This document shows, piece after piece, positions 1 through 64,000 of a stretch of DNA of 64,000 nt. The DNA is taken from NCBI RefSeq assembly GCF_003967355.1, contig NZ_BIFH01000048.1:1-64000 (forward strand). The letters are read 5' to 3'. The position numbers and the translations under genes are program-made. The stretch's first letter is position 1. The number at the start of each line of letters is the position of its first letter. This stretch comes from Embleya hyalina (GTDB taxonomy: Bacteria; Actinomycetota; Actinomycetes; Streptomycetales; Streptomycetaceae). A model generated the notes under the pieces. It did no database searches. It was not told where the DNA came from and worked only from the letters and a program-made list of their open reading frames with translations.

Positions 1-356
1 AGCCGCTGCAGGCCGCTTTTCAGTGAGCAACACACCCGTCTCGCCGAAAACCCCAGTCCCGGAGCCCCGCACGCCGCCCGGCGGCCCACCCCACGACCCG
101 GGACAACCCCGCACCCAGCCGGCCCGCAACCACAAGCGCAACGCCCGCCGAAAGCACCCCACCCGCCCCGGGAGCCCCCGGGCGGCCCGGGTGCGCCGGA
201 GGACGTCCGCCGCCGAAGCCGACGCGTGCCGCGCCTGCCCCCGCCCGAACACGTCCGGCGACCCGGCCGCGTCCGGGGCCGCGTCCGGGGCCGGGCAGTC
301 GCCCCTTGCCGGTTCGTTGCGGGTGGCCCGGGCGTCGGGTGTCTGTCCCCCGGGGG
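1..356. other. Non-coding spacer, no feature seen
   Basis: I see no convincing gene here. The open frames are proline/arginine-rich low-complexity translations without a ribosome binding site or recognisable motif. The stretch lies downstream of the PucR-type regulator on the minus strand. No clear hairpin terminator or promoter was found. Confidence 0.5.
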
Positions 357-1505
357 TCAGCGGCCCTGTATGCGGACGATCTGTAGGGCGATCATCAGGT
401 TCAGGCGCAGGTGTGGGTCCTGCGTGAACGGGCCGAGCAGTCGCTCCAGCTTGGTGATTCGATAGCGCAGCGTGTTGTAGTGCACGTACAGCCGCCGTGC
501 CGTTTCGGCCACGTTCAGGTTCGTGTCGAGCAGGGCCTGCAGTGTGTTGCGCAGGTCGGCTGCCTCCGGGTCGCGGGGGTGGGCCAGCGTGCGCAGGGCC
601 TCGCGGGCGAAGCGGTCGAGTTCACCCGGGTCGGGGATCAGGCTGAGCAGCCGGAAGACGCCGAGCTGGTCGAAGTCGGCCACCGCGCCGGGGCCGTGGA
701 TGCGCCGCCCGGCGGCGACCGCGCGCCGGGCCTGCTCGTACGCGGCCGGCAGCGCGTCGAGCGATTCCACCGGTCGGCTCACCCCCGTGGTGAACGACCG
801 GATCGCCGGGGCGCAATCCGCGTGTACCAGGGCCGCGAGTTCGGTCACCAGCCGCGCTGCCTGGCCGTCGGCCGGCGCGCCGAGCAGGGTGACCACCTCG
901 CGCGGATACGCGGCGACCGCCGCCTCCGGTGCCCGTGCGCCGACCGCGCCGGACCAGGCGAGGGCCAGCGCCTCCTGCCCGGCCCGAATCGCCCGCGGGT
1001 CGCGGCCGGCCGGCGGCGGGTCGGCCTCGGCCACCACCACCAGGAGCGGTCCGGTCGGCAGTGCCGCCCAGCCCGTCAGGTCCGTGCCGCGCCCGGTCAG
1101 CAGGTCGCGCATCAGATCGCTGCGGTACTTGGCGTCGGCGGCGGCCTGCGCCAGTCGCCCCGCCAACCCGATCGCGGTGTCCACGAGCGGACGCCCGCCC
1201 GGCCGTACCGCCTGTCCGGGGCCGGCCGCGTCCGGGGGCGCGGCGGGTGCCGGGACCGTGGGCTGCGGGCGCGGGTCGTTGCCCGCCTCCCACGCGGTCG
1301 AGGCGCCCGCGACCCGGGCACGCGGGGCCGGGTCGGGCTCGGGGGCGCTCGCGCCGCCCCCGACGACCTTGCGGCGCCGTGGCGGCAGCCGACGCGGCGC
1401 CGCTCCGGCCACCGTCGCGCGGCCGGCTCCGCCGCTCTTGTCCCCGGGACGAAACTGCGGTTCGCCCCCGGTTGCCGTTCCGCCCGCGTCCCCGAGGTTG
1501 CCCAT
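357..1505 (-). CDS. PucR/CdaR-family transcriptional regulator
   Basis: Putative DNA-binding regulator of 382 residues. The last ~58 residues (about 325-382) form the PucR C-terminal helix-turn-helix, with the hallmark stretch NVAETARRLYVHYNTLRYR followed by KLERLLG. Residues ~110-310 fit the GGDEF-like middle domain usual in this family. The first ~100 residues are a Pro/Ala/Gly-rich low-complexity region of doubtful function, so the true start may lie further in; the ATG at 1505 has no strong ribosome binding site. PucR proteins regulate purine, sugar-acid or other catabolic genes, but nothing adjacent identifies a target. The EccA-like gene is divergent, about 600 bases away. Confidence 0.82.
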   Translation of the reverse strand: MGNLGDAGGTATGGEPQFRPGDKSGGAGRATVAGAAPRRLPPRRRKVVGGGASAPEPDPAPRARVAGASTAWEAGNDPRPQPTVPAPAAPPDAAGPGQAVRPGGRPLVDTAIGLAGRLAQAAADAKYRSDLMRDLLTGRGTDLTGWAALPTGPLLVVVAEADPPPAGRDPRAIRAGQEALALAWSGAVGARAPEAAVAAYPREVVTLLGAPADGQAARLVTELAALVHADCAPAIRSFTTGVSRPVESLDALPAAYEQARRAVAAGRRIHGPGAVADFDQLGVFRLLSLIPDPGELDRFAREALRTLAHPRDPEAADLRNTLQALLDTNLNVAETARRLYVHYNTLRYRITKLERLLGPFTQDPHLRLNLMIALQIVRIQGR

Positions 1506-1656
1506 ATACCGACCGTAGCGTTACGAACACGAGCGCGTCAGCACCACCGAGAGCGTGCGGGCAGTGCACCCCCGGGGTACGCCCGGCGCACGATCCCCCT
1601 GTCGGGGCGTCGCGGCAACATCATGTTCCGTCCCGGGATTTACCCGCGTGACGCGC

Positions 1657-1686
1657 TTGACCGTTGTGTCCGGATCGCCATAGCTT
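1657..1686 (+). promoter_or_regulatory. Vegetative-type promoter
   Basis: TTGACC at 1657-1662 is followed, after an 18-base spacer, by TAGCTT at 1681-1686. This fits the actinomycete principal-sigma pattern TTGACA-N17/18-TAGRRT. Transcription would start near 1692, just before two hairpins. Confidence 0.5.
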
Positions 1687-1691
1687 GCGGT

Positions 1692-1772
1692 ACAGCGGCG
1701 ACACCGGGACGGCTCCGGGTCCCGCGTCGAGACGAAGCCCCCGATCGTTCCCCCGCGACCGGGGGCTTCCTC
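1692..1772 (+). ncRNA. Candidate small RNA with terminator hairpin
   Basis: An ~80-base transcript is predicted between the promoter at 1657-1686 and a strong hairpin. Hairpin 1 pairs 1699-1710 with 1719-1729 (CGAC and CGGGAC arms). Hairpin 2 pairs GAAGCCCCCG at 1734-1743 with CGGGGGCTTC at 1760-1769, ten perfect pairs, and looks like an intrinsic terminator without a U-tract, as is common in high-GC actinomycetes. No tRNA T-loop or known riboswitch core was recognised. It could instead be an attenuated leader of the EccA-like gene 350 bases downstream. Confidence 0.35.
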
Positions 1773-2121
1773 GTGTGCGCCGGGGTCGACTCGCGTCCAC
1801 CCCGGGAGACTTCACGGCTCCCGACGCACCACCGGCTCGCGTTCGCCGGCCGTGGCTCACCACCTCGAGTCTCATTCGCCCCTCGGCTTGACCGCCCCCG
1901 CTCGGTACGATGCCTCGGGGGGCGAACGCGTGGCGAAACGGACACCATCCGTGACCGATGCGTGCGTGACGGACAGCGGAACGGGAGAGGCTTTAAGGGG
2001 CGTCGCCGATCGAGCGGAATGGGCGCACCGGGATTCATCGGCAGCGGGCCGACATCCTCTCGAAGTCCCCTCGGGGACACGGGCACGCGGAGAGGACCGG
2101 CCGGGGGAAGGGGGGTCCACC

Positions 2122-3981
2122 GTGGGACAGACCGAACGTGGCGCACGCACCGGCAGTCCGGCCGAACTGGCCTGGTTGCGCGGCATGGACGCCTACGTCG
2201 CCGGCGAATACGGCCAGGCGGAGGTGCAGTTCCGGGCCGCGGTCGAGGCCGATCCGGGAATGGCCGACGCCTGGCTGGGGCTGCACGCGCTCAAGGTCGA
2301 GGTGGCCACCGCGGTGGTCGCCATGCACACCCATCGCGAGCGCTTCGGGGAGCAGCGCGCGAAGTACGGCCGACCGCTCAACTCCTGGTACTGGCTGGGC
2401 TGGTGGGTCCAGCTCGTGCTGGAGACCCCGCGCGACCTGGCGCTCGCGCACGCCTCGCACTGGTTGGACGGCCGGCACCTGCCCGAGTTGGACGCCGCGC
2501 TCTCGTTGTGCCCGCCCGCCGAGCAGGACGCGGCCACCCGCTTCCTGCTCGCCTGTCGGGCCTATCTGGGCAAGGACTGGCAACAGCTGCTCCGGCACAC
2601 CGCCGGCCTGGACGACGACGCGCTGCTCGGCGTGGAGGCGGGCCTGTTCGCCGGCATGGCCCGAGTCCGCCTGGGGCTGTACGCCAAGGCCGAACAGGTG
2701 CTCGCCACCGCCCTGGTGCGCTGCCGCTCGGAGCACCCGCAGCGCAAGGAGTTGCGCTACTGGCTCGCCCGCGCGTACGAGGAGACCGGCCGCACCCCGG
2801 CCGCGCTGCCCCTGTACCGCGCGGTGCACCAGGCCGACCCGTCGTTCATGGACACCGCCGCGAGGTTGTCCTCGCTGGCGGCCGGCGAGCCGCTGGACGA
2901 GTACGGCGGGATGACCGCGCGCCTGGCCGGCCCCGTGGTCGGTCGCGGCCCGCTGCCCGACGTGCTCCCGCCGATACCCGCGACCGCGCCCCCGCCCGCC
3001 GGGCCGCCGCCCGCGGTCGAGACCGAGCGCGAGCCGGAGCCCGTCCCGGACGGCGAGGCCGACCCGCAGGCCGACGTCGACGCGCGCGCGGCCGACCGGG
3101 CGGCGCCGATGCGCCCCGCCGCAGCCCCCGAGGAACTCGCCCTGGTGCTGGCCGAATTGGAGTCGATGGTCGGCCTGGAGCCGGTCAAACGCCAGGTCCG
3201 GGCGCTGTCCGCGCAGATGCGGATGGCGCGGCTGCGCGAGGCGCAGGGCCTGCCCGCGCAGGCACCCAAGCGGCACTTCGTCTTCTCCGGCCCCTCCGGC
3301 ACCGGCAAGACCACCGTGGCCCGCCTCCTCGGCCGGGTCTTCGCGGCGCTCGGCCTGCTGGAGAGCGATCGCCTGGTCGAGGCCCAGCGCTCCGACCTGG
3401 TCGGCGAGTATCTGGGCCAGACCGCGGTCAAGACCAGCGAGTTGATCGATTCGGCGCTGGGCGGCGTGTTGTTCGTGGACGAGGCGTACGGACTCACCAA
3501 CGTGGGCTACTCCAAGGGCGACGCGTACGGCGACGAGGCGCTTCAGGTGTTGCTCAAGCGGGCCGAGGACGACCGGGACCGGCTGGTGATCATCCTGGCC
3601 GGTTACCCCGAGGGCATGGACCGGCTGCTCACCTCGAACCCCGGCCTGATGTCGCGCTTCACCACCCGGGTCGAGTTCCCCTCCTACGGCGCGGAGGACC
3701 TGGCCCGGATCGCCGAGGTGATGGCGGCCGCCGGCGGCGACGTGTGGGACGAGGACGCGGCGGCCGAGTTGCGCAGCATCACCGGGCACGTCCGCGAACA
3801 GGGCTGGATCGACGAACTGGGCAACGCCCGATTCGTCCGGACCCTGTACGAGAAATGCTGCATGTATCGGGACGTGCGCCTGGTCGAGTTGCCGGAGGGC
3901 CCGGATCTGGCCGAGTTGACCACGCTGCGGCTGTCCGACCTGTTCCAGGCGTACGGCGATCTCGCCGACGGCCGGGGATAG
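2122..3981 (+). CDS. EccA-like AAA+ ATPase (CbxX/CfxQ type) with TPR N-terminus
   Basis: Cytoplasmic AAA+ ATPase of 619 residues. The N-terminal ~280 residues are helical TPR-like repeats resembling EccA of type VII secretion. A Pro/Glu-rich linker follows, then a CbxX/CfxQ-type AAA module. Walker A GPSGTGKTT lies near residue 391 and Walker B GVLFVDEA near 448. The start is the GTG at 2122, preceded by a purine-rich ribosome binding site; the frame upstream shows no family similarity. EccA proteins act on substrates of ESX secretion systems. No EccB-E, WXG70 or mycosin gene is nearby, so a role in secretion is family inference. Confidence 0.85.
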   Translation: MGQTERGARTGSPAELAWLRGMDAYVAGEYGQAEVQFRAAVEADPGMADAWLGLHALKVEVATAVVAMHTHRERFGEQRAKYGRPLNSWYWLGWWVQLVLETPRDLALAHASHWLDGRHLPELDAALSLCPPAEQDAATRFLLACRAYLGKDWQQLLRHTAGLDDDALLGVEAGLFAGMARVRLGLYAKAEQVLATALVRCRSEHPQRKELRYWLARAYEETGRTPAALPLYRAVHQADPSFMDTAARLSSLAAGEPLDEYGGMTARLAGPVVGRGPLPDVLPPIPATAPPPAGPPPAVETEREPEPVPDGEADPQADVDARAADRAAPMRPAAAPEELALVLAELESMVGLEPVKRQVRALSAQMRMARLREAQGLPAQAPKRHFVFSGPSGTGKTTVARLLGRVFAALGLLESDRLVEAQRSDLVGEYLGQTAVKTSELIDSALGGVLFVDEAYGLTNVGYSKGDAYGDEALQVLLKRAEDDRDRLVIILAGYPEGMDRLLTSNPGLMSRFTTRVEFPSYGAEDLARIAEVMAAAGGDVWDEDAAAELRSITGHVREQGWIDELGNARFVRTLYEKCCMYRDVRLVELPEGPDLAELTTLRLSDLFQAYGDLADGRG

Positions 3982-4097
3982 CCGGGCGCGGCACGGGTAG
4001 GCGTATCCGGTCATCACTCGCACCGAGGCGGGCGGATGCGGTCCGACCCGGCCCGATCCGGTCGGACGCGGTCGTAGCCGGACGGAAGGGTCTCCCC

Positions 4098-5840
4098 GTG
4101 GCCAAGCAGAGCGTCGCCGAGCAGTTCGTGGACATCCTCGCCCAGGCCGGGGTGCGCCGGCTGTACGGCGTGGTGGGCGACAGCCTCAACCCGGTCGTGG
4201 ACGCGGTGCGCCGCAACGCCGCGATCGACTGGGTGCACGTACGGCACGAGGAGGTGGCGGCGTTCGCCGCGGGCGCCGAGGCGCAGCTGACCGGTCGGCT
4301 GACCGCGTGCGCGGGCAGTTGCGGCCCGGGCAATCTGCACCTGATCAACGGCCTGTTCGACGCGCACCGCTCGCACGCGCCGGTGCTGGCGCTCGCGTCG
4401 CACATCCCGGGCGGCGAGATCGGCACGGCCTTCTTCCAGGAGACGCACCCGGACCGGTTGTTCGTCGAGTGCAGCCACTACAGCGAGATGATCGGCACGC
4501 CGGAGCAGATGCCCCGGGTGCTCCAGTCGGCGATCCAGCACGCGGTGGGTCTGGGCGGGGTGTCCGTCGTCACTCTCCCGGGCGACGTGGCCGCGCGGCC
4601 GGCGCCGGAGCGGGGCTATCAGGTGACGCTGCCCACCTCGCTGCCCTCGGTACGCCCCGGCGACGCGGATCTGGCCGCGTTGACCCGGATGGTGGACGAG
4701 GCCCGGCGGGTCACCCTGTTCTGCGGCGCGGGCACGGCGGGCGCGCACGCGGAGGTGATGGCGTTCGCCCGGCGGATCAACGCTCCGGTGGGGCACGCGC
4801 TGCGCGGCAAGGAGCACATCCAGTACGACAATCCGTACGACGTGGGCATGTCGGGGCTGCTCGGCTACGGCGCGGCGTACGAGGCGATGCACGAGGCCGA
4901 CCTGCTCGTCCTGCTCGGCACCGACTTCCCGTACAACGCCTTCCTGCCACAGGACGTGGCCACGGTGCAGGTGGACGTACGGCCCGCGCACCTGGGCCGG
5001 CGGACGAAGCTGGACCTGGCGGTGTGGGGCGACGTGCGCGAGACGCTGCGCGCGCTGACCCCGATGGTGCGAGCCAAGACCGATCGCCGATTCCTGGACC
5101 GCATGCTGGGCAAGCACGCCGACGCCCTCGAAGGGGTGGTCAAGGCGTACACCCGCAAGGTGGACAAGCATGTGCCCATCCACCCGGAGTACGTCGCCTC
5201 GGTCCTGGACGAGGAGGCCGACGAGGACGCGATCTTCACCGTCGACACCGGCATGTGCAACGTGTGGGCGGCCCGCTACCTGACCCCGAACGGGCGGCGC
5301 CGGGTGATCGGTTCGTTCTCGCACGGCTCGATGGCCAACGCGCTGCCGCAGGCGATCGGGGCGCAGTTCCCGTACCCGGACCGACAGATCGTGTCGATGT
5401 CCGGCGACGGCGGATTCTCCATGCTGATGGGCGACCTGCTCACCCTGGTGCAGTCCGAACTGCCGGTGAAGATCGTGCTGTTCAACAACTCGTCGCTGGG
5501 GATGGTCGAGCTGGAGATGATGGTCGCCGGCCTCACCCCGTTCGGCACCACCAACAAGAACCCGGACTTCGCCGCGATCGCCCGCGCGGCCGGCGCGTTC
5601 GGCGTGCGGGTGGAGAAGCCGAGCAAGGTCCGCGGCGCACTCCGCGAGGCGTTCGCCCACAAGGGCCCGGCCCTGGTCGACATCGTCACCGACCCGAAGG
5701 CCCTGTCCATCCCCCCGAAGATCACCGCCGACCAGATCCAGGGCTTCGCCCTGAGCGCCGGCCGCACGGTGCTCGGCGGCGGCGTGGGGCAGATGATCCG
5801 GATGGCCCGGACCAACCTGCGCAACATCCCGAGGCCGTGA
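4098..5840 (+). CDS. poxB: Thiamine-diphosphate pyruvate dehydrogenase (quinone)/pyruvate oxidase, PoxB-like
   Basis: 580 residues, close to E. coli PoxB (572). The N-terminal Pyr domain carries the cofactor-activating Glu in an RHEEVAAF context near residue 51. A central FAD-type Rossmann region follows. The C-terminal PP domain has the thiamine diphosphate motif SGDGGF near 434-439 ending in NN near 463. The family decarboxylates pyruvate oxidatively to acetate and CO2, passing electrons to membrane quinone. The GTG at 4098 is preceded by GGAAGGG at 4084-4090. The membrane-binding C-terminal helix of E. coli PoxB is not clearly conserved, so related oxidase or acetolactate-type activities remain possible. 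Confidence 0.88.
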   Translation: MAKQSVAEQFVDILAQAGVRRLYGVVGDSLNPVVDAVRRNAAIDWVHVRHEEVAAFAAGAEAQLTGRLTACAGSCGPGNLHLINGLFDAHRSHAPVLALASHIPGGEIGTAFFQETHPDRLFVECSHYSEMIGTPEQMPRVLQSAIQHAVGLGGVSVVTLPGDVAARPAPERGYQVTLPTSLPSVRPGDADLAALTRMVDEARRVTLFCGAGTAGAHAEVMAFARRINAPVGHALRGKEHIQYDNPYDVGMSGLLGYGAAYEAMHEADLLVLLGTDFPYNAFLPQDVATVQVDVRPAHLGRRTKLDLAVWGDVRETLRALTPMVRAKTDRRFLDRMLGKHADALEGVVKAYTRKVDKHVPIHPEYVASVLDEEADEDAIFTVDTGMCNVWAARYLTPNGRRRVIGSFSHGSMANALPQAIGAQFPYPDRQIVSMSGDGGFSMLMGDLLTLVQSELPVKIVLFNNSSLGMVELEMMVAGLTPFGTTNKNPDFAAIARAAGAFGVRVEKPSKVRGALREAFAHKGPALVDIVTDPKALSIPPKITADQIQGFALSAGRTVLGGGVGQMIRMARTNLRNIPRP

Positions 5841-5862
5841 GCCCGCGCCCGGGGTGCGGTCG

Positions 5863-6330
5863 CTATCGGGCTTCGGGGGCCGTGCCGTAGTGGTCGACCA
5901 GGGTTCGGAGTTCGCGGGCGGCGGTGATGGCGGCGGATTTGCCGTTGGAGGTCTGGATGCCCATCACCGGCAGCGTGTCGCCGTTGGACATGTCGATGTA
6001 GACCCACGGGTCGCCCTGGCGCAGGTACACCCGGACGATCTGGGCCCACTCCAGATGGGTGGTCCGCAGCAGGTTGACCACGGTCACCCCGTCCGCGGCG
6101 GCGACCACCTTCGGGCGGCCCAGCATCACCATCGCGCCGAGCCCCAGTACGCCGGTGGCCGCGACGCCCATCCGCGAGCCGAACCCCCAGCCGCCCTTCT
6201 CCGGCAACATCACCGCCAGCACGCACAGCCCGACCAGGATGATCGCGCCGAGCACGCCGGTGATCAGCCGACTGCGCCTGGCGTACCAGGTACGCGGGAG
6301 CGGGGGGTCGACGGGGGTGGGCTCGCTCAT
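5863..6330 (-). CDS. PH-domain-containing membrane protein
   Basis: 155 residues. Two hydrophobic segments at about 21-43 and 53-71 form a hairpin, followed by a C-terminal domain (about 75-145) resembling the bacterial PH domains found beside riboflavin/histidine genes in actinomycetes: an LRTTHLEWAQIVRV strand pattern, then VYIDMSNGDTLPVMGIQ. The likely role is a membrane-anchored accessory protein; its ligand is unknown. It lies 66 bases downstream of hisG on the same strand and may be the last gene of that operon. Confidence 0.75.
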   Translation of the reverse strand: MSEPTPVDPPLPRTWYARRSRLITGVLGAIILVGLCVLAVMLPEKGGWGFGSRMGVAATGVLGLGAMVMLGRPKVVAAADGVTVVNLLRTTHLEWAQIVRVYLRQGDPWVYIDMSNGDTLPVMGIQTSNGKSAAITAARELRTLVDHYGTAPEAR

Positions 6331-6396
6331 GGGGAACGGTTCTCCGGAGGGTGGCGGCGGTGGCCGGCCCGCCGGGCGACGGGCCGACCGGACGGG

Positions 6397-7260
6397 TCAG
6401 AGGCGGCAGGCGTGGATTCCGGTGACCAGGATCGCCCGGGCGCCGATCTCCCAGAGGTCGTCCATGATCTGCTGGGCGTTCTTGCGCGGCACCATCGCCC
6501 GCACCGCGACCCAGCCCTCGTTGTGCAGCGGGCTGACCGTCGGCGACTCCAGGCCCGGGGTCAGCGTGACCGCCGCCTCGACCCGCTCGACCCGGATGTC
6601 GTAGTCCATCATCACGTAGCTGCGCGCGACCAGGACGCCCTGGAGCCGGCGCACCAACTGCTCCAGCGCGGGCGAGGTCTCCGCGCCGGCGCGCCGGATC
6701 AGCACCGCCTCGGAGCGCAGGATCGGCTCGCCGAACACCTCCAGGCCCGCCTGGGCCAGCGTGGTGCCGGTCTCCACCACGTCGGCGATCACGTCGGCGA
6801 CGCCCAGCTGGATCGCGGTCTCCACCGCGCCGTCCAGCTTGACCAGCGCCGCGGCCTCGATGCCGTGCTCGGCGAAGTCGCGCTGGACGATGCCGATGTA
6901 GGAGGAGGCCACCCGCAGCCCGGCCAGCCCCTTCTTGCCCTGCTCGGCCAACTCGCGGGCGATCGGCGCGGGCGCGGCGTAGCGGAACGTGGCCGGGGCC
7001 AGCCCCAGTTGCAGGATCTCCTCGGCCTCGGCGCCGGAGTCCATCAGCAGGTCGCGCCCGGTGATCCCGGCGTCCAACCGGCCGGAGCCGACATAGATCG
7101 CGATGTCGCGCGGGCGCAGGAAGAAGAACTCGACGTTGTTGTCGGGGTCGGTGAGGACCAGTTCCTTGGAGTGCTTGCGCTGGCGGTAGCCGGCCTCATG
7201 CAGCATCGCCGACGCAGGCTCGGAGAGGGAACCCTTGTTGGGGACGGCGATGCGCAGCAT
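6397..7260 (-). CDS. hisG: ATP phosphoribosyltransferase, long form
   Basis: First enzyme of histidine biosynthesis: it condenses ATP with PRPP. At 287 residues it is the long form, carrying the C-terminal ACT-like regulatory domain (about 210-287) that binds histidine. The start MLRIAVPNKG is at 7260, preceded by a GAAGGGT ribosome binding site; a longer open frame upstream is not homologous. Conserved elements include the FLRPRDIAIYVGSG and DAGITGRDLL stretches near the N-terminus. It follows hisE by about 105 bases, a common actinomycete linkage. Confidence 0.96.
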   Translation of the reverse strand: MLRIAVPNKGSLSEPASAMLHEAGYRQRKHSKELVLTDPDNNVEFFFLRPRDIAIYVGSGRLDAGITGRDLLMDSGAEAEEILQLGLAPATFRYAAPAPIARELAEQGKKGLAGLRVASSYIGIVQRDFAEHGIEAAALVKLDGAVETAIQLGVADVIADVVETGTTLAQAGLEVFGEPILRSEAVLIRRAGAETSPALEQLVRRLQGVLVARSYVMMDYDIRVERVEAAVTLTPGLESPTVSPLHNEGWVAVRAMVPRKNAQQIMDDLWEIGARAILVTGIHACRL

Positions 7261-7365
7261 GGAATGACCCTTCGGAATGGTGCTGAACCGAGTGGAGCGG
7301 AACCGGGTGGAGCTGAGGGGTACGGCCACGACCCCGGCCCGGGCGGGGGCCGGGGACGACGGCTG

Positions 7366-7638
7366 TCACAGGTGAGCGTATACGTCCTGGAGCGAGATGC
7401 CGCGGGCGACCATCATCACCTGGAGGTGGTAGAGGAGCTGGGAGATCTCCTCGGCGGTGCGGTCGGCGCCCTCGTGCTCGGCGGCCATCCACACCTCGGC
7501 GGCCTCCTCCACGACCTTCTTGCCGATCGTGTGTACGCCGGCGGTGACGAGCTCGACCGTGCGCGAGCCCTCCTGGCCCGATTCCGCCTTGGCCCGCAGC
7601 TCGTCGAAAAGCTGTTCAAACGTCTTCATGGTGCCCAT
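7366..7638 (-). CDS. hisE: Phosphoribosyl-ATP pyrophosphatase
   Basis: Second step of histidine biosynthesis: it hydrolyses phosphoribosyl-ATP to phosphoribosyl-AMP. About 90 residues, the typical size for the stand-alone actinobacterial HisE (not fused to HisI). The all-alpha NTP-pyrophosphatase signature [18 protein letters not shown] and the C-terminal [15 protein letters not shown] are clear. The start may be the codon at 7638 or the ATG three codons later (7629, [11 protein letters not shown]). It lies between ribH and hisG, all minus strand. Confidence 0.95.
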
Positions 7639-7684
7639 CGCGTGGTTGTGGGTGGCGTGCCGAACGGCCCGGCGAACCTGCCGG

Positions 7685-8176
7685 TCAGGCCGAACGCCAC
7701 GGTTCGGAGAGCGTACGCAACGCCATGGCGGTCGCGACGGCCGCCTCCACCGCTTCGCGGCCCTTGTCCTCGCGCGAGTGCGGCAGGCCGGCCCGGTCCA
7801 GGGCCTGCTCCTCGGTGTCGCAGGTGAGCACGCCGAAGCCGATCGGCACGCCCGTGTCGAGCGCGACCCGGGTGAGACCGTCGGTGGCGGCGGAGCATAC
7901 GTACTCGAAGTGCGGGGTGCCGCCGCGGATGACCACGCCGAGCGCGACCACCGCGTCGTAACCGCGCCCGGCCAGCGCCTTGGCGAGCACCGGCAATTCG
8001 AACGCGCCCGGGGCGCGGATCAGCGTGGGTTCGGTGATGCCCAGCTCGCTCAGGGCCTTGACGGCCCCGTCCACGAGGCCGTCCATCACGGCGGTGTGCC
8101 ACTGCGCGGCGACCACGCCCACGCGCAGGTCACGGCAGCCCTCGACGGTCAGTTTCGGGGCTCCTGCGCCACTCAT
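7685..8176 (-). CDS. ribH: 6,7-dimethyl-8-ribityllumazine synthase
   Basis: Penultimate step of riboflavin synthesis: it joins 5-amino-6-ribitylaminouracil with 3,4-dihydroxy-2-butanone 4-phosphate. 163 residues; lumazine synthases form 60-mer or pentamer shells. The [11 protein letters not shown] substrate loop, [17 protein letters not shown] (with the catalytic His) and [11 protein letters not shown] are all present. The start is the ATG at 8176 with GAAGGA upstream; the ~46 extra upstream codons are Arg-rich and not homologous. It follows ribBA by about 176 bases in the same operon. Confidence 0.96.
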
Positions 8177-8352
8177 GTCTGTCGTTGTCCTTCGGCTGGA
8201 ACGGCTCGATGCCCGGTCGCGAACGACCGCGAGCCTGGTTGCGAGGTGAGGGTGGAGCGGTTCGAACGAGACGAACCTATCGGCGCGGCGGGGGCGGCGC
8301 CGCGCGCGTGTCACCGGTAAGGGTGAGGTCTACGGCTTCGGGGAGCGGATGA

Positions 8353-9720
8353 TCACGCGCTGCTGACCGCGCGCCCCTTCGCGTCGACGGCCTCCGCGAC
8401 CTCGGCGACCGACGGCAGGTCGGCGGTCGGGTCGCTCGGGTCCAGCCAGGGCAGGTCGTGGCCCATCCGGTCGCGCTTGGTCTGGAGGTAGCGCAGGTTG
8501 TCCGCGGTGGCGTGCACCGGCAGGGCGACCCGGCCGGTGATCTCCAGGCCGTAGCCCTCCAGGCCCGCCCGCTTGGCGGGGTTGTTGGTGAGCAACCGCA
8601 TCGACCGCACGCCCAGGTCGACCAGGATCTGCGCGCCGGTGCCGTAGTCGCGGGCGTCGGCCGGCAGGCCCAGCTCCAGGTTGGCGTCCACCGTGTCGTG
8701 GCCGGCGTCCTGGAGTTGGTACGCCTGGAGCTTGTGGATCAGCCCGATCCCGCGCCCCTCGTGCCCGCGCATGTACAACACCACGCCGCGGCCCTCGGCG
8801 GTGACCCGGTCCAGGGCGGCGTCCAACTGCGGGCCGCAGTCGCAGCGCATCGAGCCGAACACGTCGCCGGTCAGGCACTCGGAGTGCACCCGCACCAGCA
8901 CGTCCTCGCCGTCGCCGATGTCGCCGGCGACCAGCGCGATGTGCTCCACGCCGTCGACCGTGCTGCGGTAGCCGATCGCCCGGAACGTGCCGTGCTCGGT
9001 GGGCAGTCGGGTCTCGGCGGCGCGCTCGATCGTGCGCTCGGTGCGGCGGCGGTAGGCGATCAGGTCGGCGATGCTGACGATCTTCAGGCCGTGCTCGCGG
9101 GCGAACGGGATCAGCTGCGGCAGCCGGGCCATCGTGCCGTCGTCGTTGACCACCTCGCAGATCACCCCGACCGGCGCCAGGCCGGCCAGCTCGGCCAGGT
9201 CCACGGCCGCCTCGGTGTGCCCGGGGCGCACCAGCACGCCGCCCTCGACCGCGCGCAGCGGGAAGATGTGGCCGGGGCGGGTCAGCTGGGTGTGCAGCGT
9301 GTCCGGGTCGGACAGCAGCCGCACGGTGTGCGTGCGGTCGGCGGCCGAGATGCCGGTGTCCACGCCGTCCTTGGCGTCGACCGAGACCGAGTAGGCGGTG
9401 CCCTTGCGGTCCTCGTTGACGGCGGTCATCGGGGGCAGCTTGAGGCGGTCCAGGTCGGCGCCGCGCATCGGCACGCAGACCACGCCCGAGGAGTAGCGGA
9501 TCATGAAGGCCATCAACGCCTGCGTGGCCAACTCGCCGGCGAAGATCAGGTCGCCCTCGTTCTCCCGGTCCTCGTCGTCCACGACGACGATCGCCTCGCC
9601 GGCCGCCAACGCCTTGATCGCGTCGTCGATGGTGTCGAGGGCCGACTCGGTGGGCGCGCCCATCTGCGCCGGCACCTCGATGGTCTCGCTGCTGGTCTTG
9701 GTTTCGCTGCCGGTCTTCAC
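8353..9720 (-). CDS. ribBA: Bifunctional 3,4-DHBP synthase / GTP cyclohydrolase II
   Basis: Supplies both riboflavin precursors. The N-terminal half (about 25-225) is RibB, making 3,4-dihydroxy-2-butanone 4-phosphate from ribulose 5-phosphate, with its acidic loop [10 protein letters not shown] at 48-57. The C-terminal half is GTP cyclohydrolase II, with the zinc cysteines in [18 protein letters not shown] around 280-292 and the GHEGRGIGL loop. 455 residues. The GTG start at 9720 overlaps the TGA of the upstream transporter (GTGA) and is preceded by GGAAGGGG inside that gene, so translation is probably coupled. Confidence 0.96.
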
Positions 9721-10379
9721 GCCGTTGCCCCTTCCAGGTGCCGTTCTGCCCCGCGGGCAGCCCCCTTGTCCCGGTACCGCCGGGAGCGGTTCCACCAGTC
9801 GACGAGTCCGGCGACGCACATCACGAGGAAGACGCCGTAGACCAGTCCGCTGAACACCAGACCGTGTTGCCAGGCGAGGGGGACGCCGACCAGGTCGACC
9901 GCGATCCACACCAGCCAGAACTCGAACAGCCCTCGGGCCTGCGCGAGCATCGCCACGACCGAGCCGACGAAGATGTACGCGTCCGGCCAGGGCGCCCACG
10001 AGATGCCGGTGTGTTCGAGCAGTTGCGCGAAGCCGACCGTGCCCGCCGCCATCAGCGCGACCAGCGCGATCCGCTCGTGGGCGGTGCCGAAGCGGATCTC
10101 CACCTCACCGGTGTCGCGCCGCCCGCGTGCCCAGCGCCACCAGCCGTACGCGGCGGCGACGATGATCACCACGTTGCGCATCGCGCTGCCGCCCAGGTGC
10201 ACGGAGGTGTTGGCGGCGATCAGCAGTGCCGCGCCCACGATCTGCACCGGCCACGCCCACAGGTTGCGGCGCAGCGCGAGCCAGACGGTGGCCAGGGACG
10301 CGATCTGGCCGAGCAGGTCGGACCACGGCACCGGCTTGCTCGCGACGGTGAACGCGGCGTCGTTGAGCCAGCCGGTCAC
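9717..10379 (-). CDS. PnuC/PnuX-family vitamin transporter (probably riboflavin)
   Basis: Integral membrane protein of 220 residues with about seven hydrophobic helices. Typical PnuC features are present: [27 protein letters not shown] and the late W-rich helix [17 protein letters not shown]. PnuC imports nicotinamide riboside, but the actinobacterial relative PnuX, under FMN-riboswitch control, is a riboflavin uptake facilitator. The position inside the rib operon makes riboflavin the likelier substrate (inference). The GTG start at 10379 overlaps the ribE stop as GTGA, and its own stop overlaps the ribBA start the same way. Confidence 0.85.
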
Positions 10380-11002
10380 GACGCCCTCACCCCTGTGCCC
10401 GGCCCGTGCGTGCCCAGCCGTTCGACGTACTTGGCGATGATGTCGACCTCGAGGTTGACCGGGTCGCCGACGGCTTTGACGCCGAGGGTGGTGAGCGCCA
10501 GCGTGGTGGGGATCAGGCTGACGGTGAAGCTCGCGTCGTGCGCCTCGACGACGGTGAGGCTGATCCCGTCGACGGTGATCGAGCCCTTGTCCACCACGTA
10601 GCGGGCCAGGTGCGCCGGGAGGGCGATCTCGACGACCTCCCACTCCTCGCCGGGGGTGCGGGCCAGGATCTCGCCGGTGCCGTCGACGTGCCCCTGGACC
10701 AGGTGTCCGCCGAGCCGGCCGCCGAGCACCATCGGGCGCTCCAGGTTGACCCGCGAGCCGGTGCTCAGCGCGCCGAGGCTGGACTTGTCCAGCGTCTCCC
10801 GCATCACGTCGGCGGTGAAGGTGGCCGCCTCGGGGTCGACCTTGTCGTCCACGACGGTCAGACACACACCGTTGACGGCGATCGAGTCGCCGTGTCGGGC
10901 ACCGGCGGTGACGACGGGGCCGCGGATGGTGATCCGGGCCGAGTCGGTCAGCCGCTCGATGGCCACGATCTCGCCGAGTTCCTCAACGATTCCGGTGAAC
11001 AT
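10376..11002 (-). CDS. ribE: Riboflavin synthase alpha chain
   Basis: Final step: dismutation of two 6,7-dimethyl-8-ribityllumazine molecules to riboflavin and the pyrimidine precursor. 208 residues as two tandem lumazine-binding repeats. Repeat 1 begins MFTGIVEELG with SIAVNGVCLTVV; repeat 2 has GHLVQGHVDGTGEI and SITVDGISLTVV. The start ATG at 11002 lies 3 bases after the ribD stop, within the same transcript. Confidence 0.96.
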   Translation of the reverse strand: MFTGIVEELGEIVAIERLTDSARITIRGPVVTAGARHGDSIAVNGVCLTVVDDKVDPEAATFTADVMRETLDKSSLGALSTGSRVNLERPMVLGGRLGGHLVQGHVDGTGEILARTPGEEWEVVEIALPAHLARYVVDKGSITVDGISLTVVEAHDASFTVSLIPTTLALTTLGVKAVGDPVNLEVDIIAKYVERLGTHGPGTGVRAS

Positions 11003-11005
11003 GCG

Positions 11006-12124
11006 TCAGGACTCCTTCGTACGGCCTGCGCAGTGCGGCCGTGGGCGGGCGGTGATGCGGATGTCGGTGCCGAGGCGCGTGACGTCGTCGACGTCCAGTC
11101 GCAACATCTCGGAGATGGTGCCGATTCCGGCCGGGCCCAGGGCGGTGGGTCCGGCGCCGAGCAGGGCGGGGGCGAGATAGCCCACGACGGTGTCGATCAG
11201 GCCGGCCGCGGCGAACGCGCCGGCGAGGGTGGGGCCGCCTTCGAGCAGCACGGCGCGCACGTCGCGGGCGTACAACTCCTTCAGCAGCGCGGGCAGGTCC
11301 AGGCCGGTGTCCGCGAGCGGTACGCGCAGTACGGCGGCCTCGGGCAGGTGCGCGGCGACCGCGTCGGGGCCGACCGCGATCAGGGTCGGCGCCGCGTCGT
11401 CGAGCACCCGGGCGTCGGCGGGGGTGCGGGCGTGGGTGTCCACGATCACCCGCAGCGGTTGCCGGGCGCCGGGTACGTCGCGCGCGGCCAGGTGCGGGTC
11501 GTCGGCGAGCCGTGTGCCGGAGCCGGCCAACACCGCGTCGACGCTCGCCCGAAGGCGGTGCGTGTCGGCGCGGGATTCGACGGAGCTGATCCACCGGGCG
11601 CTGCCGTCGGCGGCGGCACTGCGCCCGTCCAGGGTGGCCGCGTACTTCCAGGTCACGTGCGGGCGGCCCAGGCGGGTGGCGGTCAGCCAGGCCCGGTTGC
11701 CCGCCTCGGCCTCGGCGGCGAGCAGGCCGCCCTCGGCGTCGATGCCCGCCGCGCGCAGCACCGCGCCGCCGCCGGCCGCGGCCGGGTTGGGGTCGGCGAC
11801 GGCGTAGCGCACACGGCGGATGCCGGCGTCGATCAGGGCGTGCGTGCACGGGCCGGTGCGCCCGACGTGCGAACAGGGTTCGAGAGTCACCAGGGCGGTG
11901 CCGCCGCGGGCCGCCGAACCGGCCGCGCGCAGCGCCTCGACCTCGGCGTGCGGGGCACCGGCGCGGGTGTGGAAACCCTCGCCCACCACGGTGCCGTCGG
12001 GGCCGAGTACGACACATCCGACCAGCGGATTGGGGCTGGTGTGACCGAGCGCACGGCTCGCCAGCGAGATGGCCCGGCGCATCGCCGAGGTCTCCTCGAC
12101 CGGCGGGGTGGTGTTGCCCTCCAC
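11006..12124 (-). CDS. ribD: Bifunctional pyrimidine deaminase/reductase of riboflavin synthesis
   Basis: Carries out the deamination and side-chain reduction steps between GTP cyclohydrolase II and lumazine synthase. 372 residues. The N-terminal deaminase has the zinc site HAE at 59-61 with Cys84 and Cys93 in PCSHVGRTGPC. The C-terminal reductase begins around 150 (VTWKYAATLDGR) and includes LLEGGPTLAGAF. The start is the GTG at 12124, six bases after a perfect AGGAGG; the frame further upstream runs through the riboswitch and is not coding. First gene of the rib operon. Confidence 0.95.
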   Translation of the reverse strand: MEGNTTPPVEETSAMRRAISLASRALGHTSPNPLVGCVVLGPDGTVVGEGFHTRAGAPHAEVEALRAAGSAARGGTALVTLEPCSHVGRTGPCTHALIDAGIRRVRYAVADPNPAAAGGGAVLRAAGIDAEGGLLAAEAEAGNRAWLTATRLGRPHVTWKYAATLDGRSAAADGSARWISSVESRADTHRLRASVDAVLAGSGTRLADDPHLAARDVPGARQPLRVIVDTHARTPADARVLDDAAPTLIAVGPDAVAAHLPEAAVLRVPLADTGLDLPALLKELYARDVRAVLLEGGPTLAGAFAAAGLIDTVVGYLAPALLGAGPTALGPAGIGTISEMLRLDVDDVTRLGTDIRITARPRPHCAGRTKES

Positions 12125-12254
12125 CTCGTGCCTCCTCGCGTTCGACGCGGGGCAACCGGGGTGTTTTCGGGCACAACGGCACGACGAATCGACACGCGGG
12201 GATGTCGGCGCACCTCTGGGTACGCGGGCATGCCGCAGTCGCTCGCCGCGCGCC

Positions 12255-12388
12255 ACCTCCCATCCGGACTTTGACCGTCGGTACCGGAATTCCACCGGTT
12301 CAGCCGGCCGTCGCTCCACGTGATGCGGGGCGTCGACCGGGTCGCGGACTGTAACCGCCGGTTCGGATTTTCACCGACCCCGGAGCGC
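12255..12388 (-). promoter_or_regulatory. FMN riboswitch (RFN element)
   Basis: The minus strand shows the conserved RFN core: GGGGTCGGTGAAAATCCGA and GGCGGTTACAGTCCGCGACCC, then GGCTGAACCGGTGGAATTCC, and finally ACGGTCAAAGTCCGGATGGG. These are the canonical paired and loop sequences of the FMN aptamer. It ends about 130 bases before the ribD GTG. FMN binding should lower expression of the whole ribD-ribE-pnuX-ribBA-ribH transcript. No U-tract terminator is evident between aptamer and gene, so control of ribD translation or Rho-dependent termination is more likely (inference). Confidence 0.96.
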
Positions 12389-12579
12389 GCGTACGTGACT
12401 TTCGTACACCTCGAAGTGTGCCACGGCGGCCGACGACGTTGACCGTGGGCAACCTGTGCCGTCCGTCACGGTGCGTTCGTATATCCGAACGCGACTGCGG
12501 CGAGGATGATCTGACGATTCGTCAGCTCGGCGGTCGAGGCGGTGCCCACGACGGGCCGGGTCGATGAGATTCTGTGCGC

Positions 12580-13254
12580 ATGACCGTGCAGATCAATCCG
12601 AGCATCCTGTCCGCCGACTTCGCCCGCCTCGCCGACGAGGTCGCGCAGGTGCGCAACGCCGACTGGCTCCACGTGGATGTCATGGACAACCACTTCGTAC
12701 CGAACCTCACCCTCGGCCTGCCCGTGGTGGAGAGCCTGATGAAGGCCACCGACACCCCCATCGACATGCACCTGATGATCGAGGACCCGGACCGCTGGGC
12801 GCCCGCCTACGCGGAGGCCGGCGCGGGCAGCGTCACGTTCCACGTGGAGGCCGCGACCGCCCCGATCAAGCTCGCCCGCGACCTGCGGGCCAAGGGCGCG
12901 CGGGCCTCGATGGCGCTGCGGCCGGCCACGCCGATCGAGCCGTACGAGGACCTGCTGCCCGAGTTGGACATGCTCCTGGTGATGACGGTCGAGCCGGGGT
13001 TCGGCGGGCAGAGCTTCCTGGACGTGATGTTGCCGAAGATCCGGCGGACCCGGCAGTTGATCGCCAAGCACGGTCTGCAGATGTGGCTGCAGGTGGACGG
13101 CGGGGTCTCCGCCAAGACGATCGAGATGTGCGCGGAGGCCGGGGCGGACGTGTTCGTGGCCGGCTCGGCGGTCTTCGACGGGACGGACCCGGGCGCGGCG
13201 GTGGATCGACTTCGGGCGCTGGCGGCGGGGGCCGCGGAGCGCTGCGCCCATTAG
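12580..13254 (+). CDS. rpe: Ribulose-phosphate 3-epimerase
   Basis: Interconverts ribulose 5-phosphate and xylulose 5-phosphate in the pentose phosphate pathway. About 224 residues with the (beta/alpha)8 motifs [46 protein letters not shown] and VDGGV. The metal-binding His and Asp residues are all visible. The ATG at 12580 is chosen; a GTG two codons earlier (12574) is possible and neither has a strong ribosome binding site. Divergent from the riboflavin operon, whose enzyme RibB consumes the same ribulose 5-phosphate. Confidence 0.96.
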
Positions 13255-13353
13255 GGCGGTGTGGTTCTGCCCGGCCGCCCGCCCGTTGCGCTGCGTGATC
13301 GGGCTGCGGTTTCATGCGCTCGTGGCGGGCCTGACAGAGCCCGCGGAGCTTCG

Positions 13354-14176
13354 TCACAACGAGTGAAGGTCTGAGCCGTTGGGGTCTCTCGTCGTCCTCG
13401 CCGGGACGGGAGACCTCGCGGACCGGATCGTCCCGTGGTCGACCTCGTGGATCGGTCCCTCGTCCGGAAGTCTCGCCTCGATGCAGGCCGCCAACGCGTC
13501 GAGTTCGGCGTCGGTCGACTCGTGCGGGATCGAGCGGCCCGTGCGGGCGCGCAGGTCGGCGCCGACCTCTCGGGCGTCGGTGTGGGTGCGGCGGGTTTCG
13601 GCGAGCGCGGTGGTCCGTACGGCGGCGAAGCCGGCCTCGCGCAGCGCCGCCTCGACCGCGGCGTCGGTGGGACGTCGGGCGGTCTCGATCGCGAGCAGGG
13701 CCGGGAACCGCTCGAAGAACCAGCCGCGCGGGTGGGTGGGCGTGCCGGGGCGGGCGACGTCGGCCGGGGAGCGGTGACGATCAGCGTGCCACCGGGCGCG
13801 AGCAGCCGCCGGGCCTCACGGAAACTTCCGGCGAGGTCGTCGAGGTGGTGGATCAGCGCCCGCTCGAACACGATGTCGGCGCAGCCGTCGGGCAATCCGG
13901 TGGCGTACGCGTCCCCTTCCCGAAACGACAGTCCTTCGCGAGGCGACGACCCTTCGCCGGACGACAGCCCGGCCCGCTCCCGGGCGCCGGAGAGGATCGT
14001 GGCCGAGAAGTCCACCCCGACCGCGCTCGCCGCCCCCGGATCCAGCCACGCGGTGGTGTGTACACCCCGCCGCGGCACCCGACGTCCACCAGCCGCGACC
14101 AGTCCGCGCCGGCGGTGCGGTGGATGCAGGTGAGGCGGTTGGCGTGGTTGTGGAAGTCGATCGGCGTGGCGGCCAC
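13354..14176 (-). pseudogene. SAM-dependent methyltransferase broken by two frame changes
   Basis: Three reading frames together make one class I methyltransferase. Segment 1 (start GTG 14176) ends in LVDVGCRGGVYT, the SAM-binding motif I. Near 14057 a two-base AC excess (TACACACC where TACACC would keep frame) moves the frame. Segment 2 then gives GVDFSATILSGARERAG, FERALIHHLDDLAGSF and LLAPGGTLIVTA. Near 13770 a second change, equal to a one-base loss, leads into segment 3 beginning SPADVARPGTPTHPRGWFF and ending at the TGA at 13354. Either a decayed gene or two assembly errors; substrate unknown. Confidence 0.7.
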
Positions 14177-14212
14177 CCCGGGGTGTCACACGGTGCGCAA
14201 ACCATCTCGACA

Positions 14213-14938
14213 TCAAGATACTTTCCGTGGGGAGGAGCCTTCCAGGTCTCGCCGGTGCCGCCGGATCAGGTACACGCCCGTGCACAGGGTGACCCCGGTC
14301 ATCGCGGCGATGTGTTCGCGCCCGGCCAGGTTCGGCTTGACCACCACCTCGGCGATCATCAGCGCCCACACGCCCACGAACAGGATCGGCGCCCGCCGCA
14401 CCATCGCGATGCACACCACCAGGCCCACCACCGCGGCCGAGGGGCCGGTGTCCATGATGTCGCCCTGGTGCGCGTCGATGCCGAGCAGGTGATCCGGGCC
14501 GAGGCCGACCATCACGCGCGCGGCCAGGGTGCCGGACAGCGTGGCGACGTACGCGATCACCAGGGTCCGGCGGGCACCCAGGTCGAGTTCGGCCAGTCCG
14601 AACAGGATCAGCACCTGGATCAGCGCGCCCCACACCGGCAGGTCCGGCGCGGGCACGAACAGCGACACGGGGGTGCGCAGCAGCGCGAGCGGCAGCGGGA
14701 TGCCCGCGCTCACCCCGCCCAGCACCCGCACCACGTCGCCGCCCCACGAGGTGCGCCAGGCCAACCAGAAGCCGAGGCTCAGCAGCACCGCACACAGCGT
14801 GAGCGGGATCGCCATCGGCCCGTGCGCGCGCAGTTCGCGCGCCGGCGCCGCGGTGAGTCTGGTCCATTCGCCGCGCACCGCCGCCCCCGTGCGGACGAGC
14901 AGGCCGGGGCGCGGGGTGCTGCGGGCGAGCGTGGACAT
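14213..14938 (-). CDS. Rhomboid-like multi-pass membrane protein
   Basis: 241 residues with about six hydrophobic segments. A candidate serine-protease-like pair fits the rhomboid layout: a GPSA motif with Ser167 in DTGPSAAVVG at the head of one helix, and His209 in GREHIAAMTGV in a later helix. Actinobacterial rhomboid-like proteins show this arrangement, but the classical GxSG is not matched exactly, so proteolytic activity is uncertain. It lies between rsmB and the broken methyltransferase on the same strand. It could equally be an uncharacterised membrane protein. Confidence 0.6.
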   Translation of the reverse strand: MSTLARSTPRPGLLVRTGAAVRGEWTRLTAAPARELRAHGPMAIPLTLCAVLLSLGFWLAWRTSWGGDVVRVLGGVSAGIPLPLALLRTPVSLFVPAPDLPVWGALIQVLILFGLAELDLGARRTLVIAYVATLSGTLAARVMVGLGPDHLLGIDAHQGDIMDTGPSAAVVGLVVCIAMVRRAPILFVGVWALMIAEVVVKPNLAGREHIAAMTGVTLCTGVYLIRRHRRDLEGSSPRKVS

Positions 14939-15112
14939 GGGTACGGCGGCTCCTGCGCTGGCGGGATGTCGCGACCGCCCGCGGTGTGCGTGGAACCCGA
15001 GGGACGACCGGTGCGGCCGAGCCCGAAGTGACGGCCGCCCTCGCCGTTATGCCCCACTTGAACCTGATTCAGCCGCGCATCACCCCATTCGGACGGGCGA
15101 CCACCGGCCGGG

Positions 15113-16507
15113 TCAGCCCCTGCGGCGCAGCAGGGCCAGATACATCGCGTCCGTGCCGTGCAGGTGCGGCCACAGTTGCACGTCCGGCCCGCTGCCCAGG
15201 TGCGGTACGCCCGGGAACAGGGGGCGGGCGTCGATCAGCTCGGCCTCGTCCGCGCGCAGGATGTCGTCGACCACCACGCGGGTCTCGGCCGGGTGCGGTG
15301 AGCAGGTGACGTAGGCGATCACCCCGCCCGGGCGCGCGGCCGCGACGGCCGTGCGGAGCAAGGCACGCTGGAGCTCGCCCAGTTCGGGGATGTCCTCGGG
15401 CTTGCGGCGCCAGCGCGACTCGGGGCGGCGACGCAGCGCGCCCAGACCGCTGCACGGGACGTCGGCGATCACCCGGTCGAAGCTTCCGGGTCGCCAGGCC
15501 GGCCGGGTGCCGTCGGCGGTGATCACCTGATGGTGGGTCAGGTGGCCGATCGCGTTGCGGACCAGGCGCGCGCGGTGGTGGCGGCGTTCGACCGCGAGCA
15601 GCGACACGTCGCGGCCCGTGGCGATCGCGGCGAGCAGGCCGGCCTTGCCGCCGGGGCCGGCGCACAGGTCGAGCCAGCGGCTCTCGGCGCCCTCGACCTC
15701 GGCGTTCGCCAGCGCGGCGGCGACGAGCTGGCTGCCCTCGTCCTGGACCGCGGCGCGGCCGTCGCGGATCGCCTTGATCGCGGCGGGGTCGCCCTCGGGC
15801 AGCGTGGCGGCGTACGGCGACCAGCGCCCCGGGGTGGCACCGGCCTCGTACAGCTCGGCGAGTTCCACTCGGCCCGGGCGGGCGACCAGGGAGATGACCG
15901 GGGCGAGGTTGTCGGCGGCGAGCAGCGCCTCCATCGCGGCGCGATCGTGCGGGTTGCCGCGCGCGCCCAGCGCGTCCCACAACGCCTGCACGATCCAGCG
16001 CGGGTGCGAGTGCAGGACCGCGAGATGGCCCTCGGGGTCGTCCTCGTAGGGCGGCGCGATCTGCCGCAGCCACGTGTCCAGGTCCTGCTTGGACACCCGG
16101 CGCAGGATCGCGTTGACGAACTTGGCCCGGCCGTCGCCGAGTACCGCGCGGGCCAGTTCCACGGTGGCCGAGACGGCCGCGTGTACCGGGGTGCGCATGC
16201 TCAGCAACTGGTGCACGCCGAGCGCGAGCACGTCCAGGACCGGCGGGTCGATCTCCTGGATCGGCCGGTCGGTGCAGGCCGCCACGATCCGGTCGTAGGT
16301 GCCCTGACGGCGCAGCGTGCCGTGCACCAGCTCGGTCGCGAAGGCGGCGTCGCGGGGGATGATCCGGCGCTCGCGCAGCAGCGCGGGCAGTACCAGGTTG
16401 GCGTAGGCGTCGCGTTCGCCGACCGCGTGCAGGACGTCGTAGGCGGCCAGGCGCGCGGCGTCGGGACGCGGGCGGCGGTAGGGGCGTGCGGCGGGGGCGT
16501 TGGTCAC
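15113..16507 (-). CDS. rsmB: 16S rRNA (cytosine-967-C5)-methyltransferase
   Basis: 464 residues. The N-terminal NusB-like RNA-binding domain (about 15-150) has AYDVLHAVGERDAYANL and LVHGTLRRQGTYDRI. The C-terminal RsmB/Nop2-type methyltransferase has SAM motif LDLCAGPGGKAGLLAA and motif IV DVPCSGLGALRRRPE, plus the catalytic cysteine in YVTCSPHPAET. It modifies C967 of 16S rRNA. The GTG at 16507 lies 5 bases after the fmt stop, so the two are co-transcribed. Confidence 0.95.
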   Translation of the reverse strand: MTNAPAARPYRRPRPDAARLAAYDVLHAVGERDAYANLVLPALLRERRIIPRDAAFATELVHGTLRRQGTYDRIVAACTDRPIQEIDPPVLDVLALGVHQLLSMRTPVHAAVSATVELARAVLGDGRAKFVNAILRRVSKQDLDTWLRQIAPPYEDDPEGHLAVLHSHPRWIVQALWDALGARGNPHDRAAMEALLAADNLAPVISLVARPGRVELAELYEAGATPGRWSPYAATLPEGDPAAIKAIRDGRAAVQDEGSQLVAAALANAEVEGAESRWLDLCAGPGGKAGLLAAIATGRDVSLLAVERRHHRARLVRNAIGHLTHHQVITADGTRPAWRPGSFDRVIADVPCSGLGALRRRPESRWRRKPEDIPELGELQRALLRTAVAAARPGGVIAYVTCSPHPAETRVVVDDILRADEAELIDARPLFPGVPHLGSGPDVQLWPHLHGTDAMYLALLRRRG

Positions 16508-16512
16508 GGTGC

Positions 16513-17445
16513 TCAGTTCGTGCCGAGGGTTTCACCGGGTTCGGGGTGTGCGCCCCGGGCCCAGTCGGTGGCGGCCATCATGCGTTTGCCCTGGGGCTGG
16601 ACCAGGGTGAGTTCGACCGCGTGACTGCCGGTACCCACGCGGACCGCCTTCTTCTCCACCGCGATCTCGCCGGGAGCCAGCGCGTTGTCCCCGGCGCGCA
16701 GCCGGACCGGGGCGAGCTTCAACCGCTCGCCGCGGAAGGTGGTCCAGGCGCCGGGGGCGGGGGTGCAGCCGCGCACCACGCGGTCCACGCGCAGCGCGGG
16801 TGCGGTGAAGTCGACGCGAGCGTCCTCGACGCCGATCTTGGGCGCGAGGGACACCCCCTCCGGGGACTGCGGACGCGGGGCGAGGCTGCCGTCGGCGATC
16901 CCGTCCATGGTCGCCACCAGCAGGCGCGCGCCGGAGCGGGAGAGCCGGTCGAGCAGGTCGCCGCTGGTGTCGGTGGGCCGGATCTCGTCGGTGACCATGC
17001 CGTAGACCGGGCCGGAGTCCAGGCCCTGTTCGATCTCGAAGGTGCACGCGCCGGTGATGTCGTCGCCGGCGAGCACGGCGTGCTGCACCGGCGCCGCGCC
17101 GCGCCACGCGGGCAGCAGCGAGAAGTGCAGGTTGACCCAGCCGCGCGCGGGGATCTCCAACGCGGCCTTGGGCAGCAGCGCGCCGTAGGCGACCACGGGA
17201 CAGCAGTCGGGGGCGATCTCGGTGAGCCGGGCCAGGAATTCCGGATCGCGCGGCTTGGCCGGGCGCAGGATCTCGATCCCGGCCTCGGCGGCCCGCTCGG
17301 CCACCGGACTGGCGACCAACCTGCGACCGCGACCGGCGGGGGCGTCGGGGCGGGTGACCACCGCGACCACCTCGTGCCGGGACTCCAGGAGGGCTTCGAG
17401 CGCGGGGACGGCGACCTCGGGGGTGCCGGCGAAGACTAGGCGCAT
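16513..17445 (-). CDS. fmt: Methionyl-tRNA formyltransferase
   Basis: Transfers formyl from 10-formyl-tetrahydrofolate to initiator methionyl-tRNA. 310 residues, typical size. The N-terminal formyltransferase domain begins [19 protein letters not shown] and contains the catalytic stretch [18 protein letters not shown]. The C-terminal OB-like domain starts near 205. It lies between def (6 bases upstream) and rsmB (5 bases downstream), so formylation and deformylation enzymes are co-expressed. Confidence 0.96.
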
Positions 17446-17451
17446 GGGGTT

Positions 17452-17997
17452 TTAGAGGGCCTTCCCGAAGGTGGAGTGGGGGGAGAACTTCACCTGGGGC
17501 GGGGCCTGCCCCGCCCACTCCGCCTCGCGCAGCGCACGCAGCGCGGACTTGCGCTGTTCGCGGTCGAGCCGGTCGATGAACAGGATGCCGTCGAGGTGGT
17601 CGGTCTCGTGCTGGATGCAGCGCGAGAGCAGTCGGGTGCCCTCGACGACGACGGGGTCGCCGTGCATGTTGAAGCCCTTGGCGACCACGCCGTACGCGCG
17701 CTTGGTGTCGTAGCGCAGGCCCGGCAGGGACAGGCAGCCCTCGGGGCCGTCCTGTTCGTCCTCGGACAGGTCCAGGTCCGGGTTGATCAGGTGGCCCACC
17801 TCGCCGTCCACCTGGTAGGTGAACACCCGCAGGGCGACGCCGATCTGCGGCGCGGCCAGGCCGCTGCCGGGCGCGTCGCGCATGGTGTCGGTGAGGTCGG
17901 CGACCAGTCGACGCAGTTCCTTGTCGAACACGGTGACCGGGTCGGCCTTGCTCCGCAGGACGGGGTCGCCGAACAGGCGGATCGGCTGGACTGCCAC
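17452..17997 (-). CDS. def: Peptide deformylase
   Basis: Removes the N-formyl group from nascent proteins; a metalloenzyme. 181 residues with all three signature motifs: motif I GSGLAAPQIG at about 44-53, motif II EGCLSL with metal-ligand Cys88, and motif III QHETDH with His130, Glu131 and His134. First gene of the def-fmt-rsmB cluster; the stop is 6 bases before the fmt start. Confidence 0.96.
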   Translation of the reverse strand: MAVQPIRLFGDPVLRSKADPVTVFDKELRRLVADLTDTMRDAPGSGLAAPQIGVALRVFTYQVDGEVGHLINPDLDLSEDEQDGPEGCLSLPGLRYDTKRAYGVVAKGFNMHGDPVVVEGTRLLSRCIQHETDHLDGILFIDRLDREQRKSALRALREAEWAGQAPPQVKFSPHSTFGKAL

Positions 17998-18299
17998 GGG
18001 TGTGCTCCCCCATCGGTGGTCGGTCGGTGGTCGGTCGTACGGCTGCCGGCCGCCGCCGACCGCCGCGCGGGGTGGCGCGGCACACGAGGCGTGCCGCTCG
18101 GCGGTGGCGGTCGATCGGAACCGGAGAGCGGCAAGTCTACTGAGCGGGCGCGGTCCGGCTCCCGCATGCCGGGCGCGGGCCGCGGGCGGGGCGGGCCGCG
18201 ACCCGGCCGGCGACCGTCCGCGCCGGCTTCCGCCCGTGCGCGGCGCGGGTCCGTCGAACCTCCGGCAACCCCGTCGGAGCCGGCGGACACTCTCCGGGT
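17998..18299. other. Divergent spacer between def and the sigma-factor gene
   Basis: About 300 bases that must hold promoters for both directions. On the minus strand TAGACT at 18134-18139 could be a -10 element for def, but no good -35 lies at the right distance. A GGAACC at 18117-18122 resembles ECF-type -35 elements, but I see no convincing partner. No gene or repeat seen. Confidence 0.35.
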
Positions 18300-18908
18300 G
18301 TGACGACCGAACAGGAACATCGGGACGGGGACCACGTGTTGTGGGCCCGGGTCCGCGCGGGGGATCGCGACGCGTTCGCGGTGGTGTTCGACCGGTACGC
18401 GGGAGCGGTCTACGGCCACGTCCTGCGGCGGACCGGTGACGGCGGCGAGGCCGAGGACCTGACGTCGGCGGTGTTCCTGACCGCCTGGCGCCGCCGTGCG
18501 GAGGTGACCTTCGACCGGGACAGCGCGCTGCCGTGGCTGCTCGGCACGGCGAACCGCACGGTGGCCAACCGGCGGCGCGCGCTCAAGCGCTACCGGGCGC
18601 TGGCCGCGCGGGTGCCGCTGCCCGACCACGAACCCGACCACGCGGACGAGGTGGCCCGGCGGATCGACCGGGAGCGTGCGGCGCAGGCGTTGCGGCGTTC
18701 GGTGGCGAAGCTGCCCCGGCACGAGCGCGACGTGGTGGAGCTGTGCGTGTGGGGCGGCCTGGACCAGCAGGCGGCGGCCACCGCGCTCGGCGTGGCGCTG
18801 GGCACGGTCAAGGCGCGGATGCATCGGGCCCGGAAGCGGTTGAGCGGCCTGCTGGCCGAAGAGGGCGTGCACGCGAGCACGCACACAGGCATCGAGGAGA
18901 CACGATGA
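18300..18908 (+). CDS. ECF-family RNA polymerase sigma factor
   Basis: 202 residues. Region 2 is at about 20-85 (FDRYAGAVYGHVLRRTGD, then AEDLTSAVFLTAWRRR). Region 4 is at about 135-185 (LPRHERDVVEL, then QQAAATALGVALGTVKARMH). Such factors direct RNA polymerase to stress or envelope promoters. The GTG at 18300 is the earliest plausible start. The stop overlaps the next gene's ATG as ATGA, so the partner protein is translationally coupled and may control this factor. Target genes cannot be read from the window. Confidence 0.9.
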   Translation: MTTEQEHRDGDHVLWARVRAGDRDAFAVVFDRYAGAVYGHVLRRTGDGGEAEDLTSAVFLTAWRRRAEVTFDRDSALPWLLGTANRTVANRRRALKRYRALAARVPLPDHEPDHADEVARRIDRERAAQALRRSVAKLPRHERDVVELCVWGGLDQQAAATALGVALGTVKARMHRARKRLSGLLAEEGVHASTHTGIEETR

Positions 18909-20110
18909 GCCCGTACGACGAGGACCGGCTGCCCGGACACGACCGGCGCCGGCGCGAGTTGCTGGCCATGCTCGACCCGGAGCAACCCGGCCGGCACCGG
19001 GCGCTGGTACCGGGGATCGCCGCCGGCGCGGTGCTCGCGATCTGCGCCGTGGGGGTGTTGGCCGCACAACCGTGGCGGGGGCCGGAGAACCTGTCGGCCG
19101 CGGGGCCGGTGACCGGCCAGGACCCGTCCCAGGGGGTGCCGAGGGAGTCGGCCGAGGCGGGCGACCCGGTGCCGTGGGACGTGGCGGCCCGAACACTGGC
19201 GAGGTGTCTGGACAACGGCCGGCGGGCTGCGGTCCCGCCTCCGCCGCCGACCGGATTCGGGACGTCGATGCCGACGTGGCGACCGCCTGAGGCGACGATG
19301 TCGCCGGGTGGGGAACAGTCGCTGCCGCCGGGGGTGTCGTTCATGGAGGCGAGCGGGCCGCCGATGACGCCACCGGCGTGGCTCGGCGACGCGATGCCGC
19401 CGACCGCGACGGGCCGGCCGACCGGGCCGAACCCGTCCCCACCGTCGTCCGGGGGGCCCGCGATCGGATCCGGGTCGCTGTACGGGCCGGCGACGTTCCC
19501 GCCGGGGGTCACGGTGGACGGCGGGCCGCCGCCACCGCTGACGGCGAGCCCGACGGCGCACGGGGCGCGGACGCCGAGTCCGGCCGGGCCCGACGCGTCG
19601 TTGTGGAAGGTGCGCGAGCCGGATTCGGCGTTCAAGCCGTACTTCACCGCCTGGGAGGATCTCGGAGGCGGCATGCTGCGCCCGCTGGTCGTGGGCAAGG
19701 CGACCATGCCGGGCCTGGTGGTCTGCCACGGAGAGGCGCCACCGGACTTCCCGGCCCCGACGGCGGCCGACGGCACCCTCGCGGGCCCGTTCGAGGTCCG
19801 TCGAAGCACGCTCCTCGGTCCGGTGACCGACCCGCCGCCGGCCGCCGCGGTGTCGACGTGGTGGGGCCGGACCACGGCCTCGGTGGCCCGGATCGTGGTG
19901 GAGTTGCCGGGCGGACGCACGATCGACGCGGTGGTCCGCGACGGCGTGTGGTTCGCCGGCGTCCCCGGCAACCTCGTCGCGCCGCCGCGCATCCGCGCCT
20001 ACGACGCGGCCGGCGCCCTCCTGGGCGAACGCACGGGCGACAAGGAGTCCCTGCGCTGCGCCACGACCCCGATGACGAAGGGCTGCGGAAGCCGCACGCA
20101 CTGGGGGTAG
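18905..20110 (+). CDS. Proline-rich single-pass membrane protein, possible anti-sigma partner
   Basis: 401 residues: a short charged cytoplasmic head (about 1-32), one membrane helix (VPGIAAGAVLAICAVGVLAA, about 35-55), a long Pro/Gly/Thr/Ser-rich region to about 235, and an extracellular C-terminal domain from about 238. The last contains pairs of Trp and two Cys (VVCHG; LRCATT). The coupling to an ECF sigma gene suggests membrane sensing or sigma sequestration. The usual zinc anti-sigma motif HxxxCxxC is absent, so this is inference. I do not recognise the C-terminal domain. Confidence 0.7.
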   Translation: MSPYDEDRLPGHDRRRRELLAMLDPEQPGRHRALVPGIAAGAVLAICAVGVLAAQPWRGPENLSAAGPVTGQDPSQGVPRESAEAGDPVPWDVAARTLARCLDNGRRAAVPPPPPTGFGTSMPTWRPPEATMSPGGEQSLPPGVSFMEASGPPMTPPAWLGDAMPPTATGRPTGPNPSPPSSGGPAIGSGSLYGPATFPPGVTVDGGPPPPLTASPTAHGARTPSPAGPDASLWKVREPDSAFKPYFTAWEDLGGGMLRPLVVGKATMPGLVVCHGEAPPDFPAPTAADGTLAGPFEVRRSTLLGPVTDPPPAAAVSTWWGRTTASVARIVVELPGGRTIDAVVRDGVWFAGVPGNLVAPPRIRAYDAAGALLGERTGDKESLRCATTPMTKGCGSRTHWG

Positions 20111-20115
20111 CGCCA

Positions 20116-20146
20116 CCACCCGCGAGACGGGCGCACGCCCGGGTGG
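20116..20146. terminator. Hairpin between convergent genes
   Basis: CCACCCG at 20116-20122 pairs with CGGGTGG at 20140-20146, with further GC-rich pairing inside. It lies just past the membrane protein stop and before the convergent priA stop. No U-tract; probable GC-type terminator. Confidence 0.4.
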
Positions 20147-20254
20147 GCTCGTGACACCCCGGCGCGGCGCCCCGGAGCCGGGCCACGAGCCGGGCGCCCG
20201 GGCGCCGCCGGGCACCGCACCGTCCGGGCGAACCGGGCGCCGCGCCCGACCGCG

Positions 20255-22483
20255 TCACCCGATGTCCGGCGGATCGACCCTGATCAGCACCGGATCGGCG
20301 GTGCCCCGGGCCAGCCGCAACGTCTGCGCCGCCTTCAGCGCGTGTGCCAGTTCCGCGCCCCGGCCCGGTTCGATCCGGAGCAGGACTCGTTCGTGGCGCG
20401 GCGGTTCGGCCGCCGGCCGGGCCGGCGCGGGAGCCGGCGGCGTGGCGCCGAACAGGGCGCGGGTGAGTTCGGCGCGGGTGTCGGCGGCCCTGGGGTCGGG
20501 CCTGGCCGGCGCCGGCGGCGGAGTGCGCGCGACGGTCGGGGCGACCGGGACCGGGCCCAGTACGTCCACCCCGTCCGGCAACCGCAACACCGCCAGGAAG
20601 TCGGCGATCCCGGCGGGCGGACCGGTGACCGACGCCATCCGCGACACCGGCGGCAGGTTCAGGTCGGCCCGCTCGCCGAGTTCGGTCAGCGCGTACCCCT
20701 GCGGGTCCCACCGCACCAGCGCCTGCACCGGACGCAGCGTGGACTCGGCGACCACGACCAGCGTGCCGCCCTCCCCCGCCGGGCGGACCAGGCTCGCCGC
20801 GTCCAGCCAGCGGCGCAGCGCCTCCTCGCCGGCGCGCAGGTCGGGCCGGGTGAGCAGGGCCCAGCCGTCCAGGAGCAGCGCCGCCGCGTAGCCGCTCGGC
20901 GCGACCGGTTCGGCTCCGGGCGTGGCGATGATCAGCGCGGGCAGGTCCGGCACGGTGGTCAGGATCGCGTCCCGCCCGGAGGTACGCACGGGCACCGTGG
21001 GGAACGCGCGGCCCAACTCCTCCGCGGTCCGTCGCGCGCCGATCACGCCCGCCCGGATCCGGTCCCCGCCGCACACTCGGCAATGCCAGTTCGGCGCCGG
21101 ACGGGTACACCAACCGCAGGTCAACACCGCGTCCCCGGAGGGCAGTTCGAGCGGCCCGGAACAGTGCGCGCAGCGTGCCGGCTCCCGGCAGCGCCGACAC
21201 GCGGTGCGCACGAGGTAGCCGCGTCGGGGCACCTGGACCAGGACCGGACCGCCGCGCAACGCGGTGCGCGCCACGTCCCAGGCCACGCTCGGCAACCGCG
21301 CCGCGCGCGCCGCCTCGTCCCGGGCCAGGTCCAGATCGCTGCCGACGGTGCGCACGAGCGGCGCGGCGGCGCGCACCGCGGCCCGGTCGGCGTCCAGCGG
21401 CCGGGCCCAGCCGGAGCGCACCAGTTGCGCGGCCTCGACCGTGGTGGAGTGCCCGCCGACGGTGAACGCGGCGTGCTCGCGGGCGGCCCGCATGGCCAGC
21501 ACCTCGCGCACGTGCGGGTGCGGCGCGTTCTGGTCGGCGTGCGAGTCGTCGCCGTCGTTCCAGACCAGGGCCAGGCCCAGTTCCACGACCGGCGCGAACA
21601 TCGCCGCGCGGGTGCCCACGACGGCGCGGACCGTACCCCGGTTGACCGCCAGCCAGCGCCGGTAGCGCTCCTCCGGTCCCAGTCCGGCGGTCAGCGCGAC
21701 GTGCCGGCCCGGACCGAGCAGCGCGGTCAACGCCGCGTCGACCCGGTCCACCGCCTTGGCGTCGGGGACGACCGCGAGCGCTCCGCGACCGCCGGCCAGG
21801 GTGGCGGCCAGCGCGCGGGCGATCTCGTCCGGCCAGTGCGGCCCGGGCAGCGCGGTCCACACCGTGCGCGGCGACTCGCCCGCGGCGAGCGCGGCCAGAT
21901 GCGCGGCGCCCGCCGGGTAGCGCGACCACGGCCCCGGCGCGGGCGGCCCGGGTCGCACCCGCGGCTCCCCCGAGGACTCCGCCTCGGCGCGCGCGTGCCG
22001 GGCCGGCAGCGCGAGCTGCACGATGTCGGCGAGGCTGCCCGCGTAGCGGTCCGCCACCGCCCGGGCCAGCTCGACCATCGGCGGCGCCAGCACGATCTCG
22101 GGCGAGACGACGCTCGCCAACGGGGCCAGCGGCCCGGCGTAGGTACTGCGCTCGACCCGCTCGACGATCACCCCGTCGATCAACCCGCCACCGCGGCGCC
22201 GCCCGTCCACGACCTTGGCCCCGAACCGCACCCGCACCCGCACGCCGGGCCGGGCCTGCTCGGCCAGCTTGGCCGGCACCGAGTAGTCGAACAGTCGATC
22301 CAGGTGCACGAGCCCCTTGTCCACGACGACCCTGGCCACCGGCAGCCGCTCGGCCTGCGCCGGCGCCTTCGGCTTGCGCCCCCGGGCAGCCCGCACGGCC
22401 CGCCGCGCCCCCTCGACCCCGAACGCCAGCTGCCCGTCCTCGCCGCCGCCTCCACCAGGATCGTTCGTCGCCACATCGATCAT
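20255..22483 (-). CDS. priA: Primosomal protein N' (PriA), actinobacterial form without Walker A
   Basis: About 742 residues. The N-terminal 3'-DNA-binding domain contains RVVVDKGLVHLDRLFDYSVP and RVRVRFGAKVVDGR. A central zinc-binding insert has the Cys pattern CRRC, CAHC, CGWC and CRVC. In the place of the helicase Walker A the sequence reads TALPGPHWPDEI, without GKT, and the DEEH box is WNDGDDSH. Actinobacterial PriA homologues are known to lack ATPase motifs, so a structural role in replication restart is likely. The start is taken at ATG 22483; GTG 22474 is an alternative. In related genomes priA lies near fmt; here a sigma module separates it from def-fmt. Confidence 0.92.
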   Translation of the reverse strand: MIDVATNDPGGGGGEDGQLAFGVEGARRAVRAARGRKPKAPAQAERLPVARVVVDKGLVHLDRLFDYSVPAKLAEQARPGVRVRVRFGAKVVDGRRRGGGLIDGVIVERVERSTYAGPLAPLASVVSPEIVLAPPMVELARAVADRYAGSLADIVQLALPARHARAEAESSGEPRVRPGPPAPGPWSRYPAGAAHLAALAAGESPRTVWTALPGPHWPDEIARALAATLAGGRGALAVVPDAKAVDRVDAALTALLGPGRHVALTAGLGPEERYRRWLAVNRGTVRAVVGTRAAMFAPVVELGLALVWNDGDDSHADQNAPHPHVREVLAMRAAREHAAFTVGGHSTTVEAAQLVRSGWARPLDADRAAVRAAAPLVRTVGSDLDLARDEAARAARLPSVAWDVARTALRGGPVLVQVPRRGYLVRTACRRCREPARCAHCSGPLELPSGDAVLTCGWCTRPAPNWHCRVCGGDRIRAGVIGARRTAEELGRAFPTVPVRTSGRDAILTTVPDLPALIIATPGAEPVAPSGYAAALLLDGWALLTRPDLRAGEEALRRWLDAASLVRPAGEGGTLVVVAESTLRPVQALVRWDPQGYALTELGERADLNLPPVSRMASVTGPPAGIADFLAVLRLPDGVDVLGPVPVAPTVARTPPPAPARPDPRAADTRAELTRALFGATPPAPAPARPAAEPPRHERVLLRIEPGRGAELAHALKAAQTLRLARGTADPVLIRVDPPDIG

Positions 22484-22677
22484 CCTGACAGACGGGTACG
22501 ACGGATCCACGCGGGTACGACGCCCCGTCGGCAGCCCGATACCACTCCCGCGACAGGCAACGGCACCCCATTCGCATACTCGAGACGGGCGTACGAGACG
22601 ACCTGGCTCGCCCGGCCGCGGACGAACTCGGCGGCGTCACGTCGAATAGCGAACTCGGCAGTGGGACGGCCTGGGCG

Positions 22678-22998
22678 GTGAGCCGGAAAGCCGCCCCATG
22701 CGAGGTCCGGATGGCCGACCTCGCGCCGGTCATCGGCTCGGAGCAGTCCGGCCGCCGTCCCGTCGTGGTGGTGAACTCACCGTTCTACACGTCCTTCCTC
22801 ACCACGCGGGACCGCGGCCTGCCCCATCACGTCCCGGTGTCCTCGCCACAGTCCGGCCTCCGCCATCCGAGCCGGGCCCGGACCGACGACGTGCGGACGA
22901 TGTCCGAACAGCGTCTCGTCGGGCGCCCGCCGGGCAGCGTCGGCGACAAGGAGGCGGAGGAAATTCGCGCCTACGTTCGGCTCATGTCGGACATCTGA
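22678..22998 (+). CDS. PemK/MazF-family toxin, probably degenerate
   Basis: 106 residues with clear MazF/PemK fold signatures: MADLAPVIGSEQSGRRPVVVV, then HHVPVSSPQSGLR and VRTMSEQRLVG. Two defects are apparent. The usual N-terminus (MRRGEVW type) is missing; an ATGC just upstream is out of frame with the body. The strand of about 8-10 residues that normally sits between SPFYTSFL and TTRDRG is absent, which would remove a core beta-strand. No antitoxin gene is recognisable upstream. Active MazF cleaves RNA; this copy is likely inactive. Confidence 0.6.
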   Translation: MSRKAAPCEVRMADLAPVIGSEQSGRRPVVVVNSPFYTSFLTTRDRGLPHHVPVSSPQSGLRHPSRARTDDVRTMSEQRLVGRPPGSVGDKEAEEIRAYVRLMSDI

Positions 22999-23371
22999 CC
23001 GGATCCGCGTCGGACGGGCGAGGATGCCACCCGACAATCGGAGCGACCAGCGCGGCGAAACACGTGGACCAAAGAACCAGGTACGGTCCGAGCAGACGAT
23101 TCTCCTCGGTCACGACCCCGGATGTGGCCAGCAGCAGCCACAGGGCGGCTCCCGTACTTGCGCCCATGCCCACGAAGAATCCGCGGAAAAGCCACTTCCG
23201 CCGCCACACCGAGCCGGGCGCGAGCACGAGCAGGGACGGCAGGACCAGGGCCGCGAGCACTCCGAAGGGAAACGCCACAAGCGCGAAGGCCAGGGCGCCG
23301 GGCGTCAACCCCAGGGAGGCGACGCCCAGCAGCGCGCCCCCCCAGGACGGCACCCACGGGACATGCGACAC
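22982..23371 (-). CDS. Hypothetical membrane protein
   Basis: 129 residues with about four hydrophobic segments (around 10-28, 30-50, 62-84 and 95-113). No family recognised. The ATG at 23371 has no clear ribosome binding site, and the gene overlaps the MazF-like gene convergently by 17 bases. The composition matches the surroundings, so it is plausible but not certain. Confidence 0.5.
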   Translation of the reverse strand: MSHVPWVPSWGGALLGVASLGLTPGALAFALVAFPFGVLAALVLPSLLVLAPGSVWRRKWLFRGFFVGMGASTGAALWLLLATSGVVTEENRLLGPYLVLWSTCFAALVAPIVGWHPRPSDADPVRCPT

Positions 23372-23551
23372 CGGTGCCCAATACGGCCCGCAACAGAAGC
23401 GGCAGATCCTCCTCGGTCGGCCGCCATACCGCCCACATCCTCGCGAACACGTTCACCATGCTCGGGCGACACATCCTTCCAGAGGGTGGATCCGCAGGTG
23501 TGCGGATCCCGAAGCGTCGTGCACGCCGGATCGGCCCGGGCCCAGCGTGGG

Positions 23552-25657
23552 CTACTCCACCTCCACCCCGTGTGACTCCGCGACGCCCAGCAGGCCGTTG
23601 CGGAAGCCGTTCGTGGTGGGTGAGAAGGTCCAGCCGGTGTCGGCGCGGACGAAGGCGCCGAGGACCATGGCGGTTTCGCCGGGGCGGCGGGTCGGGACCG
23701 GGTTGGTGCCGAGGTCGCGGCCGTTCGCCTGATCGAGGCGGGTGAGTCTGGTGCCGCGCAGGGTGCTCAGGTCGCGGCCGGGGGCGTGTTCCTCGTCGAC
23801 GGCGGCGGCCAGGACCAGGCGGTCGGCCTCGCGGGGCAGCAGGGCCAGGTCGATCAGGTAGGCCACCCCGTCGCCGATCCGCACCGCCCCTTCCGGACTG
23901 GCCGGGTTGTTGAAGAAGACGAAGTGCTCGTCGCCGAGCACCCGTCCGCGTCGGCACACGAACGCGCACGGGTCCAGCGGCGGCGCGGTCCCCGGATCCC
24001 AGGCCACCTGGACCAGGAGCCGACTGCCGGGCGCGGCGGCCGTGCCGGTGCCCGGGCCCAGGCGACCGCGCAGGCCGTGCCGGGCGAGCAGGCCGACCAG
24101 CTCCGGCCCCGTGACCAGGCCCAGCGGCTTGTTGCGGATGAACTCGTGACTGCCGGGCCCGAATTGGGACGTGGTGACCAGCAGGCCCTTGTTCGCGCCG
24201 TGGTGCTGTACGGTCCCGGCCAGGTCGCGCACCGCGGTCGGCGGGACGGTGTGCCGGTAGCGCTTGACCTGCACCACGATCGTGCCGCCGCGAATCGGGT
24301 CCGGGTCCACCGCGACCACGTCGACGCCCTGATCGCCGCTGCGCGCGGTGGTCGCGACCTCCATGCCCATGCGCCGGAACAGCTGGGCGATCAGGTTCTC
24401 GAACTCGATCGGGTCCATCACGAACAGGTCCGGATCGTCGTCGCCGGCCCCGGGCGGCGCGGGCGGCGTGGGGGTGGGCGCCGGCGCCGGCGCCGAGGCG
24501 ACGCTGTCCGCGAGCCGGGTCGTCCGTACCGGAGTGGGCCGGTCCGGGCGCGTCGACAGGGTGCCCTCCATCGCCTCCAGGCACGCGACGGCGTCCACCC
24601 GGTCCAGGCCGATGTGCCGGAACTCCTGCGCGCGGGCGGTCACCGTGACCAGGTACGTGCGCCCCGGCCGGCCCGTCGCCGGGTCGATCGCCTGGACGAA
24701 GCCGTTCAGCACCACCGAGTCGAGAATGCCCTCGTGGTCGGCGAAGAACAGCTCGGCGAGGATCCGCAGCGCGCTCTGCGCGAGCAGGTCGCGGTGGATC
24801 GTGCGCCGGTCGGTCGCCGTGCGGGCGACCTCCTTCTCCTGGTCGTCGGTCTTCACGTAGCGCATCCGGGCCACCGCCGGCACCACGTCGACGGTCGGGA
24901 GTTCGTGGTCGACCACGAGTTGGCGCCCCGCGGCGTCGAAGGCCACCGTCGACTGGTCGGAGAAGCCCTCCGGCCAGTCCGGCGAGGCCAGCAGGACTCC
25001 CTCGAAGTAGTCCTCGATCGCCTCCGGATCGCGCGCCGCGAGTCGCCGCACCAGGTCGTCGACCTGGTCGTTGCGCTGCGCGGCGAGCGCCCGCTGACCG
25101 TTGGCCCACTCCTCGAACTGTCGGTGGTAGTCGTTGTATCGCTGCTGCCGCTCGTATTCGGCGGCCTGCGCGGCCCGCAGGTCGTGCTCGTAGCGGGCCT
25201 GTGCCTGGGCCCGGTCCTGCTCGTAGCGGGAGTGCGCGCCGGGCGCGAACGAGCCCAGGCCGGACGGCGCGGCGACCTGATAGCGCGCCGGATCGGGCAT
25301 CGGGATCGGCCGGGCCAACTCCCCCGGCTGGAACGGCGGGATCTCCACGGCGGCGCGCAACCGGTCGATGTGGAACCCCGGCGCGCTCAGCCGGGCCCGG
25401 AGCACGCCCTGGAGTTCGGCGACCCGCTCCTCGATCTCGGCGGTTCGTCGGGCCACTTCGGCCTCGCGGGCCTGTTGGTAGGCGCGCTGCGCCTCGCGGT
25501 CCGCCCGGGCGGCGGCCTTCTGCGCCTCGCGGCGATTGCGCTCGTCCGCCCGCTGTTGCTGCTGCCGCGCGCGCAACTCGGCCTCGCGCTGCCGCTGTTG
25601 CTGCCGCTGTAGTTCGGCCCATGTCCCCAGCACGCCGGTGCTTCGCCGACTCGCCAC
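23552..25657 (-). CDS. Coiled coil-Mrr endonuclease-TerD fusion protein
   Basis: 701 residues in three parts. Residues about 10-85 are Gln/Glu/Arg/Ala-rich and should form a coiled coil; a charged helical region continues to about 200. At about 405-525 is a restriction endonuclease-like Mrr_cat domain: FENLIAQLFRRMGMEV, then GDQGVDVVAVD and VVQVKRY, giving the D-QxK nuclease signature. From about 540 to the end is a TerD-type domain: RGRVLGDEHFVFFNNPASP, VAYLIDLALLP and TAMVLGAFVRADTGWTF. The GTG at 25657 follows GGAAGG at 8 bases. Mrr cuts modified DNA; TerD domains bind calcium in stress or defence systems. A genome-defence role is inference. Confidence 0.88.
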   Translation of the reverse strand: MASRRSTGVLGTWAELQRQQQRQREAELRARQQQQRADERNRREAQKAAARADREAQRAYQQAREAEVARRTAEIEERVAELQGVLRARLSAPGFHIDRLRAAVEIPPFQPGELARPIPMPDPARYQVAAPSGLGSFAPGAHSRYEQDRAQAQARYEHDLRAAQAAEYERQQRYNDYHRQFEEWANGQRALAAQRNDQVDDLVRRLAARDPEAIEDYFEGVLLASPDWPEGFSDQSTVAFDAAGRQLVVDHELPTVDVVPAVARMRYVKTDDQEKEVARTATDRRTIHRDLLAQSALRILAELFFADHEGILDSVVLNGFVQAIDPATGRPGRTYLVTVTARAQEFRHIGLDRVDAVACLEAMEGTLSTRPDRPTPVRTTRLADSVASAPAPAPTPTPPAPPGAGDDDPDLFVMDPIEFENLIAQLFRRMGMEVATTARSGDQGVDVVAVDPDPIRGGTIVVQVKRYRHTVPPTAVRDLAGTVQHHGANKGLLVTTSQFGPGSHEFIRNKPLGLVTGPELVGLLARHGLRGRLGPGTGTAAAPGSRLLVQVAWDPGTAPPLDPCAFVCRRGRVLGDEHFVFFNNPASPEGAVRIGDGVAYLIDLALLPREADRLVLAAAVDEEHAPGRDLSTLRGTRLTRLDQANGRDLGTNPVPTRRPGETAMVLGAFVRADTGWTFSPTTNGFRNGLLGVAESHGVEVE

Positions 25658-25839
25658 GCTATCGCCCTTCCGCCCTGCACCCGTCCGCCCCCACGCCGGA
25701 TGCCATCCTGCCGTGTCCGGCCGGTCGGCGCGAAGGCGGTCGGCGGGTCGATCCGCAGGTGATCGGGCGATGGGGCGGGCGGGCGGCGGAGCGGGGCCGG
25801 AGCGGCACCTCGCCCACCCGCCCCGGTCCCGCCGAGCCG

Positions 25840-26238
25840 TCACCGGCCGCCGCGTGAACTGCCGCCCCTCGAACCGCTGGACGAACCGCCCTTGGAGCCG
25901 CTGCCGGACGAGCCGCCGCCCTTGGATCCGCTGGTCGAACCGCCGGACGAGATGCCCGACGTGCCACCCGTGTTTCCCGTGCCGGCCGATCCGGAGGTCG
26001 TGGAGCGCGTGGGATCGGATGTGTCCGTCGGTCCGGATCGCGAGGCGGTCGGCAGCGCGGCGCCGGGGTTCGTGGCGGTCGCGCTCGGGACGGAGACGGT
26101 CGTCCGCTTCGGCGGTTTCGGCCGCTTCGACGACTTGGTCCCACCGCCGCCGCATCCCGCCAGGACCAGTACGCCGGCCGTGGTCGCCGCGGTGGCGACC
26201 GTTCCGATCCGGAAGATTCGTTTTTTCGTCCGTCGCAT
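25840..26238 (-). CDS. Ser/Gly-rich lipoprotein
   Basis: 132 residues. A basic N-terminus (MRRTKKRIFRIG) and hydrophobic stretch lead to the lipobox LVLAGC near residue 29, predicting lipidation and export. The rest is low complexity: Ser/Gly/Lys/Thr-rich with short repeats in the last ~50 residues. No folded domain is recognisable. The gene lies 182 bases upstream of the Mrr-TerD gene on the same strand; a link is unproven. Confidence 0.6.
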   Translation of the reverse strand: MRRTKKRIFRIGTVATAATTAGVLVLAGCGGGGTKSSKRPKPPKRTTVSVPSATATNPGAALPTASRSGPTDTSDPTRSTTSGSAGTGNTGGTSGISSGGSTSGSKGGGSSGSGSKGGSSSGSRGGSSRGGR

Positions 26239-26332
26239 GCTGCACACGCCCCCGTGGTCGACTTTCGTAGGACTGTAGCCGGCCCGACCGGCCGCCGCCG
26301 GTACTCCCCCTCCCGACGGCGGCCGATTCACC

Positions 26333-26869
26333 TCATTCGCAGGCGGTTCCGTCCCCGTCCCGGTCCAGGTGCGAGCCGTAGCCGGGTTCGCCGCGATGGA
26401 TCGGCGCGGCGCCGGCGGCCCGAACCGCGGTGCAGTTCTTGTAGTAGACCGGCCCGTCGCCACCGGTACTGCTGCCGCCGGTACTGCCGGAGGTGCCGGA
26501 GCCGCCGGACGAACCCGTTCCCGCCGAACCGCCGCTCGACCCCGTGCTCCTGCTCCCCCCGGTGCCGGCCGAGTCGCCCGCCGGCGTGCCGGGTGCCTTC
26601 GTCGGCGCCGGCGTGTTCGTCGAAGCCGCCGGCGGCGACGGCGGCGACGAGGACGCGGGTGCGGAAGGTGTCGGCGAGCCCGACGCCGCGGCGGTGGCCG
26701 TGGCCGACCCGCCCGCGCTCTGCGAGGGCTTCGGCGAGCCGGACTTGCCGCCCCCGTCCCCGTCGCACCCCGCCGACGCCAGGGCCAACACCACCGCCAA
26801 CGCCGGCGCGATCACCCCCGCACGCCGCGCGGATCCGAATTTCGGCATGGCTGTGCCGGATGTGCCCAT
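26333..26869 (-). CDS. Lipoprotein with Excalibur calcium-binding domain
   Basis: 178 residues. A signal region ends in the lipobox ASAGC near residue 35. A long Ser/Thr/Pro/Gly-rich linker follows, then a C-terminal Excalibur domain: YYKNCTAVRAAG, ending DRDGDGTACE. The two Cys and the DxDxDG loop are the hallmark. Such domains are extracellular, calcium-binding modules, often on surface nucleases; no nuclease is fused here. Upstream, the WS/DGAT gene is divergent. Confidence 0.85.
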   Translation of the reverse strand: MGTSGTAMPKFGSARRAGVIAPALAVVLALASAGCDGDGGGKSGSPKPSQSAGGSATATAAASGSPTPSAPASSSPPSPPAASTNTPAPTKAPGTPAGDSAGTGGSRSTGSSGGSAGTGSSGGSGTSGSTGGSSTGGDGPVYYKNCTAVRAAGAAPIHRGEPGYGSHLDRDGDGTACE

Positions 26870-27011
26870 CTGCGAGTTCCCCCCTCGATATGTGCCGCCC
26901 GGACTCCAGCCGCCATCCCCATCGCCGTCCCCCCGACCCGGGAGCCGGCACCGCTTCCCACGTTTCGTCGGGTATCTGGACCGGGCCTCGGAACGGACCT
27001 ACGGTGCCTGG

Positions 27012-28424
27012 ATGGACCGATTGAGCGCGTTGGATGCCGGGTTCTACTTCGTCGAGGACGAGAACGTGCCGATGCACGTCGGATCCGTGCTGATCTTCGA
27101 CGGGCCCGCACCGTCCTACGGCGATGTGATCCGGCTGTTCGTCTCGAAGTTGCCGGACGTGCCGCGCTATCGGCAACGGGTGCGTACGCTGCCCCTGCAT
27201 CTGGGCCGCCCGGTGTGGGTGGACGACGAGCACTTCCAGATCCTCTACCACGTGCGGCACACCGCGGTCCCCGCGCCGGGCGGCGCCGATCAGGTGCGCA
27301 ACCTCGCCGGCCGACTGTTCGCGCAGCGGCTGGACCTGAGCAAGCCGCTGTGGGAGGTCTGGCTGGTGGAGGGCCTGGCCGACGGCCGCTGGGCGATCAT
27401 CTCCAAGGTGCACCACTGCCTGATCGACGGCATCGCCGGCACCGACCTGCTGCAGATCCTGCTCGATTGGCGCAAGGACCCGGAACCGCCCGGGGCCGGC
27501 GAGTCGGCGGACCTCGACCCGTGGCTCCCGGAGCCCGCGCCGAGCACCGCGGATCTGATCGTGGACGGCCTGCGGGACGCCGTCGCGACCCCGATCAAGC
27601 ACCTGGCGGCGGTACCGGCGCTGGCTCGGGAGATGCGCAGCGGCTCGGAGTTGACCGACATCCTCCGGGCGCTGGCCCGCAGCCTGCCCGGCACCGCGAA
27701 TCGACTCCTGGAGACCTCGGCCGGCTCGCTCAACGGCCCGATCGGGCCGCATCGGCGCTGGGTGTGGGCCGACGCGGAGATCACCGAGATCAAGCGGATC
27801 CGGAAGGAGTTCGGCGGCACCGTCAACGACGTGATCCTCACCGCGATCACCCGGGGCTTCCGCGACCTGCTGGCCGGGCGGGGCGAGTTGACGGCGGATC
27901 AGGTGGTCCGCTCGCTGGTCCCGGTGTCGGTGCGCGCGCCGCGCGAGCGCAGGACGCTGAACAACCGGCTCAGCGCGATCCTGGTGAACCTGCCGGTCGG
28001 CGAGGACGATCCGGCGGCCCGGCTCCGCTCGGTCCGCGAGCAGATGGACGACCTCAAACGCAGCCGGCAGGCGGCCGGCGCCGATGTCCTCACCAACCTG
28101 GGCAACTTCGCCGCGCCGACCCTGCTGGCCCTCGGCTCGCGCACCGCGCTGCGCTTCCCCCAGCGCTTCCTGCAGACGCTCACCACCAACGTGCCGGGCC
28201 CGCGCGTCCCGCTCTACATGCTGGGCCGCCCGCTGCGCGAGCTCTACCCGTACGTCCCGATCGCGGGCTCGATGCGCGTCGGCGTCGGCGTCTTCTCCTA
28301 CCTGGACCACGTCACCTTCGGCGTCACCGCCGACTTCGACGCGGTTCCCGACGCCCAGGTTCTCGCCGACGGAATCCGAGCGGGCTTCGACGAACTCCTC
28401 GAGGCGGCCGACGATTCCCCGTGA
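27012..28424 (+). CDS. Wax ester synthase/diacylglycerol acyltransferase (WS/DGAT)
   Basis: 470 residues, typical for bacterial WS/DGAT, which transfers acyl groups from acyl-CoA to diacylglycerol or long-chain alcohols to make storage triacylglycerol or wax. The active-site motif HHCLIDG is at 134-140, within SKVHHCLIDG. The N-terminal MDRLSALDAGFYFVE is characteristic, as are the late NVPGPRVPLYMLG and the SMRVGVGVFSY stretch. The ATG at 27012 fits the family N-terminus. It may be co-transcribed with the downstream alpha/beta hydrolase (98-base gap). Confidence 0.93.
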   Translation: MDRLSALDAGFYFVEDENVPMHVGSVLIFDGPAPSYGDVIRLFVSKLPDVPRYRQRVRTLPLHLGRPVWVDDEHFQILYHVRHTAVPAPGGADQVRNLAGRLFAQRLDLSKPLWEVWLVEGLADGRWAIISKVHHCLIDGIAGTDLLQILLDWRKDPEPPGAGESADLDPWLPEPAPSTADLIVDGLRDAVATPIKHLAAVPALAREMRSGSELTDILRALARSLPGTANRLLETSAGSLNGPIGPHRRWVWADAEITEIKRIRKEFGGTVNDVILTAITRGFRDLLAGRGELTADQVVRSLVPVSVRAPRERRTLNNRLSAILVNLPVGEDDPAARLRSVREQMDDLKRSRQAAGADVLTNLGNFAAPTLLALGSRTALRFPQRFLQTLTTNVPGPRVPLYMLGRPLRELYPYVPIAGSMRVGVGVFSYLDHVTFGVTADFDAVPDAQVLADGIRAGFDELLEAADDSP

Positions 28425-28522
28425 ACCGACCCCGGCGCGGCGCCCTTCCCCCGACCGCACCCACCGCCGGTGCGGGTGGGGCGGTACGCCGGGTGGGTTC
28501 GCGGGACCGGCACAATGCGCGG

Positions 28523-29299
28523 ATGAGCGCTTCGCGGGACATTCTTGGTCGGTCGGCCCCCGGGCCGGATCGTACGTTGCGGTACGGGTCGGGAGCGGAG
28601 CAGGTCGTCGATCTCTGGCACGCGCCGGGCGAGTCGCGTGGGCTCGTCGTGGTGTTGCACGGGGGGTATTGGCGGGCCCGGTACGACCGGGGGTACACGT
28701 ACTCGATGTGCGTCGCCCTGGCGGCCGAGGGGTACACGGCGGCGACCGTCGAGTATCGCCGGGCCGGGCAGCCGGGGGCCGGCCGGCCCGGGACGTTCGA
28801 GGATGTCGCCGCCGCCGTCGATCTGCTGGCGGCGCGGGTTCCCGGGCCCATGGTGCTGCTGGGCCACTCCGCCGGCGGACATCTCGCGGTGTGGGCCGCG
28901 CTCCGCGACCGGGTGCCGGCGGGCGGCCCGGGTCGGCTGTCCGCGCCGCCGACCCTGGCGGGGGCCGTCGCGCTGGGCGGCGTATTGGACCTGGACGCGG
29001 CGCTGGACCTGGACCTGGACGACGGCGCGGCGGCCGAGTTCCTGCCCGACCACTCCGAGCGCGTGCTCGCCGAGACCGACCCGGTCCGGCTGGCGGCGGG
29101 CGGGGTCGGCGGGCGCCGGCTGATCCTGCTGCACGGCGACGCCGACGAGCAGGTCCCGATCGCCCTGAGCCGAACCTTCGCGGCCGTCTCGGGAGCGGAC
29201 CTGCGCGAACTCCCGGGAATCGGCCACTTCGAGCCGGTCGACCCGCTCTCGACCGCCTGGCCGGAGGTCACCCGAGCGGTCGCCGACGCGCTGGGCTGA
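28523..29299 (+). CDS. Alpha/beta hydrolase
   Basis: 258 residues. The oxyanion-hole motif HGGYW is at 46-50, and the nucleophile elbow GHSAGG has Ser116. The catalytic His is probable in GIGHFEPVDP near 235, with Asp likely in HGDADEQVP. The HGGYW start resembles kynurenine formamidase/esterase relatives, but substrate is unknown. It follows the WS/DGAT gene, so a lipid esterase role is possible. Confidence 0.85.
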   Translation: MSASRDILGRSAPGPDRTLRYGSGAEQVVDLWHAPGESRGLVVVLHGGYWRARYDRGYTYSMCVALAAEGYTAATVEYRRAGQPGAGRPGTFEDVAAAVDLLAARVPGPMVLLGHSAGGHLAVWAALRDRVPAGGPGRLSAPPTLAGAVALGGVLDLDAALDLDLDDGAAAEFLPDHSERVLAETDPVRLAAGGVGGRRLILLHGDADEQVPIALSRTFAAVSGADLRELPGIGHFEPVDPLSTAWPEVTRAVADALG

Positions 29300-29332
29300 T
29301 CGACGGCGGGCCCCTCGACCGACCGCGTCTCC

Positions 29333-30319
29333 TCAGCCTCGATTCGCCAACAACACCCCGACGCCGCCGATCGCGATCCCGGCCGACGTGGTCACCGGCA
29401 ACGACTGGTCGAGCAGGAGCCACGCCAGGAGCGCGGTCGCGGCCGGCGTCAGGAAGAACAGCGTGCCGACCCGACTCGCCGAGGACCGCCGCAACATCAG
29501 GTTGAGCAGCGTGAACACCCCGATCGAGTTGACCAGCACCATCCACGCGAGCGTGCCGAGGAACGGCCCCCACGCGCCGATGCGCGGCGTCTCGAACAGC
29601 AGCGACCCCAGGCCGATGAACGGCGCGCCGACCAGGAACTGCACGGCCGTACCGGTGCGCAGATCGACGTCCCGCACATAGCGCTTCTGGTACACCGTGC
29701 CCACGCTGAGCCCGAGCAGCCCGACCACGGCCAGCACCAGCGCCGGGATCGACGTGCCGGCGGGGCCGGAGACGGCGACCACGACCCCGATCGTGCCCAG
29801 GCCGAAGCCCAGCCACTGCCGGACGCTCACCCGCTCGCCGAGCACGCGCCCGGCCAACAGCGCGATCAGCACCGGATTGAGCCCCTGGACGAGGGCCGCC
29901 ACGGCGGCGGACATGCCGAGCGACAGCGCCGTGTACAGCGCGCCGAACTGGACTGCCTGGAAGAGCAGTCCGGCCACCATCACGTGGACGAGCCGTCGAC
30001 CGCGCGGCCACGGCGCCCGCACGACCAGGGCGAACCCCCCGAGCAGCACTCCGGCGAGCAGGAACCGGAAGAACATCAGCAACAACGGCGGCGCCGCGTC
30101 CACCCCGATCGCGGCGACGATGAACCCGCTGCTCCACAGCAGCACGAACAGCGGCGGAACCGCCCTCCCGGCCGCTTCCCTTCGCCGCTCCCGCCCGGGA
30201 TCCCGCCCGGTCCGCTCCGGGGGGTGACCGACGGCCGTCGGTGCCGTCCGGTCGCCTGGAGCGGCGTCCTGCTGCCTGCCCGCCCGGGTGCTGTCCCGGG
30301 TGGTGTCTGCGGCGGTCAC
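29333..30319 (-). CDS. EamA-family (DMT) transporter
   Basis: About 328 residues; the first ~55 are a charged Arg/Asp/Pro-rich tail. Ten hydrophobic helices follow in two EamA repeats; typical are PLFVLLWSSGFIVAAIG, FFRFLLAGVLLG and the second-repeat end SAGIAIGGVGVLLANRG. The family exports metabolites or drugs. The GTG at 30319 is chosen over a TTG at 30358 because a GGGAGTGGG stretch precedes it. Divergent to a CGNR protein across a shared control region. Confidence 0.85.
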   Translation of the reverse strand: MTAADTTRDSTRAGRQQDAAPGDRTAPTAVGHPPERTGRDPGRERRREAAGRAVPPLFVLLWSSGFIVAAIGVDAAPPLLLMFFRFLLAGVLLGGFALVVRAPWPRGRRLVHVMVAGLLFQAVQFGALYTALSLGMSAAVAALVQGLNPVLIALLAGRVLGERVSVRQWLGFGLGTIGVVVAVSGPAGTSIPALVLAVVGLLGLSVGTVYQKRYVRDVDLRTGTAVQFLVGAPFIGLGSLLFETPRIGAWGPFLGTLAWMVLVNSIGVFTLLNLMLRRSSASRVGTLFFLTPAATALLAWLLLDQSLPVTTSAGIAIGGVGVLLANRG

Positions 30320-30359
30320 TGGGACCCACTCCCGATCGACGATGGAATAACTGCCCAAT

Positions 30360-30407
30360 CCGGTTACTCACCCTGACCCGTCCGACACTAACCTGTCAAA
30401 CCGGTTA
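30360..30407. promoter_or_regulatory. Divergent promoter with repeated CCGGTTA sites
   Basis: CCGGTTA occurs at 30360-30366 and at 30401-30407, 41 bases apart. Between them, on the minus strand, TTGACA (30399-30394) and CAGGGT (30375-30370) with an 18-base spacer make a good promoter for the EamA gene. The two repeats flank that promoter like operator sites, perhaps for the CGNR protein (inference). Confidence 0.45.
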
Positions 30408-30417
30408 TCCTGGCGAG

Positions 30418-30978
30418 GTGGCCTACACCTTCAGCGGCGGCGACGTCGCACTCGACCTGATCGGCACCGTGCAGGCGCGCCGTACCGAGCCGCGCGACCT
30501 CCTCGACACGCCGGCATCGCTCGCGTCCTGGACGGTCGCGGCCGGCCTCGTGGACACGCTTCCGGCGGTGGACGAACGAGGGCTCGCGGACACGATCGAG
30601 TTGCGCGAGACGATGTACCGACTGGCCCTGGCACGCGAGACGCCGCAGCGGTACGCAGGGCCCGACCTCACGACGCTCAACCGCCTGGCGGCCGGCGAGC
30701 CGGTCGGGGTCGCGCTGACCGCGGGCGGCCTGGTGGAGCGCACCGGCGACCTCGCGGCGGTACTGACCGAGATCGCCCGCTCGGCGGTCGCGTTGTTCGG
30801 CGGCCCGGACGCGGACCGGATCAGGGAGTGCGAGGCGCCGCTCTGCACCCGCCTCTACGTGGACACCTCACGCCACGCCGGCCGCCGCTGGTGCGACATG
30901 CGCGGCTGCGGCAACCGGGCCAAGGCCGCCGCCTTCCGCGCCCGGCACCGCGGCGAGCCGGAATCCGCCGACGCCTGA
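30418..30978 (+). CDS. CGNR zinc-finger/ABATE-domain protein, putative regulator
   Basis: 186 residues. The N-terminal ABATE domain (about 5-120) is followed by a CGNR zinc finger: Cys138 and Cys143 in CEAPLC, then Cys159 and Cys164 in CDMRGCGNR. The family is thought to bind DNA in stress responses and often sits beside an EamA exporter, as here. The GTG at 30418 has no ribosome binding site; a TTATCC at 30405-30410 is correctly placed for a leaderless transcript. Confidence 0.85.
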   Translation: MAYTFSGGDVALDLIGTVQARRTEPRDLLDTPASLASWTVAAGLVDTLPAVDERGLADTIELRETMYRLALARETPQRYAGPDLTTLNRLAAGEPVGVALTAGGLVERTGDLAAVLTEIARSAVALFGGPDADRIRECEAPLCTRLYVDTSRHAGRRWCDMRGCGNRAKAAAFRARHRGEPESADA

Positions 30979-31054
30979 GCGGTCGGCGCGCGCCGGCTTC
31001 ACGGGCCCGCGCGCGACCGCCCGGTTCACGCCCGAGCGCACGACCGCCCCCGCG

Positions 31055-31558
31055 TCACCGCCCGCCGAGCGTCGACGCCAGGATGCGCAGCGCCCGGTCC
31101 ACCACGTCCCGGTCCGCGCCCGCGATCGGCTCGAGCAGCCCGTCGAGCGCGTCGATCCGCGCCCGCATCGCCGTCCGGGCACAGCGCCGGCCCGCCTCGG
31201 TGAGGCGGACCAGCACCGAGCGGCCGTCCTCGGGGTTGGGCCGGCGCTCGACCAACTCCTTGCGCGCGAGCCGGTCCACGCAGTGCGTCATGCCGCCGGA
31301 GGAGTACATCACCAGCGGCCGCAACTCCCGCAGCGTCAGGCCGGGTTCGTCCGGCCGGGTGGCCAGCACCGCCAGCACCATGTACTCCGGCGCGGTCAGG
31401 TCCAGCGCGCCGATGCTGCGCCGGTCGAACTCCTCCATGGCGATCATCGCCTGATGCATCCGCACCACGAACCCGACCGAGGACGCCTCCGCGTCCGGCA
31501 GCACCGCCGACCACGCGGCCACCACGGAGTCGGCGTAGTCGGCCTGTGCATCGCTCAC
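31055..31558 (-). CDS. MarR-family transcriptional regulator
   Basis: 167 residues with a winged helix: LTAPEYMVLAVLATRP, then LTLRELRPLVMYSSGGMTHCVDRLARKELVERR and the wing PEDGRSVLVRLTEAGRR. The start GTG at 31558 follows AGGGAG by 8 bases. It lies 72 bases downstream of the secreted hydrolase on the same strand, so it may be co-transcribed with it. Ligand and targets unknown. Confidence 0.88.
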   Translation of the reverse strand: MSDAQADYADSVVAAWSAVLPDAEASSVGFVVRMHQAMIAMEEFDRRSIGALDLTAPEYMVLAVLATRPDEPGLTLRELRPLVMYSSGGMTHCVDRLARKELVERRPNPEDGRSVLVRLTEAGRRCARTAMRARIDALDGLLEPIAGADRDVVDRALRILASTLGGR

Positions 31559-31630
31559 GTCGTACTCCCTGGCAGCGCAACCCCACTCGGTCCCGGCCGC
31601 CACGGTAGCGGCGAAGCGCCCGAGCGCGCG

Positions 31631-33655
31631 CTATCCGGCGGGTGCCGTGCACGGCGCGCCGCCGCACACGTCGACGACCCGCCCGGTGGCCAGGAAGATC
31701 GCCTTCTGCTGCCGGGCCACCGGCGAATTGCGCGGGTCCGAGTGCGGATCGCGGCCGTACTCGGGCCCGATCGGCGGCGTATTGGTCACCGGCGGGGCGG
31801 GCGAACCGCTGTCCCAGACCACCAGCGCGGACCCCCGGTACGGCCCGTGCGGCAGCGGCCGGATCCCCCAGTACGGGACCCGGTCCGGGTTGCGCCCGGG
31901 GGCGATCGCGGGCTCGTGGATCCGCGCGCCGATCGTGCGCGCCTCGACCTCGGCGGTCACCGTGGACACCTGGTGGTCGCCGAACGCGATCTGCATCAGC
32001 ACGTCGTGGCGCGGTGTGCCGGGCAACGATCCTCGGCCGAGGCCGCTCGCGTAGCCGTTGGTCTCGCCCCGGTCCCAGAGCATCTGGAACAGCGAGAGCA
32101 CCACCTGCTGATCGAGCCTGTCCGGATAGGTCGCGTCCAGGATCCGTCCGTACGGTCCGAAGTCGGAGCTGCGGTTGAGCAGCACGCCGTAGTTCATCCC
32201 GGTCACCCCGAGCACCCCGCGCTTGACGTCCCGGGACACCGCGACCAACGATCCGCCGAGGATGCCGCCCTGACTGTTGCCGTCGTAGACCAGCCCCTTC
32301 GCGGTGTCGATCAGCGGTCGCCCGGCATCGGTACGAAACGCCGGGTCGGCCGTGAAACCGCGCTCGTGGATCATGTCCCGGCCGAGGAACAGCGCGTTCA
32401 GGAACCCCTGTCGGGTCCGGTCGGGCACCGCGCCGAAGCTGCCGAGGTCGGCCAGCGCCCGGGCGACGGTGGGCAGATCCTCGTCGGCCATGCCGATCCA
32501 CTTGGTCGCGCAGAACGTGATGCCGTGCTCGGCGGCCATCGCCTTGACGTTGCCGCCGGCCACCTCGTTGTTGCTGCCGAGCAGGCCGTGACCGTACAAC
32601 GACGCCTGCGACGGGGTGTCGAACGCGCTGCGCGGGATCTCGCAACGGAACTGCGCCTGCTGGGTGTTGCCCGGTAGTTGGCGCGGCAGTCCGTCCCGTC
32701 CGAGGTTGAGCGTGGAACCGGTGGGCCCGCCGGGGCGGTCGAGGTAGCTGGGCACGGTGACCGTCCCGGTGACCTCGCGGGCGATCCGCGCGTCCTCCTG
32801 CGGCGTCGAGTTCCTGACACCCGTCACCGTGAACCGCGGGGCCTGATCACCGAGTCGGCCGAACGCGTCGTCCCGCATCCGCAACATGCCCGCGGTGAGG
32901 TTGCGTTCGCTCGCGACGGTGAAGTCCCAGGCCAGGTACAGGTCGCGGGGTTCGACACCGGCCCGGTCCAGCCGGTCGAGCACCGGCCGCAGGCGCGCCT
33001 GGCGAGCCGCCAGGGGGTCTCGTCGCGGGAGGGTGCGGCCGGCGACCTTGGCGAACGTCTCGGGCGCGGCCAGCGGTCGGCCGTCCGCGCCGCGCAGATT
33101 GCGCAGGCCGACCACGTAGTGGTGGCCCGGCACGAAGTTCCGCGCCGGGTGGACCAGCAGCGCCTGCCGGGTCGGATCGACGGCGTTGGCGTCCGATTCG
33201 GCCCAGTGGGGCCACCGTTCGCCGGTGTCGGTGTCCAGGACGACGATCGGCGCGTCGCGGGCGAGCGAGGCGCCGACGTCGGTGACCGGGGCCGCGCCGC
33301 TGCGGCCGAGGTCGACGCCGGGGACCCGGGTGGTCAGCGTCGAGCCGGGCGAGAAGCCGTCGTTGCGATTCCACGCGTCGGGGGCGGCGCCGTGCGGCAT
33401 CATCGCCGCCGAGAAGGCGACCCGCCGCCCGGTCTCGGTATGCCGATCGGCTTGCGTGTAGAAGTCGTTCGGGAACGGCAACAAACACGCCGCCGGGTCG
33501 ATCGGGTCGCACCCGGGTGCACCGCCCGGGTCGTCCGGATGGGCCTCGGCGGCCGGTGGCACCGCGAACACCAGGAGCAGCGCGGCCAGGGCGACGATCG
33601 TCGCGGGCATCCGACGCCGGGAACGGGCGCGGGGGCGGGGCAGGGTTCGGCTCAC
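31631..33655 (-). CDS. Secreted alpha/beta-hydrolase-like protein
   Basis: 674 residues. An Arg-rich N-terminus with a hydrophobic core and AEA cleavage site near residue 38 predicts Sec or possibly Tat export (RSRRRMPAT is not a strict Tat motif). The N-terminal half (PFPNDFYTQADRHTETGRRV, VVLDTDTGERWPHW) resembles Ig-like/lipase-associated regions of large bacterial lipases. The C-terminal half has a likely nucleophile elbow GNSQGG with Ser near 459, and LYGHGLLG. Substrate unknown; esterase or lipase is a reasonable guess. GTG 33655 follows GGAGG closely. Confidence 0.75.
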   Translation of the reverse strand: MSRTLPRPRARSRRRMPATIVALAALLLVFAVPPAAEAHPDDPGGAPGCDPIDPAACLLPFPNDFYTQADRHTETGRRVAFSAAMMPHGAAPDAWNRNDGFSPGSTLTTRVPGVDLGRSGAAPVTDVGASLARDAPIVVLDTDTGERWPHWAESDANAVDPTRQALLVHPARNFVPGHHYVVGLRNLRGADGRPLAAPETFAKVAGRTLPRRDPLAARQARLRPVLDRLDRAGVEPRDLYLAWDFTVASERNLTAGMLRMRDDAFGRLGDQAPRFTVTGVRNSTPQEDARIAREVTGTVTVPSYLDRPGGPTGSTLNLGRDGLPRQLPGNTQQAQFRCEIPRSAFDTPSQASLYGHGLLGSNNEVAGGNVKAMAAEHGITFCATKWIGMADEDLPTVARALADLGSFGAVPDRTRQGFLNALFLGRDMIHERGFTADPAFRTDAGRPLIDTAKGLVYDGNSQGGILGGSLVAVSRDVKRGVLGVTGMNYGVLLNRSSDFGPYGRILDATYPDRLDQQVVLSLFQMLWDRGETNGYASGLGRGSLPGTPRHDVLMQIAFGDHQVSTVTAEVEARTIGARIHEPAIAPGRNPDRVPYWGIRPLPHGPYRGSALVVWDSGSPAPPVTNTPPIGPEYGRDPHSDPRNSPVARQQKAIFLATGRVVDVCGGAPCTAPAG

Positions 33656-33888
33656 TATTCCTCCAACTCCTACGGCGAGGGCTGTGCAGGAATATCAACC
33701 GACATCTTGCAGGGCGGGCGACACGAGGGGAACGGGCAACGCGGAACGGAGGTGGCGGGTGGGTCGTCCCCCGTCGCCGATCCGCACACGTACGGCGCAG
33801 CCCCGGGCGCGGGCGCGCATCGGCTCGACGACGATGGTTCGATGACGCCGTCCCGGGTGCAGCCGCGCAGGCCAGGGCAGGCGCGGGC

Positions 33889-34653
33889 GTGACCGCCGTA
33901 CTGGTCGCCGCCGGTGCCTTCCTGATGACCCTGCTCGGCGGCTGGGTGGCGCAGCGCATCGGCGATCGCCGCCATCTCGTACTCGGCCTCGCCGCCGGAC
34001 TGATGCTCGGCGTGGTCGCGTTCGACCTGCTGCCCGAGGCGTTGTCGGCCGCGGGTGGGCGGGTCGGCGGGGTGCCCCAGGCACTGCTGATGTTCGTCCT
34101 GGGCTTCCTCGTGCTGCACGTGGTCGAGCGTTCGGTGGCCATCCACCGGGGCCACGAGAGCGAGTACGCCCCGCACGCCCACCACCACGGCCCGACCATG
34201 GGCGCGGACGGTCGGGTCAAGGGCATCGGGCTGACCGCCGGCATCGCGCTGGTCGGGCACAGCGTGATGGACGGCTTCGCGATCGGCGCGGCGTTCCAGG
34301 CCGGCACCACCGTGGGCACGACGGTGGCGATCGCGGTGGTGGCGCACGACTTCGCCGACGGCTTCAACACGTACACGGTCACCCGCATGTACGGCAACGA
34401 CCGGCGCCGGGCGCTGACCCTCCTGGGCGCGGACGCCCTCGCCCCGGTGGCGGGCGCGGCCGTGACGCTGGCGTTCACCATCCCGGAGCACGCGCTCGGT
34501 CTGTATCTGGGTTTCTTCGCCGGCTTCCTGCTCTACCTCGCCACCGCCGACATCCTCCCCGAGGCGCACAGCCCACACCCGTCGGGCTCGACGCTGCTGT
34601 GCACGGTGGCGGGCGTGGGGTTCCTGTGGCTGGTCATCTCGTTGGCGCAGTAG
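33889..34653 (+). CDS. ZIP-family metal transporter
   Basis: 254 residues and about eight hydrophobic helices, with a His-rich cytoplasmic loop (HAHHHG near 105). The metal-site helices of ZIP proteins are clear: GHSVMDGFAIGAAF and HDFADGFNTYTV. Members import zinc or other divalent metals into the cytoplasm. The GTG at 33889 is the likely start. Divergent from the secreted hydrolase. Confidence 0.9.
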   Translation: MTAVLVAAGAFLMTLLGGWVAQRIGDRRHLVLGLAAGLMLGVVAFDLLPEALSAAGGRVGGVPQALLMFVLGFLVLHVVERSVAIHRGHESEYAPHAHHHGPTMGADGRVKGIGLTAGIALVGHSVMDGFAIGAAFQAGTTVGTTVAIAVVAHDFADGFNTYTVTRMYGNDRRRALTLLGADALAPVAGAAVTLAFTIPEHALGLYLGFFAGFLLYLATADILPEAHSPHPSGSTLLCTVAGVGFLWLVISLAQ

Positions 34654-34695
34654 GCGGTACGGGGGGACGGGTCGGCTCGCCGCCCGGCCCCGCGG

Positions 34696-35100
34696 TCAGC
34701 GGATCGAGCCCATCCGTTCGATCAGGTCCCAGCGGTTTCCGTACAGGTCGCGGAAGACGGCCACTATCCCGTACTTTTCCCGGCGCGGCGGCTCCTCGAA
34801 GACCACGCCCGCCGCCAGCATGCGCGCGTGCTCGCGCGCGAAGTCGTCGGTGTACAGGAACAGTCCGACCCGGCCGCCCGTCTGGTCCCCCACCCGGGAG
34901 CGCTGCTCGTCGTCCACCGCCCTGGCCAGCAGTACGGCGGCCTCGTTCGGTCCCGTGCCGGGCGGGGCGACCACGACCCAACGTTTCCCGTCCGCCATGG
35001 GGGTGTCCTCGCGCAGGTCGAACCCGAGCGCGCCGGTATAGAACGTGATCGCCTCGTCGTAGTCCCGCACCACCACCGCGACCAGTCCGAGCCGATTCAT
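34696..35100 (-). CDS. VOC-superfamily (glyoxalase-like) protein
   Basis: 134 residues forming one vicinal-oxygen-chelate domain: VAVVVRDYDEAITFYTGALGF at the start, then FEEPPRREKYGIV and FRDLYGNRWDLIE at the end. The final Glu in DLIE is a typical metal ligand. Members include glyoxalases, dioxygenases and resistance proteins; the activity here is not predictable. The ATG at 35100 is the natural start. Confidence 0.85.
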   Translation of the reverse strand: MNRLGLVAVVVRDYDEAITFYTGALGFDLREDTPMADGKRWVVVAPPGTGPNEAAVLLARAVDDEQRSRVGDQTGGRVGLFLYTDDFAREHARMLAAGVVFEEPPRREKYGIVAVFRDLYGNRWDLIERMGSIR

Positions 35101-35303
35101 CGGCCCACCCCGACCGGTACCCGTGTGGCAACACACTCCATGGTCATGCGGCCCAAGCTACCTTCCGGCTCTGTCATCCGGCCGGGACGGGTCGTCGACA
35201 CACCGGTGGTTGGTCCCGGCGGGCGCGGGGCCGCGCGCTCCGCCGAATTCCGCTGTGGGCGGACCTCCTTGCCTTCCTTTGGTATCGGCGTAACTTGAAT
35301 TAC

Positions 35304-35831
35304 ATGATTACAACGAAGCAGGAAGCAGTGCGCGGCTGGTTCACCGGACGCCTGCCGGAGGGCCTGTTCACCGCGCTGGTCGAGGTGACCGTCGATCGCG
35401 AGGAGATCACCGTCATCGGTCGTATCCCCGAGCCCGAACTCGCCGAGGAGGTGTCGACCGACGAGCGGGAGGCCGCGCTCGACGGACGGATCGCCGAGTT
35501 CCGCGAACGCACCCGCGAGGACCGCGTGGCGGTGGCCCGCGAGGCCGAACGCCGCTTCGGCCGCAAGGTCTCGTGGGGCGTCGAGTGCGGCGGCGTCCGC
35601 GCCCTGTACACCAACGTCTCCGTACCCGTGATGACCCGGCTCCGCCAGCCCGAACGCCGGGTCCTGGACACCCTGGTCGCGGGCGGCGTCGCGCGCAGCC
35701 GCAGTGACGCGCTGGCCTGGTGCGTGCGCCTGGTGCAGCGCAACACCGACACGTGGCTCACCGACCTGCGCGACTCGCTGGAGCACGTCGAGCGGGTCCG
35801 CTCCCAGGGGCCCGACACCCCCGCCGAGTAG
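35304..35831 (+). CDS. Hypothetical protein with possible RHH-like C-terminus
   Basis: 175 residues, no membrane segment. Residues about 20-90 are acidic and charged (REEITVIGRIPEPELAEE, RTREDRVAVAREAERRFG). Residues about 102-145 (TNVSVPVMTRLRQPERRVLD, then GGVARSRSDALAWCVRLV) look like a ribbon-helix-helix or similar small DNA-binding module. ATG 35304 is preferred over a TTG three codons earlier. Function not known. Confidence 0.65.
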   Translation: MITTKQEAVRGWFTGRLPEGLFTALVEVTVDREEITVIGRIPEPELAEEVSTDEREAALDGRIAEFRERTREDRVAVAREAERRFGRKVSWGVECGGVRALYTNVSVPVMTRLRQPERRVLDTLVAGGVARSRSDALAWCVRLVQRNTDTWLTDLRDSLEHVERVRSQGPDTPAE

Positions 35832-35973
35832 GCCCGGGCCGTGCGCGTGCCGTGCCCGTCACCCCCCGGCGACGCGGCGCGACACGGCACCGCCCGCGGC
35901 GCGGCTCGGCCGGCTCCCCTCGGCCCCGGCGGGATCGGCGCCGCGATTCCGCTGAGATCAGCGCTCGCAAACG

Positions 35974-36040
35974 AGAGCAGTGCTCTTGACTCGGAGCACG
36001 GGACGCAGAATGATGCTCTCAGGCGAGAGCGGTGCTCTCG
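35974..36040. promoter_or_regulatory. Promoter flanked by two TetR-type palindromes
   Basis: A palindrome AGAGCAgTGCTCT lies at 35974-35986 and a second, CGAGAGC-ggt-GCTCTCG, at 36024-36040; a half-site GATGCTCTC lies at 36012-36020. Between them TTGACT (35986-35991), a 17-base spacer and AATGAT (36009-36014) form a promoter. A repressor at either site would block it. The pattern is typical of TetR-family operators. The ribosome binding site GGGGAGG precedes ATG 36061. Confidence 0.6.
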
Positions 36041-36060
36041 CAAGCCACGGGGAGGCTCGC

Positions 36061-36411
36061 ATGAACGTGCTCTATTGGACCGCGATGTTGTTTCTGTTCC
36101 TGGCCGAGTTGGCCGCCATCGCGGCCACCGCCTTCTGGGGGTTCACGCTCGCCGCCGGTTGGCCGGTGCGGATCCTGGTCGGACTGGCCGCGCCGACCGT
36201 GATGATCCTCCTCTGGGGTCGGTTCGCGGCCGCCAACAACGCCGATGCGCTGACCGGCCTTCCGCGCGTGTTGTTCGAGATCGCCTGGTGGGGCGCGGGC
36301 ATCGTCGCGTTCGTCGCGGCGGGCCTGCTCCCCGGCGCGATCGGCGTCGCCGTCGCCCGCGTCACCGGCCTCGGCGCCCAGCGGAGCAGGACCCACGCGG
36401 CACGCCGTTAG
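36061..36411 (+). CDS. YrdB/DUF2568-like small membrane protein
   Basis: 116 residues with four hydrophobic helices (about 3-28, 31-50, 67-92 plus a weaker one). The WTAMLFLFLAELAAI opening and the ILLWGRFAAANNADAL stretch match the YrdB-like DUF2568 family, of unknown function. The ATG at 36061 follows a good ribosome binding site and a strong operator-flanked promoter, so its expression is probably switched by a repressor encoded elsewhere. It overlaps the convergent phosphotransferase by 4 bases. Confidence 0.82.
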   Translation: MNVLYWTAMLFLFLAELAAIAATAFWGFTLAAGWPVRILVGLAAPTVMILLWGRFAAANNADALTGLPRVLFEIAWWGAGIVAFVAAGLLPGAIGVAVARVTGLGAQRSRTHAARR

Positions 36412-37439
36412 GCCCGGGTCGGACCGCCCCGTCCGGCGCCTCGGGCCAGGCGCCGGTGGAGCCAGTTCAGGGCGCCGTGGGCCTGAGCGCGTTGGAACGG
36501 GCGCAGGGTCGGGAGGCCGTCCGGGGCCGGCCGCAGCGAGTTCGCGGCGAAGAATCCGGCGGCGGCGGCCAGCACGGCGGTGACCCGGTCCGGGTCCACC
36601 CCCCGGCGGGCCAGATGGGCCTCGATCGAGTCGATGGCGGCGTCGCCGTTGTGCATGATCACGCTCGGCGCCATCAGGACCACGTCGATCCAGGACGCCC
36701 CGCGCACGGCCCACGGCCAGTCGACGAACACGACCCGGTCCGGGGTCAACAGGATGTTGTCCGCACGCAGGTCGCCGTGCACGAGCGCGGTGCCCTCGGC
36801 GGCGGTCGGCCAATACGCCTCGTGCGCGGCGATCCGGTCGACGTTGGCGCACGTCCACGCGCCGAACGGCTCGGGGTCGAAGCCGCGTCGCCACGCCCCG
36901 AAGGTGACGCCGAGCGCCTCGGCGACGGTGGGCACCTCGATCGGGGACGGGTCCAGGACGGCGGCCAGGTCGGCGCAGGCGGCCAGGACCCGGGTCAGGT
37001 CCTCCGGGTGCCAGGGCTGCGCCGGTGTGTGGCCGTCGACGTCCTCGAAGGCCAGTGCCACCCAGCCGTCGAGGTCGACCTCGGCGAGCAGGCGCGGCAC
37101 GGGGGCGGCGGCCGGGAGGGCGGCGGCGATCCGGGCCTCGGCCCGGTGCAGGGCGGGCGAGTCGGAGTTCGCCTCGGCACCGACGGCCTTGACGAACGCC
37201 CGCCGGCCGTCCGCGAGTTCGACCCGGGCGGCGATGCCGGGCGAGAATCCGCCGATCTGGGTGACGGCCCGCACGACCGGAGCGCCGAGCCGCTCCTCGA
37301 CGGCCGCGCGCAGTCCCGCCGGCGCGGCCTCCCACGGCACGCGCACCCCGGAGGCGACGGGCGCGGCCTCGGACATCCCGGGCGCGCCCGCCCCGGGCGA
37401 CGTCGTACCGGCCCGCGCCGCGCTGCTCTCGCTGGTCAT
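36408..37439 (-). CDS. Aminoglycoside phosphotransferase-family kinase
   Basis: 343 residues with the APH fold: FVKAV for the ATP-site Lys, HGDLRADNILL near 220 (catalytic Asp and Asn), and VFVDWPWA near 237 (metal-binding Asp). The family phosphorylates antibiotics or small metabolites; nothing here singles out an aminoglycoside. The first ~35 residues are Ala/Pro/Ser-rich, and an internal ATG (MSEAAPVASG) is an alternative start. Confidence 0.85.
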   Translation of the reverse strand: MTSESSAARAGTTSPGAGAPGMSEAAPVASGVRVPWEAAPAGLRAAVEERLGAPVVRAVTQIGGFSPGIAARVELADGRRAFVKAVGAEANSDSPALHRAEARIAAALPAAAPVPRLLAEVDLDGWVALAFEDVDGHTPAQPWHPEDLTRVLAACADLAAVLDPSPIEVPTVAEALGVTFGAWRRGFDPEPFGAWTCANVDRIAAHEAYWPTAAEGTALVHGDLRADNILLTPDRVVFVDWPWAVRGASWIDVVLMAPSVIMHNGDAAIDSIEAHLARRGVDPDRVTAVLAAAAGFFAANSLRPAPDGLPTLRPFQRAQAHGALNWLHRRLARGAGRGGPTRA

Positions 37440-37687
37440 CGGGCCAGGATTTCCGTCCGGCCGCGCCCGGGCAACTCGTTATCCGTACCCGTGCCGCGAC
37501 CGGAATCGACGGCCCGGGTCCACGGCGGGCCCGATCCGTGTCGTTCCGCGCCCGGATCCGCGCCGGCGGTTCCGCCGTTACCGTTCCGTCCAACTTCGGC
37601 CATGTGGTGTCCACCTGGCGCACCGTGGGCCGCCGCTACCGTGACGGCCATGATCCGCATAACTGTTTCCCACCCCGGAGTCGTCCG

Positions 37688-38527
37688 GTGATCGGTTGGT
37701 TCGAAGCCGTCGTACTCGGCTTGGTCCAGGGGCTCACCGAGTTCCTGCCGATCTCCTCCAGCGCGCATCTGCGCATCGTGTCGGCGTTCGCCGGCTGGGA
37801 GGACCCGGGTTCGGCGTTCACCGCCGTGACCCAGATCGGGACGGAAAGCGCCGTCCTGATCTACTTTCGCAAGGACATCGGCAACATCGTCGGCACGTGG
37901 GTGAAGTCCCTGTACACGCCGTCGTTGCGCGGCGAACTCGACGCGCGCATGGGCTGGTACATCATCGTCGGCACGTTGCCCATCGGCGTACTCGGCCTGA
38001 TCTTCCAGGACACGATCGAGACCACGTTCCGCGATCTGCGGCTGATCGGCACCACGCTGATCGTGTTCGGTCTGATCCTGCTGGTCGCGGACCGGATGGC
38101 GCTGAACAACCGGGGCATGGAGAAGCTCAACGGCAAGGAGTCGCTGATCTACGGCTTCGCCCAGTCGCTGGCGCTGATCCCCGGCGTCTCCCGCTCGGGC
38201 GGCACGGTCACGGCGGGCCTGCTGATGGGGTACCGCCGCGAGGTCGCCGCGCGCTACTCGTTCCTGCTGGCCATCCCGGCGGTACTGGCCTCCGGCGGCC
38301 TCGAGTTGTTCAAGATCGGCGAGGGACCGGCGCCGGCGTGGGGGCCGACGATCGTGGCCACGCTCGTGGCGTTCGTGGTCGGCTACGCGGCGATCGCCTG
38401 GTTCCTGAAGTTCATCAGCACGCACAGCTTCACCGTGTTCGTCGCGTACCGCGTCGTCCTGGGCCTGGTCGTGCTCGGCCTGGTGATCTTCGGCGCCCTC
38501 GAGCCGACGGCGGGCGCCACGAAGTAG
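37688..38527 (+). CDS. uppP: Undecaprenyl-diphosphatase
   Basis: Membrane enzyme that recycles undecaprenyl diphosphate for peptidoglycan synthesis and gives bacitracin tolerance. 279 residues, eight or so helices. Both signature motifs are present: GLTEFLPISSSAHL near 15-28 and PGVSRSGGT near 162-170, containing the catalytic Glu, Ser and Arg residues. The GTG start at 37688 follows GGAG by 8 bases. Confidence 0.95.
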   Translation: MIGWFEAVVLGLVQGLTEFLPISSSAHLRIVSAFAGWEDPGSAFTAVTQIGTESAVLIYFRKDIGNIVGTWVKSLYTPSLRGELDARMGWYIIVGTLPIGVLGLIFQDTIETTFRDLRLIGTTLIVFGLILLVADRMALNNRGMEKLNGKESLIYGFAQSLALIPGVSRSGGTVTAGLLMGYRREVAARYSFLLAIPAVLASGGLELFKIGEGPAPAWGPTIVATLVAFVVGYAAIAWFLKFISTHSFTVFVAYRVVLGLVVLGLVIFGALEPTAGATK

Positions 38528-38657
38528 GTCCGCGCCGATCCGGAGAGCCGTTCGGCTCCGCCGTGTCCGTCCGTACGCCGGCATCGAACATCGTGTTCGA
38601 ACGCCACCGTCGTACACCGCGCGCACGGCGAGGCCGAACGGGCCGCCGCCGCTCGGG

Positions 38658-39443
38658 TCACTCGTCCCCGAGCATCGCGAACACGAAGGCCAGCCGCCGG
38701 TCGACCCACGGCGCCAGGATCCGGACCGGCTGCCCACGCCCGTCCGTCGTCATCACCAGGTCGCCGGCCGCCTTCCAGGCGAGTACGCGCGGGCGCACCG
38801 CACCGATCGAGCCGTCGGGGCCGCCGAGCACCGTGTCGAAGGTCAGGCTCAGCGCGGTGTCCGCCGTGTGGGCGGCCAGACGACGCGGATCGGTCGTCGC
38901 GAAGAGGTTGCGGCCGACGATCTCGGGCCGGCCGGGCTGGTCGATCCGCCAGGTGTGCTTGAGCGGTCGCCGGGTCGGCGGAATCCGGCGGATGGTGCCG
39001 ACGGGTTCGCCGTCGGCGGCGCGGACCCGGTCGTGCCGTACGTCGTCGATCGTCTCGGCGGGGTCCACCGTGCAGAGCAGGTCGCCGTCGGGGAGGTACA
39101 ACGAGCGGCTGTCGTTCCCGGCGAGCGCACACGGGGTGAAGAAGTCCCCCGGGCCACCACCGCGCAGGATGCGCACGCCGAGCCCGGAGCCGGCCGCGCC
39201 GGCCGCGTGCTTTTTCGAACCTTCGCTCGACAACGGGCCGTAGCGGAACGCGGTGACGCGCTGCCAGTCGGGCGCGTCGGGGTCGAACCCGGCAGCCGGG
39301 TCCGGCTCCGAGGTGGGACCCGAGTCGGGGTCGCGCCCCGGATCGCCCGTCGCGACGGGATCCTCCGAGCCCGGCACCGATGCCGTGTCCACCCCGGACG
39401 TCGGCTCCGCCTCGCCCCGTCCCCCGCGCCGCCCGAACACCAT
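38658..39443 (-). CDS. Hypothetical protein, possible LURP/scramblase-like fold
   Basis: 261 residues. The N-terminal ~60 are acidic low complexity (Pro/Asp/Gly/Ser). The rest has a beta-rich pattern: LYLPDGDLLCTVDPAE, EPVGTIRRIPPTRRPLKHTWRI and VRPRVLAWKAAGDLVMTT, which resembles Tubby/LURP-one or scramblase-related proteins. This is a pattern-based guess. ATG 39443 is chosen since GAGGAGG lies about 11 bases upstream; GTG 39467 is possible. Downstream of the HATPase gene by 96 bases, same strand. Confidence 0.6.
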   Translation of the reverse strand: MVFGRRGGRGEAEPTSGVDTASVPGSEDPVATGDPGRDPDSGPTSEPDPAAGFDPDAPDWQRVTAFRYGPLSSEGSKKHAAGAAGSGLGVRILRGGGPGDFFTPCALAGNDSRSLYLPDGDLLCTVDPAETIDDVRHDRVRAADGEPVGTIRRIPPTRRPLKHTWRIDQPGRPEIVGRNLFATTDPRRLAAHTADTALSLTFDTVLGGPDGSIGAVRPRVLAWKAAGDLVMTTDGRGQPVRILAPWVDRRLAFVFAMLGDE

Positions 39444-39539
39444 CCGACCCCGGTCCTCCTCCGTCACGACACGTCGACCCGCGCGCCGGTCGCATCGTCG
39501 TACGACCGGACCACACGCGCTCGACCGTATCGGGCGGGC

Positions 39540-40019
39540 TCAGACCGCCTCGAAGTCGTCCCCCGCGTCGTCGCCGAGGTCGTCCTCGAAGTCCGCGCCG
39601 TACTCGTCGCCGTAGTCCTCGCCGAAGTCCTCCTCGAACCCGGCGCACACCGCCTTGCGGCCGCCGCTGCGCAACTCGACCCGGAAGCGCTGGGTCAACG
39701 CGGCGACCACGAGCAGGCCGCGGCCGGTCTCGGCGTCTTCCAACACCTCCACGGGGGACGGCAGCGAACACGGCAGGTGATCCAACACCTCGACCCACAA
39801 CATCCGGCCGTGCAGCGACGCGGACACCTCGTAGTCGCCGTAGTCGCCGGCGTGCTCGACGGCGTTCGAGGCCAGTTCGGAGGTGACCCGGACCGGATCG
39901 TCGGACTCGAACCCGACCCGCTCGCAAAAGCGCCGCACGTGGGCGCGCGCGGCGGAGACGGTCTGCGGTTTCGACACGAGCCGTACGGTCGAACGTGTCC
40001 TGGACACGGTGGTGGCCAC
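39540..40019 (-). CDS. ATP-binding anti-sigma-type regulatory kinase (HATPase) with acidic tail
   Basis: 159 residues. The single GHKL-type ATPase domain has the N-box ELASNAVEHAG, and the G-box AETGRGLLVVAAL, as in RsbW/SpoIIAB-like proteins abundant in actinomycetes, which sequester sigma factors or phosphorylate anti-sigma antagonists. The last ~35 residues are almost all Asp, Glu, Gly, Phe and Tyr (GFEEDFGEDYGDEYG). GTG 40019 follows GGAGGGGGAGAC. No antagonist or sigma gene is adjacent. Confidence 0.85.
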   Translation of the reverse strand: MATTVSRTRSTVRLVSKPQTVSAARAHVRRFCERVGFESDDPVRVTSELASNAVEHAGDYGDYEVSASLHGRMLWVEVLDHLPCSLPSPVEVLEDAETGRGLLVVAALTQRFRVELRSGGRKAVCAGFEEDFGEDYGDEYGADFEDDLGDDAGDDFEAV

Positions 40020-40428
40020 GTCTCCCCCTCCAGTCGGTCGGGCTGCTGAGAGCACCGTGATCGAATACTTCCTGGAAACGGGCCCGAACTGCGATTTTCG
40101 GTCACCGATCGACCGCGATCTGGTAGAACCGCGGCAAGATCGGTGGGCTACTTGGAAGTTACCGAATCCGAGGCCCTTCCGGGCGGATCGTTTGGCAAAG
40201 AAAACCGCGCGTCGGATCGCACACCCCACGCCCGGTTCACCAACCGGCCATCACACCCCGGGAGTTCGTCGAAATCCCAGGTCAGCCTACCGAGCCGGGG
40301 GCGGTGGGTGCGGCCGAACGCGGGACAACACGCGCGGAGCGAACACCGGATCCGCGTCGCCGAACGACCCGACCCCCACCGGGGATCGGGTCGTTCGGCG
40401 ACGGCGGCGCGGGTTCGACGGGCCGGGC
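40020..40428. other. Spacer with terminator, otherwise featureless
   Basis: About 400 bases between the lipoprotein gene end and the HATPase start, both on the minus strand. The part at 40355-40402 is a strong hairpin (listed). The remaining 300 bases must contain the HATPase promoter; I see no clear consensus pair. The sequence around 40165-40215 is AT-richer than its surroundings. No gene supported. Confidence 0.45.
40355..40402 (-). terminator. Strong hairpin terminator
   Basis: Arms GTCGCCGAACGACCCGA (40356-40372) and TCGGGTCGTTCGGCGAC (40386-40402) pair perfectly over 17 bases, with extra C/G pairing in the loop. It lies 26 bases past the lipoprotein stop and should end the TPR-lipoprotein transcript; the symmetry makes it usable in both directions. 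Confidence 0.7.
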
Positions 40429-41070
40429 TCAGAAGCGGATCGAGCGCTCGATCGACTCGATGTCGCGGAAGCGCTCGGTCGCGGCGCTCGGCGCCGAGGA
40501 CAACATGTAGATCGGCACCGCACCGGTGTCGATCACGGTGACCCGGAGCCGGAACGGCGCCACGTTGCGGTCCTCGGGGGTGCTCTCGATGTCCATCAGC
40601 CACGCGTTGCGCCCGTCGAGGCGGGCCGCCTCGCTGGAGCGCACCACGTCCTGCGCCTTGGCCGGGTAGATCAGTTCGAGTTGGGCCCGGCCGATGGTCT
40701 CCGCCAGCTCCGGCATCGACCGCGGCTTGGCCGTCACGTACGCCTTGGTGTCGACCACGCCGACCATGAACGTGCCGAGCGGGTTGTTCGGGTCGGGCGT
40801 GGGCTTGGCCGCGGGGTCGGTCGCCTTGGGGTCGACGGTGGAGGCGACGGAGGAGTACAGGCCGACGATCGGGTCCGGCGGCTTGGCGTACCACCCCTGG
40901 GGCAGCACGTACGACACGTGCGCCTTCTCGTCGCGGATCTCGCCGGGCCGAACCGAGTGCGTGGCCGCGGGGGGCGCCGACTCGCCGCCGCCGGCGTTGT
41001 CGTCGCCCGGTCCGCACGCACCGACCGCGATCAGCGCGGCCAGCGTCGCTCCGAGGGCCGCGCGCCTCAT
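40429..41070 (-). CDS. Putative lipoprotein
   Basis: 213 residues. The signal MRRAALGATLAALIAVGAC has a lipobox ending at Cys19. The mature part is soluble with a beta-rich pattern (ISYVLPQGWYAKPP-like, GRNAWLMDIESTPEDRN, VIDTGAVPIYMLSSAP), reminiscent of actinobacterial surface lipoproteins of the LppX/LpqN type, though I cannot assign one. The ATG overlaps the upstream TPR gene stop as ATGA, so the two proteins are co-translated. Confidence 0.8.
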   Translation of the reverse strand: MRRAALGATLAALIAVGACGPGDDNAGGGESAPPAATHSVRPGEIRDEKAHVSYVLPQGWYAKPPDPIVGLYSSVASTVDPKATDPAAKPTPDPNNPLGTFMVGVVDTKAYVTAKPRSMPELAETIGRAQLELIYPAKAQDVVRSSEAARLDGRNAWLMDIESTPEDRNVAPFRLRVTVIDTGAVPIYMLSSAPSAATERFRDIESIERSIRF

Positions 41071-41882
41071 CCCAGGACCTCCGCGTCGCCCCCGTCGACC
41101 TCCACGTCGCCCGCCTCGACCGCGGCCCGGTAGGCCGCCTCGACCTCGCTCGTGGCCGCGCCCTCCCGGTCGAGCAGGTGCGCGTACAGCAGGCGCGAAC
41201 CGGCCAGGTCGGCGTCGAGCGCGCGCCGGATGTGCTCCCGGGCGGCCTCGGTGCGGCCCGCGTCCAGTTCGGCGTCGCCGAGGTCGACCAGCGCGTCCTC
41301 CTGGCCCGCCTCGACCGCGCGGGTCAGCCAGGCGATGCCGTCGTCGACGGCGTCGCCGTTGAGCAGCAGCCGGCCGAGGTTGGCCATCGCGAACTCGTCG
41401 CCCGCCTCCGCCGCCGGGCGCAGCAGCGCCTCGGCCTCCGCGGCCCGGTCGAGGTCCTGGAGGAAGGCCGCGAAGTCGTTCGGCGCGTCGGGATCGCCGG
41501 TCTCGATCGCCGACACGTACCAGCGCTCGGCCGCCGCCGGCTCGTCCAGCGCGTCGGCCAGCAGGTTGGCGATCGGCAGCGCCCAGCGCGTCTCGCCCAG
41601 CCGGTGCCGGTCGATCAGCAGATCGACCGCGGCCTCCGCTCGACCGGTGACCTCCAACAACTCGCTCAGCGCGTCCGCGGCCTCCGTGTCGCCCTCCGCC
41701 AGCGCCTGGCGCAGCACCGCCTCGGCGGTCTCGTCACCGCCCGCGAACATCAGTTCGCCGGCCCTGCGCCGGGCTTCGGGCGCGCCGGCGTCGGCGGCCG
41801 CCAGGTAGAGCTCGACGGCGACGTCCATGCGTCCCTCGCGCACTGCTCGGTCGGCCTGGGCGAGGTGGTTCGTGCCGGACAT
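41067..41882 (-). CDS. TPR/Sel1-like repeat protein
   Basis: 271 residues, all-helical, with about seven degenerate TPR/Sel1 repeats: for example AVELYLAAADAGAPEARRRA, ERWYVSAIETGDPDAPNDFA and EFAMANLGRLLLNGDAVDDG. It lacks a signal peptide, so it is cytoplasmic. Repeats of this kind are protein-binding scaffolds. Coupled by ATGA overlap to the lipoprotein gene. Upstream, the aldehyde dehydrogenase lies 142 bases away on the same strand. Confidence 0.8.
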   Translation of the reverse strand: MSGTNHLAQADRAVREGRMDVAVELYLAAADAGAPEARRRAGELMFAGGDETAEAVLRQALAEGDTEAADALSELLEVTGRAEAAVDLLIDRHRLGETRWALPIANLLADALDEPAAAERWYVSAIETGDPDAPNDFAAFLQDLDRAAEAEALLRPAAEAGDEFAMANLGRLLLNGDAVDDGIAWLTRAVEAGQEDALVDLGDAELDAGRTEAAREHIRRALDADLAGSRLLYAHLLDREGAATSEVEAAYRAAVEAGDVEVDGGDAEVLG

Positions 41883-42024
41883 GGTCCTGCTTTCGGATCG
41901 CGGGCGTAGGCCCACGAGCCTGCCACATCGCCGGGCTTCGGGCGTGGTCGGCACGGACGGCGCCGGCCGGAGTCGGCGCGCCCCGCGAGCCCGCGCCGCC
42001 GCCGGGAGGCGAGCGCGCCGGCGC

Positions 42025-43479
42025 TCAGAACGGATGCGGCGTGATCTCCCCCCGCATCGTCACCCACTGCGTCTCGGTGAACGCCTCCAGGTTGGCCTCG
42101 GGGCCGCCGAACCTGGCGCCCGTGCCCGATGCCGCCTGGCCGCCGAAGGGGGCGTTGGCCTCGTCGTTGACCGTCTGGTCGTTGATGTGCACCAGGCCGG
42201 TGGGGATCGCGTCGGCGACCCGCATCGCCTGCCCGACGTCGCCGAGGATGCCCAGCGAGAGCCCGTACTCGCTGTCCCGGGCCAGCGCGATCGCCTCCTC
42301 GACGGTGCCGAACGGGACGACCGGCGCCACCGGCCCGAACACCTCGTCGGTGTACGCGGGCATCGTCGGCCGCACGTCCGCCAGCACGGTCGGCCGATAG
42401 AACAACCCCTTGTACGTGCCGCCGGCGGCCAGGCGCGCGCCCGCGGCCACGCTGTCCCGGACCAGGCCGTCGATCCGGCGCAGTTGCCGCTCGTCGATGA
42501 TCGGGCCGAGCGCCACGTCCTCGGTCGCGGGGTCGCCGACCGGCAGGTGGTCGGCCTTCGCGGCCAGGGCCTCCACGTAGTCCGGGTACAGGCTCTCGTG
42601 GACGAGGTGGCGGCCGGTGGCCATGCAGATCTGGCCCTGGTGCAGGAAGGAACCCCAGGCGCCGGCCGCCGCGGCGCGGTCCGGGTCGGCGCCCGGGAGC
42701 ACGATCAGCGCGTTGTTGCCGCCCAGTTCCAGGTGGGCGCGCTTGAGCAGGCGTCCGCAGGTCTCGCCGATCCGGCGGCCGGCGGCGGTGGATCCGGTGA
42801 ACGAGACGATCCGGACCTCGGGTGCGGACACCAGGGCCGCGCCGGTGTCGGCCCCGCCGGGCACCAGGTGCAGCACGCCGGCGGGCAGGCCGGCCTCCTC
42901 CAGGATCCGGGCGAGCACCACGCCGCCGCCGATCGCCGTGCGCGGGTCCGGCTTGAGCAGGACGGCGTTGCCGAGGGCGAGCGCGGGCGCGACGGAGCGG
43001 ATGGAGAGGATCAGCGGATAGTTGAACGGCGCGATCACGCCGACCACGCCCGCCGGGCGGCGACGGGCCAGGCTCCAGCGCGGCTGGGCCGACGGGAGCA
43101 CCAGGCCATGCGGATGCGCCGCGAGCGCCGACGCCTCGAAGCACTCGGCCGCGGCGAAGCCCACCTCGACGGACGCCTTGGCCGGGACCGATCCGGACTC
43201 GCGGACCAGCAGGTCCCGGATCTCCTCGGCGTGCCGCTCGAACAGCAGTCCCGCGCGGCGCAGTACTGCGGCGCGCTCGTCGTACGGCCGGGCCGCCCAG
43301 TCGCCCTGCGCCGCCGCGGCGGCGGTCGCCGCGCGGGCGACGTCGGCGGGATCGGCCGCGCCGACCACACCCAGCACGCTCCCGGTCGCGGGCTCGACCG
43401 CCTCGTACGTCCCGCCGGCCCCGGACGTCCACCGCCCGTCGAAGATCTTCCCGGTCCAAGTGCCGTCGGCAAGCAACAT
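42025..43479 (-). CDS. NAD(P)-dependent aldehyde dehydrogenase (benzaldehyde dehydrogenase-like)
   Basis: 484 residues, classic ALDH. NAD-binding and folding stretches include VIAPFNYPLILS and FTGSTAAGRRIGE. The general-base Glu is in ELGGNN near 250 and the catalytic Cys in GQICMATGR near 283. The C-terminus PFGGQAASGTGARFG is typical of the XylC/benzaldehyde dehydrogenase subgroup, so an aromatic aldehyde is a plausible substrate. ATG 43479 follows AGGAGG. Confidence 0.9.
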   Translation of the reverse strand: MLLADGTWTGKIFDGRWTSGAGGTYEAVEPATGSVLGVVGAADPADVARAATAAAAAQGDWAARPYDERAAVLRRAGLLFERHAEEIRDLLVRESGSVPAKASVEVGFAAAECFEASALAAHPHGLVLPSAQPRWSLARRRPAGVVGVIAPFNYPLILSIRSVAPALALGNAVLLKPDPRTAIGGGVVLARILEEAGLPAGVLHLVPGGADTGAALVSAPEVRIVSFTGSTAAGRRIGETCGRLLKRAHLELGGNNALIVLPGADPDRAAAAGAWGSFLHQGQICMATGRHLVHESLYPDYVEALAAKADHLPVGDPATEDVALGPIIDERQLRRIDGLVRDSVAAGARLAAGGTYKGLFYRPTVLADVRPTMPAYTDEVFGPVAPVVPFGTVEEAIALARDSEYGLSLGILGDVGQAMRVADAIPTGLVHINDQTVNDEANAPFGGQAASGTGARFGGPEANLEAFTETQWVTMRGEITPHPF

Positions 43480-43639
43480 GCGGCGTCCTCCTAGGCGATC
43501 GGCCGCGCGGGTCGCGGCGGACCTGCTCGAAACCTCGACGTGCCCGATACGCCCGGATGTTGCTACGGATTCCACACCCCCGAGCCGATTCCTTCCACTC
43601 ACCGGAAGCGTGGAGGTGCCGATGTGATGGGGTGTCCCC

Positions 43640-44446
43640 ATGACCGCCGCGACCTCGCCCGTGATCTCCCTCGGCTTCCGCACCGACCTGATGCTGCTCA
43701 CCCTCCAGGGCAGCCGAGTCGAGGAGCGGGACGGCTACCGGGTCGTCCGCACGCCCGCCAACCCCACCTTCCATTGGGGCAACTTCCTTCTCCTGCCCGC
43801 TCCCCCGGCCCCCGGCGACGCGGCCCGCCGGGTGGACACCTTCCGCCGCGAGTTCCCCGACGCGGACCACGTGGCCCTCGGCGTCGACGGCACGGACGGC
43901 GCCACCGGCGACCCGGCCGACCTCGCCGCCGCCGGACTGCACGTCGAGCGCGGCACGGTCCTGACCGCCGCGTCCCTGCGCCCGCCGGCCCGGCCCAACC
44001 CCACCGCGACCTACCGCGTCGCCGACACCGACGACGACTGGGCCCAGGCGCTCGCGCTCAACGAGGCGGGCAACACGGACTTCGAGCCCACCGCCTACCG
44101 CGAGTTCGCCGCCCGCCGCCTGGCCGGCTTCCGCGCGCTACAGGAACGCGGCCACGGCGCCTGGTTCGGCGCCTTCGAGGACGACCGGCTCCGCGCCGGC
44201 CTCGGCCTGTTCACCGACGGCCGAGGTCTGGCCCGCTACCAGACCGTCGGCACCCACCCGAACCACCGCAACCGAGGTCTGGCCTCCGGCCTGGTACACG
44301 CCGCCGCCCAACACGCCGCGACACACTGGTCCGTGACCACCCTGGTCATCGTCGCCGACCCGGACTACGTGGCGATCGACCTCTACCGCCGCCTGGGCTT
44401 CACCGACACGGAAACCCAAATCCAACTCCAAACCGTCCCCGCCTGA
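43640..44446 (+). CDS. GNAT-family N-acetyltransferase
   Basis: 268 residues. The C-terminal half (about 125-265) is a GNAT domain: acetyl-CoA loop VGTHPNHRNRGLASGLVHAA (RNRGLA), and the closing DLYRRLGFTDTETQ. The N-terminal half is a degenerate second GNAT-like region, as in some two-domain family members. Acceptor unknown. Convergent with encapsulin. Confidence 0.85.
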   Translation: MTAATSPVISLGFRTDLMLLTLQGSRVEERDGYRVVRTPANPTFHWGNFLLLPAPPAPGDAARRVDTFRREFPDADHVALGVDGTDGATGDPADLAAAGLHVERGTVLTAASLRPPARPNPTATYRVADTDDDWAQALALNEAGNTDFEPTAYREFAARRLAGFRALQERGHGAWFGAFEDDRLRAGLGLFTDGRGLARYQTVGTHPNHRNRGLASGLVHAAAQHAATHWSVTTLVIVADPDYVAIDLYRRLGFTDTETQIQLQTVPA

Positions 44447-44463
44447 CCCCGCCGGGCGTTCCG

Positions 44464-45264
44464 CTACGGGCGGGCGAAGGCGATGGCGGCCTCGCCGGTG
44501 TGCATCAGGAAGGTCAGGGTTTCCTGGAAGTAGAGGTGGATGCCCGCGTCGTCGTGGGACTGGTAGCCGATGGACAGGTCCTGGCCCAGGCGCAGTTCGT
44601 AGTCGCCGCCTCGGGTGGACAGGACGAACGCGCCGTCGATGGCGGGGGCCCAGATCGGCTCGCCGGCCAGGATTCGGGTCAGGTGTTGGCGGATCGGGTA
44701 GCCGTGGTCGGCCGCCTCGTTGACCGCGGTGTACGCCTCCGGGCCGAGCACCAGGTGGTACGGGCCGTTCACGCCGGCCAGGCGCAGTTCGGTCAGCGCC
44801 CGGCTGACCGCGTCCGGATAGTCGCGGGCGTCGGTCGGGAGCGACACCGGCACGTTCGTGGACGCCCGGCGGATGCCCTCGATCGACGCCGCCGGGTAGC
44901 CCTCGAAGATCAGCCGGTCCTCGGCGAACGCCGTCTTGCGCGCCGCGTCCTTGACCGGCTGCCAGTCCGCGTCCGCGGCACCGCGCTCGACCGCGTCGAC
45001 GGCGCTGCGGGCCACGGTGAACGGCACGCGCAGTTCGATCAGCGGGCGGAACCGGCGGCTGCGGGCCAGGACGCCGTCGGCGGGCGGCTCCAGGTCGGTC
45101 AGGTGGCCGGTCCCCACGCCGGCCGCCGCGCTGCCGTCCGGCCCGGTCACGTCGACGACGCGCCGGCCCGCGACGTGCTGCTTGAACGTACGCCTGGCCT
45201 CGTCCTCGAGGTCGGCCCACGCGGCGTCGGAGATCGGGGCGAGTTCGCGGTGGAGGTTGTTCAT
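44464..45264 (-). CDS. Family 1 encapsulin nanocompartment shell protein
   Basis: 266 residues, the standard length for the HK97-fold T=1 shell. Diagnostic stretches are MNNLHRELAPISDAAW, DLEDEARRTFKQHVAGRRVV, FEGYPAASIEGIRRAS and the C-terminal YFQETLTFLMHTGEAAI. It self-assembles into protein cages that enclose cargo enzymes carrying a loading peptide. The ATG at 45264 overlaps the DyP stop as ATGA, coupling shell to cargo translation. Confidence 0.96.
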   Translation of the reverse strand: MNNLHRELAPISDAAWADLEDEARRTFKQHVAGRRVVDVTGPDGSAAAGVGTGHLTDLEPPADGVLARSRRFRPLIELRVPFTVARSAVDAVERGAADADWQPVKDAARKTAFAEDRLIFEGYPAASIEGIRRASTNVPVSLPTDARDYPDAVSRALTELRLAGVNGPYHLVLGPEAYTAVNEAADHGYPIRQHLTRILAGEPIWAPAIDGAFVLSTRGGDYELRLGQDLSIGYQSHDDAGIHLYFQETLTFLMHTGEAAIAFARP

Positions 45265-46406
45265 GGGGTGGGGCTCCTGGTCTCGGGGGTTGTCGCGGGG
45301 TGGGCTGCGGGGTCGACCGAGTGGGCGTCCGGGTCGGCCGCGCGAAGCGCCCCGATGCCGAGCGAGCCGTCCGCCCGTGGCGCCGCCGGGGTCGGGTCGG
45401 CCGGGGTCTGGTCGGCCGGGGCCGCGCGCTCGATCGGCGCCTCCGGCGGGCCCGGCGGGTCGTCCAGGAAGTCCGCCGTCGGCACGAAGAACAGCCCGCC
45501 GGTGACCGCCGTCGAGAAGTCCAGGATGCGGTCGTAGGTGCCCACCGGGCGGCCGATGAACATGTTCTCCAGCATCTGCTCGGTGACGCTCGGAGTGCTG
45601 GAGTAGCCGATGAAGTAGGTGCCGAACTCACCGCTGCCCACCGACCCGAACGGCATGTTGTCGCGCAGGATGTCGCGCTCGGTGCCGTCCGGGTCGGTGA
45701 TCGTGGTGAGCGCGACGTGCGAGTCGATCGGCTTGATCGCGTCCGGCAGTTCGAGGTCGGACAGCTTGGTCCGGCCGATCACCTTCTCCTGCGCCTCCAC
45801 GGGCAGCGCGTTCCAGGACCGCAGGTCGTGCAGGTACTTCTGGACGATCACGTAGCCGGCGCCGACGAAGTCCGGGTCCTCCTCGGCGGTGATCGTGACC
45901 GCCTCGAACGCGTCCCGCCCCTCCGGGTTTTCCGTGCCGTCGACGAAGCCCATCAGGTCCCGCTGGTCGAAGTAGCGGAAGCCGTGCACCTCGTCGACCA
46001 CGGTCGCCGCGCCGGCCAGCCGGTCGGTCAGCACCGTGGCCAACTCGAAGCACAGGTCGATCGACCGCGCGCGCAGGTGGAAGAGCAGGTCGCCGGGCGT
46101 GGACACGGCCTGGTGCTTGGCGCCCACCAGTTCCCGGAACGGGTGCAGTTCCGCCGGGCGCGGGCCCGCGAACAGCCGATCCCAGGCGTCCGAACCGATG
46201 CCGACGACACACTTCAGGTCGCGCTCGGGGCGCCGGAAGCCGACCGAGCGGCGCAGTCCGGCCAGGTCGGCGAGCAGGTCGCGGACCGTGGCCTCGGCCG
46301 CCGGGCCGGCGTCGATGGTCAGGACCAGGAACATCGCCGCCGTGGCCGGCAGGCCCAGGATCGTCTGCGGCCGGGGCGGCGGCGTCGCTTCGGTCTGTAC
46401 GCACAT
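45261..46406 (-). CDS. Encapsulated DyP-type peroxidase
   Basis: 381 residues. Haem peroxidase with GFVDGTENP at about 154-162, proximal His in the DSHVAL stretch, and the distal Arg in RDNMPFGS. The catalytic domain ends near 305; a Pro/Ala-rich linker follows, then the encapsulin loading peptide DGSLGIGALRAA, which directs the enzyme into the shell encoded next. About 24 residues follow it, whereas such peptides usually close the protein. The ATG at 46406 matches homologues but has a weak ribosome binding site. Its role is oxidative-stress defence (family knowledge). Confidence 0.95.
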   Translation of the reverse strand: MCVQTEATPPPRPQTILGLPATAAMFLVLTIDAGPAAEATVRDLLADLAGLRRSVGFRRPERDLKCVVGIGSDAWDRLFAGPRPAELHPFRELVGAKHQAVSTPGDLLFHLRARSIDLCFELATVLTDRLAGAATVVDEVHGFRYFDQRDLMGFVDGTENPEGRDAFEAVTITAEEDPDFVGAGYVIVQKYLHDLRSWNALPVEAQEKVIGRTKLSDLELPDAIKPIDSHVALTTITDPDGTERDILRDNMPFGSVGSGEFGTYFIGYSSTPSVTEQMLENMFIGRPVGTYDRILDFSTAVTGGLFFVPTADFLDDPPGPPEAPIERAAPADQTPADPTPAAPRADGSLGIGALRAADPDAHSVDPAAHPATTPETRSPTP

Positions 46407-46556
46407 GCCGTGGCAGATCGACGGATCGCGCGCACGGCAAACCTGATTCGACCGGGGCGATCACGGCGGGACACGCCCGAGTGGGGCCGGGCGGGGCGGC
46501 GATAGCCTTCCCGGGCGGGTCGAAGACGGGTGCGGCGGCGAGCGGTTGGGGGCGGG

Positions 46557-47177
46557 ATGGAGTGGAGTTTCACTCGGACGCGGCTGCGTGAGGGGTACGC
46601 GATCGCCGAGGTGGACGCCTTTTTGGCGCTGGTGCGCGACAGCCTGGACGGTACCGCCGCGGTGCCGATGACGGCGGCCCGGGTGCGCGAGCAACAATTC
46701 ACCACGGTGCGGCTGCGCGAGGGGTACGACGAGAACGAGGTGGACGCGGCGCTCGACGAGATCGAGGCCGGGTTGGCCGCGCGGGCCGGGACGTGGGGGT
46801 GGTCGGCGGGGGCGGTGGTGGCCACCGACACGCCGGCGGCGGGCGAGCCGGGGGCGGATTCGGCGGACACCCACGTCGGGGTGAACCGGTTCGCCGAGGC
46901 CCGGGCGGAGGCCGAGGTGAAGGCGGTCGCGCTGCGTCCGGCGGGCGAGCGCTTCGACTCGGTCCGGCGCGGCTACGGCCGGGACGAGGTGGACGCGCTG
47001 GTGGGCAGGGTCGACGCCGCGCTGCGGGGTCGGCTGCGGCAGGCTCCCGAGCAGGTCCTGGCCGACCGCTTCGAGATCGTCCGCCGCGGCTACGACCGCA
47101 CGCAGGTGGACGCGTGGCGCGACCGGGCCGCGGACCTGCTGATCCGCCGGGGGTTGGACGACTCGGCGACGGGCTGA
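46557..47177 (+). CDS. DivIVA-domain repeat protein (four repeats)
   Basis: 206 residues containing four short DivIVA-type units: TRLREGYAIAEVDAFL, VRLREGYDENEVDAAL, VRRGYGRDEVDALV and VRRGYDRTQVDAWR. Each has the (R)EGY/RGY-xxxx-VDA core of the N-terminal membrane-binding part of DivIVA proteins. There is no long coiled coil, which separates it from true DivIVA/Wag31. Such small proteins are common in actinomycetes; function unknown. The ATG at 46557 follows a G-rich stretch. Confidence 0.8.
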   Translation: MEWSFTRTRLREGYAIAEVDAFLALVRDSLDGTAAVPMTAARVREQQFTTVRLREGYDENEVDAALDEIEAGLAARAGTWGWSAGAVVATDTPAAGEPGADSADTHVGVNRFAEARAEAEVKAVALRPAGERFDSVRRGYGRDEVDALVGRVDAALRGRLRQAPEQVLADRFEIVRRGYDRTQVDAWRDRAADLLIRRGLDDSATG

Positions 47178-47379
47178 ACACGGCGCGGCGATCCGGCCCC
47201 CGTCGCCCCCGGGGCACGCCGCACACCACGCGCGACACGCCCGGTGAGCGGGCGGGGTGAACGACGCCCGGTCCGGGACGGCGTGAGCACGGGGTTCAAC
47301 GCCCGGACGGCGTTCCGACACGTCCCGAACACGTCTCGCACACCGGGTTGGGCAGAGGTGGTCCCGGGCGCCGGCCGGG

Positions 47380-47838
47380 TCACGGGCCTGCGTTGGTGTC
47401 GCGCAGGGAGTGGATCATGCTTCGCAGGCTTCGGAACGCGGCCGACTGTTCGGCTTCGGTCATGCCGGCCAGCATCTTGAGTTCGACGGACCGGACCGCC
47501 GTGGTCGCCTTCTCCAGGCTCCGGCGGCCGCGGGGGGTGAGCCTCGCGGGGAGGGCCTTTCCGACGGGCGCCTCCGCCGGTCTGGTCACGTAGCCGTCGC
47601 GTTCCAGGGCCTGGAGCAGGACGTTCATCGTCTGCCGGGTCACGAACGCGCCACGCGCGAGTTCGGAGTTGGACAGGCCCGGCCGTTGGGCCAGCAGTTC
47701 GAGGCAGGAGTAGTGCGTCACGCTCATCCCGAGGGGCCGCAGCACCTCCTCCATGGCCGCGCGCAGAGCGCTCGAAGCCTCTTTCAGCAGGTAGCCCAGG
47801 GATGTGTCCAGGTCGACGCCGGCACCATTTTGACTCAT
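47380..47838 (-). CDS. MarR-family transcriptional regulator
   Basis: 152 residues, winged helix: VTHYSCLELLAQRPGLSNSELA, FVTRQTMNVLLQALERDGYVTR and the wing KALPARLTPRGRRSLEKA. The ATG at 47838 touches the first base of a 16-base perfect palindrome, and CAGAAT 7 bases upstream suits a leaderless transcript; so it probably represses itself and the divergent VOC gene. Confidence 0.9.
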   Translation of the reverse strand: MSQNGAGVDLDTSLGYLLKEASSALRAAMEEVLRPLGMSVTHYSCLELLAQRPGLSNSELARGAFVTRQTMNVLLQALERDGYVTRPAEAPVGKALPARLTPRGRRSLEKATTAVRSVELKMLAGMTEAEQSAAFRSLRSMIHSLRDTNAGP

Positions 47839-47881
47839 GTCAGAATTCTGACATACCTTGGCTCGTGTCAGGAATCTGACA
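47838..47881. promoter_or_regulatory. Two palindromic operators between MarR and VOC genes
   Basis: TGTCAGAATTCTGACA at 47838-47853 is a perfect 16-base palindrome; TGTCAGGAATCTGACA at 47866-47881 is a near copy. Their centres are 28 bases apart, close to three helical turns. They fill the space between the divergent start codons and are the natural binding sites of the adjacent MarR protein. Confidence 0.75.
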
Positions 47882-47901
47882 CGAAGCGAAGGAGTATCAC
47901 C

Positions 47902-48270
47902 ATGCCCGCCACCGGCCCCGACTTCATCTCGCTCCAGGCGCGTGACCTCGACGTTTCACAGGCGTTCTACGAGCGGTACCTCGGCCTCGTCCGCTCGCAG
48001 GCCGGGCCTCCGCACGCCGTCGTCTTCGAGACCCGGCCGATCGCGTTCGCACTGCGCGACATCGTTCCCGGCACCGATCTCGCGTCCGCCGCCCGGCCCG
48101 GCATCGGTGCCGCGATCTGGCTGCACGCCACCGATGTCCAGGCCATCCACGACGCTCTCGTCGCCGACGGGCACACCATCGTCGCCGCGCCGATCGACGG
48201 CCCCTTCGGCCGGACCTTCACCTTCGCCGACCCCGACGGCTACCACGTCACTCTCCACGACCGCACCTGA
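47902..48270 (+). CDS. VOC-superfamily (glyoxalase/bleomycin-resistance-like) protein
   Basis: 122 residues, a single VOC domain: ISLQARDLDVSQAFYERYLGL at the N-terminus, and FGRTFTFADPDGYHVTLHD at the C-terminus. The ribosome binding site GAAGGAG lies 9-10 bases before ATG 47902. It is divergent from the MarR gene and shares its operators, so it is presumably induced by the ligand of that regulator. Enzyme activity not assignable. Confidence 0.88.
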   Translation: MPATGPDFISLQARDLDVSQAFYERYLGLVRSQAGPPHAVVFETRPIAFALRDIVPGTDLASAARPGIGAAIWLHATDVQAIHDALVADGHTIVAAPIDGPFGRTFTFADPDGYHVTLHDRT

Positions 48271-48377
48271 CGAGCGGCGCCCGTTCGGCGAAACCGCCGA
48301 CGCCCCGACCCGACGGCGAGTGGCCGACGGGTCGGGGCGGCGCGCGGTGGGCGTGGCCGCCCCCGTGTTCGGCTCGG

Positions 48378-49370
48378 TCAGGGCCGCGCGCAGAGGCGGT
48401 CGATTTCGGTGATCTCCGGCTCGGTCAGGTCGGGTTGGCCGACCGCGGACAGGTTTTGCTCCAACTGCCGCACGCTGCTTGCTCCGACGATGACCGACAC
48501 CACCCTCGGGTCGCGCAGGATCCAGGTGAGGGCGAGTTGGGCCAGGGTTTGGCCGCGGTCGCCGGCGAGCTTGTTCAGGGCGCGCAGCAGGGTCAGGCGC
48601 TCCTCGGTGAGGGCGTCCTCGGTGAGGAAGTGGCCCACCGCCATCCGCGAGTCGGCCGGCACGCCGTTCAGGTAGCGGTCCGTCAACAGGCCCTGGGCCA
48701 ACGGGGAATACGCGATCAGCGCGGTTCCGGTCTCGCCGACCGCGTCCAGGACGCCCCGCTCCGGCTCGCGGTCCAGGATCGAGTACGCCGACTGGTTGAG
48801 CAGTACGGGAGTGCCGAGGTCGCGCAGGATCTCCACGGCCCGTCGGTGCTCCTCCGGACCGTAGTTGGAGATGCCGGCATACAGCGCGCGCCCGGACCGA
48901 ACGGCCGTGTCCAGCGCGCCCATCGTCTCTTCCAACGGGGTGTCCGGGTCGTAGCGGTGCGAGTAGAAGACGTCGACGTAGTCGAGTCCCATCCGGCCCA
49001 ACGACTGGTCCAGGCTGGCCAGCAGGTATTTGCGCGAACCGCCGTTGCCGTACGGCCCCGGCCACATGTCCCAGCCGGCCTTGGAGGCGATGAACAGCTC
49101 GTCGCGATAGGGCCGGAAGTCGGCCCGGAAATGCACCCCGAAATTGGCCTCGGCCGATCCGTACGGGGGCCCGTAATTGTTCGCCAGGTCGAAGTGCGTC
49201 ACCCCGAGGTCGAAGGCGCGCCGCAGCACCGCCCGCTGGACCTCCATGGGCTGGGTGTCCCCGAAGTTGTGCCACAACCCGAGCGACACCGCGGGCAACT
49301 CGACCCCGCTGCGTCCGGCACGGCGATAGCGCATGGATTGGTATCGGTTCTCGGCGGCAGAGTGGATCAT
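48378..49370 (-). CDS. Aldo/keto reductase (L-glyceraldehyde 3-phosphate reductase-like)
   Basis: 330 residues, TIM barrel NADPH reductase. The tetrad is visible: Asp in THFDLANNYG, Tyr in NNYGPPYG, Lys in FIASKAGW and His in VFYSHRYDPDTPLEETM. GYG-type NADPH motif: VGASSVRQLEQNL near the end. The closest named relative is YghZ, which reduces L-glyceraldehyde 3-phosphate and methylglyoxal. The ATG at 49370 has GGGGGA just upstream. Confidence 0.9.
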   Translation of the reverse strand: MIHSAAENRYQSMRYRRAGRSGVELPAVSLGLWHNFGDTQPMEVQRAVLRRAFDLGVTHFDLANNYGPPYGSAEANFGVHFRADFRPYRDELFIASKAGWDMWPGPYGNGGSRKYLLASLDQSLGRMGLDYVDVFYSHRYDPDTPLEETMGALDTAVRSGRALYAGISNYGPEEHRRAVEILRDLGTPVLLNQSAYSILDREPERGVLDAVGETGTALIAYSPLAQGLLTDRYLNGVPADSRMAVGHFLTEDALTEERLTLLRALNKLAGDRGQTLAQLALTWILRDPRVVSVIVGASSVRQLEQNLSAVGQPDLTEPEITEIDRLCARP

Positions 49371-49399
49371 TCCCCCATCTTCGCCCTCGACCGCCACCC

Positions 49400-49428
49400 T
49401 TGACACCCCCGGATGTCCCTCTTAAGGT
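49400..49428 (+). promoter_or_regulatory. Near-consensus promoter of the glycerol-type operon
   Basis: TTGACA at 49400-49405, a 17-base spacer and TAAGGT at 49423-49428 match the principal sigma factor consensus almost fully. Transcription would start near 49435, leaving a leader of about 110 bases before the MFS gene. Confidence 0.65.
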
Positions 49429-49434
49429 CCAGAG

Positions 49435-49544
49435 CATTCTTTGGCAGGAACAGACGAAGACCACCTGTCGGTGGCTTCGCTGTGCCCTCCTACGCGTCAG
49501 CACTCGCGTGTCACCGACCGGTCCTTTTTTCCGAGGACGGGAAC
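49435..49544 (+). promoter_or_regulatory. Structured leader with possible SD-masking hairpin
   Basis: Hairpin A: CGAAG-a-CCACC at 49455-49465 pairs with GGTGGCTTCG at 49470-49479 around a TGTC loop, one bulge. Hairpin B: CCGGTCC at 49518-49524 can pair with GGACGGG at 49535-49541 (six of seven), enclosing a T6 run at 49525-49530 and covering the ribosome binding site of the MFS gene. The operon encodes a GlpP-family RNA-binding protein, so this leader is a candidate target (inference). Confidence 0.4.
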
Positions 49545-51008
49545 ATGGCACAGCAGCCGAGCGTCAGAGGCGTCAAGGACGTCGTCGCGCTCATCGACCG
49601 GCAGGGGACCATCTCCGGCCGGTCCAGGGTCATCTGGTTCCTCGTGTTCGGGGGACTCTTCCTCGACGCGTACTCCAACGCCGCACTCGGCGCCGGGCTC
49701 GCCCCGATGACGAAGCAGATGGACCTGAGCAGCACCCAGGTCTCCATCCTCACCGCCACCGCACCCGCGCTGGCCATCCTGTTCAACCCGATCGGCGGCT
49801 GGCTCGCCACCCGGATCGGCCGGGTGCCCCCGCTGCTGCTGGCCAAGCTGTTCGCGCTGGCCGGCGCGGTGATCGCGGCCACCGCCGACGACTTCCTCGT
49901 GGTGTGGATCGGCCGGGTCCTGGTCGGCGTGGCCTACGGGGTCGACTTCGCGGTGGCCATGGCGCTGCTCGCCGAGTACACGCCCAAGTCGCTGCGCGGC
50001 CGGCTCAACCTGTGGCAGGGCATCTGGTACATCGCCACCACCGGCAACCTGCTGCTCACCCTGATCTGCTTCAAGTTCGACGTCGGCGCCGACATCTGGC
50101 GCTGGTCGGTCGGCTCGGCCGGCGTGATCGCGCTGGCCCTGTTCCTGCTCCAGTGGGCGTTCCTGGTGGAGAGCCCCACCTGGCTGGCCACGAAGGGCCG
50201 ACTGGAGGACGCGGTCCGCAATCTGCGCCGCATCTACGGCATCGAGGCGGTCGCCGCCGCCCCGACCGTCGCCGGCGCCGTGCCCGACAAGGCCGACGCC
50301 GAGGAGGCGCCGCCGAACGTGGGGATGAAGCAGGCCGGGATCCTGTTCCGCGGCTCGTACCTGCCGCGCACGCTGCTGTCCTCGGCGATCTCGCTCGGCC
50401 AGTCCATGCAGTACTTCGCGGTCGGCTGGTATCTGCCGGTGATCAGCCTGGCGATCTTCGGCAACAGCTTCGAGAAGGCCACCATCGGCTCGATGGTGTT
50501 CAACGCCTTCGGCATCGTCGGCGGCCTGCTCTCCGCGTACTTCGCCCGCCGGCTCGGCCTGCGGATCAGCTCGGCGCTCGGCTTCGGCGGCGTGTTCGTG
50601 ATGCTGCTCGGCATGGGGCTGACCTTCGACCGGGTGCCCACCTGGATCGCGTTCATCCTCCCGGCGCTGTTCATCTTCTGTCACTCCGCCGGCCCCGGCG
50701 CCAACGGCAAGTCGATCGCCGCGCTGTCCTACCGCAGCGAGGTGCGCACCCTGGGCACGGGCGTGACCGGCATGATCGGCAGCTTCGGCAGTGTGGCCGG
50801 GCTGTACCTGTTCCCGCAGATCAAGGACGGCATCGGGCTGGACAAGACCTTCATGGTCCTGGCCGTCGTCCCGCTCCTGGGCCTGCTCACCTGCCTGGCG
50901 ATCCGCTGGGACCCGACCCGGGCCGTCTCGCCCGACGAGGACCCGAACGTGCCGACCATCACCGCGCCGTCGGCCGGGCCCGCGAACCCCGCGTTGGTCA
51001 CCCGCTGA
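49545..51008 (+). CDS. MFS sugar/polyol transporter
   Basis: 487 residues, about 12 helices, sugar-porter type. The loop after helix 2 is GGWLATRIGRVPPLL and the helix 4-5 region is LVGVAYGVDFAVAMALLAEYTPKSLRGR, the usual sugar-porter signature. A cytoplasmic loop at about 215-260 is Ala/Glu-rich. First gene of the operon; probably imports glycerol or a related polyol or glycerophosphodiester, judging by the kinase and dehydrogenase that follow (inference). Confidence 0.88.
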   Translation: MAQQPSVRGVKDVVALIDRQGTISGRSRVIWFLVFGGLFLDAYSNAALGAGLAPMTKQMDLSSTQVSILTATAPALAILFNPIGGWLATRIGRVPPLLLAKLFALAGAVIAATADDFLVVWIGRVLVGVAYGVDFAVAMALLAEYTPKSLRGRLNLWQGIWYIATTGNLLLTLICFKFDVGADIWRWSVGSAGVIALALFLLQWAFLVESPTWLATKGRLEDAVRNLRRIYGIEAVAAAPTVAGAVPDKADAEEAPPNVGMKQAGILFRGSYLPRTLLSSAISLGQSMQYFAVGWYLPVISLAIFGNSFEKATIGSMVFNAFGIVGGLLSAYFARRLGLRISSALGFGGVFVMLLGMGLTFDRVPTWIAFILPALFIFCHSAGPGANGKSIAALSYRSEVRTLGTGVTGMIGSFGSVAGLYLFPQIKDGIGLDKTFMVLAVVPLLGLLTCLAIRWDPTRAVSPDEDPNVPTITAPSAGPANPALVTR

Positions 51009-51080
51009 AGCGGGTCCGTCACGCGAGACTCGCACTCGGATAAGCGGATCAAGCGGAGATATCGCACCGAAAGGGCTGTG

Positions 51081-52607
51081 ATGACGAAGACGTTGCACCA
51101 CCCCGGCCGGCGCCTGGGCATCCTGTCCGTGGACGAGGGCACCACCGGGACCCGCGCCGGAGTCGTGCAGGACTCCGGGGCGGTCACCCATCTGGCGTAT
51201 CGCACGATCGCCGTGGACCACCCCGACGAGGACTCGGTCGAGCAGGACCCGATGGAGATCTGGTCGGCCACCCTCGACGTGTGCCGCGAGGCCCTGGCCG
51301 GGGCCCGCGCCGACGGCGTGGAGATCGTCGCGCTCGCGCTGTCGACCCAGCGGGCCACCGCGATGTTGTGGGATCGGCGGACCGGCCTGCCGCTGGTGCC
51401 CGCGTGCGTGTGGCAGGACCGGCGCTACGCCCGGCACCTGCTCGGCTACGAGGCCGAGTGGGACGAGCGGCTGCTCGCCCGGCTCGGCCGGCCGGTGGGC
51501 AGCCGGGCGCCGTTCCACTGGGCCGCGCGGCAGATCGCCGAGCGGCCGGAGGTGGCCGAGGCGTACCGGGCCGGCACGCTCGTGTTCGGCACCGTGGACA
51601 CCTGGCTGGCCTGGCGCTTCACCGGCGGGGCCGCGCACGCGGTCTCGGCGAGCAACGCCGGCTCGATCGGCGCCTACCTGCTGCGCGAGCACGCGTGGGA
51701 CCGCGAGTGGATCGAACAGCTGGGCTACCCGCTCGAACTACTCCCGGACCTGTTCGCCGACGACGACCTCGGCTACGGCCGCACCGACCCCGAACTGCTC
51801 GGCGTGGAACTGCCGTTGGCGGCGGTGATGGGCGACCAGCACGCGGCGCTGATCGCGCTCGGCGGACTGGCCGCCGGCCAGGGGATGTGCATGTACGGCA
51901 CCGGCACGTTCGTGGACGCGGCCACCGGCCGCACCCCCGCGATGCCGATCCCGGGCATCGCCGGCGTGCTGGCCCAGCCCGGTTGGCGCCAGGGCGACAC
52001 CACGCACTTCAGCCTGGAGGCGTACTGCTCGACCACCGGGTCCGCGCTGCGCTGGTTGTGCGACGACCTGGGCCTGTTCGCCTCGCCGGCCGAGATCGGC
52101 GAACTCGCGGCGGGGGTCGGCGCCGGCTCGGGCCCGCGCGAGTGGTTCGTGCCCGCGCTGGCCGGGATCCGCACCCCCGAGTGGCGGCCCGAGGCCCGGG
52201 CCGCGCTCGGCGGCCTGACCCTGGCCACCACCCGGGCCGACGTGGCCCGGGCCGTGCTGGACGGGATCGCGCACTCCGTGTGCGACCTGATCGACGGCGT
52301 CGCCGCCACCATGCAGGCCCCGTTCGCCCGCCTGCGGGTGGGCGGCGGGGTGGCCGGCAGCGACACCCTCATGCGGATCCAGGCCGACCTGGTCGGCCTG
52401 CCGATCGAACGCGCCGCCGATTCGGCGACCGCGAGCCTGCGCGGCACCGCCTATCTGGCGGGCGTACGCGAGGGCCTGTGGTCCTCGCTCGACGAGGTGG
52501 TCGAGGCCCAACCGCGCGGCCGGATCTTCGAACCGACCACCACCCCCGACCGGCGCGCCGCACAGCGCGCCGCCTGGCGGAGCGTGCTCGCCGGCTACCC
52601 CGCCTGA
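51081..52607 (+). CDS. FGGY-family carbohydrate kinase, glycerol-kinase-like
   Basis: 508 residues with an actin-like ATPase fold. The first phosphate loop is DEGTTGTRAGVV; others are YGTGTFV and GGVAGSDTLMRIQADLVGLP, closely following glycerol kinase (there DQGTTSSR, YGTGCF and a similar GG-LMQ stretch). It likely phosphorylates glycerol or a polyol to the 3- or 1-phosphate. The ATG at 51081 follows AAGGG by 5 bases. The next gene encodes the matching phosphate dehydrogenase. Confidence 0.88.
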   Translation: MTKTLHHPGRRLGILSVDEGTTGTRAGVVQDSGAVTHLAYRTIAVDHPDEDSVEQDPMEIWSATLDVCREALAGARADGVEIVALALSTQRATAMLWDRRTGLPLVPACVWQDRRYARHLLGYEAEWDERLLARLGRPVGSRAPFHWAARQIAERPEVAEAYRAGTLVFGTVDTWLAWRFTGGAAHAVSASNAGSIGAYLLREHAWDREWIEQLGYPLELLPDLFADDDLGYGRTDPELLGVELPLAAVMGDQHAALIALGGLAAGQGMCMYGTGTFVDAATGRTPAMPIPGIAGVLAQPGWRQGDTTHFSLEAYCSTTGSALRWLCDDLGLFASPAEIGELAAGVGAGSGPREWFVPALAGIRTPEWRPEARAALGGLTLATTRADVARAVLDGIAHSVCDLIDGVAATMQAPFARLRVGGGVAGSDTLMRIQADLVGLPIERAADSATASLRGTAYLAGVREGLWSSLDEVVEAQPRGRIFEPTTTPDRRAAQRAAWRSVLAGYPA

Positions 52608-52673
52608 GCCGAACCGCCCGTACGACCCGGCGGCGCGAACCGTGAACCGCCGGACAGACCCCAGGAGTTGATT

Positions 52674-54392
52674 GTGATTTCGATGCCCGCCCGCAAGCCA
52701 CGACGGGCGTCGGCGGCGGCCACGAGAAGCACCCCGCTGCTTCTCGACCGCGGCCGGGCCAAGCACCGACTCGCGGACCACCGCTTCGACGTGCTCGTCG
52801 TCGGCGGCGGCGTCACCGGCGCGTACGCCGCGCTCGACGCGGCCTCGCGCGGCCTGGACGTGGCCCTGGTGGAGAAGGACGACTTCGCCTCCGGGACCTC
52901 CTCCAAGTCGTCGAAGATGGTGCACGGCGGCCTGCGCTACATCGAGCAGGGCAACGTCAACCTGGTCCGCCACTCGCTCCTGGAAAGACACCGCTTCCGC
53001 AAGAACGCGCCGCACCTGGTGCACCGCCTGCCGTTCCTGTTCCCGATCCTGGAGAAGGAGGGCGTCTTCGACGCCCGGCTCGCCAAGGGCTTCGAGGGCC
53101 TGCTGTGGACCTACGACCTGGTCGGCGGCTGGCGGATCGGCAAGCTGCACCAGCGACTGACCGTCGACGAGGTACTGGCCCACGCGCCGACGCTGCGCGC
53201 GGACAGCCTCCGGGGCGGGCTGATGTACTTCGACGGCCGCGCCGACGACGCCCGTCTGGTGCTGACCATCGTGCGTACCGCCGCCGCGCTGGGCGCCACC
53301 GTGCTCAACGGCGCCACGGTCGACCGGATCCTGACCGAACGCGGCCGCACCGCCGGGGCCCGGATCGAGGTCGACGGCGAGCGCTTCGACGTGCGCGCCT
53401 CCGCCGTGGTCAACGCCACCGGCGTGTGGAGCGACACCGTCGACGGACTGGCCGACGACGACCACCGCCCGCAGGTACGACCCGCCAAGGGCGTGCACAT
53501 CGTGGTGCCGTGGCACAAGGTCCGGATCGACTGCACGGTCACCGTGCCCATCCCGGGCCGGGCCCGCCGCGCCACCTGCACCCGCTGGGGCGACGCGGTC
53601 GTGCTCGGCACCACCGACGAGGACTACCGCGGCTCGATCGACGACGTGCACTGCACCCGCCCGGAGATGGAGTTCCTGCTCGAAGGCGCCAACACCGCGT
53701 TCGAGGGCCGGCTCACCCCGGACGACGTGATCGGCAGCATCGGCGGCCTGCGTCCGCTCGTCGGCGGCAAGGAGGGCGCCACCCTCGACATGAGCCGCGA
53801 CCACCACATCTCGGTCGGCCGCGGCGGCATGGTCACCGTCACCGGCGGCAAGCTCACCACCAGCCGGCACATGGGCGAACTGGTGATCGACAAGGTGATG
53901 CAGGTCCTGGGCCGCAAGGGCCGCAGCCGCACCACCAACCTGCCGCTGATCGGCGGCGCCGGCTACGACGCCGAGGCGGTCGCCGCGTCCGGCGGCCTGG
54001 CCGCGCACCTGGGCGAGCGCTACGGCACCGAGGCCCGCTTCGTCTCCGACCTGCTCGCCGAGGACGCCACGCTCGCCGAGCCGGTCGTCGCGGGCATGCC
54101 GTACATCAGGGCCGAGGTCGTCTACGCGGCCCGCTCCGAGATGGCCCGCTCGGTGGACGACGTGCTCTCCCGACGCACCCGCTCGCGCCTGTTCGCCCGC
54201 GACGCCTCGGCCGCCGCGGCCCCCGAGGTCGGTCGGCTGCTCGGCGCCGAACTGGGCCTGACCGCCGCGCAGATCGACCGCCAGGTCGCCGACTACCTCG
54301 CCGCCGTGCGGCACGAGAAGGCGGTCCTGCTCGGCGAGCCCGAAGAACCCACATCCGCAACGATCGACGCACCCCAGGGAGCCGCGAAGTGA
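52674..54392 (+). CDS. glpD: FAD-dependent glycerol-3-phosphate dehydrogenase
   Basis: Oxidises glycerol 3-phosphate to dihydroxyacetone phosphate, passing electrons to quinone. 572 residues. The FAD-binding motif VVGGGVTGAYAALDAA spans about 42-57, followed by the family signature SSKSSKMVHGGLRYIEQGN. The C-terminal DAO_C domain is present (VRAEVVYAARSEMARSVDDVLSRRTR-like). GTG 52674 follows CAGGAG by 6 bases. Its TGA overlaps the next start as GTGA. Confidence 0.94.
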   Translation: MISMPARKPRRASAAATRSTPLLLDRGRAKHRLADHRFDVLVVGGGVTGAYAALDAASRGLDVALVEKDDFASGTSSKSSKMVHGGLRYIEQGNVNLVRHSLLERHRFRKNAPHLVHRLPFLFPILEKEGVFDARLAKGFEGLLWTYDLVGGWRIGKLHQRLTVDEVLAHAPTLRADSLRGGLMYFDGRADDARLVLTIVRTAAALGATVLNGATVDRILTERGRTAGARIEVDGERFDVRASAVVNATGVWSDTVDGLADDDHRPQVRPAKGVHIVVPWHKVRIDCTVTVPIPGRARRATCTRWGDAVVLGTTDEDYRGSIDDVHCTRPEMEFLLEGANTAFEGRLTPDDVIGSIGGLRPLVGGKEGATLDMSRDHHISVGRGGMVTVTGGKLTTSRHMGELVIDKVMQVLGRKGRSRTTNLPLIGGAGYDAEAVAASGGLAAHLGERYGTEARFVSDLLAEDATLAEPVVAGMPYIRAEVVYAARSEMARSVDDVLSRRTRSRLFARDASAAAAPEVGRLLGAELGLTAAQIDRQVADYLAAVRHEKAVLLGEPEEPTSATIDAPQGAAK

Positions 54393-55930
54393 TCAGCAGG
54401 CAGACCATCACCAACCCGTTCAACCGCGGCGACTACATCGTGGGCGCGCCCACCCCGGCCAAATGGGCCCGCAACACCCCGATCGGCAGCGGCGACGCGT
54501 CGCTCCAAGGCCGCGTGGTCGAGGTGCCCGCACAGGTGATCGAGGACCTGCGCGGCGTGGCGAAGGCCGTGTACACCGACCGCGACGACGTGGTCGCCCG
54601 TACCCGCGACTGGTGGGCCGGCACCATGATCGGCGAGACCGACGGCCGCCCCGCCACCCCCGACGCGGTGATCGTCGAGGTCGTCGACGCCGACCAGGTG
54701 GCCGCCGTACTGCGGATCTGCCACGCCGCCGGCATCCCGGTCACCGCCTCCGCCGGCCGCAGCAACGTCACCGGCGCCGCGCTGCCCGTGCACGGCGGTG
54801 TCGTGCTCGACCTGTGCGGCCTGAACCGCATCGTCTCCTTCGACGCCGAATCGCTCGTCGTCGACGTCGAGGCCGGCATGTTCGGCGACCTGTTCGAGAA
54901 GGAACTCCAGGAGACCCACGGCGTCACCACGGGACACTGGCCGTCGGCGTTCGCCGTCTCCACCGTCGGCGGCTGGATCGCCTGCCGCGGCGCGGGCCAG
55001 CTCTCCACCCGTTACGGCAAGATCGAGGACATGGTCGTCGGCGTCGACGTGGTGCACGCCGACGGCACCCGGGCCACCTACGGCGACTACCCGCGCGCGG
55101 CCACCGGCCCGGACCTGCGGCAGATCTTCATCGGCTCGGAGGGCACGCTCGGCGTGATCGTCTCCGCGCGCATCCGGGTGCACCCGCTGCCCACCTACGC
55201 CAAGGCGCTCGCGTTCGGCTTCGACACCTTCGCCGAGGGCCTGGACGCGTGCCGCAAGATCATGCAGCGCGGCGCCACCCCGGCGGTGTTGCGCCTGTAC
55301 GACAAGCTGGAGAGCGGGGTGCACTTCGACCACCCCGAGACCAACCTCCTGCTGATCGCCGACGAGGGCGACCCGATCCTGGTCGACGCGATGCTCAAGG
55401 TCAGCGAGGAGGTCTGCCTGACCTACGGCCCCGAACTGGACAGCGACGCCGTGTTCGAGCGCTGGCTCAGGGACCGCATGCTGGTCGGCAAGTCGTCCGA
55501 CGGCTTCACCCCGGGGCCCGGCTTCGTCGCCGACACGCTGGAGATGGCCGGATCGTGGACCGCGCTCGGCGAGGTGTACGACGAGGTGGTCGCGGCGATC
55601 CAGGCGGTGCCCGGCACGCTCGCGGCCTCCGCGCACCAGTCGCACGCGTACACCGACGGCGCCTGCGTCTACTTCTCGCTGCGCGGCGACGTGGACCGGC
55701 CCCGGCGCCGCGACTGGTACCGCGCGGTGTGGGACGCGGCCAACGAGGTGCTGATCCGGCACGGCACCGCGCTCAGCCACCACCACGGTTGCGGACTGCT
55801 GCGCGGCCCGTACCTGCCCGCCGCGCTCGGTGCCGGGTTCGACACGTTCGCCAAGGTCAAGGCCGGCCTCGACCCGGCCGGAATACTCAATCCTGGCAAA
55901 CTGGGCCTGCCCAACCGCTTCGACGCGTGA
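54389..55930 (+). CDS. FAD-binding oxidase, alkyl-DHAP-synthase-like
   Basis: 513 residues of the VAO/FAD_binding_4 family. The FAD PP-loop appears as TASAGRSNVTGAALPVHGG near 125-145, and the C-terminal HHHGCG near 465 matches alkyldihydroxyacetonephosphate synthase (AGPS), which makes ether-lipid precursors from acyl-DHAP. Coupled to glpD, which makes DHAP. Whether it makes an ether bond or oxidises a glycerol derivative is not settled; no DHAP acyltransferase gene is nearby. Confidence 0.85.
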   Translation: MISRQTITNPFNRGDYIVGAPTPAKWARNTPIGSGDASLQGRVVEVPAQVIEDLRGVAKAVYTDRDDVVARTRDWWAGTMIGETDGRPATPDAVIVEVVDADQVAAVLRICHAAGIPVTASAGRSNVTGAALPVHGGVVLDLCGLNRIVSFDAESLVVDVEAGMFGDLFEKELQETHGVTTGHWPSAFAVSTVGGWIACRGAGQLSTRYGKIEDMVVGVDVVHADGTRATYGDYPRAATGPDLRQIFIGSEGTLGVIVSARIRVHPLPTYAKALAFGFDTFAEGLDACRKIMQRGATPAVLRLYDKLESGVHFDHPETNLLLIADEGDPILVDAMLKVSEEVCLTYGPELDSDAVFERWLRDRMLVGKSSDGFTPGPGFVADTLEMAGSWTALGEVYDEVVAAIQAVPGTLAASAHQSHAYTDGACVYFSLRGDVDRPRRRDWYRAVWDAANEVLIRHGTALSHHHGCGLLRGPYLPAALGAGFDTFAKVKAGLDPAGILNPGKLGLPNRFDA

Positions 55931-55958
55931 GGCGGCCGAGACCCAGCCCAGGTAGGTC

Positions 55959-56615
55959 ATGAACGCCAGTCGACGCCCCGCGAGCGCGCCCCGGATGTCC
56001 TCCGTGTTGTCGTCCGCCTTCGCCGAGGTACCCGTGATCGCGTCGATCATCGGACCCCAGCGCCTGCAGAACTTCCTCGGCGCGCCCGCACGGGTGTGCA
56101 TTCTCGCGTCCATCCCGGTCGGGCAGCTGCCGAACATCGTGCAGCTGCTCGGCCGGGCGGACAAGACGGTGTTCGTCAACGTGGACAGCTGCCCCGGCCT
56201 GGCCCAGGACAAGGGCGCGCTGGAATTCCTCAAGACGATGGGTGCGCACGGCATGGTCAGCACCCGGCTCTCGCTGATGGAGAAGGGCCGCCCGCTCGGG
56301 CTGCTGACCATGCAGAAGGTGTTCGTCACCGACCGCTCCAACATGCGCCGCAGCACCGACGCGATCGCGCGCGGCGGCCCCGACCTGGTCGAGATCATGC
56401 CGTCGCCGATCGTGGCCCGGATGACCCCCGAGGCCAAACGCGCGATGTCGCCGTTCGTCGCGGCCGGCTTCGTGGAGACCGCCGAGGACGCCGCCGCCGC
56501 GCTCGCGCTCGGCGCGGTCGCCGTGGCCACGTCCGACCCCCGGTTGTGGGATCTGCGACGCGACCGGCTCGGCGCGACCGCGCCACCCCCGCCATCCGCT
56601 TCCTCCGCTCCGTAG
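55959..56615 (+). CDS. glpP: GlpP-family glycerol-3-phosphate-responsive antiterminator
   Basis: 218 residues. Matches Bacillus GlpP along its length: VNVDSCPGLAQDKGALEFL, MGAHGMVSTR, GPDLVEIMPSPIV and FVAAGFVETAEDAAAALALG. GlpP binds leader RNA of glpD in the presence of glycerol 3-phosphate and prevents termination. Here it lies downstream of glpD in the operon, 28 bases after the AGPS-like gene. The N-terminal ~25 residues and the Pro/Ser-rich tail are extra. Confidence 0.88.
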   Translation: MNASRRPASAPRMSSVLSSAFAEVPVIASIIGPQRLQNFLGAPARVCILASIPVGQLPNIVQLLGRADKTVFVNVDSCPGLAQDKGALEFLKTMGAHGMVSTRLSLMEKGRPLGLLTMQKVFVTDRSNMRRSTDAIARGGPDLVEIMPSPIVARMTPEAKRAMSPFVAAGFVETAEDAAAALALGAVAVATSDPRLWDLRRDRLGATAPPPPSASSAP

Positions 56616-56633
56616 TACGTAGGAGAACCACCC

Positions 56634-56933
56634 TTGAGTTACGTAGTCGTCGCCCGCTATCTCACCCACCCCGACGCGCAGGACCGGGTACTGGCCCTGC
56701 TCGACGAGATGACCCGCCACTCGCTGGCCGAACCCGGCTGCCGGAGCTACCGCGTGCACCAGGGCACGGAGGAGGCCCGGACGATCGTGCTCGTCGAGGA
56801 GTACGACGCCGAGGCCGACTTCACCGCGCACTGCGCCTCCGCGCACTTCCGGGAGATCGTGCTCGGCGAGGTGGTGCCGCTGCTGGTGAGCCGGGACGTG
56901 GTCCGGCTCACCCCGCGCGAGGTCGCGCCGTGA
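56634..56933 (+). CDS. ABM-domain protein (antibiotic biosynthesis monooxygenase-like)
   Basis: 99 residues, one dimeric alpha/beta-barrel (ABM) domain: VVVARYLTHPDAQDRVLALL, EPGCRSYRVHQG, and VLVEEYDAEADFTAHCAS. The family includes quinone monooxygenases and YgiN-like proteins. The start is a TTG at 56634, rare but preceded by AGGAGA. The stop overlaps the next start as GTGA. Confidence 0.86.
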   Translation: MSYVVVARYLTHPDAQDRVLALLDEMTRHSLAEPGCRSYRVHQGTEEARTIVLVEEYDAEADFTAHCASAHFREIVLGEVVPLLVSRDVVRLTPREVAP

Positions 56934-58078
56934 GGATGCGGGCGGCCGTGCTGCGCGGGACTTCGCAGGCCCGGCCGTACGGGACGAGCCGGCCGGTCGC
57001 GATCGAGGACGTGGAACTGGGCGACCCGCGTGCGGGCGAGGTGCTGGTCCGGATCGCCGCCGCGAGCCTGTGCCACTCCGACCTGTCCGTGGTCAACGGG
57101 GATCGGGTCCGGCCGCTGCCGATGGCGCTCGGGCACGAGGCGGTCGGCGTGGTCGAGGCGGTCGGGCCCGGGGTGGACCGGGTCGTGCCGGGCGAGCACG
57201 TCGCGCTCGTGTTCGTGCCCAGCTGCGGCCACTGCGTGCGGTGCGACGAGGGCCGGCCGGCGCTGTGCTCGGCCGCCGCCGCGGCCAACGGCTCGGGCGG
57301 GCTGCTGCACGGGCCGTCGCTGCTCCGGGACGCGGGCGGCGCGGTGGTGCACCACCAGCTCGGGGTGTCCGCGTTCGCCGAATTCGCCGTGGTGGCGCAG
57401 GAGTCGGTGGTGCCGATCCCGCGCGACGTGCCGTTCGAGGTGGCGTCGATGTTCGGCTGCGCGGTGCTGACCGGGGCGGGTGCGGTGATCAACACGGCGG
57501 CGGTACGTCCCGGCCAGTCGGTCGCGGTGTTCGGCCTGGGCGGGGTCGGCCTGTCCGCCGTGCTCGGCGCGCGGGCGGCCGGGGCGTACCCGATCGTCGC
57601 GGTCGACCCGGTCCCCGCGAAGCGCGACCTGGCGCTGCGGCTCGGCGCGTCGCACGCCTTCCACCCGGACGAGGCGGTCGGCTCGATCGGCGACCTGATC
57701 GGCGGCGGCCCGGACGTGGTGATCGAGGCGGTCGGCAGCGCGGGCGTGATCGCGGACTGCCTGGCGGCGGTGGGCCGAGGCGGCCGGGTGGTCTCCGTCG
57801 GCCTGCCCGCGCCGGGACGGCGGCTGGACGCGGTGCCGGCCCTGGCCTTCGCCGGCGAGGGCAAGTCGCTGATCGGCTCGTACATGGGCGACGCGGTCCC
57901 CCGCCGCGACATTCCCCGCTACCTGGCCCTGTGGCGGGCCGGGCGGATGCCGGTCGAACTGCTGCACACCGGCACGGTGGAACTGGACGATCTGAACGAG
58001 GCGATGGAGGCGCTGGCAAGCGGCGAGGCGATCCGCCAGGTGATCCGCACGGGGGCGCCGGTGGGAGCGCGGCGGTAG
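56930..58078 (+). CDS. Zinc-dependent alcohol dehydrogenase
   Basis: 382 residues, medium-chain reductase. Catalytic zinc ligands are Cys in SLCHSDLS and His/Glu in GHEAVG; the structural zinc lobe CGHCVRCDEGRPALC has four cysteines. The NAD-binding motif is GLGGVGLSAVLGARAAG. Members of this group oxidise alcohols or S-(hydroxymethyl) thiols. Last gene of the operon; it may oxidise or reduce a glycerol-derived aldehyde (inference). GTG 56930, alternative ATG 56936. Confidence 0.92.
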   Translation: MRMRAAVLRGTSQARPYGTSRPVAIEDVELGDPRAGEVLVRIAAASLCHSDLSVVNGDRVRPLPMALGHEAVGVVEAVGPGVDRVVPGEHVALVFVPSCGHCVRCDEGRPALCSAAAAANGSGGLLHGPSLLRDAGGAVVHHQLGVSAFAEFAVVAQESVVPIPRDVPFEVASMFGCAVLTGAGAVINTAAVRPGQSVAVFGLGGVGLSAVLGARAAGAYPIVAVDPVPAKRDLALRLGASHAFHPDEAVGSIGDLIGGGPDVVIEAVGSAGVIADCLAAVGRGGRVVSVGLPAPGRRLDAVPALAFAGEGKSLIGSYMGDAVPRRDIPRYLALWRAGRMPVELLHTGTVELDDLNEAMEALASGEAIRQVIRTGAPVGARR

Positions 58079-58097
58079 GCCCGGGGGCGCGCGACGA

Positions 58098-58136
58098 TGC
58101 CCCGACTCGTCGGCTACTCGCCTTCGGGTCGGGGCA
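58098..58136. terminator. Bidirectional hairpin at operon end
   Basis: TGCCCCGAC at 58098-58106 pairs with GTCGGGGCA at 58128-58136, nine perfect pairs. It lies 20 bases past the dehydrogenase stop and overlaps the last codons of the convergent DUF397 gene. Confidence 0.55.
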
Positions 58137-58365
58137 CTTCCGCGTCGTCCATGGCCGGGGCGGGCGTCGGGAGCGGCGTTCGGCCGCGCAGCGAAGACGT
58201 CAGGGCCGCCCAGGAGGGCGCGGCGACGACGAGGTGGCCCACACTCGGGTCCTTGGAGTCGCGGACCGCCCGGTCGGCAGACGGGGTCACGGCTGTTTCC
58301 ACACAGTTCGCCCCACTGTCCGAGTAGGACGACTTACGCCATTCCGATGCGATTTCGCGATTCAC
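58114..58365 (-). CDS. DUF397-domain protein
   Basis: 83 residues. The DUF397 core is WRKSSYSDSGANCVETAV followed by AVRDSKDP. Such small acidic proteins are paired with XRE regulators in actinomycetes, where they modulate development or antibiotic genes. It follows the XRE gene by 6 bases. The GTG start is at 58365. Confidence 0.9.
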   Translation of the reverse strand: MNREIASEWRKSSYSDSGANCVETAVTPSADRAVRDSKDPSVGHLVVAAPSWAALTSSLRGRTPLPTPAPAMDDAEVPRPEGE

Positions 58366-58371
58366 GTGCCT

Positions 58372-59244
58372 TCATCCCCTCTTCTCGGCCTTTCGCAACA
58401 CTTCCGTCATGAGCGCCGCGGAGTCCGCGGCACTGTGGGCAGCCGTACGCAGGGCATCGAAAACGAGCGCGTACCCCGACAGTTCCTCCGGCTTCTCGAG
58501 ATAATGACTGCCCGTCAGGTCCTCCAGGAAGACAGTGTCCGCCAGGGCGCGCCTGTCGAACGAGAACATCACGAACGGCCCACTCATCCCCGCATGCTCG
58601 ACGGGACTGGTCGGCAGGATCTGAATCGTGACGTTGTCGCGCTCGCCCACCGTCAAAAGGGACTCGAGCTGCTCGCGATGGATGGCGGGTGTACCGGCCA
58701 CGCTTGTCACCGCGGGTTCCCAGATGATGGCGTGGAGCCGCAGACCGGCGTCGGTCTCGATCCGCGCTTGCCTCTCGCGCCTGATGTCAAGCAGTTGTTC
58801 GGAGCGTTCGGGCGCGAGCATCGCCGGGTTGGCGCGCATTACCGTTCGAGCGTAGCCGGCCGTCTGCAAGAGCCCTGGAATGAGCGCCGATTGCCAGGTT
58901 CGAATGCACTGCGCGTCCCATTCCAACCCGATGAAGTCGGCATAGTACGGCGCGATCGTGTCCCGACCGTACGGCTCCCACCAACCCTGCCTGTTGCCGT
59001 CCTTCGCGAGCCGTTCCAGGTATGCGCGCCGATGTGGGTCGGTCACCCCGTAGTGGTCCAACAGCACCCGGAGATCGATCACTCGGGTCGTAACCGCGCC
59101 GGTCTCCATCCTGGAGATCTTCGGCTGACTGCACGCGAGGATCGAGGCGACCCGAGCCGTCGTCAGGCCGGCCGCCTCTCTCAGCTTCCGCAGCTCCGCG
59201 CCCAGACGCCGCGAGCGCACGGTGGGCTTGCCTCCAGCGGGCAT
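58372..59244 (-). CDS. XRE-family regulator with DUF5753 domain
   Basis: 290 residues. The N-terminal helix-turn-helix (about 10-70) contains LGAELRKLREAAGLTTARVASILACSQPKISRME. The rest is the DUF5753 ligand-like domain: EWDAQCIRTWQSALIPGLLQT, and late FVMFSFDRR and VFLEDLTGSHYLEKPEEL. With the adjacent DUF397 it makes the standard actinomycete regulator pair. It should bind the palindromes at 59315-59363. Confidence 0.93.
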   Translation of the reverse strand: MPAGGKPTVRSRRLGAELRKLREAAGLTTARVASILACSQPKISRMETGAVTTRVIDLRVLLDHYGVTDPHRRAYLERLAKDGNRQGWWEPYGRDTIAPYYADFIGLEWDAQCIRTWQSALIPGLLQTAGYARTVMRANPAMLAPERSEQLLDIRRERQARIETDAGLRLHAIIWEPAVTSVAGTPAIHREQLESLLTVGERDNVTIQILPTSPVEHAGMSGPFVMFSFDRRALADTVFLEDLTGSHYLEKPEELSGYALVFDALRTAAHSAADSAALMTEVLRKAEKRG

Positions 59245-59314
59245 GGATCGCGCCTTCCCGGTCGGGTGTTCCCCGTCTTTCGGTGAAGGCTAGCGACCAC
59301 CCGAGCGGCACCAC

Positions 59315-59363
59315 GTGTTCTGCATCGTATGCAGAACACGGCTTGCAGGATGCATACGATGCA
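59315..59363. promoter_or_regulatory. Pair of TGCAT-NNN-ATGCA palindromes
   Basis: Site 1 at 59315-59339 is GTGTTCTGCAT-cgt-ATGCAGAACAC, eleven perfect pairs. Site 2 at 59351-59363 is TGCAT-acg-ATGCA. Centres are 30 bases apart. They lie between the divergent XRE gene and the phosphotransferase-like gene and are probable operators of the XRE protein. Confidence 0.65.
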
Positions 59364-59432
59364 GCTACCGAGCGGCGATTCCGTCGTGCGGGGCAGGGCG
59401 ACACCGACCGTGACCGACGCGAAAGGCACCGC

Positions 59433-60275
59433 ATGGAGCACCGCTGGACATGGCACGAACTGCCCGAACCGGTCCGCGCGGAAATCGAGTCGGTCACCGG
59501 TCCGGTACACGAGGCGGAACCGCTCCCCGAAGGGCTGACATCACCGTTCGCGGCCGTGCTTCGGGTGCCGGGGCGAAGCGTGTTCGTCAAGGGCACGCCG
59601 ACCACGAACGACACAGCCGTCGCCCGCCAGCGGCGGGAGGCGACGGCGGCCCCGTCGGTCGGTGGACGCGTGGCGCCGACCATGCTGGGCCATCTCGCGC
59701 CCCCCGGTTGGGACGTGCTCCTGTTCACCCACGCGGCCGGGCGGCACGCCGACCTCACCCCCCGCGGGAACGACCTGACCTCCTTCGCGCACGCCCTGGG
59801 TCGAGCGGGCCGTATCCGCGCGCCGCACGGGCTCGACCTGCCGCCGCTCGCCGACCGGTGGGCCAAACACCTCACCCCTGACGAACGCGCCCTGCTCGGC
59901 GGGACACACCTGCTGCACACCGACCTGAACCCGCGGAACGTGATCGTCGAAGACCACGGAAACGGCGCACGAACCTGTTTCGTGGACTGGGGCATGTCCG
60001 CCATCGGACCCGCGTGGGCGGAACTCGCCTACGTCTACATGTTATTGCTGTGGTCCGATCACACACCCGAAGCGGCACACGCGTGGTTGCGACAGTTCCC
60101 GGCCTGGCGAGCGGCATCCAACGCGGGCATCAGAGCATTCATCACCGGCGCAACCACAGAAACAACCACCCACGACCAGGCCGGTCACTGGACATCACTA
60201 CTCACACACCGACACAACCAAAACCCAACCCAGCCCACCCAACACATGAACCCAATCAGCCCGCCCGGCACATGA
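59433..60275 (+). CDS. Phosphotransferase (APH-like kinase)
   Basis: 280 residues with kinase motifs FVKGTP (ATP-site Lys), HTDLNPRNVIV near 162 (catalytic Asp, Asn) and CFVDWGMS near 183 (metal Asp). Substrate unknown. ATG 59433 follows GAAAGG by 6 bases. The last ~15 codons run into the intergenic repeat array: the stop codon belongs to a repeat unit, and the tail is Asn/Pro/Gln-rich, unlike the rest. The normal C-terminus may have been replaced. Confidence 0.8.
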   Translation: MEHRWTWHELPEPVRAEIESVTGPVHEAEPLPEGLTSPFAAVLRVPGRSVFVKGTPTTNDTAVARQRREATAAPSVGGRVAPTMLGHLAPPGWDVLLFTHAAGRHADLTPRGNDLTSFAHALGRAGRIRAPHGLDLPPLADRWAKHLTPDERALLGGTHLLHTDLNPRNVIVEDHGNGARTCFVDWGMSAIGPAWAELAYVYMLLLWSDHTPEAAHAWLRQFPAWRAASNAGIRAFITGATTETTTHDQAGHWTSLLTHRHNQNPTQPTQHMNPISPPGT

Positions 60276-60700
60276 ACCCAAACAGCCCGGCCGGCGTTTG
60301 AGGCCAAATAGCCTGGCCGGCGCTTGAGGCCACCTCGGCCGGAGGCCGGGGAACACTCAGCCCGGCTGGCACATGAACCCAAACAGCCCACCCGGCGCAT
60401 GAACCCAATCAGCCCGGCCGGCGCTTGAGGCCACCTCGGCCGGAGGCCGGGTCACCCTCAGCCCGGCCGGCGCCTGAGGCCAAACAGCCGGGCTGGCGCT
60501 TGAGGCGAAACAGCCCGGCCGGCGCTTGAGGCCACCTCGGCCGAAGGCCGGGTCACCCAGCCCGGCCGGCGCTTGAGGCCAAATCAGCCCCGCCAGCGCT
60601 TGAGGCGAAACAGCCCGGCCGGCGCTTGAGGCCACCTCGGCCGAAGGCCGGGTCACCCAGCCCGGCCGGCGCTTGAGGCCAAAAGCCCGGCCGGCAGGCC
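60231..60700. repeat. Array of ~26-base imperfect repeats, two longer units tandem at 100-base period
   Basis: Fourteen or so units of the type CAGCCCGGCCGGCGCTTGAG start near 60231, 60257, 60283, 60309, 60358, 60384, 60410, 60459, 60485, 60511, 60558, 60585, 60611 and 60658, with a truncated one near 60684. Spacing is 26 bases, or about 48 when a 22-base palindromic insert (CCTCGGCC, GAGGCCGGG) intervenes. Some units end in CACATGAACCCA instead. The sequence 60496-60583 is repeated exactly at 60596-60683. Confidence 0.85.
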
Positions 60701-60714
60701 GCCGGGGCGCGGCG

Positions 60715-61380
60715 TCACGCCCGCGCAAGCACCGCAGGGTGCAGGTCGCCCACCACGACCGCCGCGAGCGAGGCAACCACCCGACGACCGGGCGCAGCCG
60801 GAATCGACGCAGTCGTGCGCACCGCGACAACCGCGCACCCCGCCGACTCCGCCGACGTGACGCCGACCACCGTGTCCTCGACCGCGACGCACGCGCTCGG
60901 CTCGACCCCGAGCGCGGTCGCCGCGGCCAGATAAGGGGCGGGGTCGGGCTTGGTCCGCGCGACGTCCTCCGCCGCGACGGTGACCGCGAACCGCGCCGAC
61001 CCCAACGCGTCCCGCACCAGGTCCACCACGTGCCGCGGCGACGCGGACACGATGGCCAGCGGCACCTCGGCCTCGGCCAGCGCGTCCAGCAGCGCCACGA
61101 CGCCCGGAAGCGGCTCGATCCGACCCCGCACCCGGTCGGTGAACGCCGCGTCCAGCGCGTCGGACAACTCGTGTACGCACGGCCCCTCGGGCACCACCGC
61201 GTGCAGGTAGGTCGCGGTGTGCTCGATGGCGTGGCCCACCACGTCGGCCGTGTCGGTCGGTCCCAGCGCGTAGCCGACCCGGCCCGCCACGTCCTCGACC
61301 GCGTCCCACCACAACTGCTCGGTGTCGACGAGGGTCCCGTCCATGTCGAACAACACGGCGGCGGGCAGAACGCTGGACAC
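60715..61380 (-). CDS. HAD-family hydrolase/phosphatase
   Basis: 221 residues. Motif I DMDGTLVDTEQLWW (nucleophile Asp and acid/base Asp), motif II in IVSASPRH, motif III Lys in ARTKPDPAPYL and motif IV EDTVVGV. The cap is alpha-helical (type C1), as in beta-phosphoglucomutase-like phosphatases. Substrate is probably a small phosphorylated metabolite. The GTG at 61380 is chosen; the region upstream is not homologous. Confidence 0.9.
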   Translation of the reverse strand: MSSVLPAAVLFDMDGTLVDTEQLWWDAVEDVAGRVGYALGPTDTADVVGHAIEHTATYLHAVVPEGPCVHELSDALDAAFTDRVRGRIEPLPGVVALLDALAEAEVPLAIVSASPRHVVDLVRDALGSARFAVTVAAEDVARTKPDPAPYLAAATALGVEPSACVAVEDTVVGVTSAESAGCAVVAVRTTASIPAAPGRRVVASLAAVVVGDLHPAVLARA

Positions 61381-61537
61381 ACTGACTCGTTTCGACGCGA
61401 TTCGCTGCGTGGAGCGCGGACGTCCCGACCCTCTCAGCCGGACGTGAGCGCAGTACCAAGGCCGGGTTGCGGGCGCGTGAACGTGTGCGAACCCCGCCGT
61501 CGCACAGCGCGAGCGCAGCAGCGATGACGCAGCGGCG

Positions 61538-62623
61538 TCACACCACCGCGGCGCGCAACGACAGTACGTCGGGCAGGTGTTGGGCGATCCGCTCCCAATG
61601 GTCGCCGCCATGGTGCCCCCGGTAGATCTCGCCGCTGCGCGAGCCGAAGTACAGGCTGGTGACCTCGGCGTCGTCGGCGCACATCGCGTCGCGCAGGACC
61701 GCGGTCCAGAAGCCGTCGGGCAGGCCGTCGGACAACGCGGTCCACGTCTCGCCGGCATCGTCGCTCCGATAGACCCGACAGCGGCCGTCGATCGGGAAGC
61801 GCATCGCGTCGGCGGTGAGCGGGACCACGTATACGGTGTCCGGTCGGCGCGGGTGCACCACGATCGTGAAGCCGAAGTCGGCGGGCAGGCCCTCGGCGAT
61901 CGACCGCCACGTCGCGCCCGCGTCGTCGCTGCGGTAGACCCCGTGGTGGTTCTGCAGGAAGAGCCGGTCGGGCCGCTCCGGATGCCGGGCCACCTTGTGG
62001 ACGCACTGGCCGTATTCCGGATACTCGTCCGGCTGGAAGGTGACGTGGATCCCGGTGTTGGACGGATGCCAACTGGCCCCGCCGTCCTCGGTGACGTAGA
62101 CCCCGCCGGTGGACATCGCCACCACGATCCGACGCGGATCGGTGGGGTGCGGCAGCACGGTGTGGATCGCCTGGCCGCCGAAACCGGCCTCCCAGTGCGG
62201 ACGGTGCGGGTGGTCCCACAACGCGCGGACCAGTTCGAAGGAGCGCCCGCCGTCGGCGGAGCGGAACAGCGCGGACGGCTCCACGCCGGCGTAGACCACG
62301 TCGGGCTCGGAACTCGCCCCGGGCACCAGTTGCCACACCCGCTCCACGGAGGCGCCGGCGTCGGCCGGGAAACCGACCCGCCCCAGGTCCGGCTCGCGCC
62401 AGCTCGCGCCGAGGTCGTCGCTGGTGACCACGACCGGGCCGAAGTGCTCGTTCACCACGCCCGCCATCACCCGGGGCGCCGACCCCCGCGTATCGATCGC
62501 GACCGAGTAGACGCCGGTCATCGGATGGTGCGGCCCGGTGAACTCCCAGGGCTCGGCGCCGCGTGAGCGGCCGATCCACAGGCCCTTGCGGGTGCCGACG
62601 GCGAGCAGGACGGATTTCGTCAC
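61538..62623 (-). CDS. BNR-repeat beta-propeller protein (sialidase/WD40-like)
   Basis: 361 residues, no signal peptide. About five Asp-box (S-x-D-x-G-x-x-W) repeats are visible, for example TSDDLGASW, RSADGGRSF, TEDGGASW, YRSDDAGATW and YRSDDAGETW. It folds as a beta-propeller like exo-sialidases and related proteins, but no sialidase catalytic Arg triad can be assigned; a binding or enzyme role is open. The GTG at 62623 follows a GGAGG ribosome binding site. Confidence 0.85.
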   Translation of the reverse strand: MTKSVLLAVGTRKGLWIGRSRGAEPWEFTGPHHPMTGVYSVAIDTRGSAPRVMAGVVNEHFGPVVVTSDDLGASWREPDLGRVGFPADAGASVERVWQLVPGASSEPDVVYAGVEPSALFRSADGGRSFELVRALWDHPHRPHWEAGFGGQAIHTVLPHPTDPRRIVVAMSTGGVYVTEDGGASWHPSNTGIHVTFQPDEYPEYGQCVHKVARHPERPDRLFLQNHHGVYRSDDAGATWRSIAEGLPADFGFTIVVHPRRPDTVYVVPLTADAMRFPIDGRCRVYRSDDAGETWTALSDGLPDGFWTAVLRDAMCADDAEVTSLYFGSRSGEIYRGHHGGDHWERIAQHLPDVLSLRAAVV

Positions 62624-62730
62624 GATGACCTCCAGGCAGCGATTCCCAGGTGGGAAACGCTACGCGCCACCGGTGACATTCGCCCGATTCGACGCTCTTG
62701 TCCGCCTGATTCCCCCGGGCGAACGCGGCA

Positions 62731-63093
62731 CTACGGCAGCGGACGCCGGCCCGCGAAGCCCAGGTCGGTGCGGTGGTACCACCCCAGTTCCCGGTCCCCC
62801 TCCAACCAGCACAACAACACCGGTACGCCGTCCAGGTCGGCGGGGAAGTCGACGAGCAGCGGGGCGAAGCCCTTGAGTTCCGCGCCGGTCTGCTGGATCC
62901 GGGTCATCAGGTCGTCGAGCCGCGCCTGCATGCCCTTGAGCTCCGGCAGGCCGCCCAGTTCGCTACGGGTCCCGCCCGGCGCCAGCGCCGCGCCCAACTC
63001 CGCCGCGTCCGCGCGAACCGCGATCAGTTCGTCGAGTACCGGCATCAGCCGGGACAACTCCGCGCGTGCCTCGTCCACCGTGAACAGACCCAT
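62731..63093 (-). CDS. DUF2203 family protein
   Basis: 120 residues. The N-terminal helices (FTVDEARAELSRLMPVLDELI) and the C-terminal LLCWLEGDRELGWYHRTDLGFAGR are diagnostic of DUF2203, a widespread family of unknown function. ATG 63093 follows GGGAGG. Confidence 0.9.
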   Translation of the reverse strand: MGLFTVDEARAELSRLMPVLDELIAVRADAAELGAALAPGGTRSELGGLPELKGMQARLDDLMTRIQQTGAELKGFAPLLVDFPADLDGVPVLLCWLEGDRELGWYHRTDLGFAGRRPLP

Positions 63094-63188
63094 GGCGCAC
63101 AGCCTCCCATGTCCGCCGGGTATCGACGTCGGCGCCGGGTGGGCGGTCCGCGCGTCCGGCCCGGGCCCGCCATTCCGTCGGACGGAAC

Positions 63189-63389
63189 CTACCCGCCCGG
63201 CCGGGAGCCGTGGTCGGTGTGCGCACCGAGGACGCCGCCGGAGGCTTCGGCGCGCGTCGTGTCGTCCAGCTCGATGCGCGGACCGTCGTGCGTCGCGGTC
63301 CGGGTGCGCGGGCGATCGCGCAGGCAGAGCAGGACGATCAGCACACCGACGACGAGGAGCAGGTCGGTGACGAGAAAGACGGTGATCAC
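63189..63389 (-). CDS. Small single-pass membrane protein
   Basis: 66 residues if started at GTG 63389, which follows GGGAG by 5 bases. The N-terminal 22 residues are a membrane helix (TVFLVTDLLLVVGVLIVLL), followed by a charged, polar tail. No family is recognised. Confidence 0.5.
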   Translation of the reverse strand: MITVFLVTDLLLVVGVLIVLLCLRDRPRTRTATHDGPRIELDDTTRAEASGGVLGAHTDHGSRPGG

Positions 63390-63436
63390 GGCGACTCCCG
63401 GAAAGGATCGGCGGCCGGGGCGACCCGGACCACCCC

Positions 63437-64000
63437 CTATATGATCCATGCCCGTTCCGACCGGGGCGCCCCCTTTCCCGCACAGCGGGCGGCCAGTGCG
63501 CGCAGTCGGGCCTCGTCGCCGTCCACCGAGGAGTCCAGGCGCAGGATCTCCTGGACGAAGGTCCGGTTGATCGGCCGACAGCGGATCTCCTGGGCCGCCG
63601 CGGCCTCGGCGTCGAGCAGCGCGGTGACCGCCTCGCCGCGCCGGCCCAGCGCGGCCAGCGCCCGGGCGAGGTCGATCAGGTGTCGGGCCTGCCGACCGCG
63701 CGGCAGCACGGCGAGCGCGGCCGGGTCCAGCCGACCGTCGACGGCCCGTCCGTACTCGCCGAGCAGCACATGCGCGGTGACCCGGTACAGCGGCACCTGG
63801 ATCGCGCCGGGATCGATCCGCTCGGCCGCGTCGAGGAGGTCGCGCGTGCCCGATCGATCGCCGAGCCGTGCGGTGGCCAACGCGGCGCCCAGGCGCAGGG
63901 TACGCAGCGCCGCCCGGCCGGCCGCCCCGCGCGGCCCCAACGCGGCCGCCAGGTCCGCCTCCACCTCCAGGGCGAACTCGGCGGCGGCCCCGGCCCCTTC
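63437..64000 (-). CDS. TPR-type protein, C-terminal part (truncated by window edge)
   Basis: The frame remains open to the window end, so at least 187 residues are present and the N-terminus lies beyond 64000. The visible part is alpha-helical with TPR-like repeats (LRLGAALATARLGDRSGTRDLL, RHLIDLARALAALGRRGEAV). This layout is common in the C-terminal halves of actinomycete XRE-type regulators with tetratricopeptide tails; the DNA-binding part, if any, is not in view. Confidence 0.65.
   Translation of the reverse strand, partial: EGAGAAAEFALEVEADLAAALGPRGAAGRAALRTLRLGAALATARLGDRSGTRDLLDAAERIDPGAIQVPLYRVTAHVLLGEYGRAVDGRLDPAALAVLPRGRQARHLIDLARALAALGRRGEAVTALLDAEAAAAQEIRCRPINRTFVQEILRLDSSVDGDEARLRALAARCAGKGAPRSERAWII

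Follow-up and report, generated by a model that had tools for sequence, protein, structure and literature searches.

Background

In eukaryotic alkyl-DHAP synthase (AGPS or ADPS), a flavin-DHAP iminium accepts an alcohol, as set out in PMC3509576. Cleavage of alkylglycerol ethers, the same purpose as that of the route proposed below, is the task of alkylglycerol monooxygenase (AGMO), which uses oxygen and tetrahydrobiopterin and was called in 2021 the sole known enzyme for this reaction (extract of PMC7911779). The glp genes of Bacillus subtilis are controlled by GlpP through antitermination, and the PF04309 protein family to which this regulator belongs is represented at the locus described here. 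The Streptomyces glp/gyl glycerol operon likewise has the kinase and GlpD families in common with it.

A published description of the same gene set, which the sequence-only reading had named as a refutation, was not found in the literature searched, where the sole relative to turn up was a three-gene operon of Pseudomonas aeruginosa, PA3026-PA3024, whose role is unassigned. This operon is under GliR, in a system with an AraC regulator and with responses of a lipid kinase and of the phospholipase C PlcA. It shares with the present locus, by description, an FGGY kinase, a GlpD-like protein and what we read as an AGPS-like protein, in a different gene order; an MFS carrier, GlpP, an ABM protein and a leader RNA were not found in the extract of PMC8151288 that describes it. 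According to the same extract, the operon is dispensable on glycerol, its authors favour a synthetic direction without using the word 'ether', and its deletion, in tests among which no glyceryl ether is named, had no phenotype, which counts against the reading of the cassette given below.

Organization of the operon

The window analysed here is a stretch of 64,000 nucleotides from Embleya hyalina. The seven-gene operon with two GTGA overlaps that had been read at 49545-58078 is borne out, since all seven genes are found on the + strand (Table 1), with overlaps at 54389-54392 (GlpD-like/AGPS-like) and 56930-56933 (ABM/zinc alcohol dehydrogenase). The families of the six proteins other than the AGPS-like one were confirmed with Pfam and NCBIfam, and the unit reaches ~145 bp further upstream, where a promoter-like stretch precedes a structured leader RNA. 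The divergent AraC regulator of PA3026-PA3024 is absent here, its place in the window being taken by an aldo/keto reductase (48378-49406) that resembles L-glyceraldehyde-3-phosphate reductase (435.3 against an NCBIfam cut-off of 448). This protein was rejected as a member of the system, since of 80 loci just two, L001 and L002, have a copy at least 90% identical in the vicinity of the cassette.

Table 1. Features of the Embleya hyalina operon and its leader (window coordinates)
Feature	Position	Strand	Remarks
Sigma-70-like promoter TTGACA-N17-TAAGGT	49400-49428	+	Consensus match only; would place the start just before the leader hairpin
Leader RNA, conserved	49443-49554	+	Hairpin P1, start-codon hairpin P2, alternative helix PX
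Hairpin P1	49443-49490	+	Apical CCACC-UGUC-GGUGG, AGA bulge
Hairpin P2	49506-49554	+	Pairs the ribosome-binding site and two start-codon bases; fold of 49440-49560
Anti-element GUCACCGAC	49510-49518	+	Complementary to apical GUCGGUGGC (49467-49475), giving alternative helix PX
MFS carrier (Sugar_tr/MFS_1)	49545-51008	+	487 aa; Pfam; conserved first cassette gene
FGGY kinase, glycerol-kinase-like	51078-52607	+	509 aa; Pfam/NCBIfam; NQRE changed to TQRA, AYFSG loop remodelled
GlpD-like FAD dehydrogenase	52668-54392	+	574 aa; Pfam/NCBIfam
AGPS-type flavoenzyme	54389-55930	+	513 aa; best solved relatives are alkyl-DHAP synthases
GlpP-like protein (PF04309)	55959-56615	+	218 aa; Pfam
ABM-domain protein (PF03992)	56634-56933	+	99 aa; Pfam
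Zinc alcohol dehydrogenase	56930-58078	+	382 aa; Pfam/NCBIfam

A conserved, mobile-looking cassette

Five of these genes (MFS carrier, FGGY kinase, GlpD-like, AGPS-like and GlpP-like) form a core that is contiguous and in order in 76 of 83 related loci from Actinomycetes and from alpha-, beta- and gammaproteobacteria, and this conservation supports the earlier proposal of one functional unit. A 77th locus, L017, has the core five in order with one gap of more than 300 nt by the gene calls of this analysis. The GlpD-like and AGPS-like genes abut or overlap in 70 of 82 loci and the named genomes share the gene order, so that a chance arrangement is excluded; the ABM gene is part of the same run in 50/83 loci. 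Within the taxonomic order, the cassette was found in 13 of 245 sampled genomes, a patchy spread as expected of an accessory cassette. Its surroundings vary, and the genes on its flanks were dropped as a pointer to the released group since they are mostly unrelated from locus to locus. In this soil bacterium the gene set looks mobile.

Divergence from canonical glycerol enzymes

The labels GlpK-like and GlpD that the first reading had given to two of the proteins hold at the level of the family but not as curated identities, both scores falling far under the NCBI cut-offs: the kinase reaches 338.8 bits against TIGR01311 (cut-off 590.35) and 322.5 against NF000756 (cut-off 498), and the GlpD-like protein 283.1 bits against NF008899 (cut-off 360 for the curated equivalog). 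For this reason both are divergent relatives of the canonical enzymes. In the kinase, the divergence reaches the Glu of NQRE and the Tyr of AYFSG, which we take to be glycerol-contacting residues of GlpK. The former, present in 10/10 canonical sequences of the alignment, is found in 0/81 cassette kinases, where its position is occupied by Ala (72), Cys (4), Ser (3), Pro (1) or Thr (1, in Paracoccus jeotgali), and it is also absent from three more AGPS-linked kinases outside the 81; the latter is replaced by Arg in 80/81 sequences of the same alignment. In the GlpD-like protein, Arg, Lys, Thr and His positions common to E. coli GlpD, presumably lining the phosphate and flavin site, are invariant in 83/83 aligned sequences.

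Unlike the cassette, the glp/gyl-type locus of this genome is a separate cluster with a MIP channel (glpF), glpK, an IclR regulator and glpD, and a GlpK relative (46-80% identity to the GlpK of this cluster, judged by identity alone) is present in each of 10 other whole genomes checked. On these grounds a plain glycerol operon was rejected, and the earlier idea that kinase and GlpD alone would turn an imported polyol into DHAP is not supported, since the canonical glycerol cluster sits elsewhere. The cassette might instead be a second plain pathway for a C3/C4 polyol such as glycerol or erythritol, with the AGPS-like protein acting on a 2-hydroxy acid or a polyol phosphate as a common FAD dehydrogenase. 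A kinase next to a GlpD would fit this glycerol logic, and lactate and glycolate dehydrogenases share the AGPS fold, as seen in the search for solved relatives. However, the canonical cluster, the complete loss of the NQRE Glu and the motifs of the flavoenzyme itself (see below) all speak against such a pathway, which we regard as improbable.

An AGPS-type flavoenzyme

The best solved relatives of the AGPS-like protein are the Dictyostelium and guinea-pig alkyl-DHAP synthases, a profile search giving E-values of 4.1e-64 for 2uuu and 1.3e-60 for 4bby, with the top lactate dehydrogenase at 6.8e-43, and another search likewise placed AGPS ahead of the lactate and glycolate dehydrogenases. Y428, R302 and H464-H466 of the window protein correspond to Tyr578, Arg419 and His615-617 of guinea-pig AGPS, with positions counted from chain numbering in the alignments, where our view of which AGPS chains are the Y578F and R419H mutants is partly an assumption. 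This catalytic Tyr, Arg and His-His-His set of true AGPS is kept in 84/84 AGPS-like sequences. Because the protein carries HHHG, RxYD and the catalytic Tyr and is devoid of the GEHG and AGDGN of dehydrogenase-type paralogues, a 2-hydroxy-acid dehydrogenase is disfavoured. Elsewhere, a kinase lies within two genes of the AGPS-type gene in 9/9 other operons inspected, most of which have a dehydrogenase as well. The 1.5 kb around one AGPS-like match, L169, contains no kinase and no GlpD, a point against the reading given below.

With the AGPS catalytic residues intact, the cassette might also serve ether-lipid biosynthesis, as proposed for PA3026-PA3024 in the extract of PMC8151288, the kinase and GlpD supplying DHAP from which the AGPS-like enzyme would make alkyl-DHAP. 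However, in contrast to eukaryotic AGPS (658 aa in the guinea-pig chain versus 513 aa), the bacterial enzyme is encoded in catabolic operons, and neither an acyltransferase that would form acyl-DHAP nor a fatty-alcohol gene is among the seven genes of the operon. Synthesis would need no importer, alcohol oxidation or altered kinase, and one relative stands beside enoyl-CoA hydratases and others beside sugar transporters. Synthesis of an ether-lipid head group, one of the options raised initially, is therefore disfavoured, as the operon has no acyltransferase gene and its sugar-type carrier would have no obvious role, and we consider it very unlikely.

The putative released group

About half of the operons (42/83 runs) end with an alcohol dehydrogenase, which belongs to one of two unrelated families, the last slot being filled by the zinc enzyme in 34/83 and, in several proteobacteria, by a non-homologous iron enzyme (8/83). 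Since 41/83 loci have none in the run, a few of them being cut by contig ends or having the gene farther off, the alcohol-oxidising step is not universal among the loci. The Paracoccus jeotgali locus adds to its iron alcohol dehydrogenase an aldehyde dehydrogenase, a CoA-ligase-like protein and enoyl-CoA hydratases, which together may form a route for a released alcohol.

Among the options of the sequence-only reading, degradation of glycerol ethers fits best because the kinase has lost a glycerol-site residue, the AGPS residues are intact and an alcohol dehydrogenase closes about half of the operons. The same chemistry could nevertheless expel another leaving group (a sugar, an amine, a sulfonate or a halogen), so that glycosylglycerols, for example, would be degraded, the first product still being a 1-substituted DHAP. 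This would be consistent with a carrier of the Sugar_tr type, and release of a sugar in particular with AGPS-type genes that stand elsewhere beside sugar ABC transporters and a xylulokinase, or beside a PfkB kinase, a DeoC-family aldolase and an RbsD mutarotase. Against it stand the alcohol dehydrogenases of the 42 runs and the fact that simple hydrolases are the usual means of cleaving glycosides, and we find this alternative rather unlikely.

Several points count against ether cleavage. An alkoxide leaves less readily than a carboxylate, and we know of no assayed enzyme in this AGPS-like clade. Reversal of AGPS starting from an alkyl ether was not found in the extracts of the AGPS literature.

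A leader RNA and its putative regulator

The leader has no match in Rfam at E<=1 and, with its putative mutually exclusive folds, appears to be a new element. The promoter match lies 25-37 nt before the CTG of the hairpin in 52 of 74 leaders, a score equalled by 5.7% of shuffled stretches, and the 22 leaders that fail this test include many from Streptomyces. The stretch containing P1 (49440-49492) folds with -26.7 kcal/mol (z -4.4). R1, a model of sequence only, the covariance build from alignment A8 having received no base pairs as MAFFT misaligned the stems, has a single match in the home genome, at P1 (E 1.5e-9, the next match being at 0.24, with 150 of 2296 candidates scored). Under stricter filters, matches in two other Actinomycetota genomes lie antisense in what we read as an aldehyde-dehydrogenase-like gene and were taken as chance. 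In the proteobacterial alignment, the paired cells of P1 are reached by 0/500 shuffles and its covariation score by 3/500, but pairs changed on both sides are reached by 91/500 and pair types exceeded by 500/500.

The complementarity underlying PX has a p of 0.04 in the window and p<=0.05 in 58/75 leaders, and the anti-element pairs with its own apical motif better than with foreign ones in 73/73 leaders, in a test with lineage groups set by hand and a shifted window for L052 and L056, which have a longer spacer and lie outside alignment A6. Covariation of PX is modest: shuffles reach its score in 3/500 cases, its paired cells in 14/500, cells changed on both sides in 30/500, pairs changed on both sides in 58/500 and pair types in 63/500. 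P2 covaries weakly in the proteobacterial alignment and rests on single-sequence folds, similar ones being obtained for L003, L045, L048 and L081. Termination control is unsupported in the window because P1 is not followed there by a U-run, so that translational control would remain.

The GlpP-like protein reaches 150.6 bits against PF04309 (cut-off 27), which confirms the protein named in the first reading; that reading missed the RNA side, for which the leader offers a likely target. In the loci searched the leader goes with the GlpP-like gene, with one broken copy as the exception, and none was found within 1.5 kb of 23 GlpP matches in other Actinomycetota. The protein is thus predicted to be an RNA-binding regulator of its own operon, and the co-occurrence of gene and leader implies, at the level of sequence, that a pathway other than that of glycerol is under RNA control of the GlpP type. 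The leader hairpin follows directly on the promoter both in B. subtilis glp (extract of PMC9604022) and here, a likeness by description with our promoter placed by consensus; what differs here is an altered-kinase pathway, a distribution in Actinomycetes and Proteobacteria, a start-codon hairpin and an alternative pairing.

Alternatively, the element could be a pair of DNA operators for a repressor rather than an RNA switch, the anti-element giving an inverted repeat at about 40 bp that a looping repressor could use, and a T4 or longer run after P1 being absent in the window and in 39 of the other 74 leaders. Against this, a long stem with bulge and loop is conserved, P1 retains base-pair exchange (AU for GC at one pair in 10/21 sequences), the run does follow the hairpin in 35/75 leaders, and the core, whose GlpP gene co-occurs with the leader, holds no other regulator gene. 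Operator DNA is, in our view, a poor candidate.

Proposed pathway and implications

Our preferred reading, to which we give a probability of roughly one half (about 0.52), is a self-contained catabolic cassette for a 1-substituted glycerol (an alkyl, aryl or similar ether, possibly a glycoside), with AGPS-type cleavage and GlpP-RNA control. The MFS carrier, probably the substrate importer, would bring in glycerol bearing another group at one end, whose free end the FGGY kinase would phosphorylate, and the GlpD-like flavoprotein would oxidise C2 to give a 1-substituted DHAP. The AGPS-type enzyme would then perform AGPS chemistry with water as the incoming group, yielding DHAP and an alcohol: Tyr428 would take the C1 proton, C1 would add to flavin N5, the substituent would leave as the alcohol, and addition of water would release DHAP. 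The alcohol dehydrogenase, where present, would oxidise the alcohol. The GlpP-like protein would bind the leader RNA, the hairpins being released upon the appearance of a phosphorylated glycerol derivative. We infer the substrate, the direction, water as acceptor, the effector and the binding of the leader by GlpP. The ABM protein has no role in this scheme, which counts against it.

More tentatively, and at somewhat less than even odds, the cassette may represent oxygen-independent cleavage of glyceryl ethers that passes through phosphorylated intermediates and relies on reversal of an AGPS-type enzyme via a flavin N5 adduct, in an actinomycete and proteobacterial cassette under a GlpP relative and a new leader RNA, the same clade of enzymes serving several other kinase-linked catabolic operons. 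Unlike AGMO, the cleavage step would need neither oxygen nor tetrahydrobiopterin. If true, this would name a reaction for a clade of bacterial flavoenzymes, provide a function for orphan operons of the PA3026-PA3024 type, and extend GlpP-type RNA control, known from the glycerol genes of Bacillus, to Actinomycetes, Proteobacteria and another pathway.

Layout of the operon and its host genome

The sequence-only reading had described a seven-gene operon, and this is what the window holds: all seven genes lie on the + strand, with GTGA overlaps joining two gene pairs (GlpD/AGPS and ABM/ADH). The FGGY kinase and the GlpD-like protein score far under the NCBI curated cut-offs for GlpK and GlpD. The home genome, G000, amounts to 12.05 Mb in 78 contigs, and by its gene for the AGPS (alkyl-DHAP synthase)-like protein the closest named relative among the matches listed is Embleya scabrispora (93% identity). 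Elsewhere in the window, an encapsulin shell protein (Linocin_M18, 1.3e-92) adjoins a DyP-type peroxidase, forming the classic encapsulin-peroxidase pair. A divergent aldo/keto reductase, similar to L-glyceraldehyde-3-phosphate reductase YghZ and slightly below the curated cut-off, has its gene start overlapping the -35 box of the cassette promoter.

Features of the window discussed in the text
Feature	Positions	Strand
Encapsulin shell protein and DyP-type peroxidase	44464-46406	-
Aldo/keto reductase (YghZ-like)	48378-49406	-
P1, leader hairpin	49443-49490	
P2, second hairpin	49506-49554	
Anti-element, partner of the apical motif in the alternative helix PX	49510-49518	
Seven-gene operon: MFS carrier, FGGY kinase, GlpD-like flavoprotein, AGPS-like flavoprotein, GlpP-like protein, ABM protein, zinc alcohol dehydrogenase	49545-58078	+

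A conserved and probably mobile cassette, distinct from the glycerol operon

Scanning named genomes with the AGPS-like protein gave at least 575 relatives, of which the best 80, with up to 10 kb per side, were kept and joined by three plasmid loci. In these 83 loci, which were picked by AGPS similarity and hence represent a close clade, the MFS-kinase-GlpD-AGPS-GlpP genes are contiguous and in order in 76. Three of the seven exceptions are truncated at a contig end (L016, L054 and L065). L017 has all five core genes in order with one gap >300 nt by gene calls, and both L039 and L083 are variants lacking MFS and GlpP. In L039 (MAG RI_26), an IlvD/Edd-family dehydratase precedes kinase-GlpD-AGPS, while the Brucella cytisi locus L041 is a broken cassette that has the leader RNA and AGPS, partial matches to MFS, kinase and GlpD, and no called GlpP. 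The ABM gene lies within the run in 50/83 loci and the zinc ADH in 34/83, an unrelated iron ADH being found in eight of the 83, P. jeotgali among them. The cassette's hosts include Streptomyces, Amycolatopsis, Nonomuraea and Arthrobacter as well as Achromobacter, Cupriavidus, Paraburkholderia, Raoultella and Citrobacter. Because the flanking genes vary between loci and occurrence is patchy (an AGPS gene at E<=1e-120 in 13/245 sampled genomes of the window's order, home genome counted), the cassette is probably an accessory, horizontally moving unit.

The cassette is not the glycerol operon, since contig C26 of the same genome carries a canonical cluster of a MIP channel, GlpK (NQRE), an IclR-type regulator and GlpD. 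With this GlpK as query against 12 genomes or records behind cassette loci, a relative of 46-80% identity was found in 10/10 whole genomes bearing the cassette; in two plasmid records, the AGPS-linked kinase was the sole match.

Kinase site and a putative ether cleavage

The Glu of NQRE and the Tyr of the AYFSG loop bind glycerol in E. coli GlpK. In an alignment of 81 cassette kinases the Glu position is Ala (72), Cys (4), Ser (3), Pro (1, the broken L041) or Thr (1, P. jeotgali), and the AYFSG loop of canonical kinases is shortened and replaced, while the site residues Arg, Trp, Asp and Gln are retained. The Glu is kept in all ten canonical kinases compared, nine of which come from GlpP-GlpK loci in other Actinomycetota and the tenth from the home genome. 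It is likewise missing, with Ala or Thr in its place, from three AGPS-linked glycerol-kinase-like proteins beyond the 81, those of Novosphingobium, a proteobacterium (G452) and Microbacterium sp. J1-1. Such a loss beside an AGPS-type gene would be expected for a substrate blocked at that end.

The nearest solved relatives of the AGPS-like protein are Dictyostelium and guinea-pig AGPS, and equivalents of Tyr578, Arg419 and His615-617 are invariant in 84/84 sequences. Three home-genome paralogues have an EHG motif and lack the His triplet, two of them bearing the AGDGN motif of 2-hydroxy-acid dehydrogenases. The AGPS reaction begins with addition of C1 of the substrate to flavin N5; the acyl group then departs, and the iminium is attacked by an alcohol (PMC3509576). 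By analogy, we infer that the same steps with an ether leaving and water incoming would turn a 1-substituted DHAP into DHAP and an alcohol; such a reverse, ether-splitting reaction is not reported in the available text of PMC3509576. Among the alternatives first raised from the sequence (glycerol-ether degradation, use of a C3/C4 polyol, synthesis of an ether-lipid head group), glyceryl-ether degradation stands as the best. Of the candidate substrates, an alkyl or aryl ether is ranked first and a glycoside second.

A leader RNA that accompanies GlpP

Beyond the earlier reading, the cassette carries a leader RNA with GlpP as its partner. P1 is a long hairpin 5' of the MFS gene that bears an AGA bulge and, at its apex, a conserved CUG motif; positions 49440-49492 fold at -26.7 kcal/mol (z -4.4), and eleven other leader stretches, one a longer cut of the window, give z -3.4 to -5.4. 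A promoter-like TTGACA-N17/18-TA lies 25-37 nt 5' of the apical motif in 52/74 leaders, 5.7% of shuffles reaching such a score. In the predicted fold of the window, the ribosome-binding site is base-paired within P2, together with part of the start codon. About 40 nt 3' of the apical motif there is a complementary stretch, significant against shuffles (p<=0.05) in 58/75 leaders; the motif pattern was unmatched in 3/78 leaders, all later matched by R1, a sequence-only model of the leader without base pairs. The PX partners vary in concert between lineages: omitting L051 and L057, pairing of the anti-element scores higher with the leader's own apical motif than, on average, with the motifs of other lineages (mean score 23.0 vs 13.7) in 73/73 leaders, a count inflated by kinship that reflects independent changes in some five to eight lineages. 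Since PX takes strands from both P1 and P2, the three predicted helices are not compatible with one another at the same time, an arrangement characteristic of a switch. In L082 (Burkholderia arboris), an IS110-family transposase gene parts the leader match (3026-3073) from the MFS gene (4359).

Built on 33 leaders, R1 matched 46/51 test loci outside that set on the + strand at E<=0.01. The five unmatched loci either end before the leader (L016, L054, L065) or lack GlpP (L039, L083), and a GlpP-like gene is present in 45 of the 46 matched, the exception being the broken L041. The eight AGPS operons that lack GlpP (L149-L156) gave R1 no match at E<=1, and neither did L098 and L099, the remaining glp loci of the home genome, or the 1.5 kb around each of 23 PF04309 matches from other Actinomycetota. 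Its single match in the home genome has E 1.5e-9, the next being 0.24 (150/2296 candidates scored). Across 296 Actinomycetota genomes, it matched the home genome and two others, there antisense within an aldehyde-dehydrogenase-like gene; PF04309 exceeds its cut-off in 24/296, the home genome being the only one of the 24 classed as own, family or class kin. The leader RNA thus goes with GlpP. Searching 49350-49700 against Rfam 15 turned up nothing at E<=1, and leaders from five loci, searched at gathering scores, yielded one unrelated ureB sRNA and nothing else.

GlpP of Bacillus, when it has bound G3P, opens a terminator that lies immediately downstream of the promoter (PMC9604022). A U-run follows P1 in 35/75 leaders; P1 of the window has none. 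Cassette GlpP might act as in Bacillus, by termination control, where a U-run trails P1, and would instead free the start codon in leaders without one.

Known systems and other uses of the enzyme clade

A search of titles and abstracts, covering few subscription journals, found neither the cassette nor the leader RNA described. The closest published system appears to be PA3026-PA3024 of Pseudomonas aeruginosa, for which a search on the gene names returned PMC8151288 alone. According to that paper, these genes are activated by GliR along with the phospholipase C PlcA, and deleting them produced no phenotype either on glycerol or in Biolog plates; a synthetic direction is suggested there (PMC8151288). 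Joint regulation of AGPS, GlpD, a kinase and a phospholipase C would suit ether phospholipid breakdown as well.

Same-signature homologues adjoin an FGGY kinase and GlpD in some operons, and in others a xylulokinase, sugar ABC transporter, glycerol-dehydrogenase-like protein and SDR. One common gene order is seen on plasmids of Shinella, Labrenzia and Paracoccus contaminans (L150, L152, L153), with LacI, AGPS-type gene, xylulokinase, sugar ABC transporter, glycerol-dehydrogenase-like protein or iron ADH, and SDR; this is a further use of the clade. On a Methylobacterium nodulans plasmid (L154), the AGPS-type gene is accompanied by PdxA and a four-carbon acid sugar kinase, with a DeoR regulator alongside. 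In Raoultella (L156, G296:C3:275000-293000), a second AGPS-type gene sits in an operon with FGGY and PfkB kinases, a DeoC-family aldolase, RbsD mutarotase, YhfZ-type regulator and sugar MFS carrier, which by its gene content would encode a sugar pathway. A kinase lies at most two genes from the AGPS-type gene in 9/9 operons (L083, L149-L156), a count that leaves out 11 further plasmid matches (H8-H10 and H15-H22); at L169, neither kinase nor GlpD was found within 1.5 kb of the AGPS-like gene. The P. jeotgali operon continues with an aldehyde dehydrogenase, enoyl-CoA hydratases, iron ADH and thioesterase, and has a CoA-ligase-like gene upstream, which fits oxidation of the released alcohol and its feeding into CoA metabolism. 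The AGPS clade serves other catabolic operons as well.
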